A stretch of 64,000 bases of DNA from Citrus sinensis (lineage: Eukaryota; Streptophyta; Magnoliopsida; Sapindales; Rutaceae). The position numbers and the translations under genes were made by a program. Shown piece by piece: positions 1 through 64,000 of the stretch. Location: positions 24,435,501-24,499,500 of the forward strand of contig NC_068559.1 in assembly GCF_022201045.2 (NCBI RefSeq), read 5' to 3'. The notes beneath the pieces are model-generated. The model was given only the letters and a program-made list of their open reading frames with translations. It was not told the DNA's origin and made no database searches. Position 1 is the stretch's first letter. The number at the start of each line of letters is the position of its first letter.

Positions 1-723
1 TTAAGCAAGTCGTTTTAAAATAATTTAAATTCCCTTTCTGATTTTATAACAAGATATTTCTTAGATGTTCGAACATCAATAGAGATAAAAAAATTTATAT
101 TTCATACTACTCAAAATTCAAACTATTTAAAGAATTCACTTACCGAAATCAAAGAAAGCAGAAAATGCTTAAGTTTCTTAAGGAAATTTGAAGTACAAAG
201 TGAGTGGCCTACAATCCAGCAAAAACTGATTTTAGCAGTGGTTATAGAAGTGAGAGAAGTTGAGTACAAATTAATTACGGAAAGTTACTAAACTTCTGAA
301 TCAATTCTTATTTCAAAATTAAAAGTAACATAAAAGAAATAAGATAAAAATTAATATTTTCATTATAAATACGAACAAGTATGCAAAAATATGTGGGTGT
401 TACACTAACATAACAGAAAAAAATAATTAAATTGTTCAAGCCAACATATTGAAAATAACATGGCAGCATTCATTCCATTTTAGGGTTTGAGTTCTTCTGT
501 GTACATTGTATGTGTCACCTGATTCTGGGACACCTCAGTCTACAATCTTTTAATATTTTCTAACATAAACGCCATATTTATCTGCGCATGCATACTTCTT
601 GAGCACAACATAAACAATTAGTTGTTTTTTTTTTTTTGTTGGTACAATTAATTATTTCTTGGGTACAACAGAAGCAAATTCTTTTATTTATAAGTCAACC
701 AATCTCAAACTGGACCTTAGTTC
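1..723. other. Intergenic, downstream of P450 gene A
   Basis: AT-rich sequence with poly-T runs. I see no coding exon, RNA gene or clear repeat boundary. It should contain the 3' UTR of the P450 locus that ends at 724 on the minus strand. Confidence 0.5.
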
Positions 724-2637
724 CTACAGACGATGAACCAAGACTTGAAGTCCATGTTGTGGGTTAATTGTGATAATGGCAACTGGTGAGTGAACATAAG
801 TTGGTGACGGGGTAAACTTGTATCGCTGCAGAATCATAGATAGTGCAATCTTGGCTTCTGTAATCGCATAGTTCAAGCCAACACAAGTCCGAGGTCCCAA
901 ACCGAAAGGAATAAATGCTGCCACGTTATTGTTTGTAGCTTTAGCCACTCCTTCTGCAAACCTCTCCGGCTTGAATAGGTGGGCATCTTCTCCCCAGATT
1001 TGAGGGTCATGGTGAACTGCTATTACTGGAATGGTTATATCCAAATTGCCTGGAACTATGAACTTTCCCAATTTGACTTCTTTTTGCACTTTCCTCAGAA
1101 TGTGAAAAGCTGGAGGATATAGCCTTAAAGTTTCATTGATAATCATACCAATATAAAAGGACACGGCACAGAAAGTTAATTCACATTTAAGACAAAATTG
1201 TTGAAATTTGATCGTTATAACTAATATATGGTGTGCTTACAATCTTTAACCGTGAGATGTTATCTGCGTTTGGACTTTGTTGACCAAACAATTCCTGGAC
1301 CTCCTTCCTTGCTTTGTCTTGCCAATCGTTGTGAGTTGCAAGAAGAAGAACTGTCCAAGAGAGCACGCTTGCCGTGATTTCCTGTCCAGCTACTTAAAAT
1401 GTTTTACATTCATCAATTAGATCGTCTAAAGATATTTTCTGATTCACATCCACATCATGATAGGCCATCATTAGTGCTCCTAGGAGATCATCTCCATAGC
1501 TAGCTACTTCTCCTGTTATCACATTTTTTTCTCTGTTCTCTACTATCTTGATGACAGAATCTCGTATATCTTGTTCAACTTTGTCTGACTCAGTATCATC
1601 GCGTGTTTTCACAAGTTTACTGCAACAATTATACACAAAAGGTGGTTCAGTTAAAAGATAATTTGGCTCTGGCAGCTAAAATTTATTGAAAAAAAAGAAA
1701 AGAGAAGGGAATCATAGTGACTAAGCATACCCAATTAGAGGAATTCTAACTTTGTACTCGTTTTTGGAAATGAAGAAAGCCAGTTTTGTTAACATATTGA
1801 AAATGTTCTCCCCTTCCAAGTAACTGCTTCCGAAAGCGGTTCTGGATATTATTTCTGATGTTAAAACCTTGAACTCTTTGTATGCATCAATCTCTTTGCC
1901 TTCGTAGTCTCTCCATCTCTCTAGCATCATCTCCACGCTTGCAATCATATCTGGAATCATACTCTACAAGAGAAGAAGAAGAAAAAAATCTTTGCATTAA
2001 TTTGCACAAAAACTGCTCATGTACTAATAGGCCAAATTATCATGCATTTACCTTCAAGGTCTCTACATGAAAAGCGTGGTTGGCCAGTTTCCTTTGCTTG
2101 AACCATTTTTCACCTTGGGTTGTTACAAGCCCGTCCCCCAAAAACTTCTTTATAAAATTTGTAGGCTCCCTTTTGGGGTATGCTCTGTCTTTATCGTTTA
2201 GTATCTCTTTGATAAGGTCAGGTTCAGCGACTACTAATTGAGGTTGAAGACCATTCCACATAAGGAAGTTTGTACCTTCACCGGATCATCAACGAAATTA
2301 TTGTAAAAATCTTCTTAATCAAATATAATAAAACCAAAATGTTTAGAAACACATTGGAGTTACCGTATAGCTTGATCCAAGAGTAAACCTGAGGATAGAC
2401 TCTGGGGAAGATTTGATGTGTCAATTCCATCGGACTGCTCATGATTTCATTTGTCATATTAATGATCTCTTTGGTGTTTCCATGAATGAACTTGTACGAA
2501 GGACCTTTGATGCCTTGTGATCTCATCTGAGACTGTGTCCAAATTGGATTCCACCATAGTTTGTTAATGAACCTGATAAGAACTAGAAGGAATAACAAAC
2601 AAAAATAAATTGATAGGTAGATAGTCACTGCCTCCAT
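724..2637 (-). pseudogene. CYP749A-like cytochrome P450 (gene A), broken
   Basis: CYP72-clan P450 with five exons on the minus strand: 2637-2364, 2275-2052, 1963-1731, 1619-1241 and about 1152-724. Their lengths (274, 224, 233, 379, 429) sum to the same 1539 bp as intact gene B. Visible are an N-terminal membrane anchor, a proline-rich hinge (IKGPSYKF), ExxR (NETLRLYPP), PERF, and the haem loop FGLGPRTCVG. Two lesions are seen. Codon 319, just before the I-helix motif, is TAA (plus strand 1394-1396) where gene B has TAC. The acceptor before the last exon is AT (1153-1154) where gene B has AG, and no nearby AG replaces it. The I-helix motif reads AGQEIT instead of AGxD/ETT. Translation would stop before the catalytic half, so I call it a young pseudogene. 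A sequencing error could explain one lesion but hardly both. Confidence 0.85.
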
Positions 2638-3346
2638 CACTTCCCAAACCTTTGTTCTAATCTCTATAAAAATTACAGCCAACCAAGTAATTATAACTTT
2701 CTTCAATTGGAGAAGGATCTATCTTATGCTTCTTCTTATTCATATAGTGACAAATTCCAGCTTATTGAATTTACGCTAAAATAATTAGAAAGCTCATATG
2801 ATTGGGTCTAAATGGTGTTAATTATATGTTATTCTCTGTAATATATTCTCAATGATCATGATTCTTCGATGAGTACTTAAATATTGCGTTTAGTAAATGC
2901 TGTTGTCATTCTATATTTTGTCAACCAAGTGTAATACAACAATTTCCATTATTTAACGAGTCCATAATTCGACAATTTGCCACATTGCTTTCATATGACG
3001 AACTAGTGGATGAAATAATTAATCAGAAAAGTTATGTTGATTATACAATTTTCAAATTCAACTCTAAAGACTCAAGTTTAAAACAAATAGAATAATTTCA
3101 AATCTAATACAAAAGGCTTTACACATTCATTAAAGGTTTCAAGTTTTAGATAGAGACAGGTGTAACTACCATTTCCATTTCTAGCTAGTAATTCTGGCTA
3201 GAATAGAAAGTTTTAGATGGGTGAAATATTACTTGAAGCCCCTGTTGAGGGTCAAGGACAATTGCCAGAACTAGAATAGGACGTTCTATATTCGCTAGCT
3301 GAAGATGAGCTAGCAAGCACCAGTACCCACCATGTAGTGATACTAT
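2638..3346. other. Intergenic between P450 genes A and B
   Basis: Should hold the promoter of gene A and the 3' flank of gene B. It is AT-rich and I see no exon or bounded repeat. Confidence 0.45.
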
Positions 3347-5231
3347 TTACAACGCACGAAGCATGACCTGAATTCCATGTTGTGGGCAAAGTGTGATACG
3401 TGGAACGGGTGAGTGAACATAATTTGGCGACAGAGTGAACTTGTAACGTCTCAGAATCATTGAGAGTGCGATCTTGGCTTCTATGATTGTAAAGTTGAAG
3501 CCAACACAAGTCCGGGGTCCCAAACCAAAGGGAAGAAATGCTGCCATGTTGTTGCTTGTAGCTTTGGGCACTCCTTGTGCAAATCTTTCTGGCTTGTAAA
3601 GGTGAAAATCTTCTCCCCATATTTGAGGGTCATGGTGAACTGCTATTACTGGAATGGTTACATCAACGTTAGCTGGAACTATGAGATCACCCAATTTCAC
3701 TTCCTTTTTAACTTCCCTCACAAAAACGACGAAAGGAGGATATAGCCTTAAAGTTTCATTGATAATCATACCAACCTAAAAGAATAATTAGAGAGGAGTT
3801 AAGAGAGAGAGAGATTCTTCCAGAATTGATGAAATATGATCATGATCTATTGCTTGCTTACAATCTTTAATCGGGAGATGTTATCTGCACTTGGATTTTG
3901 CTGGCCAAGTAATTCCAGAACCTCCTTCCTTGCTTTGTCTTGCCAGTCGCTATGAATTGCGAGAAGAAAAATAGTCCAGGAGAGCAAGCTTGCAGTTGTA
4001 TCCGTTCCAGCAACGTAAAATGTCTTGCATTCATCTATCAAGTCATCTAAAGATATTTTCTGAGTCTCATCCGCACTGTGATAGGCCCTCATTAGTATTC
4101 CTAGAAGGTCATTTCCGTAGCTCTCTGCCTCTCCTGTCAGTACATTGCTTTCTCTCTTCTTCACTACCTTGATGATGGAATCTCTTATATCTTGTTCAAG
4201 TTTATCTGATTCAATATCATCATTTGTTTTCAGAAGTTTACTGTAACAATCATGCATAAAAGCGGGTTAATTAATTAAATTTCTCTCCACTATTGAGGAT
4301 TAGTTTGGCCCTGGAAACTAAAATATATGAAAAAATAAAAAAATAAAAAATAAAAAACGGGGGAATCAGAGATATTAAGCATACCCAATTCCAGGAATCT
4401 CAAGTTTGTACTTTTTTTTGGCAACAATGTAAGCCATTTTCGTTAGCATATTGAATATGTTCTCCCCTTCCAGGTAGCAGCTTCCAAAAGCTGTCCTGGA
4501 GATTATTTCTGATGTTAAAACCTTGATCTCTCGGTATGCGTCAATCTCCTTGCCTTCATAGTCTCTCCATCTCTCTAGCATCATATCCACACTTGCAATC
4601 ATATCTGGAATCATATTCTACACCAAAAGATTATAAATAAATACATATATATAGACATACATACATATATATAATAAGCCGGCGGCATCTTATATATATG
4701 ACAAGAAAAATGAACAGGCAATGATTTAGGTACCTTCAAGTTCTCTGCATGAAAAGCGTTGACGGCCAGTTTCCTCTTCTTAAGCCATTTTTCCCCTCGA
4801 GTAGTCACAAGCCCATTGCCTAAAAGTTTCAAGTATTCTCTGGGCTCTCTTTTGGGGAATGATCTGTTATTGTTCATAATCTCCTTGATCAGCTTAGGTT
4901 CAGCAACTACTAACTCAGCTTGAGAACCATGCCACATCAGGAAGTTTGTACCGTATAGCTTGATCCAAGAGTAAATGTGAGGCTCGGTTATCGGGAATAT
5001 TTGGTGTGACAATTGCATGGGACTACTGCTCATGATCATTTCATTCTTCATGTTCATGATCTCTTTGTTGTTCCCCTGAAAGAATTTGTAAGAAGGACCT
5101 TTGATATCTTGTGATCTCATCTGAGACTGTATACGAATTGGAGTCCACCATATTTTGTTTAAGAGCTTGATGACAAATAAAAGAAACAGTAAACACAGAC
5201 AGCTTGAAAGATAGATTACCACTCCTCCCAT
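3347..5231 (-). CDS. CYP749A-like cytochrome P450 (gene B), intact
   Basis: Four exons: 5231-4734, 4617-4385, 4240-3862 and 3775-3347. They join in frame to 513 codons (512 aa), a normal plant P450 length. Haem-thiolate monooxygenase expected on the ER membrane; its substrate cannot be read from sequence. Seen: N-terminal hydrophobic anchor (about residues 5-25), hinge with IKGPSYKF, I-helix AGTDTT (about 321-326), ExxR in NETLRLYPP (377-380), PERF (about 432-435), haem loop FGLGPRTCVG with Cys about 460. The first exon is exactly the sum of exons 1 and 2 of genes A and C (274+224 = 498 bp), so the first intron has been lost without an indel. Splice borders are AAG|GTACCT, GG|GTATGC and ATT|GTAAGC. 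Family call is from CYP749A22-like proteins as I remember them; the CYP72 clan is firm. Confidence 0.9.
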
Positions 5232-5289
5232 TACTCCACAGTATTGCAGTTTTATCTAGAACAGAATAAGGAAAAAGTGTCTCCGATTA

Positions 5290-5580
5290 ACCGTGTTTGT
5301 TTTTTCTTCAATGGAAGAAGGATGATGAAGGGTGTTTGATTTTTCTCTTAATATGAAACTGTTATACGTTAATGATCCTCTGATAAATTGTAACATAATC
5401 TGCCAATTATTGATGCTCAGAATAATACAGTTTATTCACCAAATAGCATTTTTTTATTTTTCCCCTAATTTGATCAATTATATACATTGGTTGCTGGTAT
5501 GAGTTGCGTAGCCATGATATCCGGGCATTATTTGGTCCTGTCTTCACCTAATTTTAGATAAAATCTAGAAACATTATGAG
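5290..5580. repeat. Duplicated P450 5'-flank segment, copy 1
   Basis: This stretch upstream of gene B (TTCTTCAATGGAAGAAGGAT ... GTAGCCATGATATC ... CCTGTCTTCACC) reappears, diverged, at about 7525-7745 downstream of gene C. It shows that the tandem duplication unit included the upstream flank of a P450 gene. Confidence 0.65.
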
Positions 5581-5781
5581 AGCCAAATCTACTTTAGTTA
5601 AATAAAAGTTAGCTCCATCTTTATTATTTAGAATTTATTTAACCAGTTCTGGGCAATTTAAGAAGTTTGTCCCTGTAGTACCAATATGTAATTAAGCGGC
5701 ACCATAAAAAAAAAAAAGGGTGATGAGGCCTACGCATTAATGAGTTGATTTTATAAATGTGGTAACATTTTTAAAATTTAA

Positions 5782-6030
5782 TTACCATATTGCATGTTTG
5801 GTCCATGAATAAATGTGCGGCAGATTCCGGGAAGTATTCTCATGTGATAATCCCATGGGGCTGATCAAGATTTTGTGTCTCAGGCTGAGGATCTCTTTGG
5901 TCTTTCCATAAACAAGTCTGTAAGCAGGGCCTCTGATTCCAGCTTGCGTTCGACTTGGAATCCACCATAGTATGTTGAATAATTTGACGAGGAGCAAGAA
6001 GAATACAGAACAAAAAACGAAATGTAACAT
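5782..6030 (-). pseudogene. Orphan first exon of a CYP749A-like P450
   Basis: Encodes only the anchor and hinge of a P450 (start of the reading at about 6030; RGPAYRLVYG, ISPMGLSHE). It is closer to exon 1 of gene C than to A or B. Near its 3' end a 4-base insertion (CATG, after TGGACCAAA) shifts the frame before the GTAATT donor. No exon 2-5 sequence follows before gene B. Sequence further upstream (6180-6470) matches the upstream flank of gene C (10490-10720). It is a relic of a duplicated gene whose body was deleted. Confidence 0.8.
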
Positions 6031-7183
6031 TAAAGAGCTTTCATTTCATGCAAAAAGCTTATTGACATTTCGGTCATGCACAATGATAGATACTAAACCC
6101 CTGCTGGATTTCAGTTTTGCAAATAAAGTGCTTTAACATGGTGCTTTTGTCGCCATTTGTCTAATTTTTCTATTCTAATATCTTATAATATAATCAAAGC
6201 AGGATAAGAAATCCGTACGTGAGGTGTCGGATAGTGTGGGGCTAAAAGCTACCTCCAAGCTCGAGGGGAAAATCCAGATGCCATTGTCAACGAATTTGGC
6301 AGCTGATCATGCAAAATTGAAGATGAAATCTCAGTATAAAAATTATTTTTATTCATTAATGTCCATTCTCAATGATCTCCTTTTTGCTTAAGATTCTAAT
6401 TTCGTGAATTAATCAGTATAAACATTGCGTGCATTCCTGATATTCAATGAATCATTTTCTTCAACTAATTCAGTATAAAAATTGCGTGCATTATTGATAA
6501 AAATTGCGTGCATTACTGACATAAAAATTTCAATTTTTTTTTTTCTTTTACAAACAATTCCAACATAGTATAGTATTAAAGCCCAACATTCTAAGGCCTA
6601 AACCTGAAAAATATAATAGAAAGCCAATTGAGCCTAGTGTAAGAAATTACTCCTACAACCCAACATTCCAAAGCTTAAAAAACAAATCATTATTCAATAT
6701 CGAAAACGAGCATCCGAGTAATGCCAACACTTCATTATTGAAGCATGTGGGCCTCCGGGCTTCGCCTGCCATGCAGACTGGATATGGCAATTTATGAGTC
6801 CGGCCCGATTTTTTTGTAGAGCATTACTAACAACACCTGATAGTATTCTAATAAAACTCCTCCCTGTCAGAATTATGTTACGGACAAAAGATTTTTTTTT
6901 TTGAAGGGGGTACTGAAAAAATATCATTAAACTTTGAGAACACATTTCTATCCGCCTAGCGTGTGCAAAACGATAGATCAAATTAGAAGGCGCATTGTAC
7001 ATAATACCTTGGGATTCAAAGGGTGTATTGTAAAATGAACCAATTAATTTGAGTTGTGTGCTTCATTCACACTTCATAAATTAGAAAATGTAATGCTAAT
7101 GACAAATCCTTCCACCACTCAAATCTCTTCAAATATTTTCTCAAAATAACCATCTCTATTTGTAACTTACTCATATCAATAAT

Positions 7184-7333
7184 TCAAGTAATTGAATACA
7201 AGCACGTAAATTGAAAATTTTCTGCAAACTTATCTTTTATTTATTTGTTCACTGTGATTCAAGCAATTGAATGCAAGCATGGAAATCAAAAGCTCTCTCC
7301 AAGCTTATCTTTTATTTATTTGTTCATTATGAT
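7184..7333. repeat. 75-bp tandem duplication, two copies
   Basis: Unit 1 starts TCAAGTAATTGAATACAAGC at 7184 and unit 2 starts TCAAGCAATTGAATGCAAGC at 7259. Both end in the same TTATCTTTTATTTATTTGTT stretch. No function is evident. Confidence 0.75.
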
Positions 7334-7524
7334 TCGACCCCATTAATATTAATTATTTACATTATTCACTTGGATATTTTGGATATTTCTCAATCCACAA
7401 CATAAACCTCTGTATTTACTCACTCCGCAATTTGCAAGTTGAGAACTTGAAATGTATAAAGATTGGAATTTAAAAATAAACTAGAGCAACACATAAGGAA
7501 ATTCTGTAACCAAGGTCCAAGTAA

Positions 7525-7745
7525 GTTCTTTCTTCAATGGAATAAGGACGCTGAAGGGTGTTTGAGCTGACTGCAGGTTAATGATTCTCATTCTCTCATG
7601 CTTTGCCATATTGTTCGCATGGCATTCTTTATTTTTTTTCCCTTAATTTGATCAATTGCGTACACTGGTTGCAGGTATCTGTAGCGTAGCCATGATATCT
7701 GGGCATATTTTTCGTCCTGTCTTCACCCAATTTTAGGTAAAATCT
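7525..7745. repeat. Duplicated P450 5'-flank segment, copy 2
   Basis: Diverged copy of the segment at about 5290-5580: TTCTTCAATGGAATAAGGAC, then GTAGCCATGATATCTGGGCA and CCTGTCTTCACCCAATTTTA. No P450 exon adjoins it. Confidence 0.65.
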
Positions 7746-8196
7746 AACAGCGAAATCTACTTGGATTATAAAAGTTCCTATCATTTTGGTTTCTGTAATT
7801 ACTTTTTTTGAAGGAGATTAAGGAGGGTTTCAATTTACCGCTGGAATGATTTATTGCCCTTCTATAAACAAATTTGTTTCAGAATTTATATTCTGGAAAT
7901 ACATTGCTTAAGCATATTATTTGATGAAGGAAGTTGATCCTAATAACCTGCAGGTCTAGCTTTCCAGTCTCTACAGAGGTAAAAGAGAAAAGTGAAATAA
8001 AGGGCTCTTTAAATATTTATACTACATAATAAGCATTCAATAAAAAGTTGCGCTTTTGTGACAATTGATACTGTTTTCCAAGTTCAACCATAAAGGTTTC
8101 AAATTAAACATAAACAGAACAAATTTTTAATCTAATACAAAAGGCTACGAATACATGCAACACATGGAAGGCTTCAAAATGAAGAAAGTTCTATAG

Positions 8197-10326
8197 CTAG
8201 TTTCTCTGGTTGACACTTAATGGCTGAAATATTACTTGAAGTCCATGTTGAGGGCGAAGTGTCACAACTAAAACCGGTGAGTGCACATAACTTGGTGACA
8301 GATTGAACCTGTATCGTTGCAGAATCATTGAGAGCGCAATCTTTGCTTCTGTAGCTGCAAAATTCAAGCCCACACAAATTCTTGGCCCTGAACTAAAAGG
8401 AAGAAATGCTGCTGGTGTGTTGTTGCTAGCTTTAGCCACACCTTCTGCAAATCTCTCTGGCTTGAAAAGATCAACATCTTCTCCCCAAATTTGAGGGTCA
8501 TGGTGAATTGCCAGAATTGGAATAACAAGTTCCATATTTGCTGGAAGAATGTACTTCCCCAGTCTCACTTCCCTTTCAACATTCCTCGAAATGTTAACAG
8601 CTGGCGGATACAGCCTTAAAGATTCATTTATAACCATGCTCATCTACAAGCACAAATAGAGAAATATTTAGTTAATACAGCATTGAACACAATCACACAA
8701 GTGATTCAATTCTATTATGAAAAGAACAATCTGCTTACTGTTTTCAATTTTCCTATGCCATCTGGTGTCGGATTTTGCTGGCCAAATAACTCAAGCACTT
8801 CCTCTCTTAATTTCTCTTGCCAATCTGTGTGCGTTGCTAGAAGTAAAATTGTCCAAGTAAGTAATTTTGTGGTTGTTTCATGTCCTGCAATATAGAATGT
8901 CTTGCACTCATCAATTAGTACATCAAGAGAGATTCTCTTGGTCATATCAGGATCGTGATAAGCCTTCAGGAGCAATCCAAAATAATCATTTCCATATCCT
9001 TCTGATTCTCCCTTCATCGCCTTCTCTTCTCGTGTCTTCATCATTTTTATGATTGAATCTCGAATCCCCTGTTCGAGTTTGTCCGCTTCAACATCATCAG
9101 ATGTTTTCACAAAATCTCTGCAACAATAGAAAATATTTTCTCTGTGAAATTAATTAAGCATGCATCTTTGTAACATTAAGGCTCCATTTGTTTAGGCTAT
9201 ATGGCAGCCATGGACCTTCATTTTGGTAGTGCAACTTATTTCTTGTTTTATGGTTGTTTGCTAGAAACAAGTTCAATAAATGCAACTTTCATAAGACAGG
9301 TAATGGTAATTACCGAACGCTCATAAACTTTCAATTGACAGCTAAGCCACAGTACTAAGATACTAAACAGGCCTAAACAGCCACACGAGTTTTTATAAAT
9401 GAAGAGAAGATACTAACCCAATAAGAGGAATTTTAATCTTATAGGCATTTCTGGAGGCGATGAAAGACATATTGGTAAGCTTATTGAATATGCTTTCCCC
9501 TTCCAAATAACTACTTCCAAAAGCTGTTCTGGAAATAATTTCCGATGTTAAAAGCGTAAAGTCTTGGGATACCTCGATCTCCTTGCCCTCGTTGTGTCTC
9601 CATCTTTTTAACATAATCTCCACACTTGCAACCATCGCTGGGATCATATCCTGCATGGGTACGAAAACATTAAACAACATAACGATTATTGATTTGAGTT
9701 TAAACATTAAACAATTTGATTTTGTTACTCTTAAGCTTTCTGCATAGAAAGCGAGGGTGGCAAGTTTTCGTTGTCTATGCCAATTTTCACCTCCTGCTGT
9801 TACAAGACCATCACCTAAGATCTTCCTCAAGAATCCTGGGGCCTGTACTTTCGGATATGTTCCATCGCTATTGCTCAGAATTTCTTTAATCAGCTCAGGT
9901 TGTGTGATCACCAATTGAGCTCGTGAACCATACCAAGTCAAGAAGTTCATCCCTGTGCCAAATATGTAAGTGGCACCATTGAAAATAGTCCAATGAATAT
10001 GTAAACTATGGGTTGATTATATATACAGTAACTTCTATTCATTTACCATATTGTTTAGTCCATGAACAAATGTGCGGAAGAATCCTGGGAAGTATGTCAT
10101 GTGATAATCCCATGGGGCTAATCCAGATTTGGTTTCTCAGGCTGAGGATCTCTTTGGTGTTTCCATAAACCAGTCTGTAAGCAGGACCTCTGACTCCTTG
10201 TGAACCCATCACAGCTTGCGTTCGATTTGGAATCCACCATAGTTTGTTGAATAATCTGATAATAAATAAGAAGAACACTAAACAGAAACAACTTGTAGCA
10301 GCATACAATATTATCGGTGATCCCAT
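8197..10326 (-). CDS. CYP749A-like cytochrome P450 (gene C), intact
   Basis: Five exons: 10326-10047, 9952-9729, 9650-9418, 9117-8739 and 8643-8197. They join in frame to 521 codons (520 aa). The start is the Met of MGSPIILYAA, chosen because it places the hydrophobic anchor where A and B have it; an in-frame Met 31 codons upstream is possible. Seen: anchor, hinge (GVRGPAYRLVYG), I-helix AGHETT, ExxR (NESLRLYPP), PERF, haem loop FSSGPRICVG. Donors are ATG|GTAAAT, AGA|GTAACA (weak), GG|GTTAGT and ACA|GTAAGC. ER-anchored monooxygenase of unknown substrate. Head-to-tail with A and B; it keeps intron 1 that B lost. Confidence 0.9.
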
Positions 10327-10419
10327 CGCTGCAACAATCTTTGCAAAGAGCTTATTATTAGCATGAACTAAAGCACCAGTTAGTGGATAGGCGAACAGAA
10401 ACAATTTATTGAATCCCAA

Positions 10420-11058
10420 ACAAAAAAAAAAGAAGAAACTATTGACGTTTCAGTCATATACTATAATAAGATGAGGGTGACTGGGTGAGGATAAGGATAT
10501 TTTGTAAGTAGGGGCGGGAGGTTGTCGGGTAGCGTCGGTGGGACCAACGAAAGCATTTGGCTAATTGAAGATGAAATCTGAATATTAAAATAAATTTTGT
10601 TCATTAAATTGCCTGTTCTCAGTGATCTCCTTTAGGCTTATGATTCTAATTTCGCGGATTAATCAGTGGAAAAATTACGTGCGTTACTGATATTCATTAA
10701 TTTATTTTTTCTCAACGGTGCTTAGAAGACGTAGGGTCAAGGATTCAATCAAATAAAATACACAAGCTTTCTTTATTGAAAATCATGTACCTAACTGTGC
10801 TGTGAATTATGATCTGATCCGCCAAATTTTAGGAGGCATTCTTGCGGATACCAGCCTCATATCATCATCATAGCAAACAAAATTTGTGTTTGGCCAGTAA
10901 GAAAATGACAAACAGATGCCGACACTTCAGTTCATAATGTTCATTATTGAGGCTTAGTTATCCATGCACACTTTCTCGTTCCAACGCCTCTTTACGCTCA
11001 TACCGTCAAGTTGAAATGTGTATGTAACGGCGTGTTTCCAAATTCTTGATTATGGAAA
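10420..11058. other. Intergenic upstream of gene C
   Basis: Promoter side of gene C. The part at about 10490-10720 is shared with the flank of the orphan exon (6180-6470). Nothing else recognisable. Confidence 0.5.
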
Positions 11059-12284
11059 TTTTGTCTTAGAAAAATAACTGGTACAGCCCAAACGTTTATG
11101 GAAATAACACAGAACTTTCCAATGTTTAAAAAAAAAAAATTTCAACCCCAATTATTAATGGATTCCGTTAATTTCAGTTAATTTTAATAGATTTCAGCTC
11201 ATAATTATCATTATCTCCCTCTAACATGCAAACCCATTTGCCTATAAATTGTTAATGAAATTACGAACATACCCTTATTTATAAAGGGAGAATTTTGCTG
11301 TAGAAATTCAATTTTCATATCCTATTTTTCCCAATTGCTCATCTTTAAATTCAATATCTTGCTCTTCGTCTTCATCAATAGGTTTCTTTTAATTTCTAAA
11401 CAGAAAATTAAATTTAAATCTAACAGAAAATAAAATTAAAAAGAAGAAAAGAGCAGTAGTAGTTGTCTTCTTCTCTTGTGAATCAAGCAAAGGGGTTTCC
11501 TTCTTCAAATGATGAAAACATGAGCCACATTCAATTGAAAGAGCTTCAAGAAGGCAATCATATGAAACTAAGTTCGTTGGATCTTGGGATAGATGATGAC
11601 GCATACTACAAGAAAACTCTTTTTGCTATTTTTGGAAGGTCAAATCAGTTGAATGATAACCTATCTTTCCTTAGTGTTGAGCACAAATCTAGTTTTGAAA
11701 GTTTGAAGAAAGGAGGAACGGTTAACTTGCATATATAGGCCACGGGTACAGCAGAATTTACTGAAGAAGATTTATTTTCAGTCCCTTTGATGTATGGTGG
11801 TTGCGCTCATAGGTCCCCGAAAGAAATTTGCAGAAAATATTGTCCTTTAACAATGGAAAGTGAGAATTTTTGTGAAGAGCATGTTTCATTAGATAAGAGA
11901 ACAAAGAACGAAAAATTTATGTTGCTAAGGTCAGTGGTTCCATATATCAGTGAGGTAACATATTCAACTGTTACTACTGAAAATTATTTGATAATTCTTT
12001 TTTCAAATAAAAAGATAAATTCATGTTTGTGCAGGTTGACAAAGCATCAATTCTCAATGACACAATTAAATACTTGAAAAGGCTTAAGGCAAGAGTAGAG
12101 GAGGGTTTTTCGGCAAATTCATTAGTTATTAGTAAGGGAATGTACCATATCAACCTTTTAATTATTTAAACAAATCGAATCCGTTAACAAATTGGGGTCT
12201 AAATGTCTTATTTAAAATGCTAGGGAGTTTTGTGTCCCTTTTTTTAAACATTTGGGGTGTATCAAATCTTTTCTCTTTTGTTTT
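11059..12284. mobile_element. Pack-MULE-like TIR element carrying a bHLH fragment
   Basis: Two arms of about 110 bp are inverted relative to each other. The left arm begins AGAAAAATAACTGGTACAGC (11068) and runs to GGATTCCGTTAATTTC. The right arm read backwards from 12275 gives GAGAAAAGATTTGATACACC and likewise reaches CCCCAATTTGTTAACGGATTC. They flank 9-bp sequences TTTTGTCTT (11059-11067) and TTTTGTTTT (12276-12284), an 8/9 match and the usual size for Mutator-like elements. No transposase is inside; the cargo is a host bHLH gene fragment with its intron. Acquired host DNA between MULE-type TIRs is what Pack-MULEs are. TIR divergence and one target-site mismatch suggest an old insertion. Confidence 0.7.
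11463..12110 (+). pseudogene. bHLH (GL3/EGL3-like, subgroup IIIf) gene fragment
   Basis: A single frame from 11463 reads SHIQLKELQEGNHMKLSSLD, LGIDDDAYYKKTLFAIFG, VEHKSSFESLKKGG, then after a TAG at 11736-11738 LFSVPLMYGG, CRKYCPLTMESENF and KFMLLRSVVPYISE. An 80-bp intron (11955-12034, GTAACA...GTGCAG) follows, then VDKASILNDTIKYLKRLKAR. The last two parts are helix 1 / helix 2 of a bHLH domain. The acidic LGIDDD region is typical of GL3/EGL3/MYC1-type anthocyanin and trichome regulators as I remember them. The N-terminal MYB-interacting region, the basic DNA-binding segment and the C-terminal part are absent or unrecognisable. An intron is retained, so it was copied as DNA. It lies inside the TIR element 11068-12275. 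Confidence 0.75.
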
Positions 12285-14462
12285 ATAAGAAATCATTAAT
12301 GACAATATTTCCTTATTAATAAGGAAAGTTAAATCCCTAATTAGGATTTAATGAGATAATTTTGGCAAAGATTTATTATTTCCAAAGTTAACAGGGTTTG
12401 TATAGTTCCATATAAATTTACACTTTTTTCCTTTTCCATAACCCTAAATTCACAACGGTAATTTTCTTTTGTTTATTTTCTCATCTACTCATCACTCTTT
12501 TCTCATACCCTAAAATTTAGAATTTTGCATAGAAAACAATTTTAATGGTGGGTAAGTCTTATTATCTCGATGCTCTACTAGATTCTCCATCGTTGTGTTC
12601 TGTTAAGAGTTTTATTTGCATGATTTTAGAACATTACAGACTGATATGATTTAGGATGTGTTTAAGCTATATTTACTGAGTTGGTTTATTGTTAAGTTTT
12701 GTTAGCTAATTCATGATACAATAAACACATTGAACAATTTCTTAATAGCATGAATATCTCACAATAAGACATATTAAAATGATTCTTGAGAAGATCTTGT
12801 CTTTCTATAAACTAGACATGTAGTGCTTATTGAATAAACTTTGTTTCATAAGATTTGACCTTATTTTCAATTTTATATGGATTTTTGAGATAGGTACTGT
12901 TGTACCGGAAAATTGTGATTTTAACAGAATGATCAAATTTACAAAATTATTTGGAGTGATATATAAACTCAAAAAATTCTGAAATTTTAAATAGAAATTA
13001 TTATATGTGTCTAGTATTCTCAGTTTTTATTTCATAATTTTTTTTATCAATATATGATTTTATAAAAATCTCGGAACTTATACTGTTTAGTTAAGGCACT
13101 GTGAGACAGTTTTGAACTTGTTAAAATACAAATAATTTTGAAACATTTTTAGTATTAACTCCTCCTATAAGTTTTATGGGAGATAGCCATGGATATCTAG
13201 AATAGCTTTGTATAATATTGTGTCAATTTGATTATAAGATTAAGAGTAAAAATTCAGAGTATCAAACTTGTATAGATATGGCCATATGGGTTAGAAAATC
13301 ATGATGTTGGAATACGTTGTTAATAGTTATATCTTGTATTTGTTTAAAGTGTTTGAGACTATTAGAGGCTTAGAGGTTGTTTAGATCATTTTTTTTATAA
13401 TTGTTTTTATCAAGGTAAGCAATTTTATTCCTAATATATTGGATATATATGATTATTTTGATAATATTATAAGTACATGTGTTTTTATAGTTCTTTAAGA
13501 ATTAATTGATTTTCATAACAAAATTAGTTTATGTATATATTTTCAAATCTGAAAATTATATTATTTTTATGATTTTAACAAAATATTATAAATGCCTTAA
13601 AATGTGTGATTTATTTTGCTAGATGATTATCTTTTATGAAATTGTCTATAAAATAATAAATAGAACTTGTTTTTCAAGTTTAAATCATTGTTATGATCTT
13701 TTACAAAACCAATATGAATGTTTTGTTCTCATGTTCAATTAAGATTATTTATGAAAATTTATGTGGGAGCCACTTTTTAAGACTATATGGCGGTCACCTC
13801 TCGAGGGCTAGAGTGCCATGAAGTGCCACATGCAATACAAAGTACCATGTGCAAGTTGCTATATATGAAAAATGAATTTAAATATTTTTGGCTCATTGTC
13901 CTTAGTCATTCTGATTCTGATTCTGATCGTATTATACGATAAATATGTTCTAGATCAGTTTTTATTTTGAATGTACACACGATATTCTAATTCTAGTTTT
14001 GTTTTTGGCTAGGTCATTGGAAGTATAGGCAACACTATGTGACATGGGCTAACCTTTTGTTTTCTGTGCACATGCGTTATACAATTTGCTTTCATGATTA
14101 ATTATGATTATTGAATCATTTATGAATTTAAATCCTTTTGTTATAAAATGTCATTTTATAAAATTATTATTTCTAATATATGTTTTGATAAAAAGGGCTT
14201 GCAACACGTTTGGTATTCGACAACCCTAATGTGTTGAAAATAGTTTTACTTATTGAGTTGACGGCTTACTCCTCGTCATTACTTTTTATAGATTGAGAAA
14301 TTTGTTGTGAGGTGTGCTTATATTTAGAGCTAGGGATTCATTTACTTTTGCTAGTTGAATAAGAGAAGGATGATCTTATGTTTCCTTTAAGTTTACTTAT
14401 CTTATAAACTTGTAATTATGGAGTTTTGAGACTTTTATTATATAACCATAAACAACCTCCTT
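12285..14462. other. Non-coding AT-rich sequence before the Ty3 remnant
   Basis: No exon and no gag or LTR sequence that I can match to the 3' end at 17044. It may include decayed 5' parts of the retroelement. A short GC-richer patch lies near 13790-13850. Confidence 0.4.
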
Positions 14463-17280
14463 TTGGTGCTTAAAGATGTTCCTATATCACAAAATGTACT
14501 AGATTTAATCCAACATTTACTGGCAGAATTCGATGATGTTGTTCCTAATGAATTACCTATCAAACTTCCTCCGCTTAGAGATATCAAACACCATATTGAT
14601 CTTATTCCGGGAGCAAGCTTCACAAACTTATCACACTACTGGATGAGCCCTAAATAATATGAGATTATGCATGAACAAGTCCAAGATCTTCTCAAGAAAA
14701 TCATAGTTCGAGAAAGTATGAGTTTTGTAGCTGTACCAAACTTCTAACTCAAAAAAAAAGATGAAAGTCGGAGGATACATGTAGATAGTCGAGCCATTAA
14801 CAAGATTACAGTACGATATCGATTTTTTAGTCCTCAATTAGATAATACGTTTGATAGGTTGGGAGGGTCAAAATTATTTTGTAAGGTGATTAATGAAAAA
14901 CAGCATTCAAAACTCATAAAGGACTGTAAGAATGCCTAGTTATGCCTTTTGGTATGTCCAATGCTCTAAGCATCAAGTATTTCAACTTTCATTGAAAAAT
15001 TTGTTGTTGTTTATTTTGATGACATCTTAATTTATAGCCATAGTGAGGAAGAATATATTCAACATTTGAAAAAAATATTTGAAGTGTTAAGAAAGAATAA
15101 ATTTTATAGCAATTGAAGAAATGCAACTTTATGAAAGACAACTTAATCTTCTTGGGCTTTGTTATGAGTTCAGACGGAATCAAAATTGATCAAGAAAATG
15201 TGAAAGCTATTTGAAAATGGCCATCACTAAAGACAATTTCAGGGGTTCGGAGTTTTCATGGCCTCGCAATCTTTTTACAAATGATTTGTAAAGAACTTCA
15301 ACACCATAGCTGCACCACTTACAGACTGTATAAAATAAAAACAATTTGTTTGGATAGAAGAAGCATAATAAAGTTTTACAGTCTTGAAGGAGAAACTTAT
15401 AAATGTACATGTTCTTACACTTCTTAACTGTAGCAAATTTTTTGAAGTTGATTGTGATGCTTCTGGAGTGGGAATTGGAGTCGTTTATCTCAAGAAATTA
15501 AACCAATCATTGTTTTTAGTGAGAAGCTTAGAGAAGTCAAAAAGAAGTGGTCAACATATGAGCAACAATTGTATGCAATTGTTCACACTTTGCAATAATG
15601 GGAGTCATACCTAGTACAAAAAAAATTTATTATAAGCACAGATTATCAAGCTCTCAAGTATTTCTATGGTTCTTCTAAAGTCAATTGAATGCATGTGTGA
15701 TGGATTGCTTACATTCAAAAGTTCACCTTTTCACTCAAACACAAGCCAAGCTAATTGAACAAAGTCGTTGATGCACTAAATTGCAAAGTCATGTTATTGA
15801 CTATTGTTTATAATGAAATAATTGGTTTTGATTATTTGAAAGATTTGTATGCAAATGATAAGGATATCAATGAAGAATGGCAGAAGTGCACTAGCTGAGT
15901 TGCAAGTAAACACCAAATACATTATGGATTTTTATTCTTTGAAGATTGTCTATGTATTCCACGAGGATCACTAAGAGAACATATCATTCTGGAGCTATAC
16001 GCTGGATGTTTAGAAGGTCATATAAGATGAGACAAAACCATTTTCTTGGTAGAAGTTTGATATTTCTGGCCGCATCCTAAACATAATGTCAAAAAAATTT
16101 GTCAAATGTTGTTATACATGCCGGACTACACATTGGGAAGACTTATACAAGCATTTCTTGATGCACTTTGGGATGACTTTTTCGTAGATTTCATCTTGGG
16201 ATTACTACAAACATAGAAAAGGTTCAGATTCTATCTTTATTTTGGTATATCATTTTTCTAAAAATGATTCATTTGATTCAATGCAAGAAAACTTCAGATG
16301 CTACTTACATTGCTCAACTATTCTTTCGAGAAGTTTTCCGTTTACATGGATTTGCCAAAGACAATAGTTTTTTATTGCAATAGCAAATATTTTAGTCATT
16401 TTTGGCGTACTTTGTGGAAAAGACTTGATACAACTCTTGTCATCCATAAATAGATGGGTAGACTGAAGTCACCAATCGCACACTAGGTAATATCTTGTGA
16501 TGTTTGATTAAAGAAAACCCAAGACAATGGAATAATGTTTTATCGCAAGATGAATTTGCTTACAACAATGTGCCTAATCATTCTAGTGGTAAATCTCCAT
16601 TTGAAATTATTTATATTCATCCATCCTTGCAGACTTTAAACTTGGTTTCTTTACCAAAACTTCTTAAAATGAGCATTATTGCCAATCATCTAATCGATAA
16701 ATTGATCGACCTACATGGAGAGATAAAAAAGAAGTTGAAAAAATCTACCACAAAATACAAGGCCATCATTGAAAAACACAGAAGGTTCGAGTCATAAAAA
16801 GTGGGCAATTATGTCATGGGCAAAGGACGACTTCCGTAGGAGAATACAATAAGCTCGAGCAAAAGAAAATTGGTCCTTTTTGCATCTTTTAGAATATTAA
16901 TGATAATACCTATATCATTGATCTCCTTAAACATTATTTCATTTCTAACACTGTTAGTATTCAAGATTTGTACAAAGTATCATAGTCCAAAACAAATTCC
17001 TTAACTAACTTGAGGACAAGTTGTTTTCAAAAGAAGGAGAAACTGATGCAGCATGAGACATGAAGCCAAGATAATGGAATAAAGTAGGTGTGTTTTGTCC
17101 AGTAGAATGTAGTTGGTGTGTCTGTTGAGTGGAGTGTAGTCGGTATAGTTGAATATGAATATTATAAATATGTATTAAATCTTCTATAATAATCAACCCA
17201 TCTTAAATCAAAATTTGAGTTTTCTGATTACAAATTCTAGTTGTGAATTTGTCATATCATCTTCTTTTTGTGAGAATGCA
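14463..17280 (+). mobile_element. Decayed Ty3/gypsy retrotransposon (pol and 3' end)
   Basis: Broken pol reads in order. Reverse transcriptase begins about 14463 (LPPLRDIKHHIDLIPG, then [18 protein letters not shown] after a stop) with the YFDD catalytic box at 15012-15023. RNase H ([14 protein letters not shown]) lies near 15440. Integrase remnants occupy about 15900-16500, and the integrase C-terminal part (QDEFAYNNVPNHSSGKSPFE) is at 16504-16797. Many stops and frameshifts, and a deletion in the RT palm near 14890-14940. A purine-rich tract (AAAAGAAGGAGAAAC, about 17029-17043) precedes TGATGCAGCATGAGACA at 17044, which I take as the start of a truncated 3' LTR. No gag, protease or matching 5' LTR found. 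RT-RNaseH-IN order assigns it to Ty3/gypsy. Confidence 0.85.
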
Positions 17281-17311
17281 AATTAGAGTGAAATTTAGAA
17301 AATGATATGTT

Positions 17312-18319
17312 AAACAATTTCTTAGAAAGTTTACTTATCGGAGCTGGTGGATTTGGCAAGGAATGCAAGGGTTTCATGGACGGTGGCACCACCACTGATG
17401 TTATAAAGCGTGCCAATACATGTTCAAACTAAGGTCTAAACTAGTTCAGAACTGAAATCTCCTAGCTCTCGAATCTTCGACACCGACACCTCGTCTCTTT
17501 GATTGGTCACCATGTAGAAAACAAAGAAATGATTCTTGTTTATGATTACATGGCTCGGGGTACTCTACATGATCACCTCTACAATAACCACAAACCTCCA
17601 CTCTAGTGGATGTGGAGGTTGAAAATATGCATTGGTGCAGCGAGAGGATTGCATTATCTACGCACGGGTACAAGGAACATAATTATTCACCGTGATGTCA
17701 AGAGTACCAATATATTGCTAGATGAGAATTGGGTGGCTAAAGTTTCAGATTTAGGCTTGGCAAAAGTTGGCCCAAACATGCTGAGTTAATCAAACGCTCA
17801 CGTTAGCACAACCGTGAAAGGCAGCTTCGGTTACTTGGATCGAGAATACTACCGGCAAAACTGACGGAGAAATCTAATGTGTACTCATTTGGGGTGGTTC
17901 AATTTGAGGTACTGTGTGCTAGGCCTGCCATGTTACCAATGGCAGAAAATGAGCAAGAAGTAGAGCACGATAGGGTGAATTTGGCTGATTGAGCACTATG
18001 TTGTTATCAATCGGGCACATTAGGATTGGTCGTTGACCCATTTCTTCGAGGAAAGATTGATCCAGGATGTTTCAAAACATTCACGGACATTGCAAAAAAG
18101 TGCTTGGCAGATAGAGGATGTGATCGGCCGCAGATGGGTGATGTGTTGTGCAATTTGGGGTTGGCATGGCGGCAACAAGGGGCTGTTGATCATTATATTC
18201 AAGAGGACATAGTTTCTACTTGCGGTCATCCGTACATTGCCAACATAAATGGAAATTGTAATTCTGATATGAGTCCATGGGTAGAGTTCTCTGAGATCAT
18301 GATTCCGATTGGACGTTGA
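17312..18319 (+). pseudogene. FERONIA-like (CrRLK1L) receptor kinase domain, broken
   Basis: From about 17312 the frame reads NNFLESLLIGAGGFGKECKG (glycine loop GAGGFG), then [72 protein letters not shown] (catalytic HRD), VSDLGLAKV (DFG has become DLG), and VKGSFGYLDREYYR. The C-lobe continues from about 18026 (VVDPFLRGKIDPGCFKTFTD, CLADRGCDRPQMGDVLCNLG). At least six in-frame stops and a frameshift near 17865-18000. The GTLHDHLY and KGSFGYLD motifs mark the CrRLK1L family. No extracellular malectin-like domain or transmembrane segment is present; the retroelement's 3' end abuts it. The first 30 bases after 17281 are too eroded to assign. It ends about 80 bp before the large MULE. Confidence 0.85.
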
Positions 18320-18826
18320 TTTGAGAATGAGAGTTGGCTTTGTGTTACATCATCTATAGTTTTTCTGCTTACAATATTTTGTACTGCTGTCGTCCTTTTC
18401 CATAAGTTGGGAAATTTACAATAATAACCATTAAAGTTTTAATTTTTTTCATCTTAACCCCTTAAAAATATTTCTATCAACATTAGCTATTAAACAACTT
18501 TTGAGACCAAAACACCCCTCTCTCATCTCTCCCCCAACACTCCTTTTCACTCATCTCTCACAAACCGATCCAACTCCCATCATCGACGGCGACATCAACC
18601 CTCGTCGGCGGCAGCTCCATTTCTCACCGGCATTCGATCTACAACCTTCAACAAAATCTAGGTTAGTCATTTTTCTTATTTTCATTAATTTAAAATGAGA
18701 TTTTAGAATAATAATAGTAATAGCTTGAGAATAATGGTGGTGGTGTTTGTGGTGGTTGATGGTGTTTGGGAGTATTGTTTTTCGATTTTGTTGTGGCTTA
18801 ATTTTGGGGATGGAGAGGGAGGGGGG

Positions 18827-18883
18827 TAGGGCGCGCACGCGCGCCCATGCGCGCCCCACTGTCGCACCAAATCTGGTGCGACA
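18827..18883. repeat. GC-rich palindromes inside the left MULE end
   Basis: A GCGCGC-rich stretch (18827-18857) is followed by a palindrome, TGTCGCACCA then TGGTGCGACA (18860-18883). The core TGCGACA recurs in the right end of the element and in the second copy. Confidence 0.7.
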
Positions 18884-18961
18884 AAATTTATAGTGTTTTT
18901 TTTTAACGAGTATTTTTTTTCTGTAAACATAATGTAATAATTTTATAAATATTACAGATAC

Positions 18962-21900
18962 ATGGTGAAATCAAAATCACCGGATATTGATGTAGGCAAG
19001 ATGTATTTTAGTTATGCCGATCACTTTCCTGGTCGAATTTCGAGCATGTGTAAGTTATCTTCGGTCATAAAAGCCATCGAGGAAAAATTAACAAAGCGGC
19101 AGTTGACTATGTTCAAAAAGGATATATTTGGGCATTTCTTGGAGTGTCGAAGTTTTTCATTTAGTGGGGTAATTTTGCACAATCTTTTGCTGAGGCAAGT
19201 GGCCCATGAAGAAGATAGCCGTGAGGATCAGTTATGGTTTCAAATTGGTGAGCATTTGATTCGTTTGTCAATTGTCGAATGGTGCTTGGTTACTGGACTT
19301 TCATTTGGTGTTGATACCAATAAAAAAAATGATGAAATGGAGCAGAGGCTACGGAATACGTATTTTGGTGGTGTTCATCGTAAGATTAATGTGAAGGAAT
19401 TCGATGCAATATTTAAGGAGTTGAAATTCGAGGAAATGGACGATATGGACGCATTAAAGATTGCGCTGTTTTATTTTGCGGACCGAGTACTAAATGCAAG
19501 AAAAAATCACTGTCAAATCAATTTCGATTGGCTTGACCAAGTTGATGATACACAGTACTTCCGAAAGCGTCCATGGGGTCTGTTGTCGTGGGAAATGATT
19601 TACGAGAGTCTTGACAATGTACTGTTCGAGAAAGACGAGAAATTTAAGAAGACTCAGTTGAAAAATCCAGATCATAACATTGAAAAATATAATCTTTATG
19701 GCTTTATGTCTAGGGTTCAGGTGCGTTTTTGTTTTTGTTTATTAATAAGTTTTATAGTATTAAATATTTAATATGTTGTTTTATTTGATTTTTCAATTTG
19801 GTTGTTGTAGGCTTGGATTTACGAAGCAATTGAAGGGTTGCCATCAACATGGGTCGTCAAAATGAAGAATAAGATTCCCCGCATTTTGCAATGGAAGCCC
19901 ATGGCGTCTTCGAGAATCAATTTTGCGGAGGTTTATTCGTTCTTCAACGACGAATCTCGTCTTGTAAGTAATATGTATTACTTATTTTTTTAATTTTACT
20001 AAATTTAAGTTATGTATACTTAAAATTTTCAATTTAATTTATTGCAGGGGGACGTTTTACAAACTCTTGAGCCAAATTCAAAGGAGAGTAGCAGAAATTA
20101 TTGGGTCTCTGTGAAGGATTACTTGCCAAGCATTCCAGGCTGGGTTCTTAAGATTGGTATAATCTAAGTACTCAAAATTTTTTAATCGAAATTTTTGACT
20201 TTTCATTTAATAATTTTAAATGATACTTTATACAGCACCAACCTTCAATCAACGTGATGCTGTCGGTTACAAGGCAATCAGACGAGCATGACGACATACC
20301 AAACCCAATACCAGAGCAGCGTCATGACACTTATGAGGATGAGGTGGCTGTTGATGACCACCAGCAGCGTCATGACACTTATGAGGCTGTTGATGACCAC
20401 CAGCAGCGTCATGACACTTATGAGGCTGTTGATGACCACCAGCAGCAAATAGACAACTCTGATGACGCACGAGATTCTGAGGTTATAAATAATATACGAT
20501 ATTTTTTCTTTATAAATTTTTTTTTGTTATTCTAAAGTTTTCTGTTTTTTCTTTTGTAATAGTCGAGGACAAAGCAGTTTAATGATTACATACGACGACG
20601 GCTGGATAAGATTGATCGTAACGTGTACGAAATAAAGTCAGAATTAAAAGATTTTAAAGAAACCGTAGTTGGCTTCATCGACACATTTGCTAAACGTCCA
20701 AATAAGGATTCTCCCACTGCAGGCTCGTATGCAGTAAGCAAATTTTTATTTAATAATTATGTTCGTTTAACTTTTAATTTGATAGTTGTTTAATATGTTA
20801 TTCTCGGCGAATGGGCAGGCCCCGGATGACTATGGAGTGTATACTAACGTGGGCAATGAAAATTTGTCTACGCCCACGTCATTGTATAGTTTCTACGGGG
20901 ATGTTAGTGGAGAAAGCGTGCAGGTGTTCTCTGAGGTGCCTCCCGGCGTTAGTAAGTTCGGCCGCGCGTACATACCGTCGTATGTTTATAACAGTCCTTA
21001 CATGATTCCTCCAATCAGGCGAAGACAGAACGTCCGGCCTTTGCCTCGACTCCAAATCTTGGAGCATGCGATTGACATGAGTATGACTGTGAAAATAAAT
21101 CCACTGAGAGGATTGAAGGACTCTAGTATGTTTGCTGAGTTTGATCGATGGTTCACTGGTGATAGCAGAGTCCGCCGGAGAGTCCAGCACCCGCGGTCAT
21201 TCTTTCAAATAATCTTGGGGACAGCTTCGATGGGATGGCTAGGCGATGAGGTATTTATATTTTCGTCGTGATGTATACTGTTGTGGATTTGTGTATAAAT
21301 TTTTTTTTAAATCGTAATATTTCTGTTTCTCTACAGCATATTCACGAGTATCTCCGCTTGATTAGCGAGAAAGAACGGCAGTATCCAAATGCCTTACTCC
21401 AACGTGTCACACATACTGACACATTTTTTTGGGTAATGTGCCGACAGAACTTATAAATACTATTTAATTTTTTTTAATTATTGCCTTTAAGTTTTGTTAA
21501 TTTATGCATTTCTTGGTTATCTATGTACTAGGTGTTCTTAAATCGGTTATGGAACAACGGGGATTGTGCGGTCGATTCATTAGTATTCGACGACCGCATG
21601 AATAGTTATCTTTGTGGGCGACAGCACACAATGTCCAAATCAATGACGGATGTCGATATGGTATATATTTTATTGCATTTTATATATAAGTTGTCGATTT
21701 TTCTTAGTTGTTTTTCAATTTCATAGATAACGAACATGTTTTTGAATTTTTATATACAGTTACTCATCCCTGTTAACTTGGACGGCGAGCATTGGGTACT
21801 GGCACGAGTAGACTTTCGGAAAAACAAAGTCTGGATTTATGACTCATTAATCACATGCCGCGACGACAAAAGATACAGGTTGAAATTCAAGCCACTTGAA

Positions 21901-22158
21901 GTTATCTTCTCTCGATGGTTGGAATATGTTGGGTTCTACAACATCCGACCTGAGTTGCGGAGTGCCGACCCCTGGAAAGTTATCGTAGTTAGGAGCACGC
22001 CACAACAGGAGCCCGGAACTGGCGATTGCGGTGTTTTTGTATTGATGGTTACGATGTATTTAATGTTCGGGCTTGGATTGGAGTTTAACGCTAGTCATGT
22101 CGAGTACTTTAGAAAGAAGATTGCGGTTGACATATTTAATGACGATATTGTATTGTAA
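18962..22158 (+). CDS. DUF1985 / Ulp1-like cysteine protease ORF of the MULE
   Basis: Model exons: 18962-19720, 19811-19963, 20048-about 20166, 20236-20481, 20563-20733, 20819-21250, 21337-21432, 21532-21660, 21760-22158. The N-terminal part is a DUF1985 domain (VILHNLLLRQVAHEE, RLSIVEWCLVTGLSFG, DALKIALFYFADRVLN). The C-terminal exon is a C48/Ulp1 protease fold with the catalytic set His (GEHWVLARVD), Asp (IYDS), Gln (TPQQ) and Cys (GTGDCGVF), all present. Between them lies a low-complexity region with 39-bp repeats. Proteins of this family in MULEs resemble SUMO proteases; their role in transposition is not settled. The junction at 20166/20236 does not keep frame with GT/AG alone, so either my exon border is wrong or there is a frameshift. 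Converges with the transposase, 150 bp between stops. Confidence 0.8.
20325..20445 (+). repeat. 39-bp in-frame tandem repeat in the DUF1985/Ulp1 ORF
   Basis: CAGCGTCATGACACTTATGA plus GGCTGTTGATGACCACCAG is repeated, giving protein repeats RHDTYEAVDDHQQ. The first unit carries a 6-bp insertion (adding two residues, DE). Units are nearly identical, so the expansion is recent. It lies in the disordered linker between DUF1985 and the protease. Confidence 0.9.
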
Positions 22159-22308
22159 ACCGTTGTAGTAATTTGAATGTTTAAACTTGAATTTTTTTTT
22201 TAATTTACGCACTTAAGTTTATATAATTTTAATGCTCACATTTTAATATTTAAAATAAAATAAAGTTTTATGACATATAATTGTACAATACACAAAACAC
22301 AATAACAA

Positions 22309-24941
22309 CTAACTTCGAGTCGACGCAATGGGATTCTTACATCGCTTACGATTATGGCCCAGTTCATGACACCGCCCGCATCTTACAGTCCGCCTGTTAA
22401 CGTCCTCGCCAGCCGAGGGTATTCTGAGCTCTTTACGACGGCCAGGTGGTGGTGTCTCAACTGGTGGGTATACTTGCATCTCCACCATTTCATCTGGAAT
22501 TTCCCAATCAGCCACATCACCAACTGGCTCTACTGGTTGTGCATAAGCCATCACCAACGATTCTGTAGTGTAAAAGTCCGAGCATAGGTTAATAAAACCC
22601 ACCCGGTGTGTTAGACACGCCGCAATTGCATGAGCACATACAAGCTGATCAAGCTGAAACACTCTGCATGTGCAAGTTCTCTTTTGCAAGTCAACCAAAC
22701 CTTCCTTAAGCCCACCGCCTACCACTTGAAATCGATGTGGAGACACCGGCCGAACTATCATTCTTTCAACTATAGTTCTTCTCTCAGTGACTATTTCATC
22801 CGCCCATGTTGCTAGCCGAGTAGTCATTGATTCAGCCACAATTTTTCTATCATAAAACCATTGCTGCATTGTTTTTCTAAAGTGATCAACAAGATGAGTT
22901 ACAGGAAATTTTTGAGGTTCCTGTATGAAAGAATTAACACTCTCCACGATGTTGGTGGTAAGTATGCTGTACCTCCTACCTTCAAACTGAGACCTTGCCC
23001 AATTACACGTACCGATATTATTTTCTAGGTAATCAGCCGCACCCGAGTGGATCATCCACAACCCTTCAAGTTGTCTCTTAAATTCCTCGTGGCCATATGC
23101 TTTTGCTGCATTAATAAAGGTAGGCTCAAATTGATCCCAAAGAGCTTTGGACATTCTAAACTGAGACTTAATGTTACCTTTGACGTGGTAAAAACAAACG
23201 TCATGACTTGCATTGTGAAATACTTTAAGAACGGCTCTCCTTATGCAGTACATCGATCAGAGATAATTACCAACTCAGGTCTATCGCCAATCACTCCGTA
23301 TAACTTCATCATAAACCATTCCCAAGCATAATTGTTTTCTGAATCCATGATCCCAATGGCTAACGGATACAATTGATTGTTACCATCAAGACATGTTGCC
23401 ACGAACATGCTTCCACGATATAGTCCCTTCAGATGAGTACCATCTACAGCAATGACAGGCCGAATGTACTGCATAAAACCCTTGATGGAAGATCCGAGTG
23501 CTACAAAATAGTACAAGAAATTACCATCTCCATCCTGCTCGAGGTGAGTGACTGTACCCTCATTAGCTGTAGTTAGTACGTGAGAGTATTTAGGGAGTAA
23601 GTTGTATGACTCTACAGGGTTGCCTCGAACTATTTCAAGACCAACTTCTCTTGCCCGATATGCCTGCTGGTATGTTAACTGAACATCGTATTCTTGTTGC
23701 ATATATGCTCTTATGTCATTCGGAGTATAAATCCTCTTGTCTTGAATATATTTTTCTACGATAATATGACTGACAACCCGAGTCCTTACTTGATGACGTC
23801 CATCAACCAATACCTCATTATGACAAGTGTGTACATTGTCAATTCTCTTCACCACCCAAGGAACATTTTGCTCGTTCGAACATCTAGTTGCTCGAATACG
23901 CCATTTACATGATTCTGAACAACAGTGAGCCTCGAAACGTGTCGTAGTAGACCGTGCAATCTTGAAATCAAACTTATCTCTAAAGGCAACCTTGCGTAGT
24001 TGTAATATAAACTCATTCTTCTCAGCAAATAGCTTACCCACACTGATATCATCTGAATCACAACTGCTAACAAAGCTTGGAGCAACCATGTTCGAAGGCA
24101 AAGTTGGAGCAAGACTTGTAAGGGGGTCAATTCGCCTTCTCGATCGAACCATAAAAGGACTAGGTCTATTGCCTCTGTTATTCACAGGAGTATTGTCTTC
24201 ACACTCATCGTCGTGCTGAAACGACGAAACATTCGAAGGACCGGCTCCTCCATCATCACCATCATTATTGAAATGAGTGCCCCTCGTATTATTAGAAGGT
24301 TCTGCACAAACATTATCCCCCTCTGTCTCATGATGAAAATCATCATTGTCCCGAAAATCATTATTGTGATACGGAGAATACCGTTGCTCCAACGACGTCG
24401 TTATTGGAAATATTGTTGCTCCAACATCCTCTAACGTAACGCCGTTATCATCAATGTTGTCATAATTGTCGTGGATTGGAGAGTAATATTGCTGCAGCGA
24501 TATTGTCCTTGGCAACACCTCTTCATCATTATCGGGGCCAGACATATTTGCTCTAAACGAAGTTTCTGTATCGACATGTGGCTCAATACCTTCGCTCGAA
24601 ATTCGAGGTGATGTGGTCACGAATATAGGAATGCATCCAAAATTGGCTACGTCGGATGCCATATGCAACACAACCCTCACCATTTCATCATCAAATATAT
24701 CCATGGGCAGTGCACATATACGATATAATGTGTTACTAGACCTCAAAGTTGTCTTCATTGTAATACTATATTTATTAGGGTTTATTTGTAACACCTCGTA
24801 TACTCTTGCCAATAACTGATCAAACAGACAATTTTTCCCAACAAAAAAAGCTCGATTTTTACCATTCACATACTCCATACGGCCATCCTCTAATGTCTTC
24901 CACCAACCATCGTAACACAATTCAAGTACAACTGAATCCAT
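22309..24941 (-). pseudogene. MuDR/MULE transposase, single frameshift
   Basis: Two overlapping frames, 24941-23241 (566 aa) and 23253-22309, form one protein of about 880 residues if one missing base near 23243 is allowed for (GCATAAGG where the frame needs one more base). Order: N-terminal PB1/MuDR-N-like part, acidic linker, MuDR zinc-binding DNA-binding domain (CCSESCKWRIRA ... HTCHNE), MULE catalytic domain with Asp about 500 (AVDGTHLKG) and Asp about 562 (IISDR), a CFYHVKGN motif after the break, SWIM finger (CTCRVFQLDQLVCAHAIA), and a CCHC knuckle near the C-terminus (CGRCHELGHNRKRC). It would bind the TIRs and cut DNA. The shift falls directly behind the second catalytic Asp, so the protein as read is inactive unless the base is a sequencing or assembly error. 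Confidence 0.88.
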
Positions 24942-25017
24942 TAAGCCTGAAATTATAAAAAAAAAATTAATTGGATCCGGATCAAATTAATACAGTTTTA
25001 ATAAATCTCTAAGGCTT

Positions 25018-25104
25018 GGTGCGACAGGCTGCCTGTCGCCCGAAGCTTGGTGCGACAGGCAGCCTGTCGCCAGAAATTTTTGGTGCGACAGGCAGCCTGT
25101 CGCC
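25018..25104. repeat. Three TGCGACAGGC / GCCTGTCGC palindromes
   Basis: Near-identical 23-bp palindromes at 25018-25040, 25049-25071 and 25082-25104. Each is GGTGCGACAGGC followed by (A/T)GCCTGTCGCC arms. They sit between the transposase start and the right TIR. They may bind an element protein; that is inference. Confidence 0.85.
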
Positions 25105-25126
25105 AGATTCACCCACGACTCAGTTA

Positions 25127-25418
25127 AGCAAGTTCAGAAAATAACTCATACCACTAAGTGATGCCGATTAGTGTTGGATTCGGATAGATTATGATCGGAT
25201 TTCACCTTTACTGTTGTCTTTTGCCGTCGACGTTGGTTGATGATTAAGCTGCGTTTGGTTTGATGATATGGGAGCAAGTTCAGAAAATAACTCATACCAC
25301 TAAGTGATGCCGATTAGTGTTGGATTCGGATAGATTATGATCGGATTTCACCTTTACTGTTGTCTTTTGCCGTCGACGTTGGTTGATGATTAAGTTGCGT
25401 TTGGTTTGATGATATGGG
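25127..25418. repeat. 146-bp direct tandem duplication in the MULE right end
   Basis: AGCAAGTTCAGAAAATAACT at 25127 recurs at 25273, and the copies are nearly identical through GATGATATGGGA. As it lies upstream of the transposase start (24941, minus), it may duplicate promoter or 5' leader sequence. Confidence 0.9.
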
Positions 25419-25567
25419 AGAAAGATTGTTGCTTTTGGTTTGTAAAAAAGGGTAATTTGGGGAGAAAGACTTGTGTTTGGCTAATGTTGATAGAAAAAAG
25501 TTGAGAGGGTTAGTTGTGAAAATGATAAAATATTTATGGCTATTTTCGTAAATTTCCCCCATAAGTT

Positions 25568-26029
25568 CGAAATGTGTTCAATTAATCTCTGTTTACATTT
25601 ATTTACTGGATATGATCAACATAAGTGGCAGCTAATTCAAGCGTACTGCTTAGGTATTTGCTTCACAGTTAAAAAGGTCTGTATCTATATGAATCGTTAC
25701 AATCGGACATAGCATTTGTGGCTTGCAATTAGTGTACTTGAAAACATACGAATTTTCTTTTCTTTTTTTTTTAAATCTCTCTTTTAGTCGTACTTCACTT
25801 AAGGTTAAAATTTATTTTTGCAATCTTGAGAATACAAAAGAAAAAAGAGAGAATGAGAAGCAATTCGGATTTGTAATTGTATAATAAGAGAGTCATACTT
25901 AGAACAATTCTTTGCTATACTTTCGTCAAGTGTATATTTGAAGAAAAAAAAAACAATAATAATTAGACTTTCGTCAGGTATGTATTATTCTCTGCCTTCC
26001 AAAAAAGTTGAAACGGCGAAAGTTCAATT
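25568..26029. other. Spacer between the MULE and a small TIR element
   Basis: AT-rich, with poly-T and poly-A runs. No gene or repeat recognised. Confidence 0.4.
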
Positions 26030-26033
26030 TTAT

Positions 26034-26739
26034 ATGGAAAAATATCAACTGTCCACTCGTTTTTTCAATTTTTTCAAAAATACGCGATTCTTTTTTTTTT
26101 GCTGGAATCCACCTAAAGTTACATTTTATTTCACTTTTCCACTTCCGTTTGGGATCCGTTAAGAAAACTAACGAAAACTTAAAAAAATAACTATTTTACC
26201 CCTCAAAACGAAAATTAAAATTTCATCCTAAAAATGCCAAAAATAATCAGATTAAGAAATTAATTCCCCATCAATCAATAAAAAAATTAATTCCACAACC
26301 ATCAAATGCAGGGTCTTTTTTTTATAATTTTAATAAAAAAAATATTATAGCCATTAGCTACAAAAATAATCAGATTTAATCTAATTATTTTTAGCATTTT
26401 TAGGGTGAATTTATAATTTTCGTTTGATGAATATCATTATTAGTACATTAATGAAGTACAAAAAAATCTTAATTACTAGAGATTATAACTCAATGAATAA
26501 TAAAACTCTACTTAATCTGATTATTTTTTATATTTTTTAAGGTGATTGTAATTTTCATTTTGGGGGGTAAAATAGTTATTTGCTTAAGTTTCCGTTAATT
26601 TTTTTAACGGATTTCAAACGGAAGTGAAAAAGTGAAACAAAATATAACTTTAAGTGGATTCCAAAAAAAAAAAAAAAGAATTATGTATTTTTTAAAAAAT
26701 TAAAAAAAACAAGTAGACGATAGATAGTTTTTCATTTTA
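26034..26739. mobile_element. Non-autonomous TIR element (MITE), about 0.7 kb
   Basis: The left arm from about 26034 (TCAATTTTTTCAAAAATACG ... TGGAATCCACCTAAAGTTAC ... CACTTCCGTTTGGGATCCGT) and the right arm read backwards from about 26739 (TGGAATCCACTTAAAGTTAT ... CACTTCCGTTTGAAATCCGT) match over roughly 220 bp. No coding capacity. Flanks ATTTTATAT and ATTTTAATAT are similar but no clean target duplication can be fixed. Long TIRs favour a MULE-type MITE. Confidence 0.7.
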
Positions 26740-27381
26740 ATATTTTTTCCCCTCTTAATTTCTTGTTTCTGATTCGTCGGTAACCTTATCAATATGGGTT
26801 GTAGAACCTTGGTGGCCTGGATTACTAAGATTGCAATTAAGTAAGGTTAATTTTATTTGTATTTATCCTTACATATGATTGTAATATAATTATGAGTTCT
26901 TTGAGATTAATGAAGGGTACCAGGATTCTGCTGGGTTAAAATTTTAGTCTGGCGAGTGATAATTTTCACTGATTTTCCCACTCACAAGTAGCATCCAATT
27001 TCTTTCCACCCATGACCTAGATTCTTCATTGCCTCCAAATAAATCTTGAGGAATAATCTAAAATATAGGATACAAAGAAAATTCTTATAACCGCACGTCA
27101 CTGAGCAAAATTTAACAAAGGTGCAACCTCACTTTATATACAGCTAGGCCTCGAATAAACTCTACCTTCAACACAAAAAAGGGAAAGATATGCGTGCGCG
27201 AGCAAGCTTCTGAGAGAGGATAGAGAGGACTTTTCATGCATAAAAGGATTGAATCCATGATACATTATATCAAATAATAATAATAATAATAATAATATAA
27301 ATAGACCTTTTAAATTAAGAAAAAAATTGATAAAAGAGGAAAATCATAGCACAACATACATAAGAGTCAAGTCAGACACCT
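26740..27381. other. Intergenic, downstream of NOP14
   Basis: Expected to hold the NOP14 3' UTR. Contains an AAT microsatellite at about 27274-27297. No gene seen. Confidence 0.45.
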
Positions 27382-30300
27382 TTATTTCCTTCTCTTCCTG
27401 CCTCTTCCCAGTTGTCCAGATTTGAATGCATGTTCTTGTTCTTGAAGGAAAGCTTTTGCCTTCCCAAATTTCTCAGCTTTTTCTTCCGCTAACACTGCCT
27501 TCTCTTTTTCCTTTACCTGAGATAAGAAATAATTGTCTTTACGCAATTCCCGAGCAGCACCTTTGGCTTCACGTTTTATGAGTTTCTTCAACTTTCTTGC
27601 TTCCGCCCGTTCACGATCTGGATCATAATCTCTACCCTTAACAAAGCTGCAGAACAACAACATCATTAGATAAACACAACCAAACCCCACTTCTAGAAGC
27701 ACAATCTAACAAAATCAGTTTTAAGACATTAAGAGAGAGGGCGAGGAGATAGGGTGGCATTACTTCTCCTCAAATTTTGGATTCAACAATTTAATGGGCA
27801 CTGGCTTCTTCTTGCACATTTGGAGTGGCTGCCGCACCATGTGATGTTCATCAACTTTCTTCTTAATAACTTCAGCAGCATCTTTAAATTTTTCTTGTAA
27901 AGCAGCTAGCATGTTCTCCTGCTGTGCCAAATCCAGTAACAATCTTGCTAATGGCAAGAAGATTTCAGGAAAAGAATTCAATCCTCCGTAAATGTCAACA
28001 AATCCTCTAAGTGTTTCCATCACAGTCATCAGCAAACTAGCCCTGCACAAGGAATATTTAGTTTTCATCAATAAATAAACCAACAGTAGAACATTGAAAT
28101 TTATCGAGCATCTCTTCGACATAATAATTAAATCACATCTTGATCGGAGCTAGTCTCAGAACCATACACCTAGCAAAGATCTAGCTACTACACTTCAAAG
28201 AAGACCAATTTAAGTTAACGAAATATTCAAATCTCATGACCACAGCACTCCAAAAATGTAACAAGTTTTATGAAGATTCGGATTTATAACATTCAGTTAC
28301 GAAGTTTGTGGGCAAGGCCTAAAATTTCCAATCAACATATGCTGTGCAAAATGTACCAACAATTACTCACCTAAAATTATCGGATCTGAAAAAAGAAGAG
28401 TCATCTGGCAATTCCATTATCACAAGGAAATTCAGTGGATTGATATTATTTACACAATCACGTATACAAAGCAGGGGCCTGAGTGCTTTAAATTCCAGAA
28501 GATGGTGAAACTGCAACAAAATAAACCAAAAAGAAAAACAGTGTGACATTCATTAAATAGAATCTGGAATTAAATACTACTACTGCATTGAAAAATTGAC
28601 ATGCAAGAAAAAAGCGGCATTCTGGAGAAGCCATTTACCTCAGACTCCTGATAAGATGTTGGTTTACTGTCTGTAGAGGCCACGAGCAAAGTTCGGAGAA
28701 ATGCAATAACCTCTGGACAGAACTTCCGAGATTGTCTACTGACCTGCAATATCATTTATCACGTAAACAACCAGAAAGGGCAACTCCAGAAGAAAAATAT
28801 AATTAACATGCGAGTTCAATGAGAATTGGATTGACAGTGAATATTCATGTTAGGCTGCAGCATGGTTGGAAGAGACAGGTTCACATGGAGAAAAGACAAC
28901 ATTAAATAGTATGCAAAGCTGAGAAGGAAACTATGCCCCCACAATTCAAGATCTTAAAATCTAATCTTGCTATCTAAATTAGAGGAATGTGGAATGAAGG
29001 ATACATACACTAAGAACCATGGAACACAAGAAAGAACCGATAGCAATATCCCGGCCTGACATGACAGGACAACGCATGAGATATTCACACATCAGCAGTA
29101 TTGCTGGAGTCATTACTACATGCCGGAAGTCAGAACATGGAAAAATCATGGACCACAGCTTCAAGAGGAACAATGTTTTCAAAGAAGGCCAACAGCCATT
29201 TTCTGCATAAGTAAAATTATTAGGTTAGAAACCTTCATAAACCTAGTTTGATGACTATAAGAACCAAAAATTCTCCAATCATCAAAAACCTGGGTTCTTG
29301 ATATCCTCACAAAGCTGGGTTCGGGTCCGTAAGATTCGCTGACGAGCACATATTGCAGCAAAGTATGGGATTTCAACACTCATTTCCATCAGTGGCATGA
29401 CCAGCAAATTCAACAACTCAAAGTTAAGGGGCTTTTTGTTTGCTGAGACAGCAAAATACTGCAGTAGAACACCATAAAATACCTGGGGAAGGGCGGATAC
29501 ATTACTTTTCACTTCAAATATGGAGTCAAAGACAGAACCGAGAATAGCAGATAATTTAACAGAATAAAATGAGTCCTTAACCAAAGATTTATGCATATGA
29601 ATCAAAAAAACTCAGAAACAGTGCTAAGGAATCTAACTTGCCTCTCTAATGTACAGACTCAAATAAGTAAGTTACATGAAATCAAATAGCAACCAAAATC
29701 TAAAAACAAGAACCACTTAAAAATTCATTGCCTTCTGTCCACAACAAGAAACAACCAATAATACATTATTATGATTAGAGTTTTAGCACTTGAAAGTGCA
29801 CACCTAGTATTAGAGATACAACTAACCAGTACGAAAAAGCCATATCGAGGCATTAATTATTTTTCTCTTCAATGGTCCTCATATGTACCCTGGCTGTTTT
29901 GCTTTAACTGGTTTCCTCCTATTAAAGGTCATGAATTTATAAAATTAAAATTTGATGAACCTACCATACCATCTACCTTAACAAACCCTTAATGGGCTTG
30001 CTACTCCCAGATATTAAGAACTGAATTCTTTTGAAACCAACTATGAGAAACGAAGGCATTATACTACTAAAGATGCTCAATTATCACACATACGCATAAA
30101 GACAGAGAGAAAGGAGAGCAAACAAAAAGTTGCATAAACTTCCATACTTGCATTTTCTTTCGATTTTCTGCTGCAAGTTTAATTGCATTACTTGCCCTAA
30201 TTCGATTTATAACCACAATCTTGTCAGCATTAGAGCAATTCTCCACTAATGCACAAAATTCTTCCAGGCTCTTAGGAGCGTCAATCAGAAAAGGAATATC

Positions 30301-33300
30301 TGGTTGAGTTGAAGGCTGTGTATGATCTGATTTCATTTTCTTCGCATTAAAAAACTTGTTATCTTTTTCCTTGATCTTAACTTTTTCCTTCAAGACTTTG
30401 TTTCCTTTTGGTTCAATCTCTTTCTCACCATCAGCACTGTCATCTTCATCATCATCCAACTCTCTCTCGCCCTCTTCATCCTCCTCCAAATCTGTGCCAA
30501 GATCATCATTGTCACTTTGCTCCCAGTCTTTCAAGGTTATAGTATTTTCATTTTCATCATTATCTTCATCAGGCTCCACATCAACACCATCAGCATCACC
30601 TGAATCCTCAGAGGAATCCTCATCTTCACTCTCGGTTGTATCCTTTCTTTCAAGTACTTCATCTACCCAGCCCCTTTTAGGCTTAGGCTCTTCATCGAAT
30701 GTGAAAGAATCACCCAGATCATCCCCAGAAATTGATCTTGGCCTCTGGGTGGAAGATTTCTCCTCATCTTCATTGTCTTCGTCACTAGTGTCATCAGTTG
30801 CTAACATCCTTTTCTGACGTTCCTCCTGAAATTTTGCAGTCATTCAAGCTATCAAAAACTATATCATTGTAAGATGAATGAACAATACAAAATTTCAGTC
30901 ATTCAAACCAGATCAGATAAACAGAAAACTATATTATCGGAGATGAAAAAATTTTTGCAGCCATTCAAATTATCCAGAATATCACAAAATTCAGATGAAA
31001 TGTATATTGCAGAATAACAAAATTTCATATTATTGAAAGATGAATGAAAATCCTAACACTTAATCTTAATTAGTCACATGCTGACTACAATCCTTAAATT
31101 TTTCCGAAAGATTTTCTTTCTACGATTAAACTATAAGGTGATCAAAGAGAAGATGATAAGATTATATTTTGTAGAACTTGATGTTAGAAGAAGTCTCTTT
31201 CTACTTTATCTATCTAAAACAACCCCTAGAATTTAAAGGTACTCAAAATATTCTATCTATGAATACAGATTTGCTCCAGTGGACACTGTCATCCACCATA
31301 AGTTACATACCTATGTACAAAATGCAACCATGCAGTGCCACAAGAATGGGTTTTAGGAAAGTATCATTCAAATCGTAACACAATGTTCAAGCAATTGGAT
31401 CAATGCACTTTCAACAGTTGAGGATAAATCTAACATGCATAAGTAATGCTCTTTGAGTCTTGTGATCTAACAGTATAAATTGTGTCATAATTTTATTATA
31501 AAAGAAGGGACCTCTGATCCATGACAGACAGACACATATGCTATACGCTATAATCGTTAAACCTACTAATATGAAGTTCTTCTCCAAAAGGAACTACAAT
31601 AACAGTAATGTTTAACAAGAATAGTCAAAATAATTGGAGCTACAAATCACCTCAGCTTCCATGAACACCACACATACTTACCTCCAATCGCTCTAGTCGT
31701 TCTCTCTCCTCTTGGGCAATCTCCTCAGCCGTCTTTGTCCTGTCTGATGGTCGTGCACGCATATCCAATGCCATCTCTTTAACAAGTTTGTCATAAGAAT
31801 CAGGTTGTTCCTGTCAACACAGTGAAAAGATAAGAACAGATCAAATTCATATATGGTGGATGTTGGTTCATATTTTGTCCAGAACAATGGTAGGAAGCCA
31901 CAGTAACTGATAATGAAGGTATAAGAGCTTTCATTTTCTTTTAATATCAGCACAAAAGGCATAAAAGTCCTTATATAGTATTTGATCTGACTTGTCAAGG
32001 AGAAGATTTATTCAGAAATACAATCCAGAGCTTTGGAAAATAGGAAATAAAACCTTACAACATATATTTCAAAAAGTTGTATCTCTAGAACCATCATAAA
32101 AGTGTACCTGTTTAGATGTTTCCATATTTTGATCATCCCTCTTCACATGCTCATTTGGAATGCCCTTGTTGACAAGAGCTTTCAAGGCATTCATCTTGCT
32201 AGGTTCAGTCAATGACAATAGCACCTCAGACTGGACTAGAGATGAGAAGGACTTATCCAATTCTTCCATCAACTGTTCATTTTCTTCCTTCTCTTTAGCT
32301 TTTTGTGCCTTTTAAGAAGAAAAAACAATAAATTAAAAAGAAAAAACACACTCAATCAAATATGTTTGTATGTATGTATATGTATATGTATATGTCTATG
32401 TCTGTGTGTGTGTTTGTGTGTGTGTGTGTGCGTGTGTCTGAGTAATATAAAAATGAATCACCACCTTGAAATATTTGCTCTTCAGAATAACCTCTTCCAT
32501 AATTTCCTTCTTGCTCTTGTGCTTCTGCAATAGGAAAGTCATCTTTTTAAATCAAATTTGAGGCATAATATGTTAACCAGTAAAGAAATAGGTAAAAGAG
32601 AGATCAGTGAAAATAAATGAATCATAGATAAAATAGGACTCACATTCTTCTCTCCTTCCATCAGATCCCCTTCATCTGAATTCTGTCTATGATGAGAACT
32701 AAGTTGCTTCAACACATTTGATCTACCTGCATAGAGTAAGAAAAACATAACCAATTCTACTTTCAAAATCTCAACTTCACAAGAATCAAACAATTAGCAA
32801 CTACAATAACCGAAATAATCAATACAATGTGAATCGAACAACTCCATGATCTAAGCAAGTAACCAAGAAATTAAGAGCACAAGAGCTGCTGATAAAAGTA
32901 GTTGGAAGAAAATCTGATAACATCCATAATGCCAATTTGAATATAAACAAAATGAGGAAGGAAAGAACAATGTTGCAACAAAATAAAGTGTTACATACTC
33001 TCATCTTCATCATCATTATCACCATCATCAGATAGCATGTCATCCTCAAAATCATCTCTTCCAGAGAGCGAATCAATGCCAGGCATTTCAAACTCATCCT
33101 CTTCTCCATCCGATAGATTATACTTGCTTTTCTTGCCCAATTTCAGCTGTGAAATACAACAAAGAAAAAGTAAACAAACAAAGAGACTTTAAGGGAAAAA
33201 ATGACATGCTTTAAAGTCTATAACTAAAAGCTACCTGACGCTGGCGCTGAGAGCGCATGATAGCCTTATCAAACTCTCCCAACCCATCGTTTCGTTCACC

Positions 33301-33579
33301 AATACGCTTATCGACAAAGACCGAGGATTTGCCACTCTGCTCGTACTCTTTGAGCAGCGTATTGGTCCTCTTCTGGATGGCTAGCGAGCGAGAGAGTCCA
33401 ATGCGTACCTCCTCGCCCTTGCGTTTCTTGCCCAAAATGTCGAATTTGCGCCGAGACCAGATGGTCTCGAACGGGTTGTCGGCTTTGGTGGATTTGTTCT
33501 TCATGGCTACCGACTTTGGGCCATTGTTCTTGTTCTTTTTTGACTTTTTCTTGCTCGGCTTGTTGTCGGATTTAGCCAT
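27382..33579 (-). CDS. NOP14: Nucleolar protein 14 (NOP14), small-subunit processome
   Basis: Thirteen exons on minus: 33579-33235, 33146-32999, 32726-32644, 32524-32465, 32308-32108, 31810-31682, 30825-30148, 29482-29290, 29202-29009, 28743-28639, 28510-28371, 28042-27764, 27646-27382. All junctions keep frame, giving 2820 bp (939 aa), the usual size for plant NOP14. The N-terminus is Lys-rich with NPFETIWSRRKFDILGKKRK and EFDKAIMRSQRQRQ. The large seventh exon has a long Asp/Glu-rich stretch. The conserved C-terminal half contains MQVFYGVLLQYFA, EIPYFAAICARQRIL, CWPSLKTLFLLKLWSMIFPC and MCEYLMRCPVMSGRDIAIGS. It ends in a basic nucleolar-type tail (GRGRKRRK). NOP14 with NOC4 and EMG1 acts in 18S rRNA maturation and 40S assembly in the nucleolus. 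Single, intact; no lesion seen. Confidence 0.95.
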
Positions 33580-33611
33580 GATTACGGTTTCGGTTTGCTT
33601 TGCTGGAGGAG

Positions 33612-33621
33612 TTTAGGGTTT
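33612..33621 (-). promoter_or_regulatory. Telo-box in the NOP14 leader
   Basis: TTTAGGGTTT on plus reads AAACCCTAAA on the gene strand, about 33 bases before the NOP14 ATG. Telo-boxes are enriched in the proximal promoters or leaders of plant ribosome-biogenesis genes, fitting NOP14. Confidence 0.6.
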
Positions 33622-34400
33622 TGTGGATGTTTGGAGCTGGGGTTTTAGTCTTAGGTTGATGGTAAAGTCGAGCGGTTTGCATTTTGGGTTGGATCCGGGT
33701 CGGGTATTAAAGCCATCCTGTTTACTGATTCGGCAGGTGTAATACTCTTCACACCCTCGTTAGAATCCTTATAGAGCCCCATTTTTCTGTAATTATAGTT
33801 CTACCACAAGAGGAAATTACATAAGAGGACAGATTTGAATTACCTAAAAATTTAACTTTACCCCCATAATTTAGGATATAATCAATTTATCCCACCAAAA
33901 TTGAAAACGTCAATGTAACCCATTCTGTTAATTTTTCCGTTGAATTTTAACAGCTAAAGGGTAAATTCTTACATTAACTTTTCGAAAATTTAAATTATAA
34001 AATCAAAATTTAAATCCAAAGGAAAAATTACTTGAGAGAACAAATGTAAATAGAAAAGGTAGAACCAATTAATTAGACAATAATCCTCAAATTGATTCCT
34101 CTCAGATTAAAAATAAATCAAATTTATCTTAATAAATATAATTTACAAAAACACACACAAAAGCCTTAAATATATCCAGACAACATCAAAATTATTTCAC
34201 AAATAATCCCCAAACATGTGGCAATTGTACATCATCTCCAATCTTCAGGTTGCCGCCCGCTAGTAGCCCTAACCTCACGTTTATGCCGCGTGAAATACTA
34301 CCAAGCCTCAGGTCGCCTCGTGCAGCACTGTCAAGCCAAGCTACCATGCGTAGCACATCTCAAATCCATAGTCGCCACACTACGCAGCACCTCTATAAGG
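33622..34400. other. Upstream of NOP14
   Basis: NOP14 promoter side. From about 33800 the sequence loosely mirrors 35080-35205, which may be an old TIR pair around the TRIM-like element. The plus reading at 34218-34457 is not recognised. Confidence 0.4.
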
Positions 34401-34747
34401 ATTCCACAACTAGTCGGTAGTTTATTAACGCCAAGACACCCTATTCTTACAAGCTGATTTTTAAAAGTTTGTTCTATCTTATGGGTATATAACAATTGAT
34501 ATCAAAATTAAAGTAGCTCGATCCTCTAAAGTTGGCTCTTGCCACAGTGGTCCTAATTTCGTAACTTTAAGTGTGTCACTTAGTTGAAATGTGTAAATCA
34601 CAGTGGAAATCAATTCTGAAGGAGGGTGGAATGTTAGAATCCCACATCAACTAGGGATGAGACTAATTGTTAGTTTATTAATCTCAAAACACCCTACTCA
34701 TATAAGTTGATTTTTGAGAGTGAGTTTTTCCTTATAGGTTTATAGCA
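34401..34747 (+). mobile_element. TRIM-like miniature LTR retrotransposon
   Basis: Right LTR 34632-34747 begins TGTTAGAATCCCACATCAAC and ends TTTATAGCA. A partial left copy (about 34401-34494) shares TAGTTTATTAA and ACACCCTATTCTTACAAG with it and ends ATGGGTATATAACA. It is followed by TTGATATCAAAA, a decayed form of the usual tRNA-Met primer-binding site. A purine-rich stretch (GAAGGAGGGTGGAA) precedes the right LTR. No coding capacity. The LTR-PBS-PPT-LTR order in about 350 bp is that of TRIM elements. Confidence 0.65.
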
Positions 34748-36255
34748 ACCTCTCTGACTTCAAGCCGTCGCTTTTAGCGCCTCGCCAACTTTGAATCACA
34801 TTACACTAGGATTTGTCAAATTCGGGTTATTTAGGTTTAGGATTAGGCTTGGGAGCACATGGAATAGAATTAAGGCTTGATAATAACTTGCTTTAGAATT
34901 TAGTCAAAATTTTGATAAATCTCTATTTTACTTTTATTTGGTTATTTGTTTATAAAAATAAGGTTTTTTTTTTCATCTATCTTTGAATTTACAACTTTAC
35001 CTTGTAATGATTATAGAGTGTGAGCTTTATTTTAAGGATTATTTTGTATTTTTGATATAAATAGAAAATTTAAGGATAAAATGGTATTTTCATTGCTGAA
35101 ATTTAACTGATTCAATTAACTTTAAGAGGGTTTAAAATTGAATTATGTTGTGGCTTGTGAGGTAAAGTGAAATTTCTCCTGTAATTAACTCTAATGTTTT
35201 GTCTTTCTTCATAATTATTGCAATAATATAAGTGCCATAAATTAATATAGCCAGTGAGATCTCATAAAGTGCTTTTACGGGGTGTTAGGACGTGGGAGCT
35301 TAACTCTGTCCAATGGGGTGGAAACTCCATTCTTAATACAGATTTCCATACTATCTTAAAAAGCCAAAATTAAAAATAGAATGGTGTTAAATAAACCCAA
35401 ACTATTTTCCAAATAGGTCAGTACCCATCTGAACTTTTTAATAGCCCCAGAATAATTACAAGGTCAAAGAATGTAGGATTTGCTGAAGCAGTTCCACAAT
35501 CACTCTCAGAAGTTCTGTAGTTTTTTCTAACAGATGGCTATTTGTATGGATATGCAACGCAATCAAGATAACTTTTTCAACCACAGAATCTTTTTTTTTT
35601 TTTTAACTGTCCTCAAAATTTAGCTTGGGTTTTGATAATACCAACTTTTAATTAAATATCTCACCTTTTTACAATTAAAAAAAAAAAAGAAGCATTAACT
35701 TTTGAAAAAGGTGTAGAAAATAAATAAAAAATGGAAAATAGAATATAAACCCTAAGTTGGATGAGGGTGCTGGGGGGTAAAAAAAGTCTCGGCTGGCCCC
35801 TGGCCACAACAAAGTCGGATGTGTATTGGAAGGTATGATGATACATTGGATGCTCCAGCTTTACGCAAAGCTCACTTGGACACCAAGGCCAGTTTCCAGC
35901 CTCCTGGTGGATCTAAGTGTCTCCCACCTAGCCCTTAAAACCCTGGAACATGTGCCTCAATGAGTCACTGTAGCATCTATTAGAAACTCTAGAAGGGTCA
36001 AGGGACCCTCCTTGTCTCTCCCTTAAATCATTCTAGGAGTAGGCCAAATGCCCTAAATTATGACTCAATCTCTTCTCACTCACACGGCAATCACTTTTTC
36101 CATTCTTCATCTTCACTTCATCATTTACAAAACAATACAAGAACAATCACATCTTCGATATGTATACAGCAAGATTAATTAGACTTCCAACTTCCTGTTA
36201 TCACAGCAAAAGAAACTGGCTTAATAAGTTGAGAGACGATCGATCACTGATGTAA
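34748..36255. other. Intergenic between the TRIM and the USP-like gene
   Basis: No gene found. GC-richer, non-coding patches at about 35750-35850 and 35870-36040 may be retroelement debris but I cannot assign them. Confidence 0.4.
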
Positions 36256-37173
36256 TTAAGCCAAGAGCCAGAAATCTTTGTGACGTTTGGTGGTGATTAA
36301 ATAACCTCCTAGTTTCTTGCTCTTTCTCCTCACGGCAACCGCCATGCAATCAGCATTTTGAATACAGTATTCGACAAAACTACCACCTGGGACTCGATTC
36401 CCTGCCCACATCATAAAAAGCCGCCACGTTGTGGACCGCTTTTTCTGCCCCAAAACAAGAAGCGCCACCCCTTGTTTCCTTGCTTCTTCCACTATTGCTG
36501 GACCTTTCTCTTTCCCTTCCACCACTGCAACCTCAAATTGTACCTGCCAGTCCCAAAGTCACAGCAGCATTAGTTTATATACACGAGGAGACTCGAGCAC
36601 TCAACATTTAGCTTATATCTATATTTAAGTTCATCGTAGCGGGCTCACTTCTGGTCTCTTCTGCTGACACATATTCTTTAATGAATGAACAAATTCGTAG
36701 CCCCTTGGAGCTCTCTGCTTCCCGGATTCTTCACCCGTGGCTGCAGTGATATTGAAACAATCTTAATTAGTTTCCTTAATCAACATTTAAGGAAAAAAAG
36801 AAAAAGAAAATATTTTGTAGCTTCAACCTTGTTTATTATTAGAAGGCTTGATGACATAAACCAGAACAACTTTGTCCTGACTCTGAACCGTGTGAGTGAG
36901 TGACCATTGCAGTGCTCCCTTAGCTTCATTGCTAGAATCAACCACGATCATGATCTTCCGACCACTACTTACCAATTTCTGGCCGTCGTTCGACTTCTCT
37001 TCTCCGACATTAATGCCGGGATTGTTGCACTTGTTATGATCACTTCCATTTGTGGCAGAATTAATGGCATTAGGCAGCTTGGATTTTATAGGCGGGGAAC
37101 GCACTTTAACAAGCGGCCTAATCCTGTTTAGACAGAAATTTGGCAACCTTGTGCCGGTACTCTTCTTGCCCAT
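36256..37173 (-). CDS. Universal stress protein (USP)-like, 241 aa
   Basis: Three exons: 37173-36828, 36740-36649, 36543-36256; 726 bp in frame. An N-terminal basic, variable part of about 75 residues is followed by a USP fold (adenine-nucleotide alpha-hydrolase-like). It starts RKIMIVVDSSNEAKGALQWS (first strand and helix with the nucleotide-side Asp) and continues VVLVYVIK. Exon 3 has VQFEVAVVEGKEKGPAIVEE, then VALLVLGQKKR, and a final segment CMAVAVRRKSKKLGGYLI. Role unknown; USP domains bind ATP or respond to stress in other plant proteins. Its place beside NOP14 matches my memory of the Arabidopsis AP1 region (At1g69070 to At1g69120). Donors are CAAG|GTTGAA and GAA|GTGAGC. Confidence 0.82.
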
Positions 37174-40137
37174 GTCTTCAGAATTTGATCAGATGGTTTC
37201 TGTAGGAGACTGCCCAAATCCCAATAATTATATGGAGAAGAAGAAGGGGAAAAGCAAATCAAGAATCAATTGGAAATAGGACACGAATTTCTAGGTGCTG
37301 GTCCGGGGGAACTTGGTTATTGTTTCTGCTTTGCCTTTTTCCTTTTTAATCATGTTAGTCTATTGGTTTTCTTTTTCATTTTCTTTTTGTGGGGCTATTC
37401 CTGAACGTGCTTCTCATGAAGCTGTAGGGACACTGCCGCTCATGGATTTAGCTATGTGCGCTTCGGCATCAAATAATTTAATAACGTGCTTTTATTTTCC
37501 CCCCTGGCTTTGATTCCAATAAAAATGCAAGGCACCATCTCATGATACGTGAAGGTTCCTTCTGTTCGTTCCCTTGGTGACATTTTCTTATGTAATTTCC
37601 TTTGGAAAAAAGAAAATGTTAATTATCACAAAGTTGGATGCTTTAATTACGCAGATTCCTAATTGCCTCGATCCAGTCCAATCGGAAGAAAATTTACTTG
37701 AAGCTTTGTTACAAACGCATTGGGTAGAACACATTTGAAGAAATCCGCATCGAGCATAAGGAGAGAGAGTCGGGTGCTCACAGCCTACATATTTAGTCCT
37801 ATCTCATTGATGTGTGACGCCATTGAAATCATTACACCGGACTCGAGCACTCAACCTCAATTATGAGGTGAGGAGATGATTATTAAAAAAAAATCCTCAC
37901 TCCTACAGTTTCTTCTAAAATGTGATTAAAAAAAAAAAAGAAAAAAATCAATGGATAAGGATGCATAGACTAAGAGCAGCTGAGATGTTTCATTAAGAAG
38001 AACCAAAAAATGTATAAATGATGGGAAGAAGTCTACACGGTCAGCCTCGGCCACAGTAAAATGGGATCGCAATCACAAGAAGTAATGGCAATAATTCGCC
38101 TTCGCCAAGGATTTCCAATTCTACTTAACTGCCAACACAGTTTGGATTTTGGAGTCACATTAGCAAATCAAAACATTGAAAAGGTTCACAAATTGCGTTC
38201 ATGGTTGATATTTATTAAGCTTACTCCTCACGCGACCGCATCATCATTAATTCCCATTTAAACAAAGAATATATGGTTAACTAATACTATCATGAATGAT
38301 ATTTATCAAAATTAAAATCGGTTTTACTGATACCAAGTAACCCTAATATCAAAGTCGTAACAAATATTGAAAAACAAAAGGTAAGTCAACTTCATGGTGA
38401 CAACTAGAAAAAGTTAAAAATATTGATTAAGATAAATAAACCAATTAAACGCTTTTAAATTGAGGGCCAACTTCTCAAGATTATATTATTAATCATGTCT
38501 ATTACCTCTGGAAACAGGGTTCAACAACTCTCCCTAACTTTGCATCATATGACGGGTAGAAGGTCCTTTCCAAATCAAGCTTTTAAAAATTAAAAACAAA
38601 ATTAAAAAAAAGGTCCCTTACGTGTTTGTGTTTAACTGGAGAGTGGTGACATCTTTAATAATTATTTGAGATGGTATTAGCTTTTAATAAATTTTTTAAA
38701 ATGGCACTGCAAGTCTGAACCACAAAGATTAACGTTTTTAATCATCATTTCTATCCCCAAAAGAATTTTCTTGGCTAGGAGTTATGTGGTCACGTAAATT
38801 TCATCTCTATTTGCTACCCCCAAAAAAAGAAAAAAAAAAACAAAAACAAAGTTGTTTCTTCGGATTCCAAATCCTATGCAATCCTCGATTATAAAACCAA
38901 AATAAATAAATAAAACTTAATTCACGGTTATTATCAGTCAAAAATTTATTTTGTTTAAAATATGTTTAAATTACTGACTAGACTAACTACTGTTTTAGTG
39001 AATTTTGTGATAAACTTATTTTAGTTTGAAATCCTTCCAACCCTCTCACAAGGACAAGGCAAGAATCCGTTGCCATTAGGTCATACTAAAATGATTATTA
39101 AAAAGAATTTGATAATTTATCCCATACATTAAGAACTAATATTTGTAATTTTATTTAAGTTGCATTTTTTTCCCTTTTTTTTTTAAAAAAAAAAGAAAGA
39201 AAGAAAGAAAGAAAAAGACTAGTTGGATTTACGCATAGTTTGTAATTGAGTGTAGGGGAAACCGTGCGGGAGGTCCTTTTAATAGGGCCACGTACGATTT
39301 TAATAGACTATATAACACACAGCAGGGCGCTTGCGTGACCAATGTGTTGGGCTGAGTGGGCGGGTATTTCAGGCCCACACTTGTCGATAGTCCATAAAAG
39401 CCTCGCACCAAAGATGGAAAGAAATCAACAAATCACAAAATTGAATAGATTATCAGAGAATCTTCCAGCGATTTAACGTAGCAATATTAATGTTGAAGGA
39501 AATATTTACAGAGATTTTGATATGATTAAGCGATCAAGGTTAATTAAAACCAATTTAATCAATAAGCGTTATCCACTTATCCCTCTTTTGAAAATTTTGT
39601 AAACTCAAAGTCAAAAGTGATAATAACTCATCCATATCCTTTATTCAATAAAATAATACGATAAAGTATAAAGAGTTCAACTAGGATCGGATAATTATCG
39701 GTTTCTATTTATTAAAAATATTAAATGAGGATCCCATAAAATCAAACGATTTAGTTTGATATATGATTGCGACGTACATGCAGAGAAAAACTTCAAGTTT
39801 TAGAATCTTTTGCATGTTCCTTCCCTTGATCGTATTGAACTTGGACTTCTCCTTCTCCTTCTCCTTCTCCTTGTCATTCTCTTTATTCTGTTAAATCTTC
39901 AAATCTTTCCTTAAGTCTTTCTATTCTATTAAACCTTCAAATCTTTGCTTTTTTTTTTTTTCCCATCAATTTTCTGCTTTTGGTTTTGTTTTTCTATTTC
40001 AAGGTTTGTATCTTAATTAGTTTTTATTCTTGTATCTTAATTATCTAGTCCTTTCGGTTTGGTTATATTTAATTGTACCTGTTTTTTTTTTTTTTTTTTT
40101 TCCCTCTCCTTCTTGTAAAGATTTAAGTTAAAGCATC
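37174..40137. other. Intergenic between divergent USP-like and RING genes
   Basis: Upstream region of both neighbours. It has poly-A tracts, a GAAA microsatellite (about 39194-39214), and a pyrimidine-rich CTTCTC repeat (about 39846-39872) that is probably in the leader of the RING gene. No exon or bounded transposon recognised. Confidence 0.45.
39846..39872 (+). repeat. CTTCTC pyrimidine repeat upstream of the RING gene
   Basis: About four and a half CTTCTC units, roughly 265 bases before the ATG. CT-rich repeats are common in plant core promoters and 5' leaders; a role here is inference. Confidence 0.55.
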
Positions 40138-41239
40138 ATGGGTTCTTTATGTTGTTGTTTTCGTGTCAACGATCATGAAGATAGTAGCTTAAGTAATTCC
40201 AACGATAATGAAGGCTGCAGGTGTCCAAATTGCCGCCTCCACACCTTACTCAACAAGGTATTTTTCTTGATTCAACAACCATCTCCGATTATGGCATATA
40301 ATAAAAGCTTCTTTTTTTTTCCCCCCTTTTCTAATGGATGTTAATTTATTTGCAGTATACAGCATTATTCAAGAAAGATGAAACCCTTGCTGGCCCTTCT
40401 GATGCCCATCAAGGCGCAGCCTTATCAACTTCTAATTCTTCTTCTAGTTCGCCGTCGTCTTGTAATATACTCCCTGAGATCGTTACATCTCAGCTAAGAA
40501 CTATGCGTTTTGATCCTCAGCTCTTGCACAAACAACTTAGATATGGTGATAGTACTAATTACCCGGAACGTGCCGAGGAAGACGGTAGGTTGACTAAATT
40601 GGAACGTTTAGATCTCTTGCTGAAATCACCCCTCAGGAAATTGGGACCTGAAGACGAGGATGTCTGTCCCACGTGTCTTGAAGGTAACACCTCTAACTTC
40701 TGTTATATATGTGTACATATAATTTGAACATAATCTGGTTGTTCTATAATAGCGACAATTTGGATTTATCCCAGTAGACGTTTGGAGAAGTCTGGGTGGA
40801 CCATGATACTTGACTTGGTGTTTGATTTTTTAACATTGGGTTCGTGTTGGCAGAGTACACTCTTGAAAATCCAAAGATAGTGACACAGTGTCGTCACCAC
40901 TACCATCTAAGCTGTATATATGAGTGGATGGAGAGAAGCCCAACATGTCCTGTTTGCAGCAAGGTATTTATATACTTTTGTTTCTTTCATATTTTTGTCT
41001 TTTGATTGCTTCGAGTTGCCCTTGCCCCTTTCCCTTGTGCCGGAAAAACAAAATTTGAAATTTCCAAGACTTTGATAATGAAGAAAAATAAGTATACAAG
41101 TTAAAGATAAGACAGTTTACTAGTGAAACAACTTATTACACTAGTGCTTTTCCTCATAACGTAGACTGATTTTATAATGCAACTGAATAATATCTTGGGT
41201 TGCACACTGTAGGTGATGGTATTTGATGAAACAACTTGA
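40138..41239 (+). CDS. RING-H2 E3 ubiquitin ligase (At3g02290-like), 194 aa
   Basis: Four exons: 40138-40257, 40356-40683, 40854-40963 and 41213-41239; 585 bp in frame. The N-terminus MGSLCCCF has Gly2 and a Cys triplet, fitting N-myristoylation plus palmitoylation and hence membrane attachment. A Ser-rich linker follows. The C-terminal RING-H2 finger runs CPTCLEEYTL ... CRHHYHLSC ... WMERSPTCPVC, so all eight zinc ligands are present. It would transfer ubiquitin from an E2 to unknown substrates. The final exon holds only eight codons and the stop (VMVFDETT), which matches this family's short tail. Donors are AAG|GTATTT, GAAG|GTAACA and AAG|GTATTT. It is the only plus-strand host gene here. 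Confidence 0.88.
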
Positions 41240-41828
41240 CGATCGAAGTACAGCAGGCACCCTAAAACCACAGAGGAACATTTTAACTGTGGGAAAGAAA
41301 AAACAGATATGAGTGTGTGGGTTCATTTTAAGGAGGCTTTCACATTAATTTGAGTTTACGAAGCTAGCTAGGCATGTGAATTTTCCTCCATTAAAAATTC
41401 ATTTGTTTGCGATTGAAATTTTGTTAGGTCTTTCCAAATATATATATGAACTCTATAGATCAATGTATAGCCGATTCAGTGAACTCTCACTTCACTGGCT
41501 AGCCTATAATTTTTCTTTCTTCTGGTCAGTCAGTGACCTAGCAATATTACGTTTACCAATAATTATTTTCATTTTGCTATCTCTCTTGAGTCATATTACT
41601 CTTCCAAAAGCTGGAATTTTCCGAAAACTGGAATTAACAGAAACCAGGACATCCAACTAACAAACGTTCAGATATTCATTTACCATGACTGGAGTTTGAA
41701 TATACATTTATATAACATCATCACCATAGATATCGTCACGTCATATAAGATAGATTAAGGAGGAGGGGTACTAAATGATTTTTGTTCTTCTCATGCCTCA
41801 TACGGGTGTTTATTAGCTAGAAAGTGTA
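41240..41828. other. Region between converging RING and AP1-like genes
   Basis: 3' flanks of the two convergent genes. The plus reading 41376-41660 is hydrophobic but has no recognisable family and no splice context. Confidence 0.4.
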
Positions 41829-41843
41829 CCCCCCCCCCCCCCC
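41829..41843 (-). repeat. 15-base G tract just after the AP1-like stop
   Basis: Uninterrupted C15 on plus (G15 on the gene strand) starts 21 bases downstream of the stop codon and so lies in the 3' UTR. Its length may be unreliable in sequencing. Confidence 0.9.
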
Positions 41844-41863
41844 AAATTTTTTTCTCTCACAGT

Positions 41864-44800
41864 TCATCCAGCAAAGCATCCAAGGCTACACGAACATACG
41901 GGTTCAAGGGTGAGGTTAAGCTCGTTCCTCCTCATCTCCGATGCCTGTTCCTGGTAGGCACCGCTGCATCAAAATCGTTACGTAATCAAGTTAGTGATAC
42001 TAGTCTTCAAAGAGGTTCATTTTGGACAAAGGTAAGCAACATATTTAGGGAATTCACATAAATTGGTGGTTGCATCTTCTACATCCCTTTTCTAGGCATC
42101 GATTAAATCTATAAATGATAAATTAATATGGGAATTTGTTTCTAAGTGCCATGCTTCTGCCTACTTCTATTAGTTTGGTAGTCATTCTTCCTATTGTTTA
42201 CAGTTGTTCATTTGCTTGTTACAGTTGTTGTGGATTAAAAATCACAATACCTTAATGTCGAAACATAACCTACATTATGCATATATAGACCCAAATACTT
42301 ACATAAATGGCCACGCCAACACAGCAGCGTCTCCAACAAATTAAGAAGATGAGGAAAAAATGGGGATTTATTTTATTAATTACCTCATAGCTCACCCCAA
42401 ATTAAATACATCTTAATTCTACTGCAAGAGACCAAATCAATTGGACTATCTTGGAAATATATTTCAATGTATAAACAAACTAACATATGCACATATCTTA
42501 TCTTATTCCCTATGCTTACATAACTATTTGATGCTAAAGAATGTTCAGCAGCTGAAAATAGATTTTTTTATGCAAATTGCACTACTATATAGTTGAGACT
42601 AAAACAGCATATCGAAATCATGGAAGATAAAATTACCCAAGTCTTAAGCAAGGAGGTGGCTGTGGAAGTAGAAAGGATAATGTGTTGGGAACCTGGTTTT
42701 GAATTTGATTCCCCCACTGAGCTTGTTGCGCTGCAGCCTTCTCTCTCTCCTTAATCTATTTCCATATCATAGGAAAAGTAGAATCACTAAGATGCATTAT
42801 TTAAGATTTCAGTATTAAAATATTCCATCCCACAGCTTGCTCTAAGTCCTAACAGGAAAGCAAGGTGCAGTGGCATTATCTATTGACATTGAGAGATATA
42901 TACATATAGAGGTTTGTAATGAAGTTAATTCGAATGTACAAACATATTAATGAAGAAGGATCACCTGCTTTACCAGCAAGTTGTTTTGCTCCTCTATAGA
43001 CTTTTCCTGTCATAGAACATAATAAGAGATGTAGATGGCATTCCAACAAATATATGTGTGCTCTACAAACCATGATGTATCAGAGAAATTACTGAACTGG
43101 GTTTTGGTAAAGCTTGGAGTAAATTTTCAATCTCATGCGTAGAACAGTTTTTTGCAAAATTTATCTTCTGTTCTGTATATTAGATAAAAACCCATTGTAT
43201 TCATCATTCTCTTTGTTTTAGAATTGCAAGAGAAATTTATAGAAACCCATTAGCCTAGCTAACACTCTAAAACCACCAAAATATGGCATGCTTTTCTGAG
43301 AAGTGATACAATATATGTGATGGTATGCTTTCCTCGCTTTCCACGAATGAGCAGGCAAAAAATAAAGCTTCCATTGTCATACTACAAAATTTATAACCAG
43401 TACACACACATACGTTAAAAGGTCTTACTTTTTTCTGAAGCTCAGAGATGGACTCTTGCATGAGTTGATTCTGCGCAAAGAGTGAAATTCAACATCAACT
43501 ATGCAAAAATTATAGACTTGACTTGACTGAATCTGGATAAAATAATAAGTAATCAACATACTTTTCTTGATCTGATGTGTTTGAGAGCGGTGTCCAGCTG
43601 TTGCTCCAACTGTTGGATGTCTTTGAGGGACAGAGACTCTAAATCTTCTCCCAAATAGTGCCTGAAGAGGTCAATTTGAGAACCAGTGTAGAATGTACTT
43701 TTGGAAGAACATCTTCAAAGAAAAGCTTAAAAGTGCATTATTTGAAGAAAAAAGATCACTTATCCCTTAACATGTGGTTATTTTTATAGCATAGGATCAG
43801 ATTAAAGTACCTTTGGTTTTTCTGCAGAAGATCTATCTTAGCCTTAAGGTTGTTGCACTCCAGGGGCCAGTTACGCTACATAGAGGAACTCAGTATCAGA
43901 AATGCTAACTTTTTTTTTTTTGTCTGAACCACGAGGTGGTTCTGAGTGAGTACTAACTGTAGGAGGTACCTTTAAGTCTGTACCACAACCCAGACTAATC
44001 CCCGCTCACACCGGGTCGTCCCGTAAGAAGTAAAGTACTGGTTAAAGTGGTGACTCCATATGAGAGCGGGGCTTGAACCTCTGACCTCTCTTAAGGAGTG
44101 AGAGTACCGAACCACTCACACCAACCAACTTTGGTTATCAGAAATGCTAACTTTGACTGTACTTGCTACCGCCTAAGATTAATCAACCCATTCATCGTTG
44201 TTTACTGATTAATTAGCCTCAAATTTTCAAGTATTATCTTGGCTATAATAGAAGTACAATACGTACCTGTGATTCAGGATCAGGGGCAATCAGCTGTCTC
44301 TCAGCATAGGCGTACCTCTCATAGCGTTCCAGTATCTTTTCCATGCTGTGTTAAAAGAAGAGTTAATTTCTAGCATTATTCTTAATTATACAAATTCAAT
44401 TGTTGAACCTTTGCCGATATTAATTAGCAGGTAAAAAATCTCACAGGAGGGTGGCATGTGGTTTCTAAAATGTACCTTTAAATTCCGTTAAATACAGTAC
44501 TGTTTGCTCAATTGACTATTTCAGTAGAATTCTTGCTCCAGCTTTCTTAGAATATAGAATTCTTGCTCCAGCTTTCTTAGAATATGTTTTATTCAAATGT
44601 TTCATCCGGTTGAAAACTTTTTAATTATTGTTACTGACCAAATTAGATGAAGTGATGCAATTGTATTAAAGAAGAAAGAATATTCATGCGGACATCACCA
44701 ATGAAGATTTCAAGTGCAACTTCAACCTATTTACTATGACTCATAGCTCTTCAATGACAAACGAAACCGATACTAGAAATAAATGTAAATTGATGCTACA

Positions 44801-46820
44801 TTAGAACATATGACTTGCTATTAAACACCTTCGGGCAAAAGTTTAACATATCACAACATTGTGAAAGACAAAAGGTTATTTTATAGATTGAGATGAGTAA
44901 CAGGTCAAATAAGTCACGTATCACATAAAAATAAGCAATTATTTAACTTGGTTTCAGGTTCATTCATATAGACAGAGAAAAGAAGAATCCTGCTACTAGT
45001 AAAGTCATTAATAACAACAAAGATACAAGAATAATAAAAATAATCAATTAAATAATACCTACGAAACTTTCGGAACTTACTCTTTTATTTTACAATTCTC
45101 AGAGATCCTAAACAAGTATTTGAACTTCATACTTTCAAAATTAAGTAACAAAAGTGTTTGGTAAATTCTTCTAACTTGTTATAGAACCTAAGTTAATTTG
45201 AGTTCATAATTGTTTAATGAAAATATCATATTATTCTTCTGGCTTATTCTTATCCAAATTTAAAATTCATGACTCTAAATATCTATAGACTTTTACTTGA
45301 TGGTTAGAGTTTCGATCTTTGTGTTGATTTTGACAAGATTGTGATTATTAGTTATTGGATAATAATATACATAAGATTAAATCTTAGTTGTGCACTTTTA
45401 AAAGAAAAAAATTATTATCCACAAATTATTATGAATGCATACATGGCATTGAGACAATATTAATATAATCTAATCTAATTCAATCATCAATCATGAGAAA
45501 ATATTAAATATAATCTAATCTCGTTCTATCCTAACCCATCTAATCTAACATACCAAATGCACCTTGTATGCAGGTTTGACATCGCACAAATTTGATAATA
45601 CAAACCAACTAAGCGCAATGCAATTGGAAGAGTAAGGTAGAAAAGTTGATACAAAATTATTTTTTACCATGAAAAACAATTCCAATGATGTGACTTGACT
45701 TTTCATTTTCTTCTATTTGTTGTTTCAAATTAATTGTACAAATAATTTTGTGTAATCAGTTTGTAAATGCAGCATGAATTATTCTTTATTTCTACGGGAA
45801 GACTCTTTGAATTTCCTCCCACTTATCTGTATTGTGTTTATTTTAGCAGGAATATGTCTGATGTCCGTACAGAAGAGAAGAGTGATATTATCAGGATTAC
45901 AAGCTTGAAATCATGTGTCACTATTTGGGGAAGGCCCTATTTTCTTATTTCTGCTACACCCACAACATTCTTATAGGTTATAGCCAGTGAGTTCCCTCCA
46001 TGTTAAATAGACACTTATTTTTTTACACCAAGTTTATTTAATTAACATATGCGAGGAGGTTTTTTTTTCTGGGGAAGAAAAAGTATCCTAATCCCTAGAC
46101 CCCTAGTATGATGCAATTTTTTCTTTTCACTAAACTGGTAATGTGCTCTCTCCAATCAGAGAACAATTAGATTTTAAATAAATAAATAAATACAGTATTG
46201 CCTCCTAGATCCTGAATTAAAAATGCATTACCTCCTTTGTAGGCCCAACATAGTTAATAAGGGTTTACTAATCTATGTAATCATAGTCCATTCCCCGATA
46301 TTCGGCGTAACTACAGTACTAAAGGGAAAACGCCAACAACAACAAAAGATAAGCTATCAGATCATCAATTTTCCACTATCTCATGTTATGCGTCTAGCTA
46401 CCAGTCTATTAACATTATATGTAATAACTTCTTAAAAGAAAAAAGGAAAGAAACTCTAAAATTGTACACCGAAAACGCAAGAATATTTTTCATTTAGGAC
46501 CAATGATCAAGGACTCTTTCAGTCAGATTTCACCTTTGACAAGACAGGAGTCCCATTGGCAAGATTATGAAGGAGGACTTCTAATAATACATTTTTTAAG
46601 TTATAATTTAAGTACCCCATTATCTAGTAAGGTTGCATGAAATTAATCTCACAAAGCGGCAAATAGAAACACCAGCTGCTTCGATGACATCAGAAATCTA
46701 ACTCAACATTGACTAGAAAATAAACTGACATCAAGTGCAGCAAAATCTTTGCAAAAGAAAACGTATTTTCCTTTCATCAGGAACATGGGAAGAAAATTCG
46801 GACAAAAAACATTATTGAAA

Positions 46821-46851
<31 letters not shown>

Positions 46852-47061
46852 CAGCAGATTAAAGGGTGAATATTACCAAGAGTCAGTGGAGTATTCAAAG
46901 AGCTTCCCTTTGTGAGAGAAGATAATAACAGCAACTTCAGCATCACATAACACAGAGATCTCATGAGCTTTCTTCAAGAAGCCAGCTCTCCGTTTGGAAA
47001 AGGTAACTTGGCGATTGATCTTGTTCTCTATTCTCTTCAGCTGAACCCTACCTCTTCCCAT
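41864..47061 (-). CDS. AP1-clade (SQUAMOSA) MIKC MADS-box factor, 243 aa
   Basis: Eight exons: 47061-46877, 44345-44267, 43875-43811, 43661-43562, 43470-43429, 43006-42965, 42755-42637, 41963-41864. Lengths 185, 79, 65, 100, 42, 42, 119, 100 follow the MIKC pattern; 732 bp in frame. MADS domain 1-60 ([40 protein letters not shown]), I region, keratin-like domain ([20 protein letters not shown]), C-terminus ending [13 protein letters not shown] then LGCFAG. The tail is the euAP1 motif with a CaaX-like end changed from CFAA to CFAG. Expected to be a nuclear floral-meristem or sepal/fruit regulator that pairs with SEP proteins. Intron 1 is 2.5 kb, as usual for the clade. Divergence from standard AP1 and its SEP neighbour suggest a tomato MC-type orthologue. 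Confidence 0.9.
43894..44154 (-). mobile_element. tRNA-derived SINE in intron 2 of the AP1-like gene
   Basis: Body about 43913-44135. Read on minus it starts near TTGGTTGGTGTGAGTGGTTC (A-box-like), has a B box GGTTCAAGCCC, and ends in a poly-A tail (poly-T on plus). Perfect 19-bp target duplications, TATCAGAAATGCTAACTTT, lie at 43894-43912 and 44136-44154. Orientation is the same as the gene. Confidence 0.93.
44525..44584. repeat. 30-bp perfect tandem duplication in AP1-like intron 1
   Basis: AGAATTCTTGCTCCAGCTTT plus CTTAGAATAT occurs twice in direct succession (44525-44554 and 44555-44584). It is 180 bases upstream of exon 2 on the gene strand. Confidence 0.9.
46825..46851. repeat. GA microsatellite near the 5' end of AP1-like intron 1
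   Basis: About 13 GA repeats roughly 25 bases inside intron 1, next to the exon 1 donor (46876). GA/CT repeats bind BPC (GAGA-binding) factors in plants; a role here is inference. Confidence 0.85.
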
Positions 47062-47350
47062 TGTTATGAATTCTTCTGTATGATCTGTCTCACTCTCTCT
47101 CTGTCTCACACAGATTATTTGATAATTTCTATTCTTTTTTTTTTCTCTTTCCCCCAAAGAAACCCAACAACCAAAGCCCCTCCAAAAACAGAAACCCAAA
47201 TCTAATATCTCATAAAAGGATTTTCTTCTTCTTGCCAAATGTGAAGTTTGTTTAAGAAAGCATGCACATTTATAGAACAGGAAATTAAAAGGAAATAGAG
47301 ATAACAGCTTCAGATGTGGAGTAATGGTTGCAGTGAAAAAGTGGGTCGAT

Positions 47351-47443
47351 GCGTGTCGGCTTCTCATTGGTTGCCCTCATAGCGTGTCGGTTTCTCATTG
47401 GTTGTCCTCATAGCGTGTCGGTTTCTCATTGGTTGTCCTCATA
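47351..47443 (-). promoter_or_regulatory. Three 31-bp promoter repeats, each with a CCAAT box
   Basis: Units at 47351-47381, 47382-47412 and 47413-47443. Each contains TTCTCATTGGTTG (CCAAT on the gene strand) and CCTCATAGCG. The second and third units are almost identical and the first differs at two positions. They lie 290-380 bases upstream of the AP1-like ATG and could bind NF-Y; that is inference. Confidence 0.75.
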
Positions 47444-48139
47444 GCGTAGTCGTTACTGTCTGCTGTTTGAACTTTTATTTTATTATCTGCTTTCCAAACT
47501 CTTCAATTAAAGCCCTCTCGCTGTCAGAGTTGTACGGTCACTCCTTGAGTTGACGGCGGAATTTTTTTAAGGATTTTACTATACACAATTGTTTACCATG
47601 GACATTTTTTATTTTTGCCCACAAGGTTTGGGATTGTTTCATTTCAGTCCTGATTGAGCACAAACCTCGATACCGAAAATAGGCGTCCTCTATTTCATAT
47701 TTTCAATTAATAAATTAAGGGCAAAAAAAGAATAATTGAGTGAATATTTGTTAGATTGAAGTAATAGTAAACAATAATTTCACAACTTTGTTTTTTTTTA
47801 TGTTTCCTTGTACCATCTTTCGCTTCTTATTTTCTCACCAATCAACTCAATTATCCTTTAGAGATATTTGAAACATTGTTACATAGTAATTTTTTAATTA
47901 ATTATTTACAATAAAGTACACAAACCATCCCCAATTAAGAACAAATTATTTGGGGATCAACAAGCGAGTGTAAAAAATAAGGCTATACAAACAAAAATTG
48001 GGACATGTATTTCGAATAAATTTTTAATAAGTTATCCCTACATTAATAATAAAATACAAATTAAAAGACAAGAAAACTAAACATCCCAATATAACATTCT
48101 ACATATATTTTTCACATACACGGTGAATTGGATTCAACA

Positions 48140-48410
48140 CAAAATACTATAAGTGATTTTAACACTCAATTATTGAGTGTGTGCATACAAAATGGGCTGT
48201 ATATATTCTTTTCCACAAGTCACTTCAATTCCCTTCAAACAAATGCAAAAATCAAAAAGTAATTTTAATACTCAATTATTAAGTGATTCCACACACACAC
48301 ATATAACATGGTATTATATTCTTTTCCACGTTCACACTTAAATTTCCTTCAACGCAAAAAAGTAAAAGTGATTTTAACACTCAATTATAGAGTGATTCCC
48401 CATATATTTA
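48140..48410. repeat. Diverged tandem repeat of about 110 bp
   Basis: Units share AGTGATTTTAACACTCAATT, TATTCTTTTCCAC and TTTCCTTCAACGCAAAA. Three copies are seen here and one more at about 53455-53550, on the other side of 5 kb of inserted repeats. Confidence 0.65.
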
Positions 48411-49320
48411 AAACATCCTTGTAGGTGCCGTATACCAAAGGCACTAAACTATGCGATGTGTCCATTTTTTCAAACAAAAGAAGTATTTTGAATAAATAAT
48501 AGTGTGTTCACTTTCCGAACTAGAGAATCAAAATCATTGACAGCGTTTACTTCGTAAAATATAATTACAAATCAGAATCGGGATCGTGAGGTCCACCACA
48601 ATTTGAAAATGAGGAATGAGAGACTCATTCCCAAGGAGTGAGTGGGAATGAGTTTCCCATTCCCATGATTGACCATTTTGCCCTCCTCCAAAATAAAAAA
48701 TGTATACTTTTTCCTCATTTATAATTAATTAATATATTAATATTATTAACAATAATTATTAATAACTATAGTTTTTGAATAAATAATAGCAATAATTAAT
48801 ATATTATTATTATAATTAATTCATATATCATTACTAATTAATGGAAAATTTACGAAAATAGCCACAATATTTTTACATTTTTTAAATTTAATCCCTTAAA
48901 CTTTTTTTTATCATAACTAGACAAATACTAATATTTTGGACCAAATTGCACTCCTCACTTTCAACAATTTTTTAAATAATGCCACTCTTACAATATTCAA
49001 CACTCTCAACAAACCTTAATACTCTCAATACCCTCAACAAACCTCAACACTCTCAATAAATCTCAACACTTTCAGCATAACAGAAGTATAAACTCATCAA
49101 TTTGACAGCATCTTAAAGGTTAGTCTATGTTATTACACAATATGAATTTTTAATGTATAAAGCCTAAGGTATAAGTTCAAAATTGATGTAGATTTTATTG
49201 TAAATGTTGTTATTCTTCATTTATAAAGTAAACAATTTGTTAAAGTACTTAGATTTGAGTTGAGAAATCAAAAAAATCATTGAAAACGGTAGAATCTTGA
49301 GTTATAAATGAAACCGAAGT

Positions 49321-49475
49321 TATGTGCGATAGGCTGAATTATGTGCGACAGGCTGCACGTTAGGTGCCTGTCGCACAAAAAAGTACAGTAGTATTTATGT
49401 GCAACAGATTCTTGTATGACAGGCACTTGTCGTCCAACTTGTTGCACATAATTCAGCCTGTCGTACAAAATTACA
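49321..49475. repeat. TGCGACA-type palindromes, MULE copy 2 end
   Basis: Several eroded motifs (TGTGCGACAGGC, GTGCCTGTCGCAC, GACAGGCACTTGTCG, CAGCCTGTCGTAC) match the palindromes of the first MULE. More occur at about 49640-49700 and 51750-51920. Confidence 0.75.
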
Positions 49476-49781
49476 GTACGTGTGATGGGTACTTTTTGGA
49501 GGTTATAACATGGGCTACATGTGTCCTTTTTAGCATATAATATACCGTTTCGAAGCTTGCAACGAGACGAATCAAACCACAACCTTTTTCTCCTGTCTCT
49601 CCCATAGCCAAACCAAACATTTATCTTAATTTAAGTGCGACAAACACATGTTACACATAAAGTTGCCCATCACACATATTCTTTGTTTGTGCGACATTCG
49701 ATAAAATGTTTCACATATTCACTTTATCATGTTTTGTAATGTGTACTCACATTTATTTTTAAAAATATTTTTCAAGTTTAA

Positions 49782-50720
49782 TGGATTTAGTTGTGCTTCA
49801 ATTATAGTTGGTGGGAGACATTAGCGAATAAGCGTATAGAGTATGTGAATGGTAATAATACAATTTTTTTTTTTGTTTGGAAAGATTGTTCGTTTGATTA
49901 ATTTTTGGCAAGAGTTTGTGAGGTTTTGTAGATAAATAGTAATAAATATAGTATCATGATGAAGACAACTTTGAGGTCTTGTAACACAATTTATTGCACA
50001 TGTTCACTACTCATTGACATATTTAATGACGAAATGGCCAATGTTGTATTACATAGGGCCTCTGATGTAGTCAATTATAGATGCATCCTTATATTTATTA
50101 CTACATCTCCTCGAGTTTGAAACCGAGATGTTAAGCCACTTATAGAAACTAAAACTTCTTTTAGAGCAAACGTCTTTGTCCTTAATATTACCACAAATGA
50201 TGTCGTTGCAGCAACGTTACTCTTCATTCCACGACAACAACGACACCATTGATAACAATAGTATTATGCTAGCAGATGTTGAAGAAGATGTGTTACCATT
50301 AATAACATCGTTAGAACAACATTACTCTTCCTTCCACAACAATGATTTCTGCAACAATAATGATCATATTGATGACATTGGCAACACATAAGCATATAAT
50401 GTTTTTGTAAAACCGTATAATAGTACAACAGACAATCATTTCAATAGCTCAACTCATGATAGGTATGTCGGTTGTTCTGATATTCCTATAAATAATGAAT
50501 TTGAGGGTCAATACGACATTTTTATTGATAATAGAGACAACCAACTGATTCCTCAAGTGGCCCATTTGAGAAGGAAGATAACAGTTGACCACCTCTTAAA
50601 TCTTACTCCAATTTTACTTTCAAACTTAGTTGCTCCAGACTTAGTTAGAAGTTGTAGTTCTGATGATGTTGGTTATTTTCGAAAAAGCAAATGTCTTCAA
50701 CTTTAAGATGTGAGAAATCT
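49782..50720 (+). pseudogene. MULE transposase N-terminal remnant
   Basis: Aligns by eye to the N-terminus of the first MULE's transposase: MDLVVLQL, RVCEW, then after frameshifts MMKTTLRS..., and the linker with SLQQRYSSFHDN, SLEQHYSSFHNNDF. Many stops. It breaks off before the zinc-binding and catalytic domains. Confidence 0.8.
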
Positions 50721-51067
50721 GCTTGTTTGTTTTCATGGTCCACTGCGATGGTATCTCATCAATCATTTTGAAAAGTCAAGCTTACAACAAGCAAAGTTAA
50801 AAAATAATTAAAAAAAATAACTTTGTGAATTATTCATAAGTACAAAACTTACTAACTTTGATATATATTTTTTTACCAACCCACTTGAACCCTATGATTG
50901 AAGGCATAAAGATTGTGTTTCTTAATATTATGAGAAGAAATTTTCAAGGCTCCTTCTTAAATTTATTGGCTTTTTTATTCAATACATTGTCAGTATTGTC
51001 ATATATCATTTTGCCATGATAAACGATCACATAGATAACTTCGAATGGTCTATACCATTAACATAAT

Positions 51068-51659
51068 TCATTATCTAAAAATCAGCTTGTCTATTATCTT
51101 TTCTCTTATTCAGTATCCTATATGCAAAGTAATACAATGCGATTTTTAGGGCATCAATGTGCTCCATAGCACGAAAGTTCAAAGCGCAAAATCTAGCGTC
51201 TAATTTTTTTAGATTCAAGTCTTTAGACCTACCACCAAAGTACTTATCAAACATCCTATGATGCGCCTTCATATTTTTTAGTAAGACATTCAGACCATTG
51301 GAAAGCCTTGTAATTAGGCACCACTCTCCAATCGATAAACGTATCAAGTGTTCTCTAATTTGAAATCATAATTGATTTTCATTGACTTCTTTATGTGCTA
51401 TTTGCCTAAGCAATAGGTTGTGGATTATAACACAACTGAATGCATAGCTATCCAAATCCATAGCGTGCCAAAAAATATCACTTTTGAACAACAACAACTG
51501 TCTGCACCATAGCTTACGCCGGATAGTTTTCACAACTATTTTAAATTTTGATGTCTTTATAATATGGCACGAGAAATGATCATTTAAGCATAACTTTATT
51601 ACGCCTGACTTCTTCTTAGGTTCGGGTGGATTACGCTTTGCTAACTTAGTTTTCGCCAT
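51068..51659 (-). pseudogene. DUF1985 remnant of the second MULE
   Basis: Reading from 51659 gives a Lys-rich start, then CVIIHNLLLRQIAHKE. After a stop near 51360 it gives HLIRLSIGEWCLITRLS and HIDALKIALYYFAYRILNKR, matching the DUF1985 domain encoded at 18962-19720. No Ulp1 domain follows. Confidence 0.85.
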
Positions 51660-52926
51660 CTATATGAAATAACAATAATATAAAATAAAAAGTATTTATG
51701 AAAAAATAAAAATGGTCATGTGTTTTGGAAACAGATTGTATAAAAAAATTGGTGTGACAGGCACATGTCACACTAATTTTTGTAAGACGGGCACCTGTTG
51801 CATAATAAATCAGATTTGATTTAGTGTGATGGCTCGCCTCTCACACAAAAATGTCAATGGTGTGATGGGCTTCGTGCGATGGGTGATGCCCATCATGTGA
51901 ATCTTCGCACGATGGGTAGCACCCATTACATGAAGTTCCTAGCAACGCACCAACAACACCAATAACCTCCTCCACCACCACTAACAACACCAATAAATAC
52001 TTAATCCTCCAGCACCGCCACCACCAACAAAACATATAGCAATAGCAACATACAACCACAACACAATGCAAGAATAAAATAAAGCATATATTTGAAGTTG
52101 CTAACCTAGAGTTTTTGAACTTTAATTGTTGATTTTGGGAATCTTGATTGCTATTGGACGTGATTTCAGTGGGATTGGTGTTGTTGGACGTGATTTCGGT
52201 GAGATTGACCACTGATGATGGACTTCGATGTTGCTCTAAGGCACCGGCAGTAGGTGAGAGATTTCGGTGAGAGAGAGATTTTAGTGAGCTTGGGTGAGAA
52301 TGACAGTGGTAATTTGGCCCAAAAATTTGGGGTTTGGCTAGTTTTGATAGAAAAAAACTTGTGTGACTATTTTTGTAATTTGCTAAACTTCTGTGGTTAT
52401 TTTTGTAAATTTTCCTTAATTAATTAATACAATTATTACTATTAATTAATATATTATCAATAATTATTAATAATTATATTTTTTGAATAAATAATCACAA
52501 TAATTAATATTATTATAATAATTAAATAATATACTATTATAATAATTATTAATAATTAATTTATATATTATTATTAGTTAATTAATATGATTATTACTAT
52601 TAAATAATATATTAATATATTATTAACAATAATATCTTAATAATGATAGTTCTTGAATAAATAATCACTATAATTAAATTATAGAATAATAATTATGACC
52701 ATAATTCATTAAGTATTTTTTTTGTAATTTGTTACAATCTAACTCATTCTGATTCCGATTAAAAAATAATGTAAAAATATTAATAACAATCCAACTCATT
52801 TCACTTTTGATTCCTACAGTTCAAATAAATAACTTATTCTGATTCTCATTTCCTATTTTCATTCCAGTCCATTCACATTCATACTCATTTTGATTTCAGT
52901 TCATTCCAATTTTAGTTTAGTAAACG

Positions 52927-53454
52927 CAACATAACACCCAAACTATTTCAAGGGAATAACGCTTAATGAAAAACTATCTTGAAGCTCACAAAGATGGCAA
53001 GATGGGGGAATTAGTTCTGTAATCCATTAATTCAAGGAAATCATACCCAAAAGTTATAATGACAGGAAAATATGCACGTGCGGAATAATTTTCCTACGAA
53101 TCAAATTCACCTCCATGTGTACAAAAATAATAAGTGACATATGTCATTAGGTTGAGGGCTCAAAGTAAAACCCTAAATCCACATTATTTATTATCTATAA
53201 ATAGAGACCCATCTCTAAGAGAAAAATGACTTTGGCCTCTAAGAACATTGTTCTCTCTTAAAGAAAGAAAAACTTAGTATTCTTCATTCTTTTTCTTTTC
53301 TTAAATCTTAATCAAACACTAACTTGGGCGTTAGAGTGCCTTTTTCAGGTTCCCACCTCACCGAATTCAAGATCAACAAGCGTTACAAGTTCTCTACAAA
53401 TCACAAGTTCTCTACAAATCAAAAATACGTGTGAAGATAAATTTCAACCTCTTC
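52927..53454 (+). mobile_element. Probable solo-LTR or LTR remnant
   Basis: A TATA-like TCTATAAATAGAGACC (about 53194-53209), then a leader-like stretch to GGGCGTTAGAGTGCCTTTTT and a duplicated CACAAGTTCTCTACAAATC. This is the usual look of a plant LTR promoter and R region. No internal domain, and exact ends or target duplication not found. Confidence 0.35.
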
Positions 53455-54744
53455 AATACTATATTTCTTCTTTTCCACATACACACTTAAATTACCTTCA
53501 ACACAAAAAAACTAAAAGTGAATTTAACACTCTATTATTGAGTGACTCCTTTCATTGGAGAATTAAATTATCATAAATATGAAGAAGTGGTAAAGTACAT
53601 TGGAGTTTGGACTAGCTACCCAATTATTGTTATTATTATTATTATTATTATTATTCATTAACTCACACACTTGAACTAGGTGCTGGCTGAACCTTTGAAA
53701 AACCTTTTTACCACTTGAACAAGACACTGGCCTCAACCAATTTTTATTATTTATTTATTTTTTTTCAAAAGGAACTGTATAATCAGTGCTAGTTATCTGA
53801 CGAAGAATTTGGGGCCTACATAGTTTGGATCCATGGTTGCTTCTATCAACTAACACCAATTCTCCGTAAAACTCTGGCACCCATGCATGTGACATTGTCG
53901 TTATTAACGGACATGGTCACCCATCTGTTTTTTAATTTTATTCATTAAATATCTTTTTAATTTGTATAGCAAATTTTGTATAGTAAATAGTGATTCAATT
54001 TTTTTTCTTTTTCACCGTGATGAATTATTTTCACTCTCAATGACATCGTTTCCAACTATGCTGCACTTAATTAATTGCACCTTTGAATAAAAAAAAAATT
54101 TATTATTGAGCTGATGACTAATATTTTGATCCATGTAAGTTAGATCAGTTACACGGTGGAGTACTTTTAAAGTTTTAATGATGGTATAATTATTAAAATA
54201 AATATTAAATTTACACTTATTATTATAATTTAATAATTATCATCAATGCTTCATCGTGAAGCTGATTCAACTTAGCTATTGCCATCTTATTATTCTCTCA
54301 AAGTAAATTAAACAAACCGAGGGGCAAAGCAGAGGCCGGGGGGAGGGGGCAGCCGGAAAGGATAGTTCCGGAGATGCTAAAAAAGAAAAGAAGAAACGGG
54401 AGCGTGGGTTACGGATAGGAGAGAACCACTTGTGATAGACTCAATCCAATGAATCTGAAAAACTAGAGTATAGTAGGGCGTTTGAGAGAACCATGTAATA
54501 GGAATTCGTCAAATTGACCTCATAATTTCGGGAGAAGGGGTGCCCTCCTATCTTTTAGTTGGGAAAGCGGCACGTGGCAAGGAGCAGCAACCATTTATTA
54601 AAAACACTGGATTGCTAAGTCGTAACACAGTGCATAGAGTTTGACACTTGCCTGGTGCTGGAAAGTCAAAAAAGGACAAATGCTACAAGCTTTAAATGGA
54701 AACGCTCTAAAGTATAAACAGTGTCATAACCCCAATAATTTGTT
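53455..54744. other. Intergenic with repeat copy and a GC-richer block
   Basis: Starts with a fourth copy of the 110-bp repeat (to about 53550), then an ATT microsatellite (53626-53654). A block richer in G and C at about 54315-54680 has a G-box-like CACGTGGC at about 54571. No ORF. Confidence 0.5.
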
Positions 54745-54750
54745 TGTGTG

Positions 54751-55200
54751 AGACCATTGGCGCCCTCTTAACACCCCCTTAACATCCTTTTTTTTTTTTA
54801 TTGACCCTATTAAAATATTTTTAAAAATTATAAATTCTTTTAACACTTAAAAAAATACCATTAATTAAAACTTATTTAGTTTAATCCCATCCTTTAATTT
54901 TTATTCATTTTATTAGTAAACCTCATTTCAACAACGAAGTTTCTTGGATTAAAAAAAAAGCAACGAATTTTCTTCTTTCTATTACAACCACCAATGGTAA
55001 ATTCCTTAACTAAAAAATTAGAGAAAAAAAAACCTTTTGAATTTCTAAAATTGTTAATTTTTTTAACGATAAAAATTATTTGACTTTTGAGTGGAGGTTA
55101 ACTAGAAATTGTCCTATAATGTGATTTTAATAGATGTTAAAATTGTAAAATAGTTAATGGGGTTTTAAGAGGTATTTGGAGGGGTGCCAATAGTCCCACT
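54751..55200. mobile_element. Short TIR element (MITE), about 0.45 kb
   Basis: The left end TGAGACCATTGGCGCCCTCT and the right end read backwards, TGGGACTATTGGCACCCCTC, match. Both run on into CTTAA/AACACCCCCTTAAC-type sequence. Coding-free and AT-rich inside. No target duplication identified. Confidence 0.55.
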
Positions 55201-58200
55201 CATCTTTTTCTCATTTTTTAAATTTGAGTTTAAGTCTTTCTATGTGAATTTTAATATCGATTTTCTTAAAATATTTAGATTTAAATTCCTTATGTTCCAA
55301 TAAATCTCAATAAATTATTTTGTAATTTAGAAAATTATCTCCTCTCTCAAATATAAGAAATTAAAAATTCGATGGTGCCAATTACTTAATTTGGCTTTAT
55401 TTCTTCCTGAATATATAGCAATATAAATTCCAAATTATATGTTACAAGTTACAACAGAACTGATAAAGCAAACCCCCAGCCTCCCCCTCCAAAAAAAAAA
55501 GAAAAAAGAAAAAAAAATCATTTAAGAAATAAATTAATAGAAATAACTTTACCTCATAACATTCGTAGTAAACAGAGTCTATTTTTATACTTTATATTTT
55601 TAAGCATTGAACTACAAATTGTCGAAGGCATGAAGGACATGATCCACCATTCTAGTTTCGTAACTTTCGTTTAGTTCCATGTTTAACGATTTTTGAAGTA
55701 GTTTGAACTTCGAACTTTCTGTATGTGCTCTTTAGTGGTTTTGCAAATGTCATTGACTCTTCTTCTTCTTCTTGTTACTGGCAAAATTTAAGTAGTCATA
55801 CTAAATTACAAAAGACACATGGTCTATTTTTGTCAGATAGTTAGGACCAAAGTTCATTTTCTAAAAGGTTATCTTCTCCAAAATTATCATCTAATCTACC
55901 CAGCTCGCTTTAAATTTAAATTTATATCTACTAACTTGTGTCCTGTATTTTAAAGATTTTGTGTTATATGTGTATTTATAATATATGATTCGAATTAAAT
56001 TAAGGCTCCAACTTAGATTTTTGGTTGAAATACTATAAACAACTTACTTTCGTAAATTTTGATAAAAATGATGTTTGATAAATTTTTAAAAAACAACTTA
56101 TTTCATAAGTTTTTGCATTTTCAGAGTAAGATTCAAAAGCAAGAAAGGGAATTTTTTTTTATAAGGATCTTATTCAATATGCACCTTGTCTTTTTAAAGT
56201 TCTTGGTATAATCTTATTATTTTAACAAAAAGACAATAATGTCTTAGTTTTCCATAAACCCTATTATATACATAAAATGCAATTTAAACTTATGTTTATT
56301 TTGGTCATAACTAAATGAAATTTTCATAATAAAATTTACCGAACTTTTATACTCGACTTTTCGAACTCACAGTAATCACAATAACGCAATTTATCAAACA
56401 TAAAAATATTTTTTTAGTCAACTAGTAGAAGCAGCTTATTTCATTAGTTACCACAATTTCAAACTAACCCTAAACATACATCTTTCTTTAATAATATCCA
56501 TATCTTCACTAAATTCAAATCTATGCCTCTTAAAAATTATTTCAAGGGAGATTAAACTTTTAATATCTTATTTTCTAAAAGAGAAAGAGAAGTTATCATA
56601 AGAAAAAAAAAAGAAAAAAAAAAGAGTCAAGTTATTGTAAGATAGCTTTTATTTTAGAACAGTTCACAACACTGTATAATACAACATAGGGCCGAAAATT
56701 ATCCCATAAGAATCATTTTTCGAACAAGTTTGATCTTTACAGTTTTCACTTTTGTATCTTGTTCACAAGACAACTTGGGAAATGAGATGTGACAGGACTG
56801 TTAGGGGCTAAAATTAAATTCCCATTTACATGCCAGCAATAGTGTAAAAAGAAAAAGAAAAAATAATAATTGATGTTTCAACAAACTACCAGTTTTATCG
56901 AAAAAGAAAACAAAATAAACAAACTACTATTGAAATGAGGGAGGTCCTAAGTTACGTTGAGCGTAACATGCGTCTCTCACAACAACAGTGACCGCTCAAC
57001 GTAACTTAGCGCCAACCCTGAAATGAAGATCAATTTCTGAATATGGGGACCTAGTGATAACAAATGCAAGTGACACCCGAGCCAGTGATGTCAATTCTCA
57101 ATTCCATCAACTAAAACACAAACTTTGAAACAATTGGGGTCCTTTATGCTCTTTGCTAATAGGTTAATGGATAGGGAAAGGTTGGGGCCTAAGCACATCA
57201 ATGTCACACCACACCCATTGTCCCCATCACATTGGTATCTTAAAGGAATAACTTATCTTTGTATCGTGAGGATTGCTTCAGCTTCCACCACATAAATTTC
57301 TTTCACTATTCTTATTCCTCCTCATTGGACCGGAAGAATCACGATAATGTTTCGTCAATGCGTCAATCAAATATTACCTCGCATTTATGGACCATGAGTC
57401 ATCAAAATATACCTTCAACGGCATATACATGGCCTCCGAGTTAAAGTTGCAGAAGAAACAGTAGTTATTTCAACAACATCATTATTATCATTATTTTTTT
57501 AAAAGTATTATTATCATTATTATTATTATTATTATTCATGGGTTTTTAATTAGACAATTGTTTTTAAGGAAAAATAAAAAAGACCTGAGAATAGTTGATG
57601 ATACCGTGTCCGACTGTCCGACCAGTCACTGGCTATAATGACTCTTACAGTGCAGGCTTTATCGGCCACTATGGTGGACCTCTGTGAAGTCTCGTCAATC
57701 AATCTTAACAGCTAATAATCTATGTCCTAGGATAATCGGGAACCCAGAAAAAATCACATAAAATAAAATAAAACATAATAATCGCAAATGAAGTAAAATT
57801 TATTATTATTTTTTCAATATCAAGTTTTAAGTACGGCCACTTAATCTCAGTTTGGTATAAGTTTTTAATTAAAATTATTTAAGTAAAATTTTTATTATTA
57901 AAATTTTACAAATAGAGCTTTTGCAAAAAAAAAAAATGTAATTGTTTGGTTGTTAATGATAATTTTTATTAAAAATTATAAAATTATTTTAATAGACAAG
58001 TTATTTAAAGTTCTATTATGAAAAAATAAAATAAAATAAAATAATGAAATAAAGAAAAGATATTTTAAACATTTAATATTTTAAAAAATTTCAACTTTTA
58101 CTCTCAAAAACCTAAAATTTAAGCTTTACTAATAAATGTGAAATAACTTATTTAATCTTTAAAAGTTCTACTAAGAAAACAACCAAACAATAACAAAAAA

Positions 58201-60324
58201 TGTTAAAAGAGTTTATGGGATTAAATAAGTACTTATAATCATTAGATAAGTCATGGCAAACAGACACTTAGCTTTAGTTGGCTCTCTATATCCTTATCCG
58301 CGGTAAACCTTACGAAAAAGCAATGGAATAATTTAGGTGCGTTGGATGAAAAATTCGGATTAAATCATGATTTTATTTAAAAGGATAATTATTTAATTTT
58401 GTTCTAAATTAGTTGTGAAGAGAAGTTATTTTGATTTAAGATGACGTGGAAACATAAAAGATTAAAATTAACCCGACAGTGAATGACTAACTTTGTATAA
58501 CTTTGGTTCGTTTGATTTATGACGATATGGAAACATATGCGCTTATGAGATTAAATAAATGCTTATAACTATTATATAAACCATACCAAACAAGTACTAA
58601 TAAACTAAGAGAAACAAAGTTTCTAAAAAATAAAAATATTAATTAATTTAAATGAACAAAACTTGGATGTTAGTCCTTTTTATACTATTTTGAATATCAC
58701 AAATTTACCAAAATAAGCAAACCAATAATATTATTTTATAATAAAATCCTCTTAGTCTATATAAGAGAAAAAAATGACACCCAAATTCGATACTTAAACA
58801 AATGATAAAATCTTGAAAAAAATAAGAAAAAAAAGAAAATAATTTAAAAACAGAACGGCAATAGTAATTTTAGGTCTAGTTAATCTGATCTTAAGTTTCA
58901 AAATAGTGTATTAAATGCGTAAAACAGACATTTAGCTAAAAGGTATCTATTCATTCTACACAACCATTCTACGTCAACTTATAAATAAAATCAGTTCATT
59001 CATTAATTGAATAGTCTATTCTTTCAAGTTGCACACAATAAACATCCTGAACAGAATCTCCAACGAGATTTGATCTTAAAATTAATCATGATGAAAAAAA
59101 AATTGATTCAATTCAATTCTCAAATTCGTACTAATAAAAAAAAAAATCTGATTCACAATTAGCCGGCCGACAGAGAACTCCTACTTTACAAGAATAGCTA
59201 GAAATGCCTCCTATTTGATAAGCACAGATGATGTTGAATTGCCTCCTTTACGGGGGTCCATGGAAGACGTGATATGCAGGGTAAGAATTTCAAAATTTTA
59301 TTTATTTTTATTTATTTTATTGTTTAACTTAAGGAGAATTCAATACTTATCCTACCTATGTAAATCTGGTCTTTTTATTTATGGAAGCGGGTCTTTTTTT
59401 TTTTTTTTATCTATGTAAGCAGATTTGAACTCTGATTTTTTTTTTTTCAACATAAAAAATTTCATCATCTAAACTAGATAACACCCACTATTAAGACCTT
59501 AAAAAAAAATGTTGCTCCTATACATTTTTTCCCTTCCTTTTGAAACAATGTTCTAGTCTTCTAGAGTCAACATAATACTACCGCACCACACTTCCAGAAT
59601 ATCTACTTCCAGGGAGAACGCTTTGGTATGATGAGTTTCATCTTTCTAACCTTCAATTTCATAAAATGAAACATCAGCTCCTGCACACGTTATATAATTT
59701 TCGAATAAAAGCGAAAACTTTTAGCTTGATGAAGCGTTGTCAGAGATGTGTAACACGAACACGAGGGGACATGCACACACGACGTAACACATCATCGATT
59801 GTTCCATAAGTTGAAGTCCACCAATAACCAGAAGTAGGTCAATTCATAAATATTTTTGTGGGCACTGCATCAAATTAACGGAGACAATGGAGAGAAGAGC
59901 GGATTTTGGATTAAGATAATACAATATGAGTGTTGTCGCTGCCCACTTTTATTTGATCCACTAAAATAACATCCCAACACAACACAAATTCCCTTTGTGG
60001 AATGTGGCTCCCCAATAAAGAGCAGAGACCAAATTCTCGTCAAACAATTAATTGACTTATTGCATAACACACAGAAATCATTTTACAGAATATTGAACAG
60101 TGCCTTCATGAATATACAGCTTACAGTTTATTAGAATTTAGAAGCATGGATCAAATTTAACATATGATTCATCAGCACTTAATAAAATAGCATTGCCCCA
60201 ATCTTCAATCAGGTTGGTTATACGATAACTTCAGCTACAAATACAGTAGCCCACGACTTATTCTCTGATCTGTTGCCAGTTCCACACTAAAAATTGTTGA
60301 TGCATGTTTCCGGATGTTGATAGC
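55201..60324. other. Long intergenic region downstream of the SEP gene
   Basis: AT-rich, no protein-coding exon found. It contains a perfect inverted repeat (56947-57009), ATT microsatellites (about 57478-57538), a possible hAT-type MITE with eroded ends (about 57845-58265), and the plus reading 57259-57444, which I do not recognise. Confidence 0.45.
56947..57009. repeat. Perfect 17-bp inverted repeat with 29-bp loop
   Basis: CTAAGTTACGTTGAGCG (56947-56963) and CGCTCAACGTAACTTAG (56993-57009) are exact reverse complements. The left arm and loop start also contain a nested GTTACG/CGTAAC pair. It would form a stable hairpin. Confidence 0.92.
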
Positions 60325-63300
60325 TCAGAGCATCCAGCCTGGAATTAAGCTGTGAACATCTTGTTCTGAAGTAGCAACAGTCCTTTCATGAGCTGTTACT
60401 CCAGGATTGTGACTGAAAAAATGTAAAAGGCAAATCAACACATATAATGAAAGCTAAAGGCTTTACGTGCAAATGATGCATTATTTACAAGGAGAATAAA
60501 TTACCCCAAGTGCAATGTACCATTGCTGTGTAAATGGCCAAAAGAACCCTCCGAATGAGCAGGTTGGTTGCTGTATGTAATGTTTTGTTCCTCAGCTGCC
60601 CATGGATGTGATCTCCGAGCTGCATTAATTTCCTCCAACTGCAAGCTCCACATGAGATTCAAGGGAGAGCCGAGGGCATGGAATTTACAATCTATAAATA
60701 CATGCACTTGTAGTACACTCATAAGTTTACTATGGATTAGGATGAAAATTTCTCACAAATATGTGGGAAAATATCTGCTCCTACTAAAATTTAGGGAAGT
60801 AGGGCCTTGAACCAATGCTTTTCTGTTGAGAGCGTGGGTTTTTTATTGCCTTGGTTGGCCATATTCTATAGCAATTTTTGTTTCTTGCACTCAAGTATAT
60901 GCTATAGTTGAGGTATCTAGTTCCATTATTGAAAATTGATCCTCCAAACTCCATAGCCACAACATTGCCCCTGCTTCTTCGCAACATCTTTCCTTGTTTT
61001 ATTGTTGGAATCAATTTTCTATGAACAAGTTTTGTTGACAACTACCTACCCCCGACAAAAGATTGCGTTTCATACACAACCACTTGGCCACAATTACAGT
61101 GACATGGAAATGATTAATTAGAGGGAATTAGCAGATGAATTAGACTAATGGGGAAGAAAAATATTTCTTTTTCTCGACCCAATTAGAAGCACAAAACGCA
61201 CTTTCTTTTGGTGATGCACAAACAGAAATTCTCTCTTTTTCTCTGATAATTCTATAACCAAAATATGGGAATGTAGTTCAGCAGCTCCAAAATATTTAAT
61301 AAGCACTTGTAATTGTAGTTTGGCAAATTGTGTGATTTTACTCCAAAATTATTTCATAAAAAATTATATGATTTTTATTATTTTGTCAAAATTAATAATT
61401 TTTAAAAATCATATTCACTACTATTATCAGGGTCCGGCTACGGTGCCCCTCTGATACCATACTCTCACCTTTTGTCTTTAGTTGTTGGTAAATTGCACTT
61501 AACTCCTTACTTTCTTTTTTATTTACATTTTCACTCAAATGTAATGAAAAATTATAGTTAACTCGTTACTCTAACCCCTAAAATTACTCTTCAAAGTTCA
61601 AACATATTTTCATTTAAAATTTGTTATTCCTAAACTATCCTCATATAATGAATATATTTATAGGTTCAAATAGTCTTATCCTTTAATTTTAGTTTTCACT
61701 CATTAAAATTATTTGATCATGAACAAAATATAATTCTCTAATATAATAAAATCTAAAAAAATCTATCTTATAATGGGTGTTTAGGAAGTGAGAAAATGAA
61801 AGAAAATGGGGGGACATGAGAGAGAGAGGAGAGAGAAAAAAAGAGTAATGATTAAAAATTAAAATACTATTATTGAGTATTGTCTCATAGCATATGTAAA
61901 TGTCATTGCACCTAGAAATTATAACTTTAAATTCTTCATGTCTAGAAGCGGGTAAAAGGTTCGGTGGTTGAAATAGAAAGTTTTGAGCAATTTATTTGTA
62001 ATCATAACAATAAAATTACCAGTGATTGTATGCAATTTTTTTTTTAACTTATAATGATTAGAACCAAAATGAGAAAAATATTTTTGGAAACAATTGTGAT
62101 GGTAATTAATCTTTTTCTTCCTTAATTTTAATAAGGGTATAAGTAAATTCTATATGATCAAGGTGGTTGATGGTTAAATAAATAAAAAATCTAATAGATG
62201 AGGATGGGCTAATCACATTAAGAGCAGAGTAATACATGTCAATTTATTTAGTGTGAAGTCAAATTTATCCTATAGTAAATAGTGATTATTAAATAATATA
62301 TAGATCTATTATATATTAAATAATTAATATATTAATGCAAATTTTAAAATAAGTTATAAAAAAGTCAAACTAGGTAATGGACTTAGGTGTAAAAATTTAA
62401 AACGATTTGGAGTTATATTTTAAAATGTTGAAAATTTATTATTTTTTAACGAGCAAGCAAACAATAGGGATTGTAGAGCTAATAACCTATTAAATCCATC
62501 TAAGCCATTGAACTACTTTGATGTTAAATCTATGACTCATAATAGCTGATAAGAAAATGATAAAAAGTGGGGGTATGGTGTCACAGGGGCACCATAGCCA
62601 GACCCCTATTATCAACTCTTATGCTACAAGCATCCATTTTCAAAACTAAAATTTTTAAGCAATAACGCAACAATACCAAACAAAGTCTAAATTTAAAATT
62701 GTGCAAGCTTGATTTACCTTCATACTTAAAATATTATTGGCTTCCAGCAACATTTCTTCCTGCAAAAGTATAAAGGCATGTGGGAGACATCATTTTATGT
62801 GTAATCTACATGTACATATGAGAAACTAAATTTAGTTTATAAATATATACCTTCCTTTGAAGTTCAGAAAGCTTATCCAGCTGATTCCGGGTCTGCAGTT
62901 AATGAATAAAGTGAAGTCACAAATTGGTCTATCTTATTTAAGATCATATTGAATCATATTAAGATCTTTCTCCAGAATCGGGACCACATTACACGTAAAT
63001 ATTGCAAGAATCAATTTCTTATATTCATGTATAACTTAGAGCCTATGTTTAATTTGAAATCAGTCCGGTTGTAGACTAATTTTATTCATTGTTCTTACTT
63101 TCTTTAACTGTGCCGTAAAATAAAAAAATGACATTGCATTCTCTAAAATCATATTTAATCTCCTCAAGTTAAGGGATCCCAAAAAATTGCCTAGTTAAAT
63201 TGGCCCCTTGCAGTGGATGAGAGATCAAAAGAGACATGTTTAGGCTAGCTCTGGCATTGACGTGTTATGGCTTAAAACTCACAGGGGTTGTCATATAAAA

Positions 63301-64000
63301 TCACTAAATATTGTTTTGTGCTTATAATTCATTTTGGAAAACAAAGAGATGTTTGTTTAATCAAATTGTAAATATTTGGTAAACACTTTTTATAGCTTTC
63401 ACAAAATAAAATAAAACAAAGCCTCTATTTGAAGTTTCATATTTTTACATCTATGTGCACATCAGATTATTCTTCTGTCGTTGTGGATGAGTGCGCTGAA
63501 GAGAAGTGAATCCACTACAACTGACAGCAATCAACATGCCTCATCTTTTAAATTTTTAGATTTCGTTCCAAGTATCAGTGGGATGCAGCTTGATAAATGA
63601 GGAAGTTATTGTAACACATGTAACATTATTAATCATATTTGGTTTAGATGTATCCATTTATTATTTTTATTTTGATCAACCATCAATCAATGAATCTCAA
63701 AAAAGCAAGCCAAAAGAAATTAAAAAAAAATGAATAGATGATCTAAATTACTACATATCCCATATTGTTATGAAAATTAAAAAAATAATAATATAAGATA
63801 TAAGATATATGACGACGATAATATGTCACATCAATTTGTATGAGTAGAATTTATATTTCTAATATCGTTATTTAAACACGACACGCGAATAAGCCTCTTA
63901 GGAATCAAAATTGCTAATGGTTACCTTGAGTGACCTTACTCGGCCCAATGAACTGCCCAGCTGTCTCTCAAGCTGTTCCAACTCCTCTAAGCCTAAGCGT
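60325..64000 (-). CDS. SEPALLATA-clade MADS-box factor, 3' part
   Basis: Exons seen: 64000-63925 (continues beyond the window), 62892-62851, 62759-62718, 60638-60505, 60412-60325. They encode the end of the keratin-like domain (RLGLEELEQLERQLGSSLGR), TRNQLDKLSELQRK, EEMLLEANNILSMK and a C-terminal region with EEQNITYSNQPAHSEG, ending LIPGWML. The 42-bp exon pair is typical of MIKC genes, and the GWML end is the SEP II motif. SEP (E-class) proteins bridge floral and fruit MADS complexes in the nucleus. The C-terminus resembles the tomato RIN (LOFSEP) type as I recall it. The MADS domain and promoter are outside the window. The 2.1 kb intron 60639-62717 contains a MULE insertion. Confidence 0.88.
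61421..62614. mobile_element. 1.18 kb MULE-type element in a SEP-gene intron
   Basis: Element 61430-62605. Left end GGGTCCGGCTACGGTGCCCC, right end read backwards GGGTCTGGCTATGGTGCCCC, with similarity continuing to ACCATAC and CTCACCTTTT / CCCACTTTTT. Perfect 9-bp target duplications CTATTATCA lie at 61421-61429 and 62606-62614. No transposase inside, so non-autonomous. Confidence 0.93.

Follow-up and report, generated by a model that had tools for sequence, protein, structure and literature searches.

A MULE in the 64,000-nucleotide stretch of Citrus sinensis DNA analysed here (the window) carries, facing its transposase, a gene that most likely encodes a VANC/KIU-type anti-silencer. Sequence comparison makes it fairly probable that this factor recognises GTGCGACA palindromes and demethylates its own family, of which the window copy is a now doubly broken member. 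The family is a large, recently mobile group of Ulp1-carrying MULEs with terminal inverted repeats, and purifying selection acts on its Ulp1 exon. The family offers a way to test why plant transposons retain a Ulp1 protease, since it provides copies in which both genes are open, a strongly constrained protease part, and a candidate DNA address, the GTGCGACA palindromes. The window copy is laid out as follows.

18409..25558: whole MULE, 7,150 bp
18400..18408: left target-site duplication, CCATAAGTT
25559..25567: right target-site duplication, CCATAAGTT
18409..18487, plus strand: 79-nt terminal inverted repeat at the left, with 73% complementarity to 25480-25558
25480..25558, minus strand: right terminal inverted repeat
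25127..25418: 146-bp tandem duplication within the right non-coding end
22309..24941, minus strand: MULE transposase, split by one frameshift near 23241-23256 into open stretches of 566 and 315 codons

As the original prediction had it, the flanking duplications are perfect (9/9 bp) and inverted ends are present. MULE target duplications are typically about 9 bp long. The matching ends read GGGAAATTTAC..., and the inverted ends are imperfect over their 79 nt (73% complementarity). The predicted gene pair was also recovered: a minus-strand transposase with MULE, DBD_Tnp_Mut and SWIM domains (PF10551, PF03108 and PF04434, above cut-off) and, facing it on the plus strand, a gene with DUF1985 and Peptidase_C48 domains. 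With a Ulp1/C48 gene adjoining the transposase within inverted ends, the element agrees with the description of Ulp1-carrying TIR-MULEs. A Pfam search with the adjoining 108-aa open reading frame gave no match.

The facing gene was modelled from the sequence and the siblings of the element, and all nine of its exons are in phase 0.

18962..22158, plus strand: DUF1985-Ulp1 gene of KIU/VANC-like type, with 829 codons in 9 exons and without its intron-3 donor
18962-19720, 19811-19963, 20048-20152, 20236-20481, 20563-20733, plus strand: exons 1-5
20819-21250, 21337-21432, 21532-21660, 21760-22158, plus strand: exons 6-9
18962..19720, plus strand: exon 1, whose DUF1985 domain (aa 76-215) is a homologue of VANC21 (PDB 9lnj/9lnk)
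20315..20446, plus strand: 39-bp tandem repeats in exon 4, encoding repeated ...DHQQRHDTYEAVD...
21760..22155, plus strand: exon 9, the catalytic portion of Peptidase_C48, containing H, D, Q and C

The DUF1985 profile (PF09331) matches the window copy at 7.5e-20 and the protein of an intact sibling at 2.1e-18, where C48 scores 9e-30. When exon 1 is compared with the PDB, VANC21 is the sole match at E up to 1 (chain 9lnj, E 3.4e-5). The predicted structure of this exon is poor (mean pLDDT 46), so the homology rests on sequence. The Ulp1 part matches SENP1 (E 1.8e-12). All four catalytic residues are kept in the window copy, in agreement with the original prediction, and a count over 30 distinct places finds H in 29/30, D in 29/30, Q in 30/30 and C in 28/30. 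The anti-silencer reading is preferred because the DUF1985 exon matches VANC21 and because DUF1985-Ulp1 fusions (KIU) have been published. VANC21 of Arabidopsis, whose structure is solved, is transposon-encoded and has a published anti-silencing role, as given in the VANC paper (PMC5735166), and the relevant part of a 2026 review reports anti-silencing by Ulp1-carrying VANC genes (KIU) while describing the role of the Ulp1 domain itself as still unknown (PMC13317346). The original prediction left open what a SUMO-protease-like protein does for a transposon; in view of the DUF1985 homology and these publications, that was half right.

The element had been called near-autonomous, with one missing base in the transposase as its only break. 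Comparison with an intact sibling does show one net missing base in the window transposase and otherwise no indel. However, the intron-3 splice donor of the Ulp1 gene (20153-20154) is no longer GT, whereas 3/3 whole siblings keep it, and the substitute donor, a GT four bases downstream, leads to a shifted frame and stops. This further break in the Ulp1 gene, which the original prediction had itself named as grounds for refutation, rules out the single-lesion reading. The window copy carries two lesions, one in each gene, and is thus not near-autonomous; probably neither full-length protein is still made from it.

Ends and genes of the element recur in many copies elsewhere in the genome, as anticipated, and the search for intact siblings succeeded: two of the three whole siblings (L069 and L070, 99.86% identical to each other) have both genes open. 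Target duplications are 9/9 bp in both of these, 8 bp in L071 and imperfect in L003, an 862-bp gene-less derivative in which two motif units are left. An empty site for the element was sought in the same genome and none was found. The suggestion that nearby non-autonomous copies derive from this one was not supported: a single other related element was found in the window (48843-52415), and its gene pieces show no more than 65-68% identity. The family is large, and the window copy is therefore no special source.

The Ulp1 exon is constrained as strongly as the transposase (dN/dS about 0.2), whereas the linker is not (about 0.7). For exon 9, dN/dS is 0.18 (bootstrap 0.11-0.27) over 30 loci selected by that exon, and 0.215 (0.11-0.37) over 27 of 30 loci selected by the transposase. 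The corresponding values are 0.20 (0.11-0.32; 30 loci) for the DBD-DDE part of the transposase and 0.69 (0.48-1.04; 29 of 30 loci) for linker exon 6. Exon-9 and transposase distances are correlated (Mantel r 0.80), with 0/2000 permutations as high. The DUF1985 exon is weakly constrained at 0.46 (0.29-0.80; 7 distinct copies), and in a matched comparison of five copies exon 9 gives 0.40; both values were counted against the anti-silencer explanation.

Palindromic GTGCGACA arrays occupy non-coding stretches 5' of both genes and are apparently new. In the window copy the motifs come as close as about 80 bp to both start codons and perhaps sit inside 5' introns.

18859..18883: pair of motifs on the left side, TGTCGCAC/GTGCGACA
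25014..25108: motif array on the right side, 5' of the transposase, made up of three 31-33-bp units that contain GTGCGACA

In the 26 of 30 loci that were usable, the core motif has 126 matches in 14,094 bp 5' of the transposase, and none in 44,148 bp of coding sequence or 24,906 bp of flank; the right end of L042 in this count rested on a weak match and is uncertain. Within the inner-gene parts, one of the 30 loci has a core match, in the gene part of L017, and this was counted against the anti-silencer explanation. The top 8-mer in an unbiased count (8 non-coding stretches, 5 elements) is the motif. Across the genome there are 136 GTGCGACA palindromes versus 0 for the reversed pattern, and 149 versus 0 for GTGAGACA. 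The motif-to-clade table uses zero-mismatch palindromes only and places 38/136 and 39/149 of them, respectively; 27/38 and 11/39 of those placed are near no scored Ulp1 exon. The left-end table covers the DUF1985 places listed for the near clade and omits most rows with less than about 63% identity.

In the sister clade, the array has switched on one side to GTGAGACA, a one-base variant of GTGCGACA, which provides built-in specificity controls. The right side of one such element (L074) has 14 GTGAGACA matches and one GTGCGACA, and its left side (L076) has 5 GTGCGACA matches. One motif per clade is therefore too simple a rule, since this element bears both, and this weighs against the anti-silencer explanation. 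Array length changes fast between copies: right-side core matches range from 0 to 14 among 26 copies, and the left arrays hold 15 in L069 versus 30 in L070 despite their near identity. L054 has zero right-side core matches, yet the tested part of its transposase is open; this too was counted against the anti-silencer explanation.

Subterminal repeats can be bound by the transposase in other DNA transposons, and the GTGCGACA arrays could likewise be transposase-binding sites needed in cis for transposition, leaving the Ulp1 gene another task. Arrays at both ends and the two units persisting in gene-less L003 are consistent with such a role, which we hold possible but on balance doubtful: the freedom in match number is better explained by a dose-tolerant recruitment site than by a transposition site, and motifs so close to both start codons, perhaps in 5' introns, also argue against it. 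Strong palindromes and fast length changes would suit neutral minisatellites spread by slippage in 5' introns or leaders. This is unlikely, given that left and right stretches share one 8-mer despite different spacers, as do elements with no more than about 59-73% likeness between their proteins. The Ulp1 gene, for its part, could be a transduplicated passenger that does nothing for the element, a view put forward for captured gene fragments generally. The patchy distribution of Ulp1 sequences among MULE families, which the account consulted (PMC2528002) interprets as repeated capture or loss, would fit. With dN/dS about 0.2 on two differently selected locus sets, retained catalytic residues and co-inheritance with the transposase, a passenger is highly improbable.

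For the preferred anti-silencer, the proposed mechanism is that DUF1985 and the repeat-bearing linker would recognise GTGCGACA palindromes around both promoters (or 5' introns) of their own family, so that the arrays may be the target of the anti-silencing gene. Recognition would lead to loss of DNA methylation there, and this loss to expression of transposase and anti-silencer; the family would spread while other elements are not woken. At the GTGCGACA sites, the Ulp1 domain would most likely contribute isopeptidase action on a host chromatin protein conjugated to a SUMO-like modifier, the least certain part of the mechanism. A bolder proposal is a sequence-addressed deSUMOylase that erases silencing, in which DUF1985-Ulp1 is guided to co-evolving palindromic arrays and its Ulp1 domain, as an active isopeptidase, frees host silencing factors there of SUMO or a similar tag; we regard it as rather unlikely. 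KIU proteins are judged unlikely to act on SUMO in the pertinent section of a review (PMC6117577), a judgement counted against the anti-silencer explanation.

Several known systems share parts of this design. SENP1/Ulp1 SUMO proteases share the C48 catalytic domain, including H-W, D, Q and C, and the GWLGDE stretch of the Citrus protein aligns with SENP1 NWLNDE, although that stretch alone is not significant. The Citrus C48 is by contrast a putative protease, and the same review section holds KIU proteins unlikely to act on SUMO (PMC6117577). Arabidopsis KAONASHI (KI) MULEs resemble the family in high copy number and in a Ulp1/C48 gene (KIU) opposite to mudrA, going by the sections on them (PMC2528002, PMC6117577); however, they are described as non-TIR, and with its 79-nt, 73% complementary inverted ends the window element was not classed as a KI-MULE. 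The ends of Arabidopsis VANDAL elements are described as degenerate in the portion consulted of PMC10398659, in contrast to the Citrus ends. Ulp1-carrying TIR-MULEs of grapevine and melon are alike in their MuDR-type transposase, ULP1 sequence and TIRs, with both orientations known, but motif arrays and VANC homology are absent from the description of them consulted (PMC2528002). The main text of the VANC paper mentions no Ulp1 domain (0 occurrences of ulp), and the VANC motifs given there, YAGTATTAY and AGTTGTCC/AGTTGTAC, differ from GTGCGACA (PMC5735166). The DUF1985 domain is homologous to a proven VANC, VANC21, and the short motif tandemly repeated in non-coding stretches of the Citrus element is arranged as a VANC-type target would be and may be the target of the Citrus protein.

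The genome around the window comprises 299.7 Mb in 11 contigs. The window element carries two genes that face each other tail to tail:

18409–25558, the element, with perfect 9-bp duplications CCATAAGTT on both sides
element ends, 79 nt each, 73% complementary
minus strand, MULE transposase (PF03108, PF10551, PF04434)
plus strand, gene with DUF1985 and Peptidase_C48 domain matches

A 146-bp tandem duplication lies at 25127–25418, within the right non-coding end. To the left, an open frame at 17993–18319 stops ~80 bp from the insertion; it has no Pfam match, and we take it to resemble a receptor kinase C terminus. No empty site for the insertion was found in a search of the same genome.

Alignment with three whole siblings elsewhere in the genome (L069, L070, and L071, the nearest three by Ulp1 exon among the matches listed) divides the plus-strand gene into nine exons, all phase 0, with 829 codons in the window copy. 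The original prediction allowed one lesion, a missing base in the transposase. Compared with L069, the transposase indeed lacks one net base and has no other indels, but the Ulp1 gene has lost its intron 3 donor, which is GT in all three siblings and not in the window copy, so that each gene carries one lesion. Intact siblings were sought and found: both genes are open in L069 and L070, with Ulp1 genes of 832 and 877 codons and eight introns that are all GT..AG. In L071, the Ulp1 gene has three inner stops and the transposase is broken.

As the prediction implied, the element's ends recur elsewhere. All family counts are lower bounds: at least 40 left ends (40 scored of 529 candidates), 150 Ulp1 exons (150 of 294), 77 first parts of the transposase (77 of 941), and 150 DUF1985 exons (150 of 514). 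A DUF1985 exon lies within 2.5 kb of 30 of the 40 left ends, counted against a selected list of DUF1985 places. With 99.86% identity between them, L069 and L070 are flanked by different 9-bp duplications (AAACAGTTT and ATTTTTTTT), which points to a recent move. An 862-bp derivative without genes (L003, bases 851–1712, minus strand) retains both ends and two motif units.

Constraint was estimated as dN/dS from Nei-Gojobori counts over non-independent pairs. Exon 9, the C48 catalytic part, gave 0.184 (bootstrap 0.11–0.27) over 30 loci, a value biased low because the loci were picked by exon 9 itself; transposase-picked loci (27 of 30 usable) gave 0.215 (0.11–0.37). Among these 27, exon 9 is open in 24, and the catalytic D, Q, and C are kept in 27, 27, and 26. 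Values are similar for exons 7 (0.23) and 8 (0.22) and for the transposase (DBD-DDE part 0.20, 0.11–0.32; second half 0.21–0.28), and higher for the DUF1985 exon (0.46, 0.29–0.80; seven copies). Exon 5 gave 0.49, linker exon 6 0.69 (0.48–1.04), and exon 4 0.82 (four loci only; 1.53 for the three open ones). In a direct comparison of the same five copies, exon 9 gave 0.40, exon 1 0.64, and the transposase second half 0.36; restricted to three open copies, exon 9 gave 1.16, with very few changes. Reading frames are kept at 25/30 loci for exon 9, 23/30 for DBD-DDE, and 17/30 for the transposase second half. Exon 9 and transposase distances are concordant (Mantel r 0.80; 0 of 2000 permutations as high). 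Together, these values indicate that selection maintains the protease part jointly with the transposase and that the linker evolves fast.

In a PDB search with the DUF1985 exon, the sole chain sequence at E up to 1 was VANC21 (9lnj, 9lnk; residues 14–222 against 31–242, E 3.4e-5). Sibling exons 1–3 matched it at 2e-4, and the second match of this longer query, at 0.4, is chance-level. The Ulp1 part matches SENP1 (E 1.8e-12); its GWLGDE stretch aligns to SENP1 NWLNDE, a likeness without significance alone. The gene runs from DUF1985 through a linker with 39-bp coding repeats to C48. VANC proteins, the anti-silencing proteins of Arabidopsis VANDAL elements, carry DUF1985 and contain variable regions in which peptides are repeated in tandem. 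They recognise and bind short motifs in the non-coding DNA of their own family and cause loss of DNA methylation; their targets expand as tandem repeats, introns included (PMC5735166, in the text available). One review, as excerpted, states that Ulp1-bearing VANC genes (KIU) likewise cause hypomethylation of their kin and that the role of their Ulp1 domain is unknown (PMC13317346). Against a SUMO role for the facing gene, another considers an action of KIU on SUMO improbable (PMC6117577, in part).

A candidate target lies 5' of both genes. When 8-mers are counted without bias in the non-coding DNA of five elements (eight stretches), GTGCGACA ranks first. Left and right counts of the core GTGCGACA/TGTCGCAC are 2 + 3 for the window copy, 15 + 7 for L069, 30 + 10 for L070, and 2 + 2 for L071, with none between the start codons of these four. 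Array length thus changes faster than the remainder of the near-identical L069 and L070. Right-side matches, measurable at 26 of 30 transposase loci (L046, L066, and L068 have no start-codon mark, L051 no right end), number 126 in 14,094 bp of 5' non-coding sequence, 0 in 44,148 bp of coding sequence, and 0 in 24,906 bp outside; all but L054 have at least one. The inner gene part of 30 loci (L009–L038, 3,429 bp each) holds one match, in L017. Units are palindromes of 31–33 bp, with a 41-bp variant in L070; genome-wide, the palindrome form (≤1 mismatch) occurs 136 times versus 0 for the reversed pattern.

Relatives with ~73% identical transposases vary the motif. L072, L073, and L075 have 5, 7, and 7 core matches in another context (TTTTGTGCGACAG), and the right array of L074 has 14 GTGAGACA and one GTGCGACA. 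The GTGAGACA palindrome occurs 149 times genome-wide versus 0 reversed. Among the 150 scored Ulp1 loci, zero-mismatch GTGCGACA palindromes adjoin 8, all ≥73% identical to the window exon (of 91; 0/59 others), and GTGAGACA palindromes adjoin 19, all in the 60–69% band (of 47; 0/103 others). A simple one-motif-per-clade picture is contradicted by the L074 element, which we infer to form a single element with L076 on C5: its left stretch has five GTGCGACA and no GTGAGACA. The one-base switch between the two has propagated along just one of its arrays. The window also contains another related element, now degenerate (48843–52415, 3,573 bp; flanks agreeing in 8/9 bases; gene pieces of 65–68% DNA identity), which has its own GTGCGACA units, one set in ATGTGCGACAGGC context:

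49781–50667, transposase piece
51078–51659, minus strand, DUF1985 piece with one stop, facing the transposase piece

Most likely, the arrays are found by an anti-silencer from intact siblings. These siblings would produce the DUF1985-Ulp1 protein, which would locate GTGCGACA-type arrays and hold both promoters free of methylation. The homology, constraint, and motif placement behind this proposal are observed. Array binding, demethylation, and any isopeptidase step are activities that we infer. The leading alternative has the transposase, not the anti-silencer, as the protein that binds the arrays.

No description of GTGCGACA arrays was found in the open-access literature, as far as its accessible text extends, which is weak evidence of absence. 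An anti-silencing role of KIU is already published, according to the review excerpted here (PMC13317346). Ulp1 within MULEs has long been known from grapevine, melon, rice, and Arabidopsis, in some cases with inverted ends (PMC2528002, in the portion available), and the window element is a further member of this Ulp1-carrying kind.
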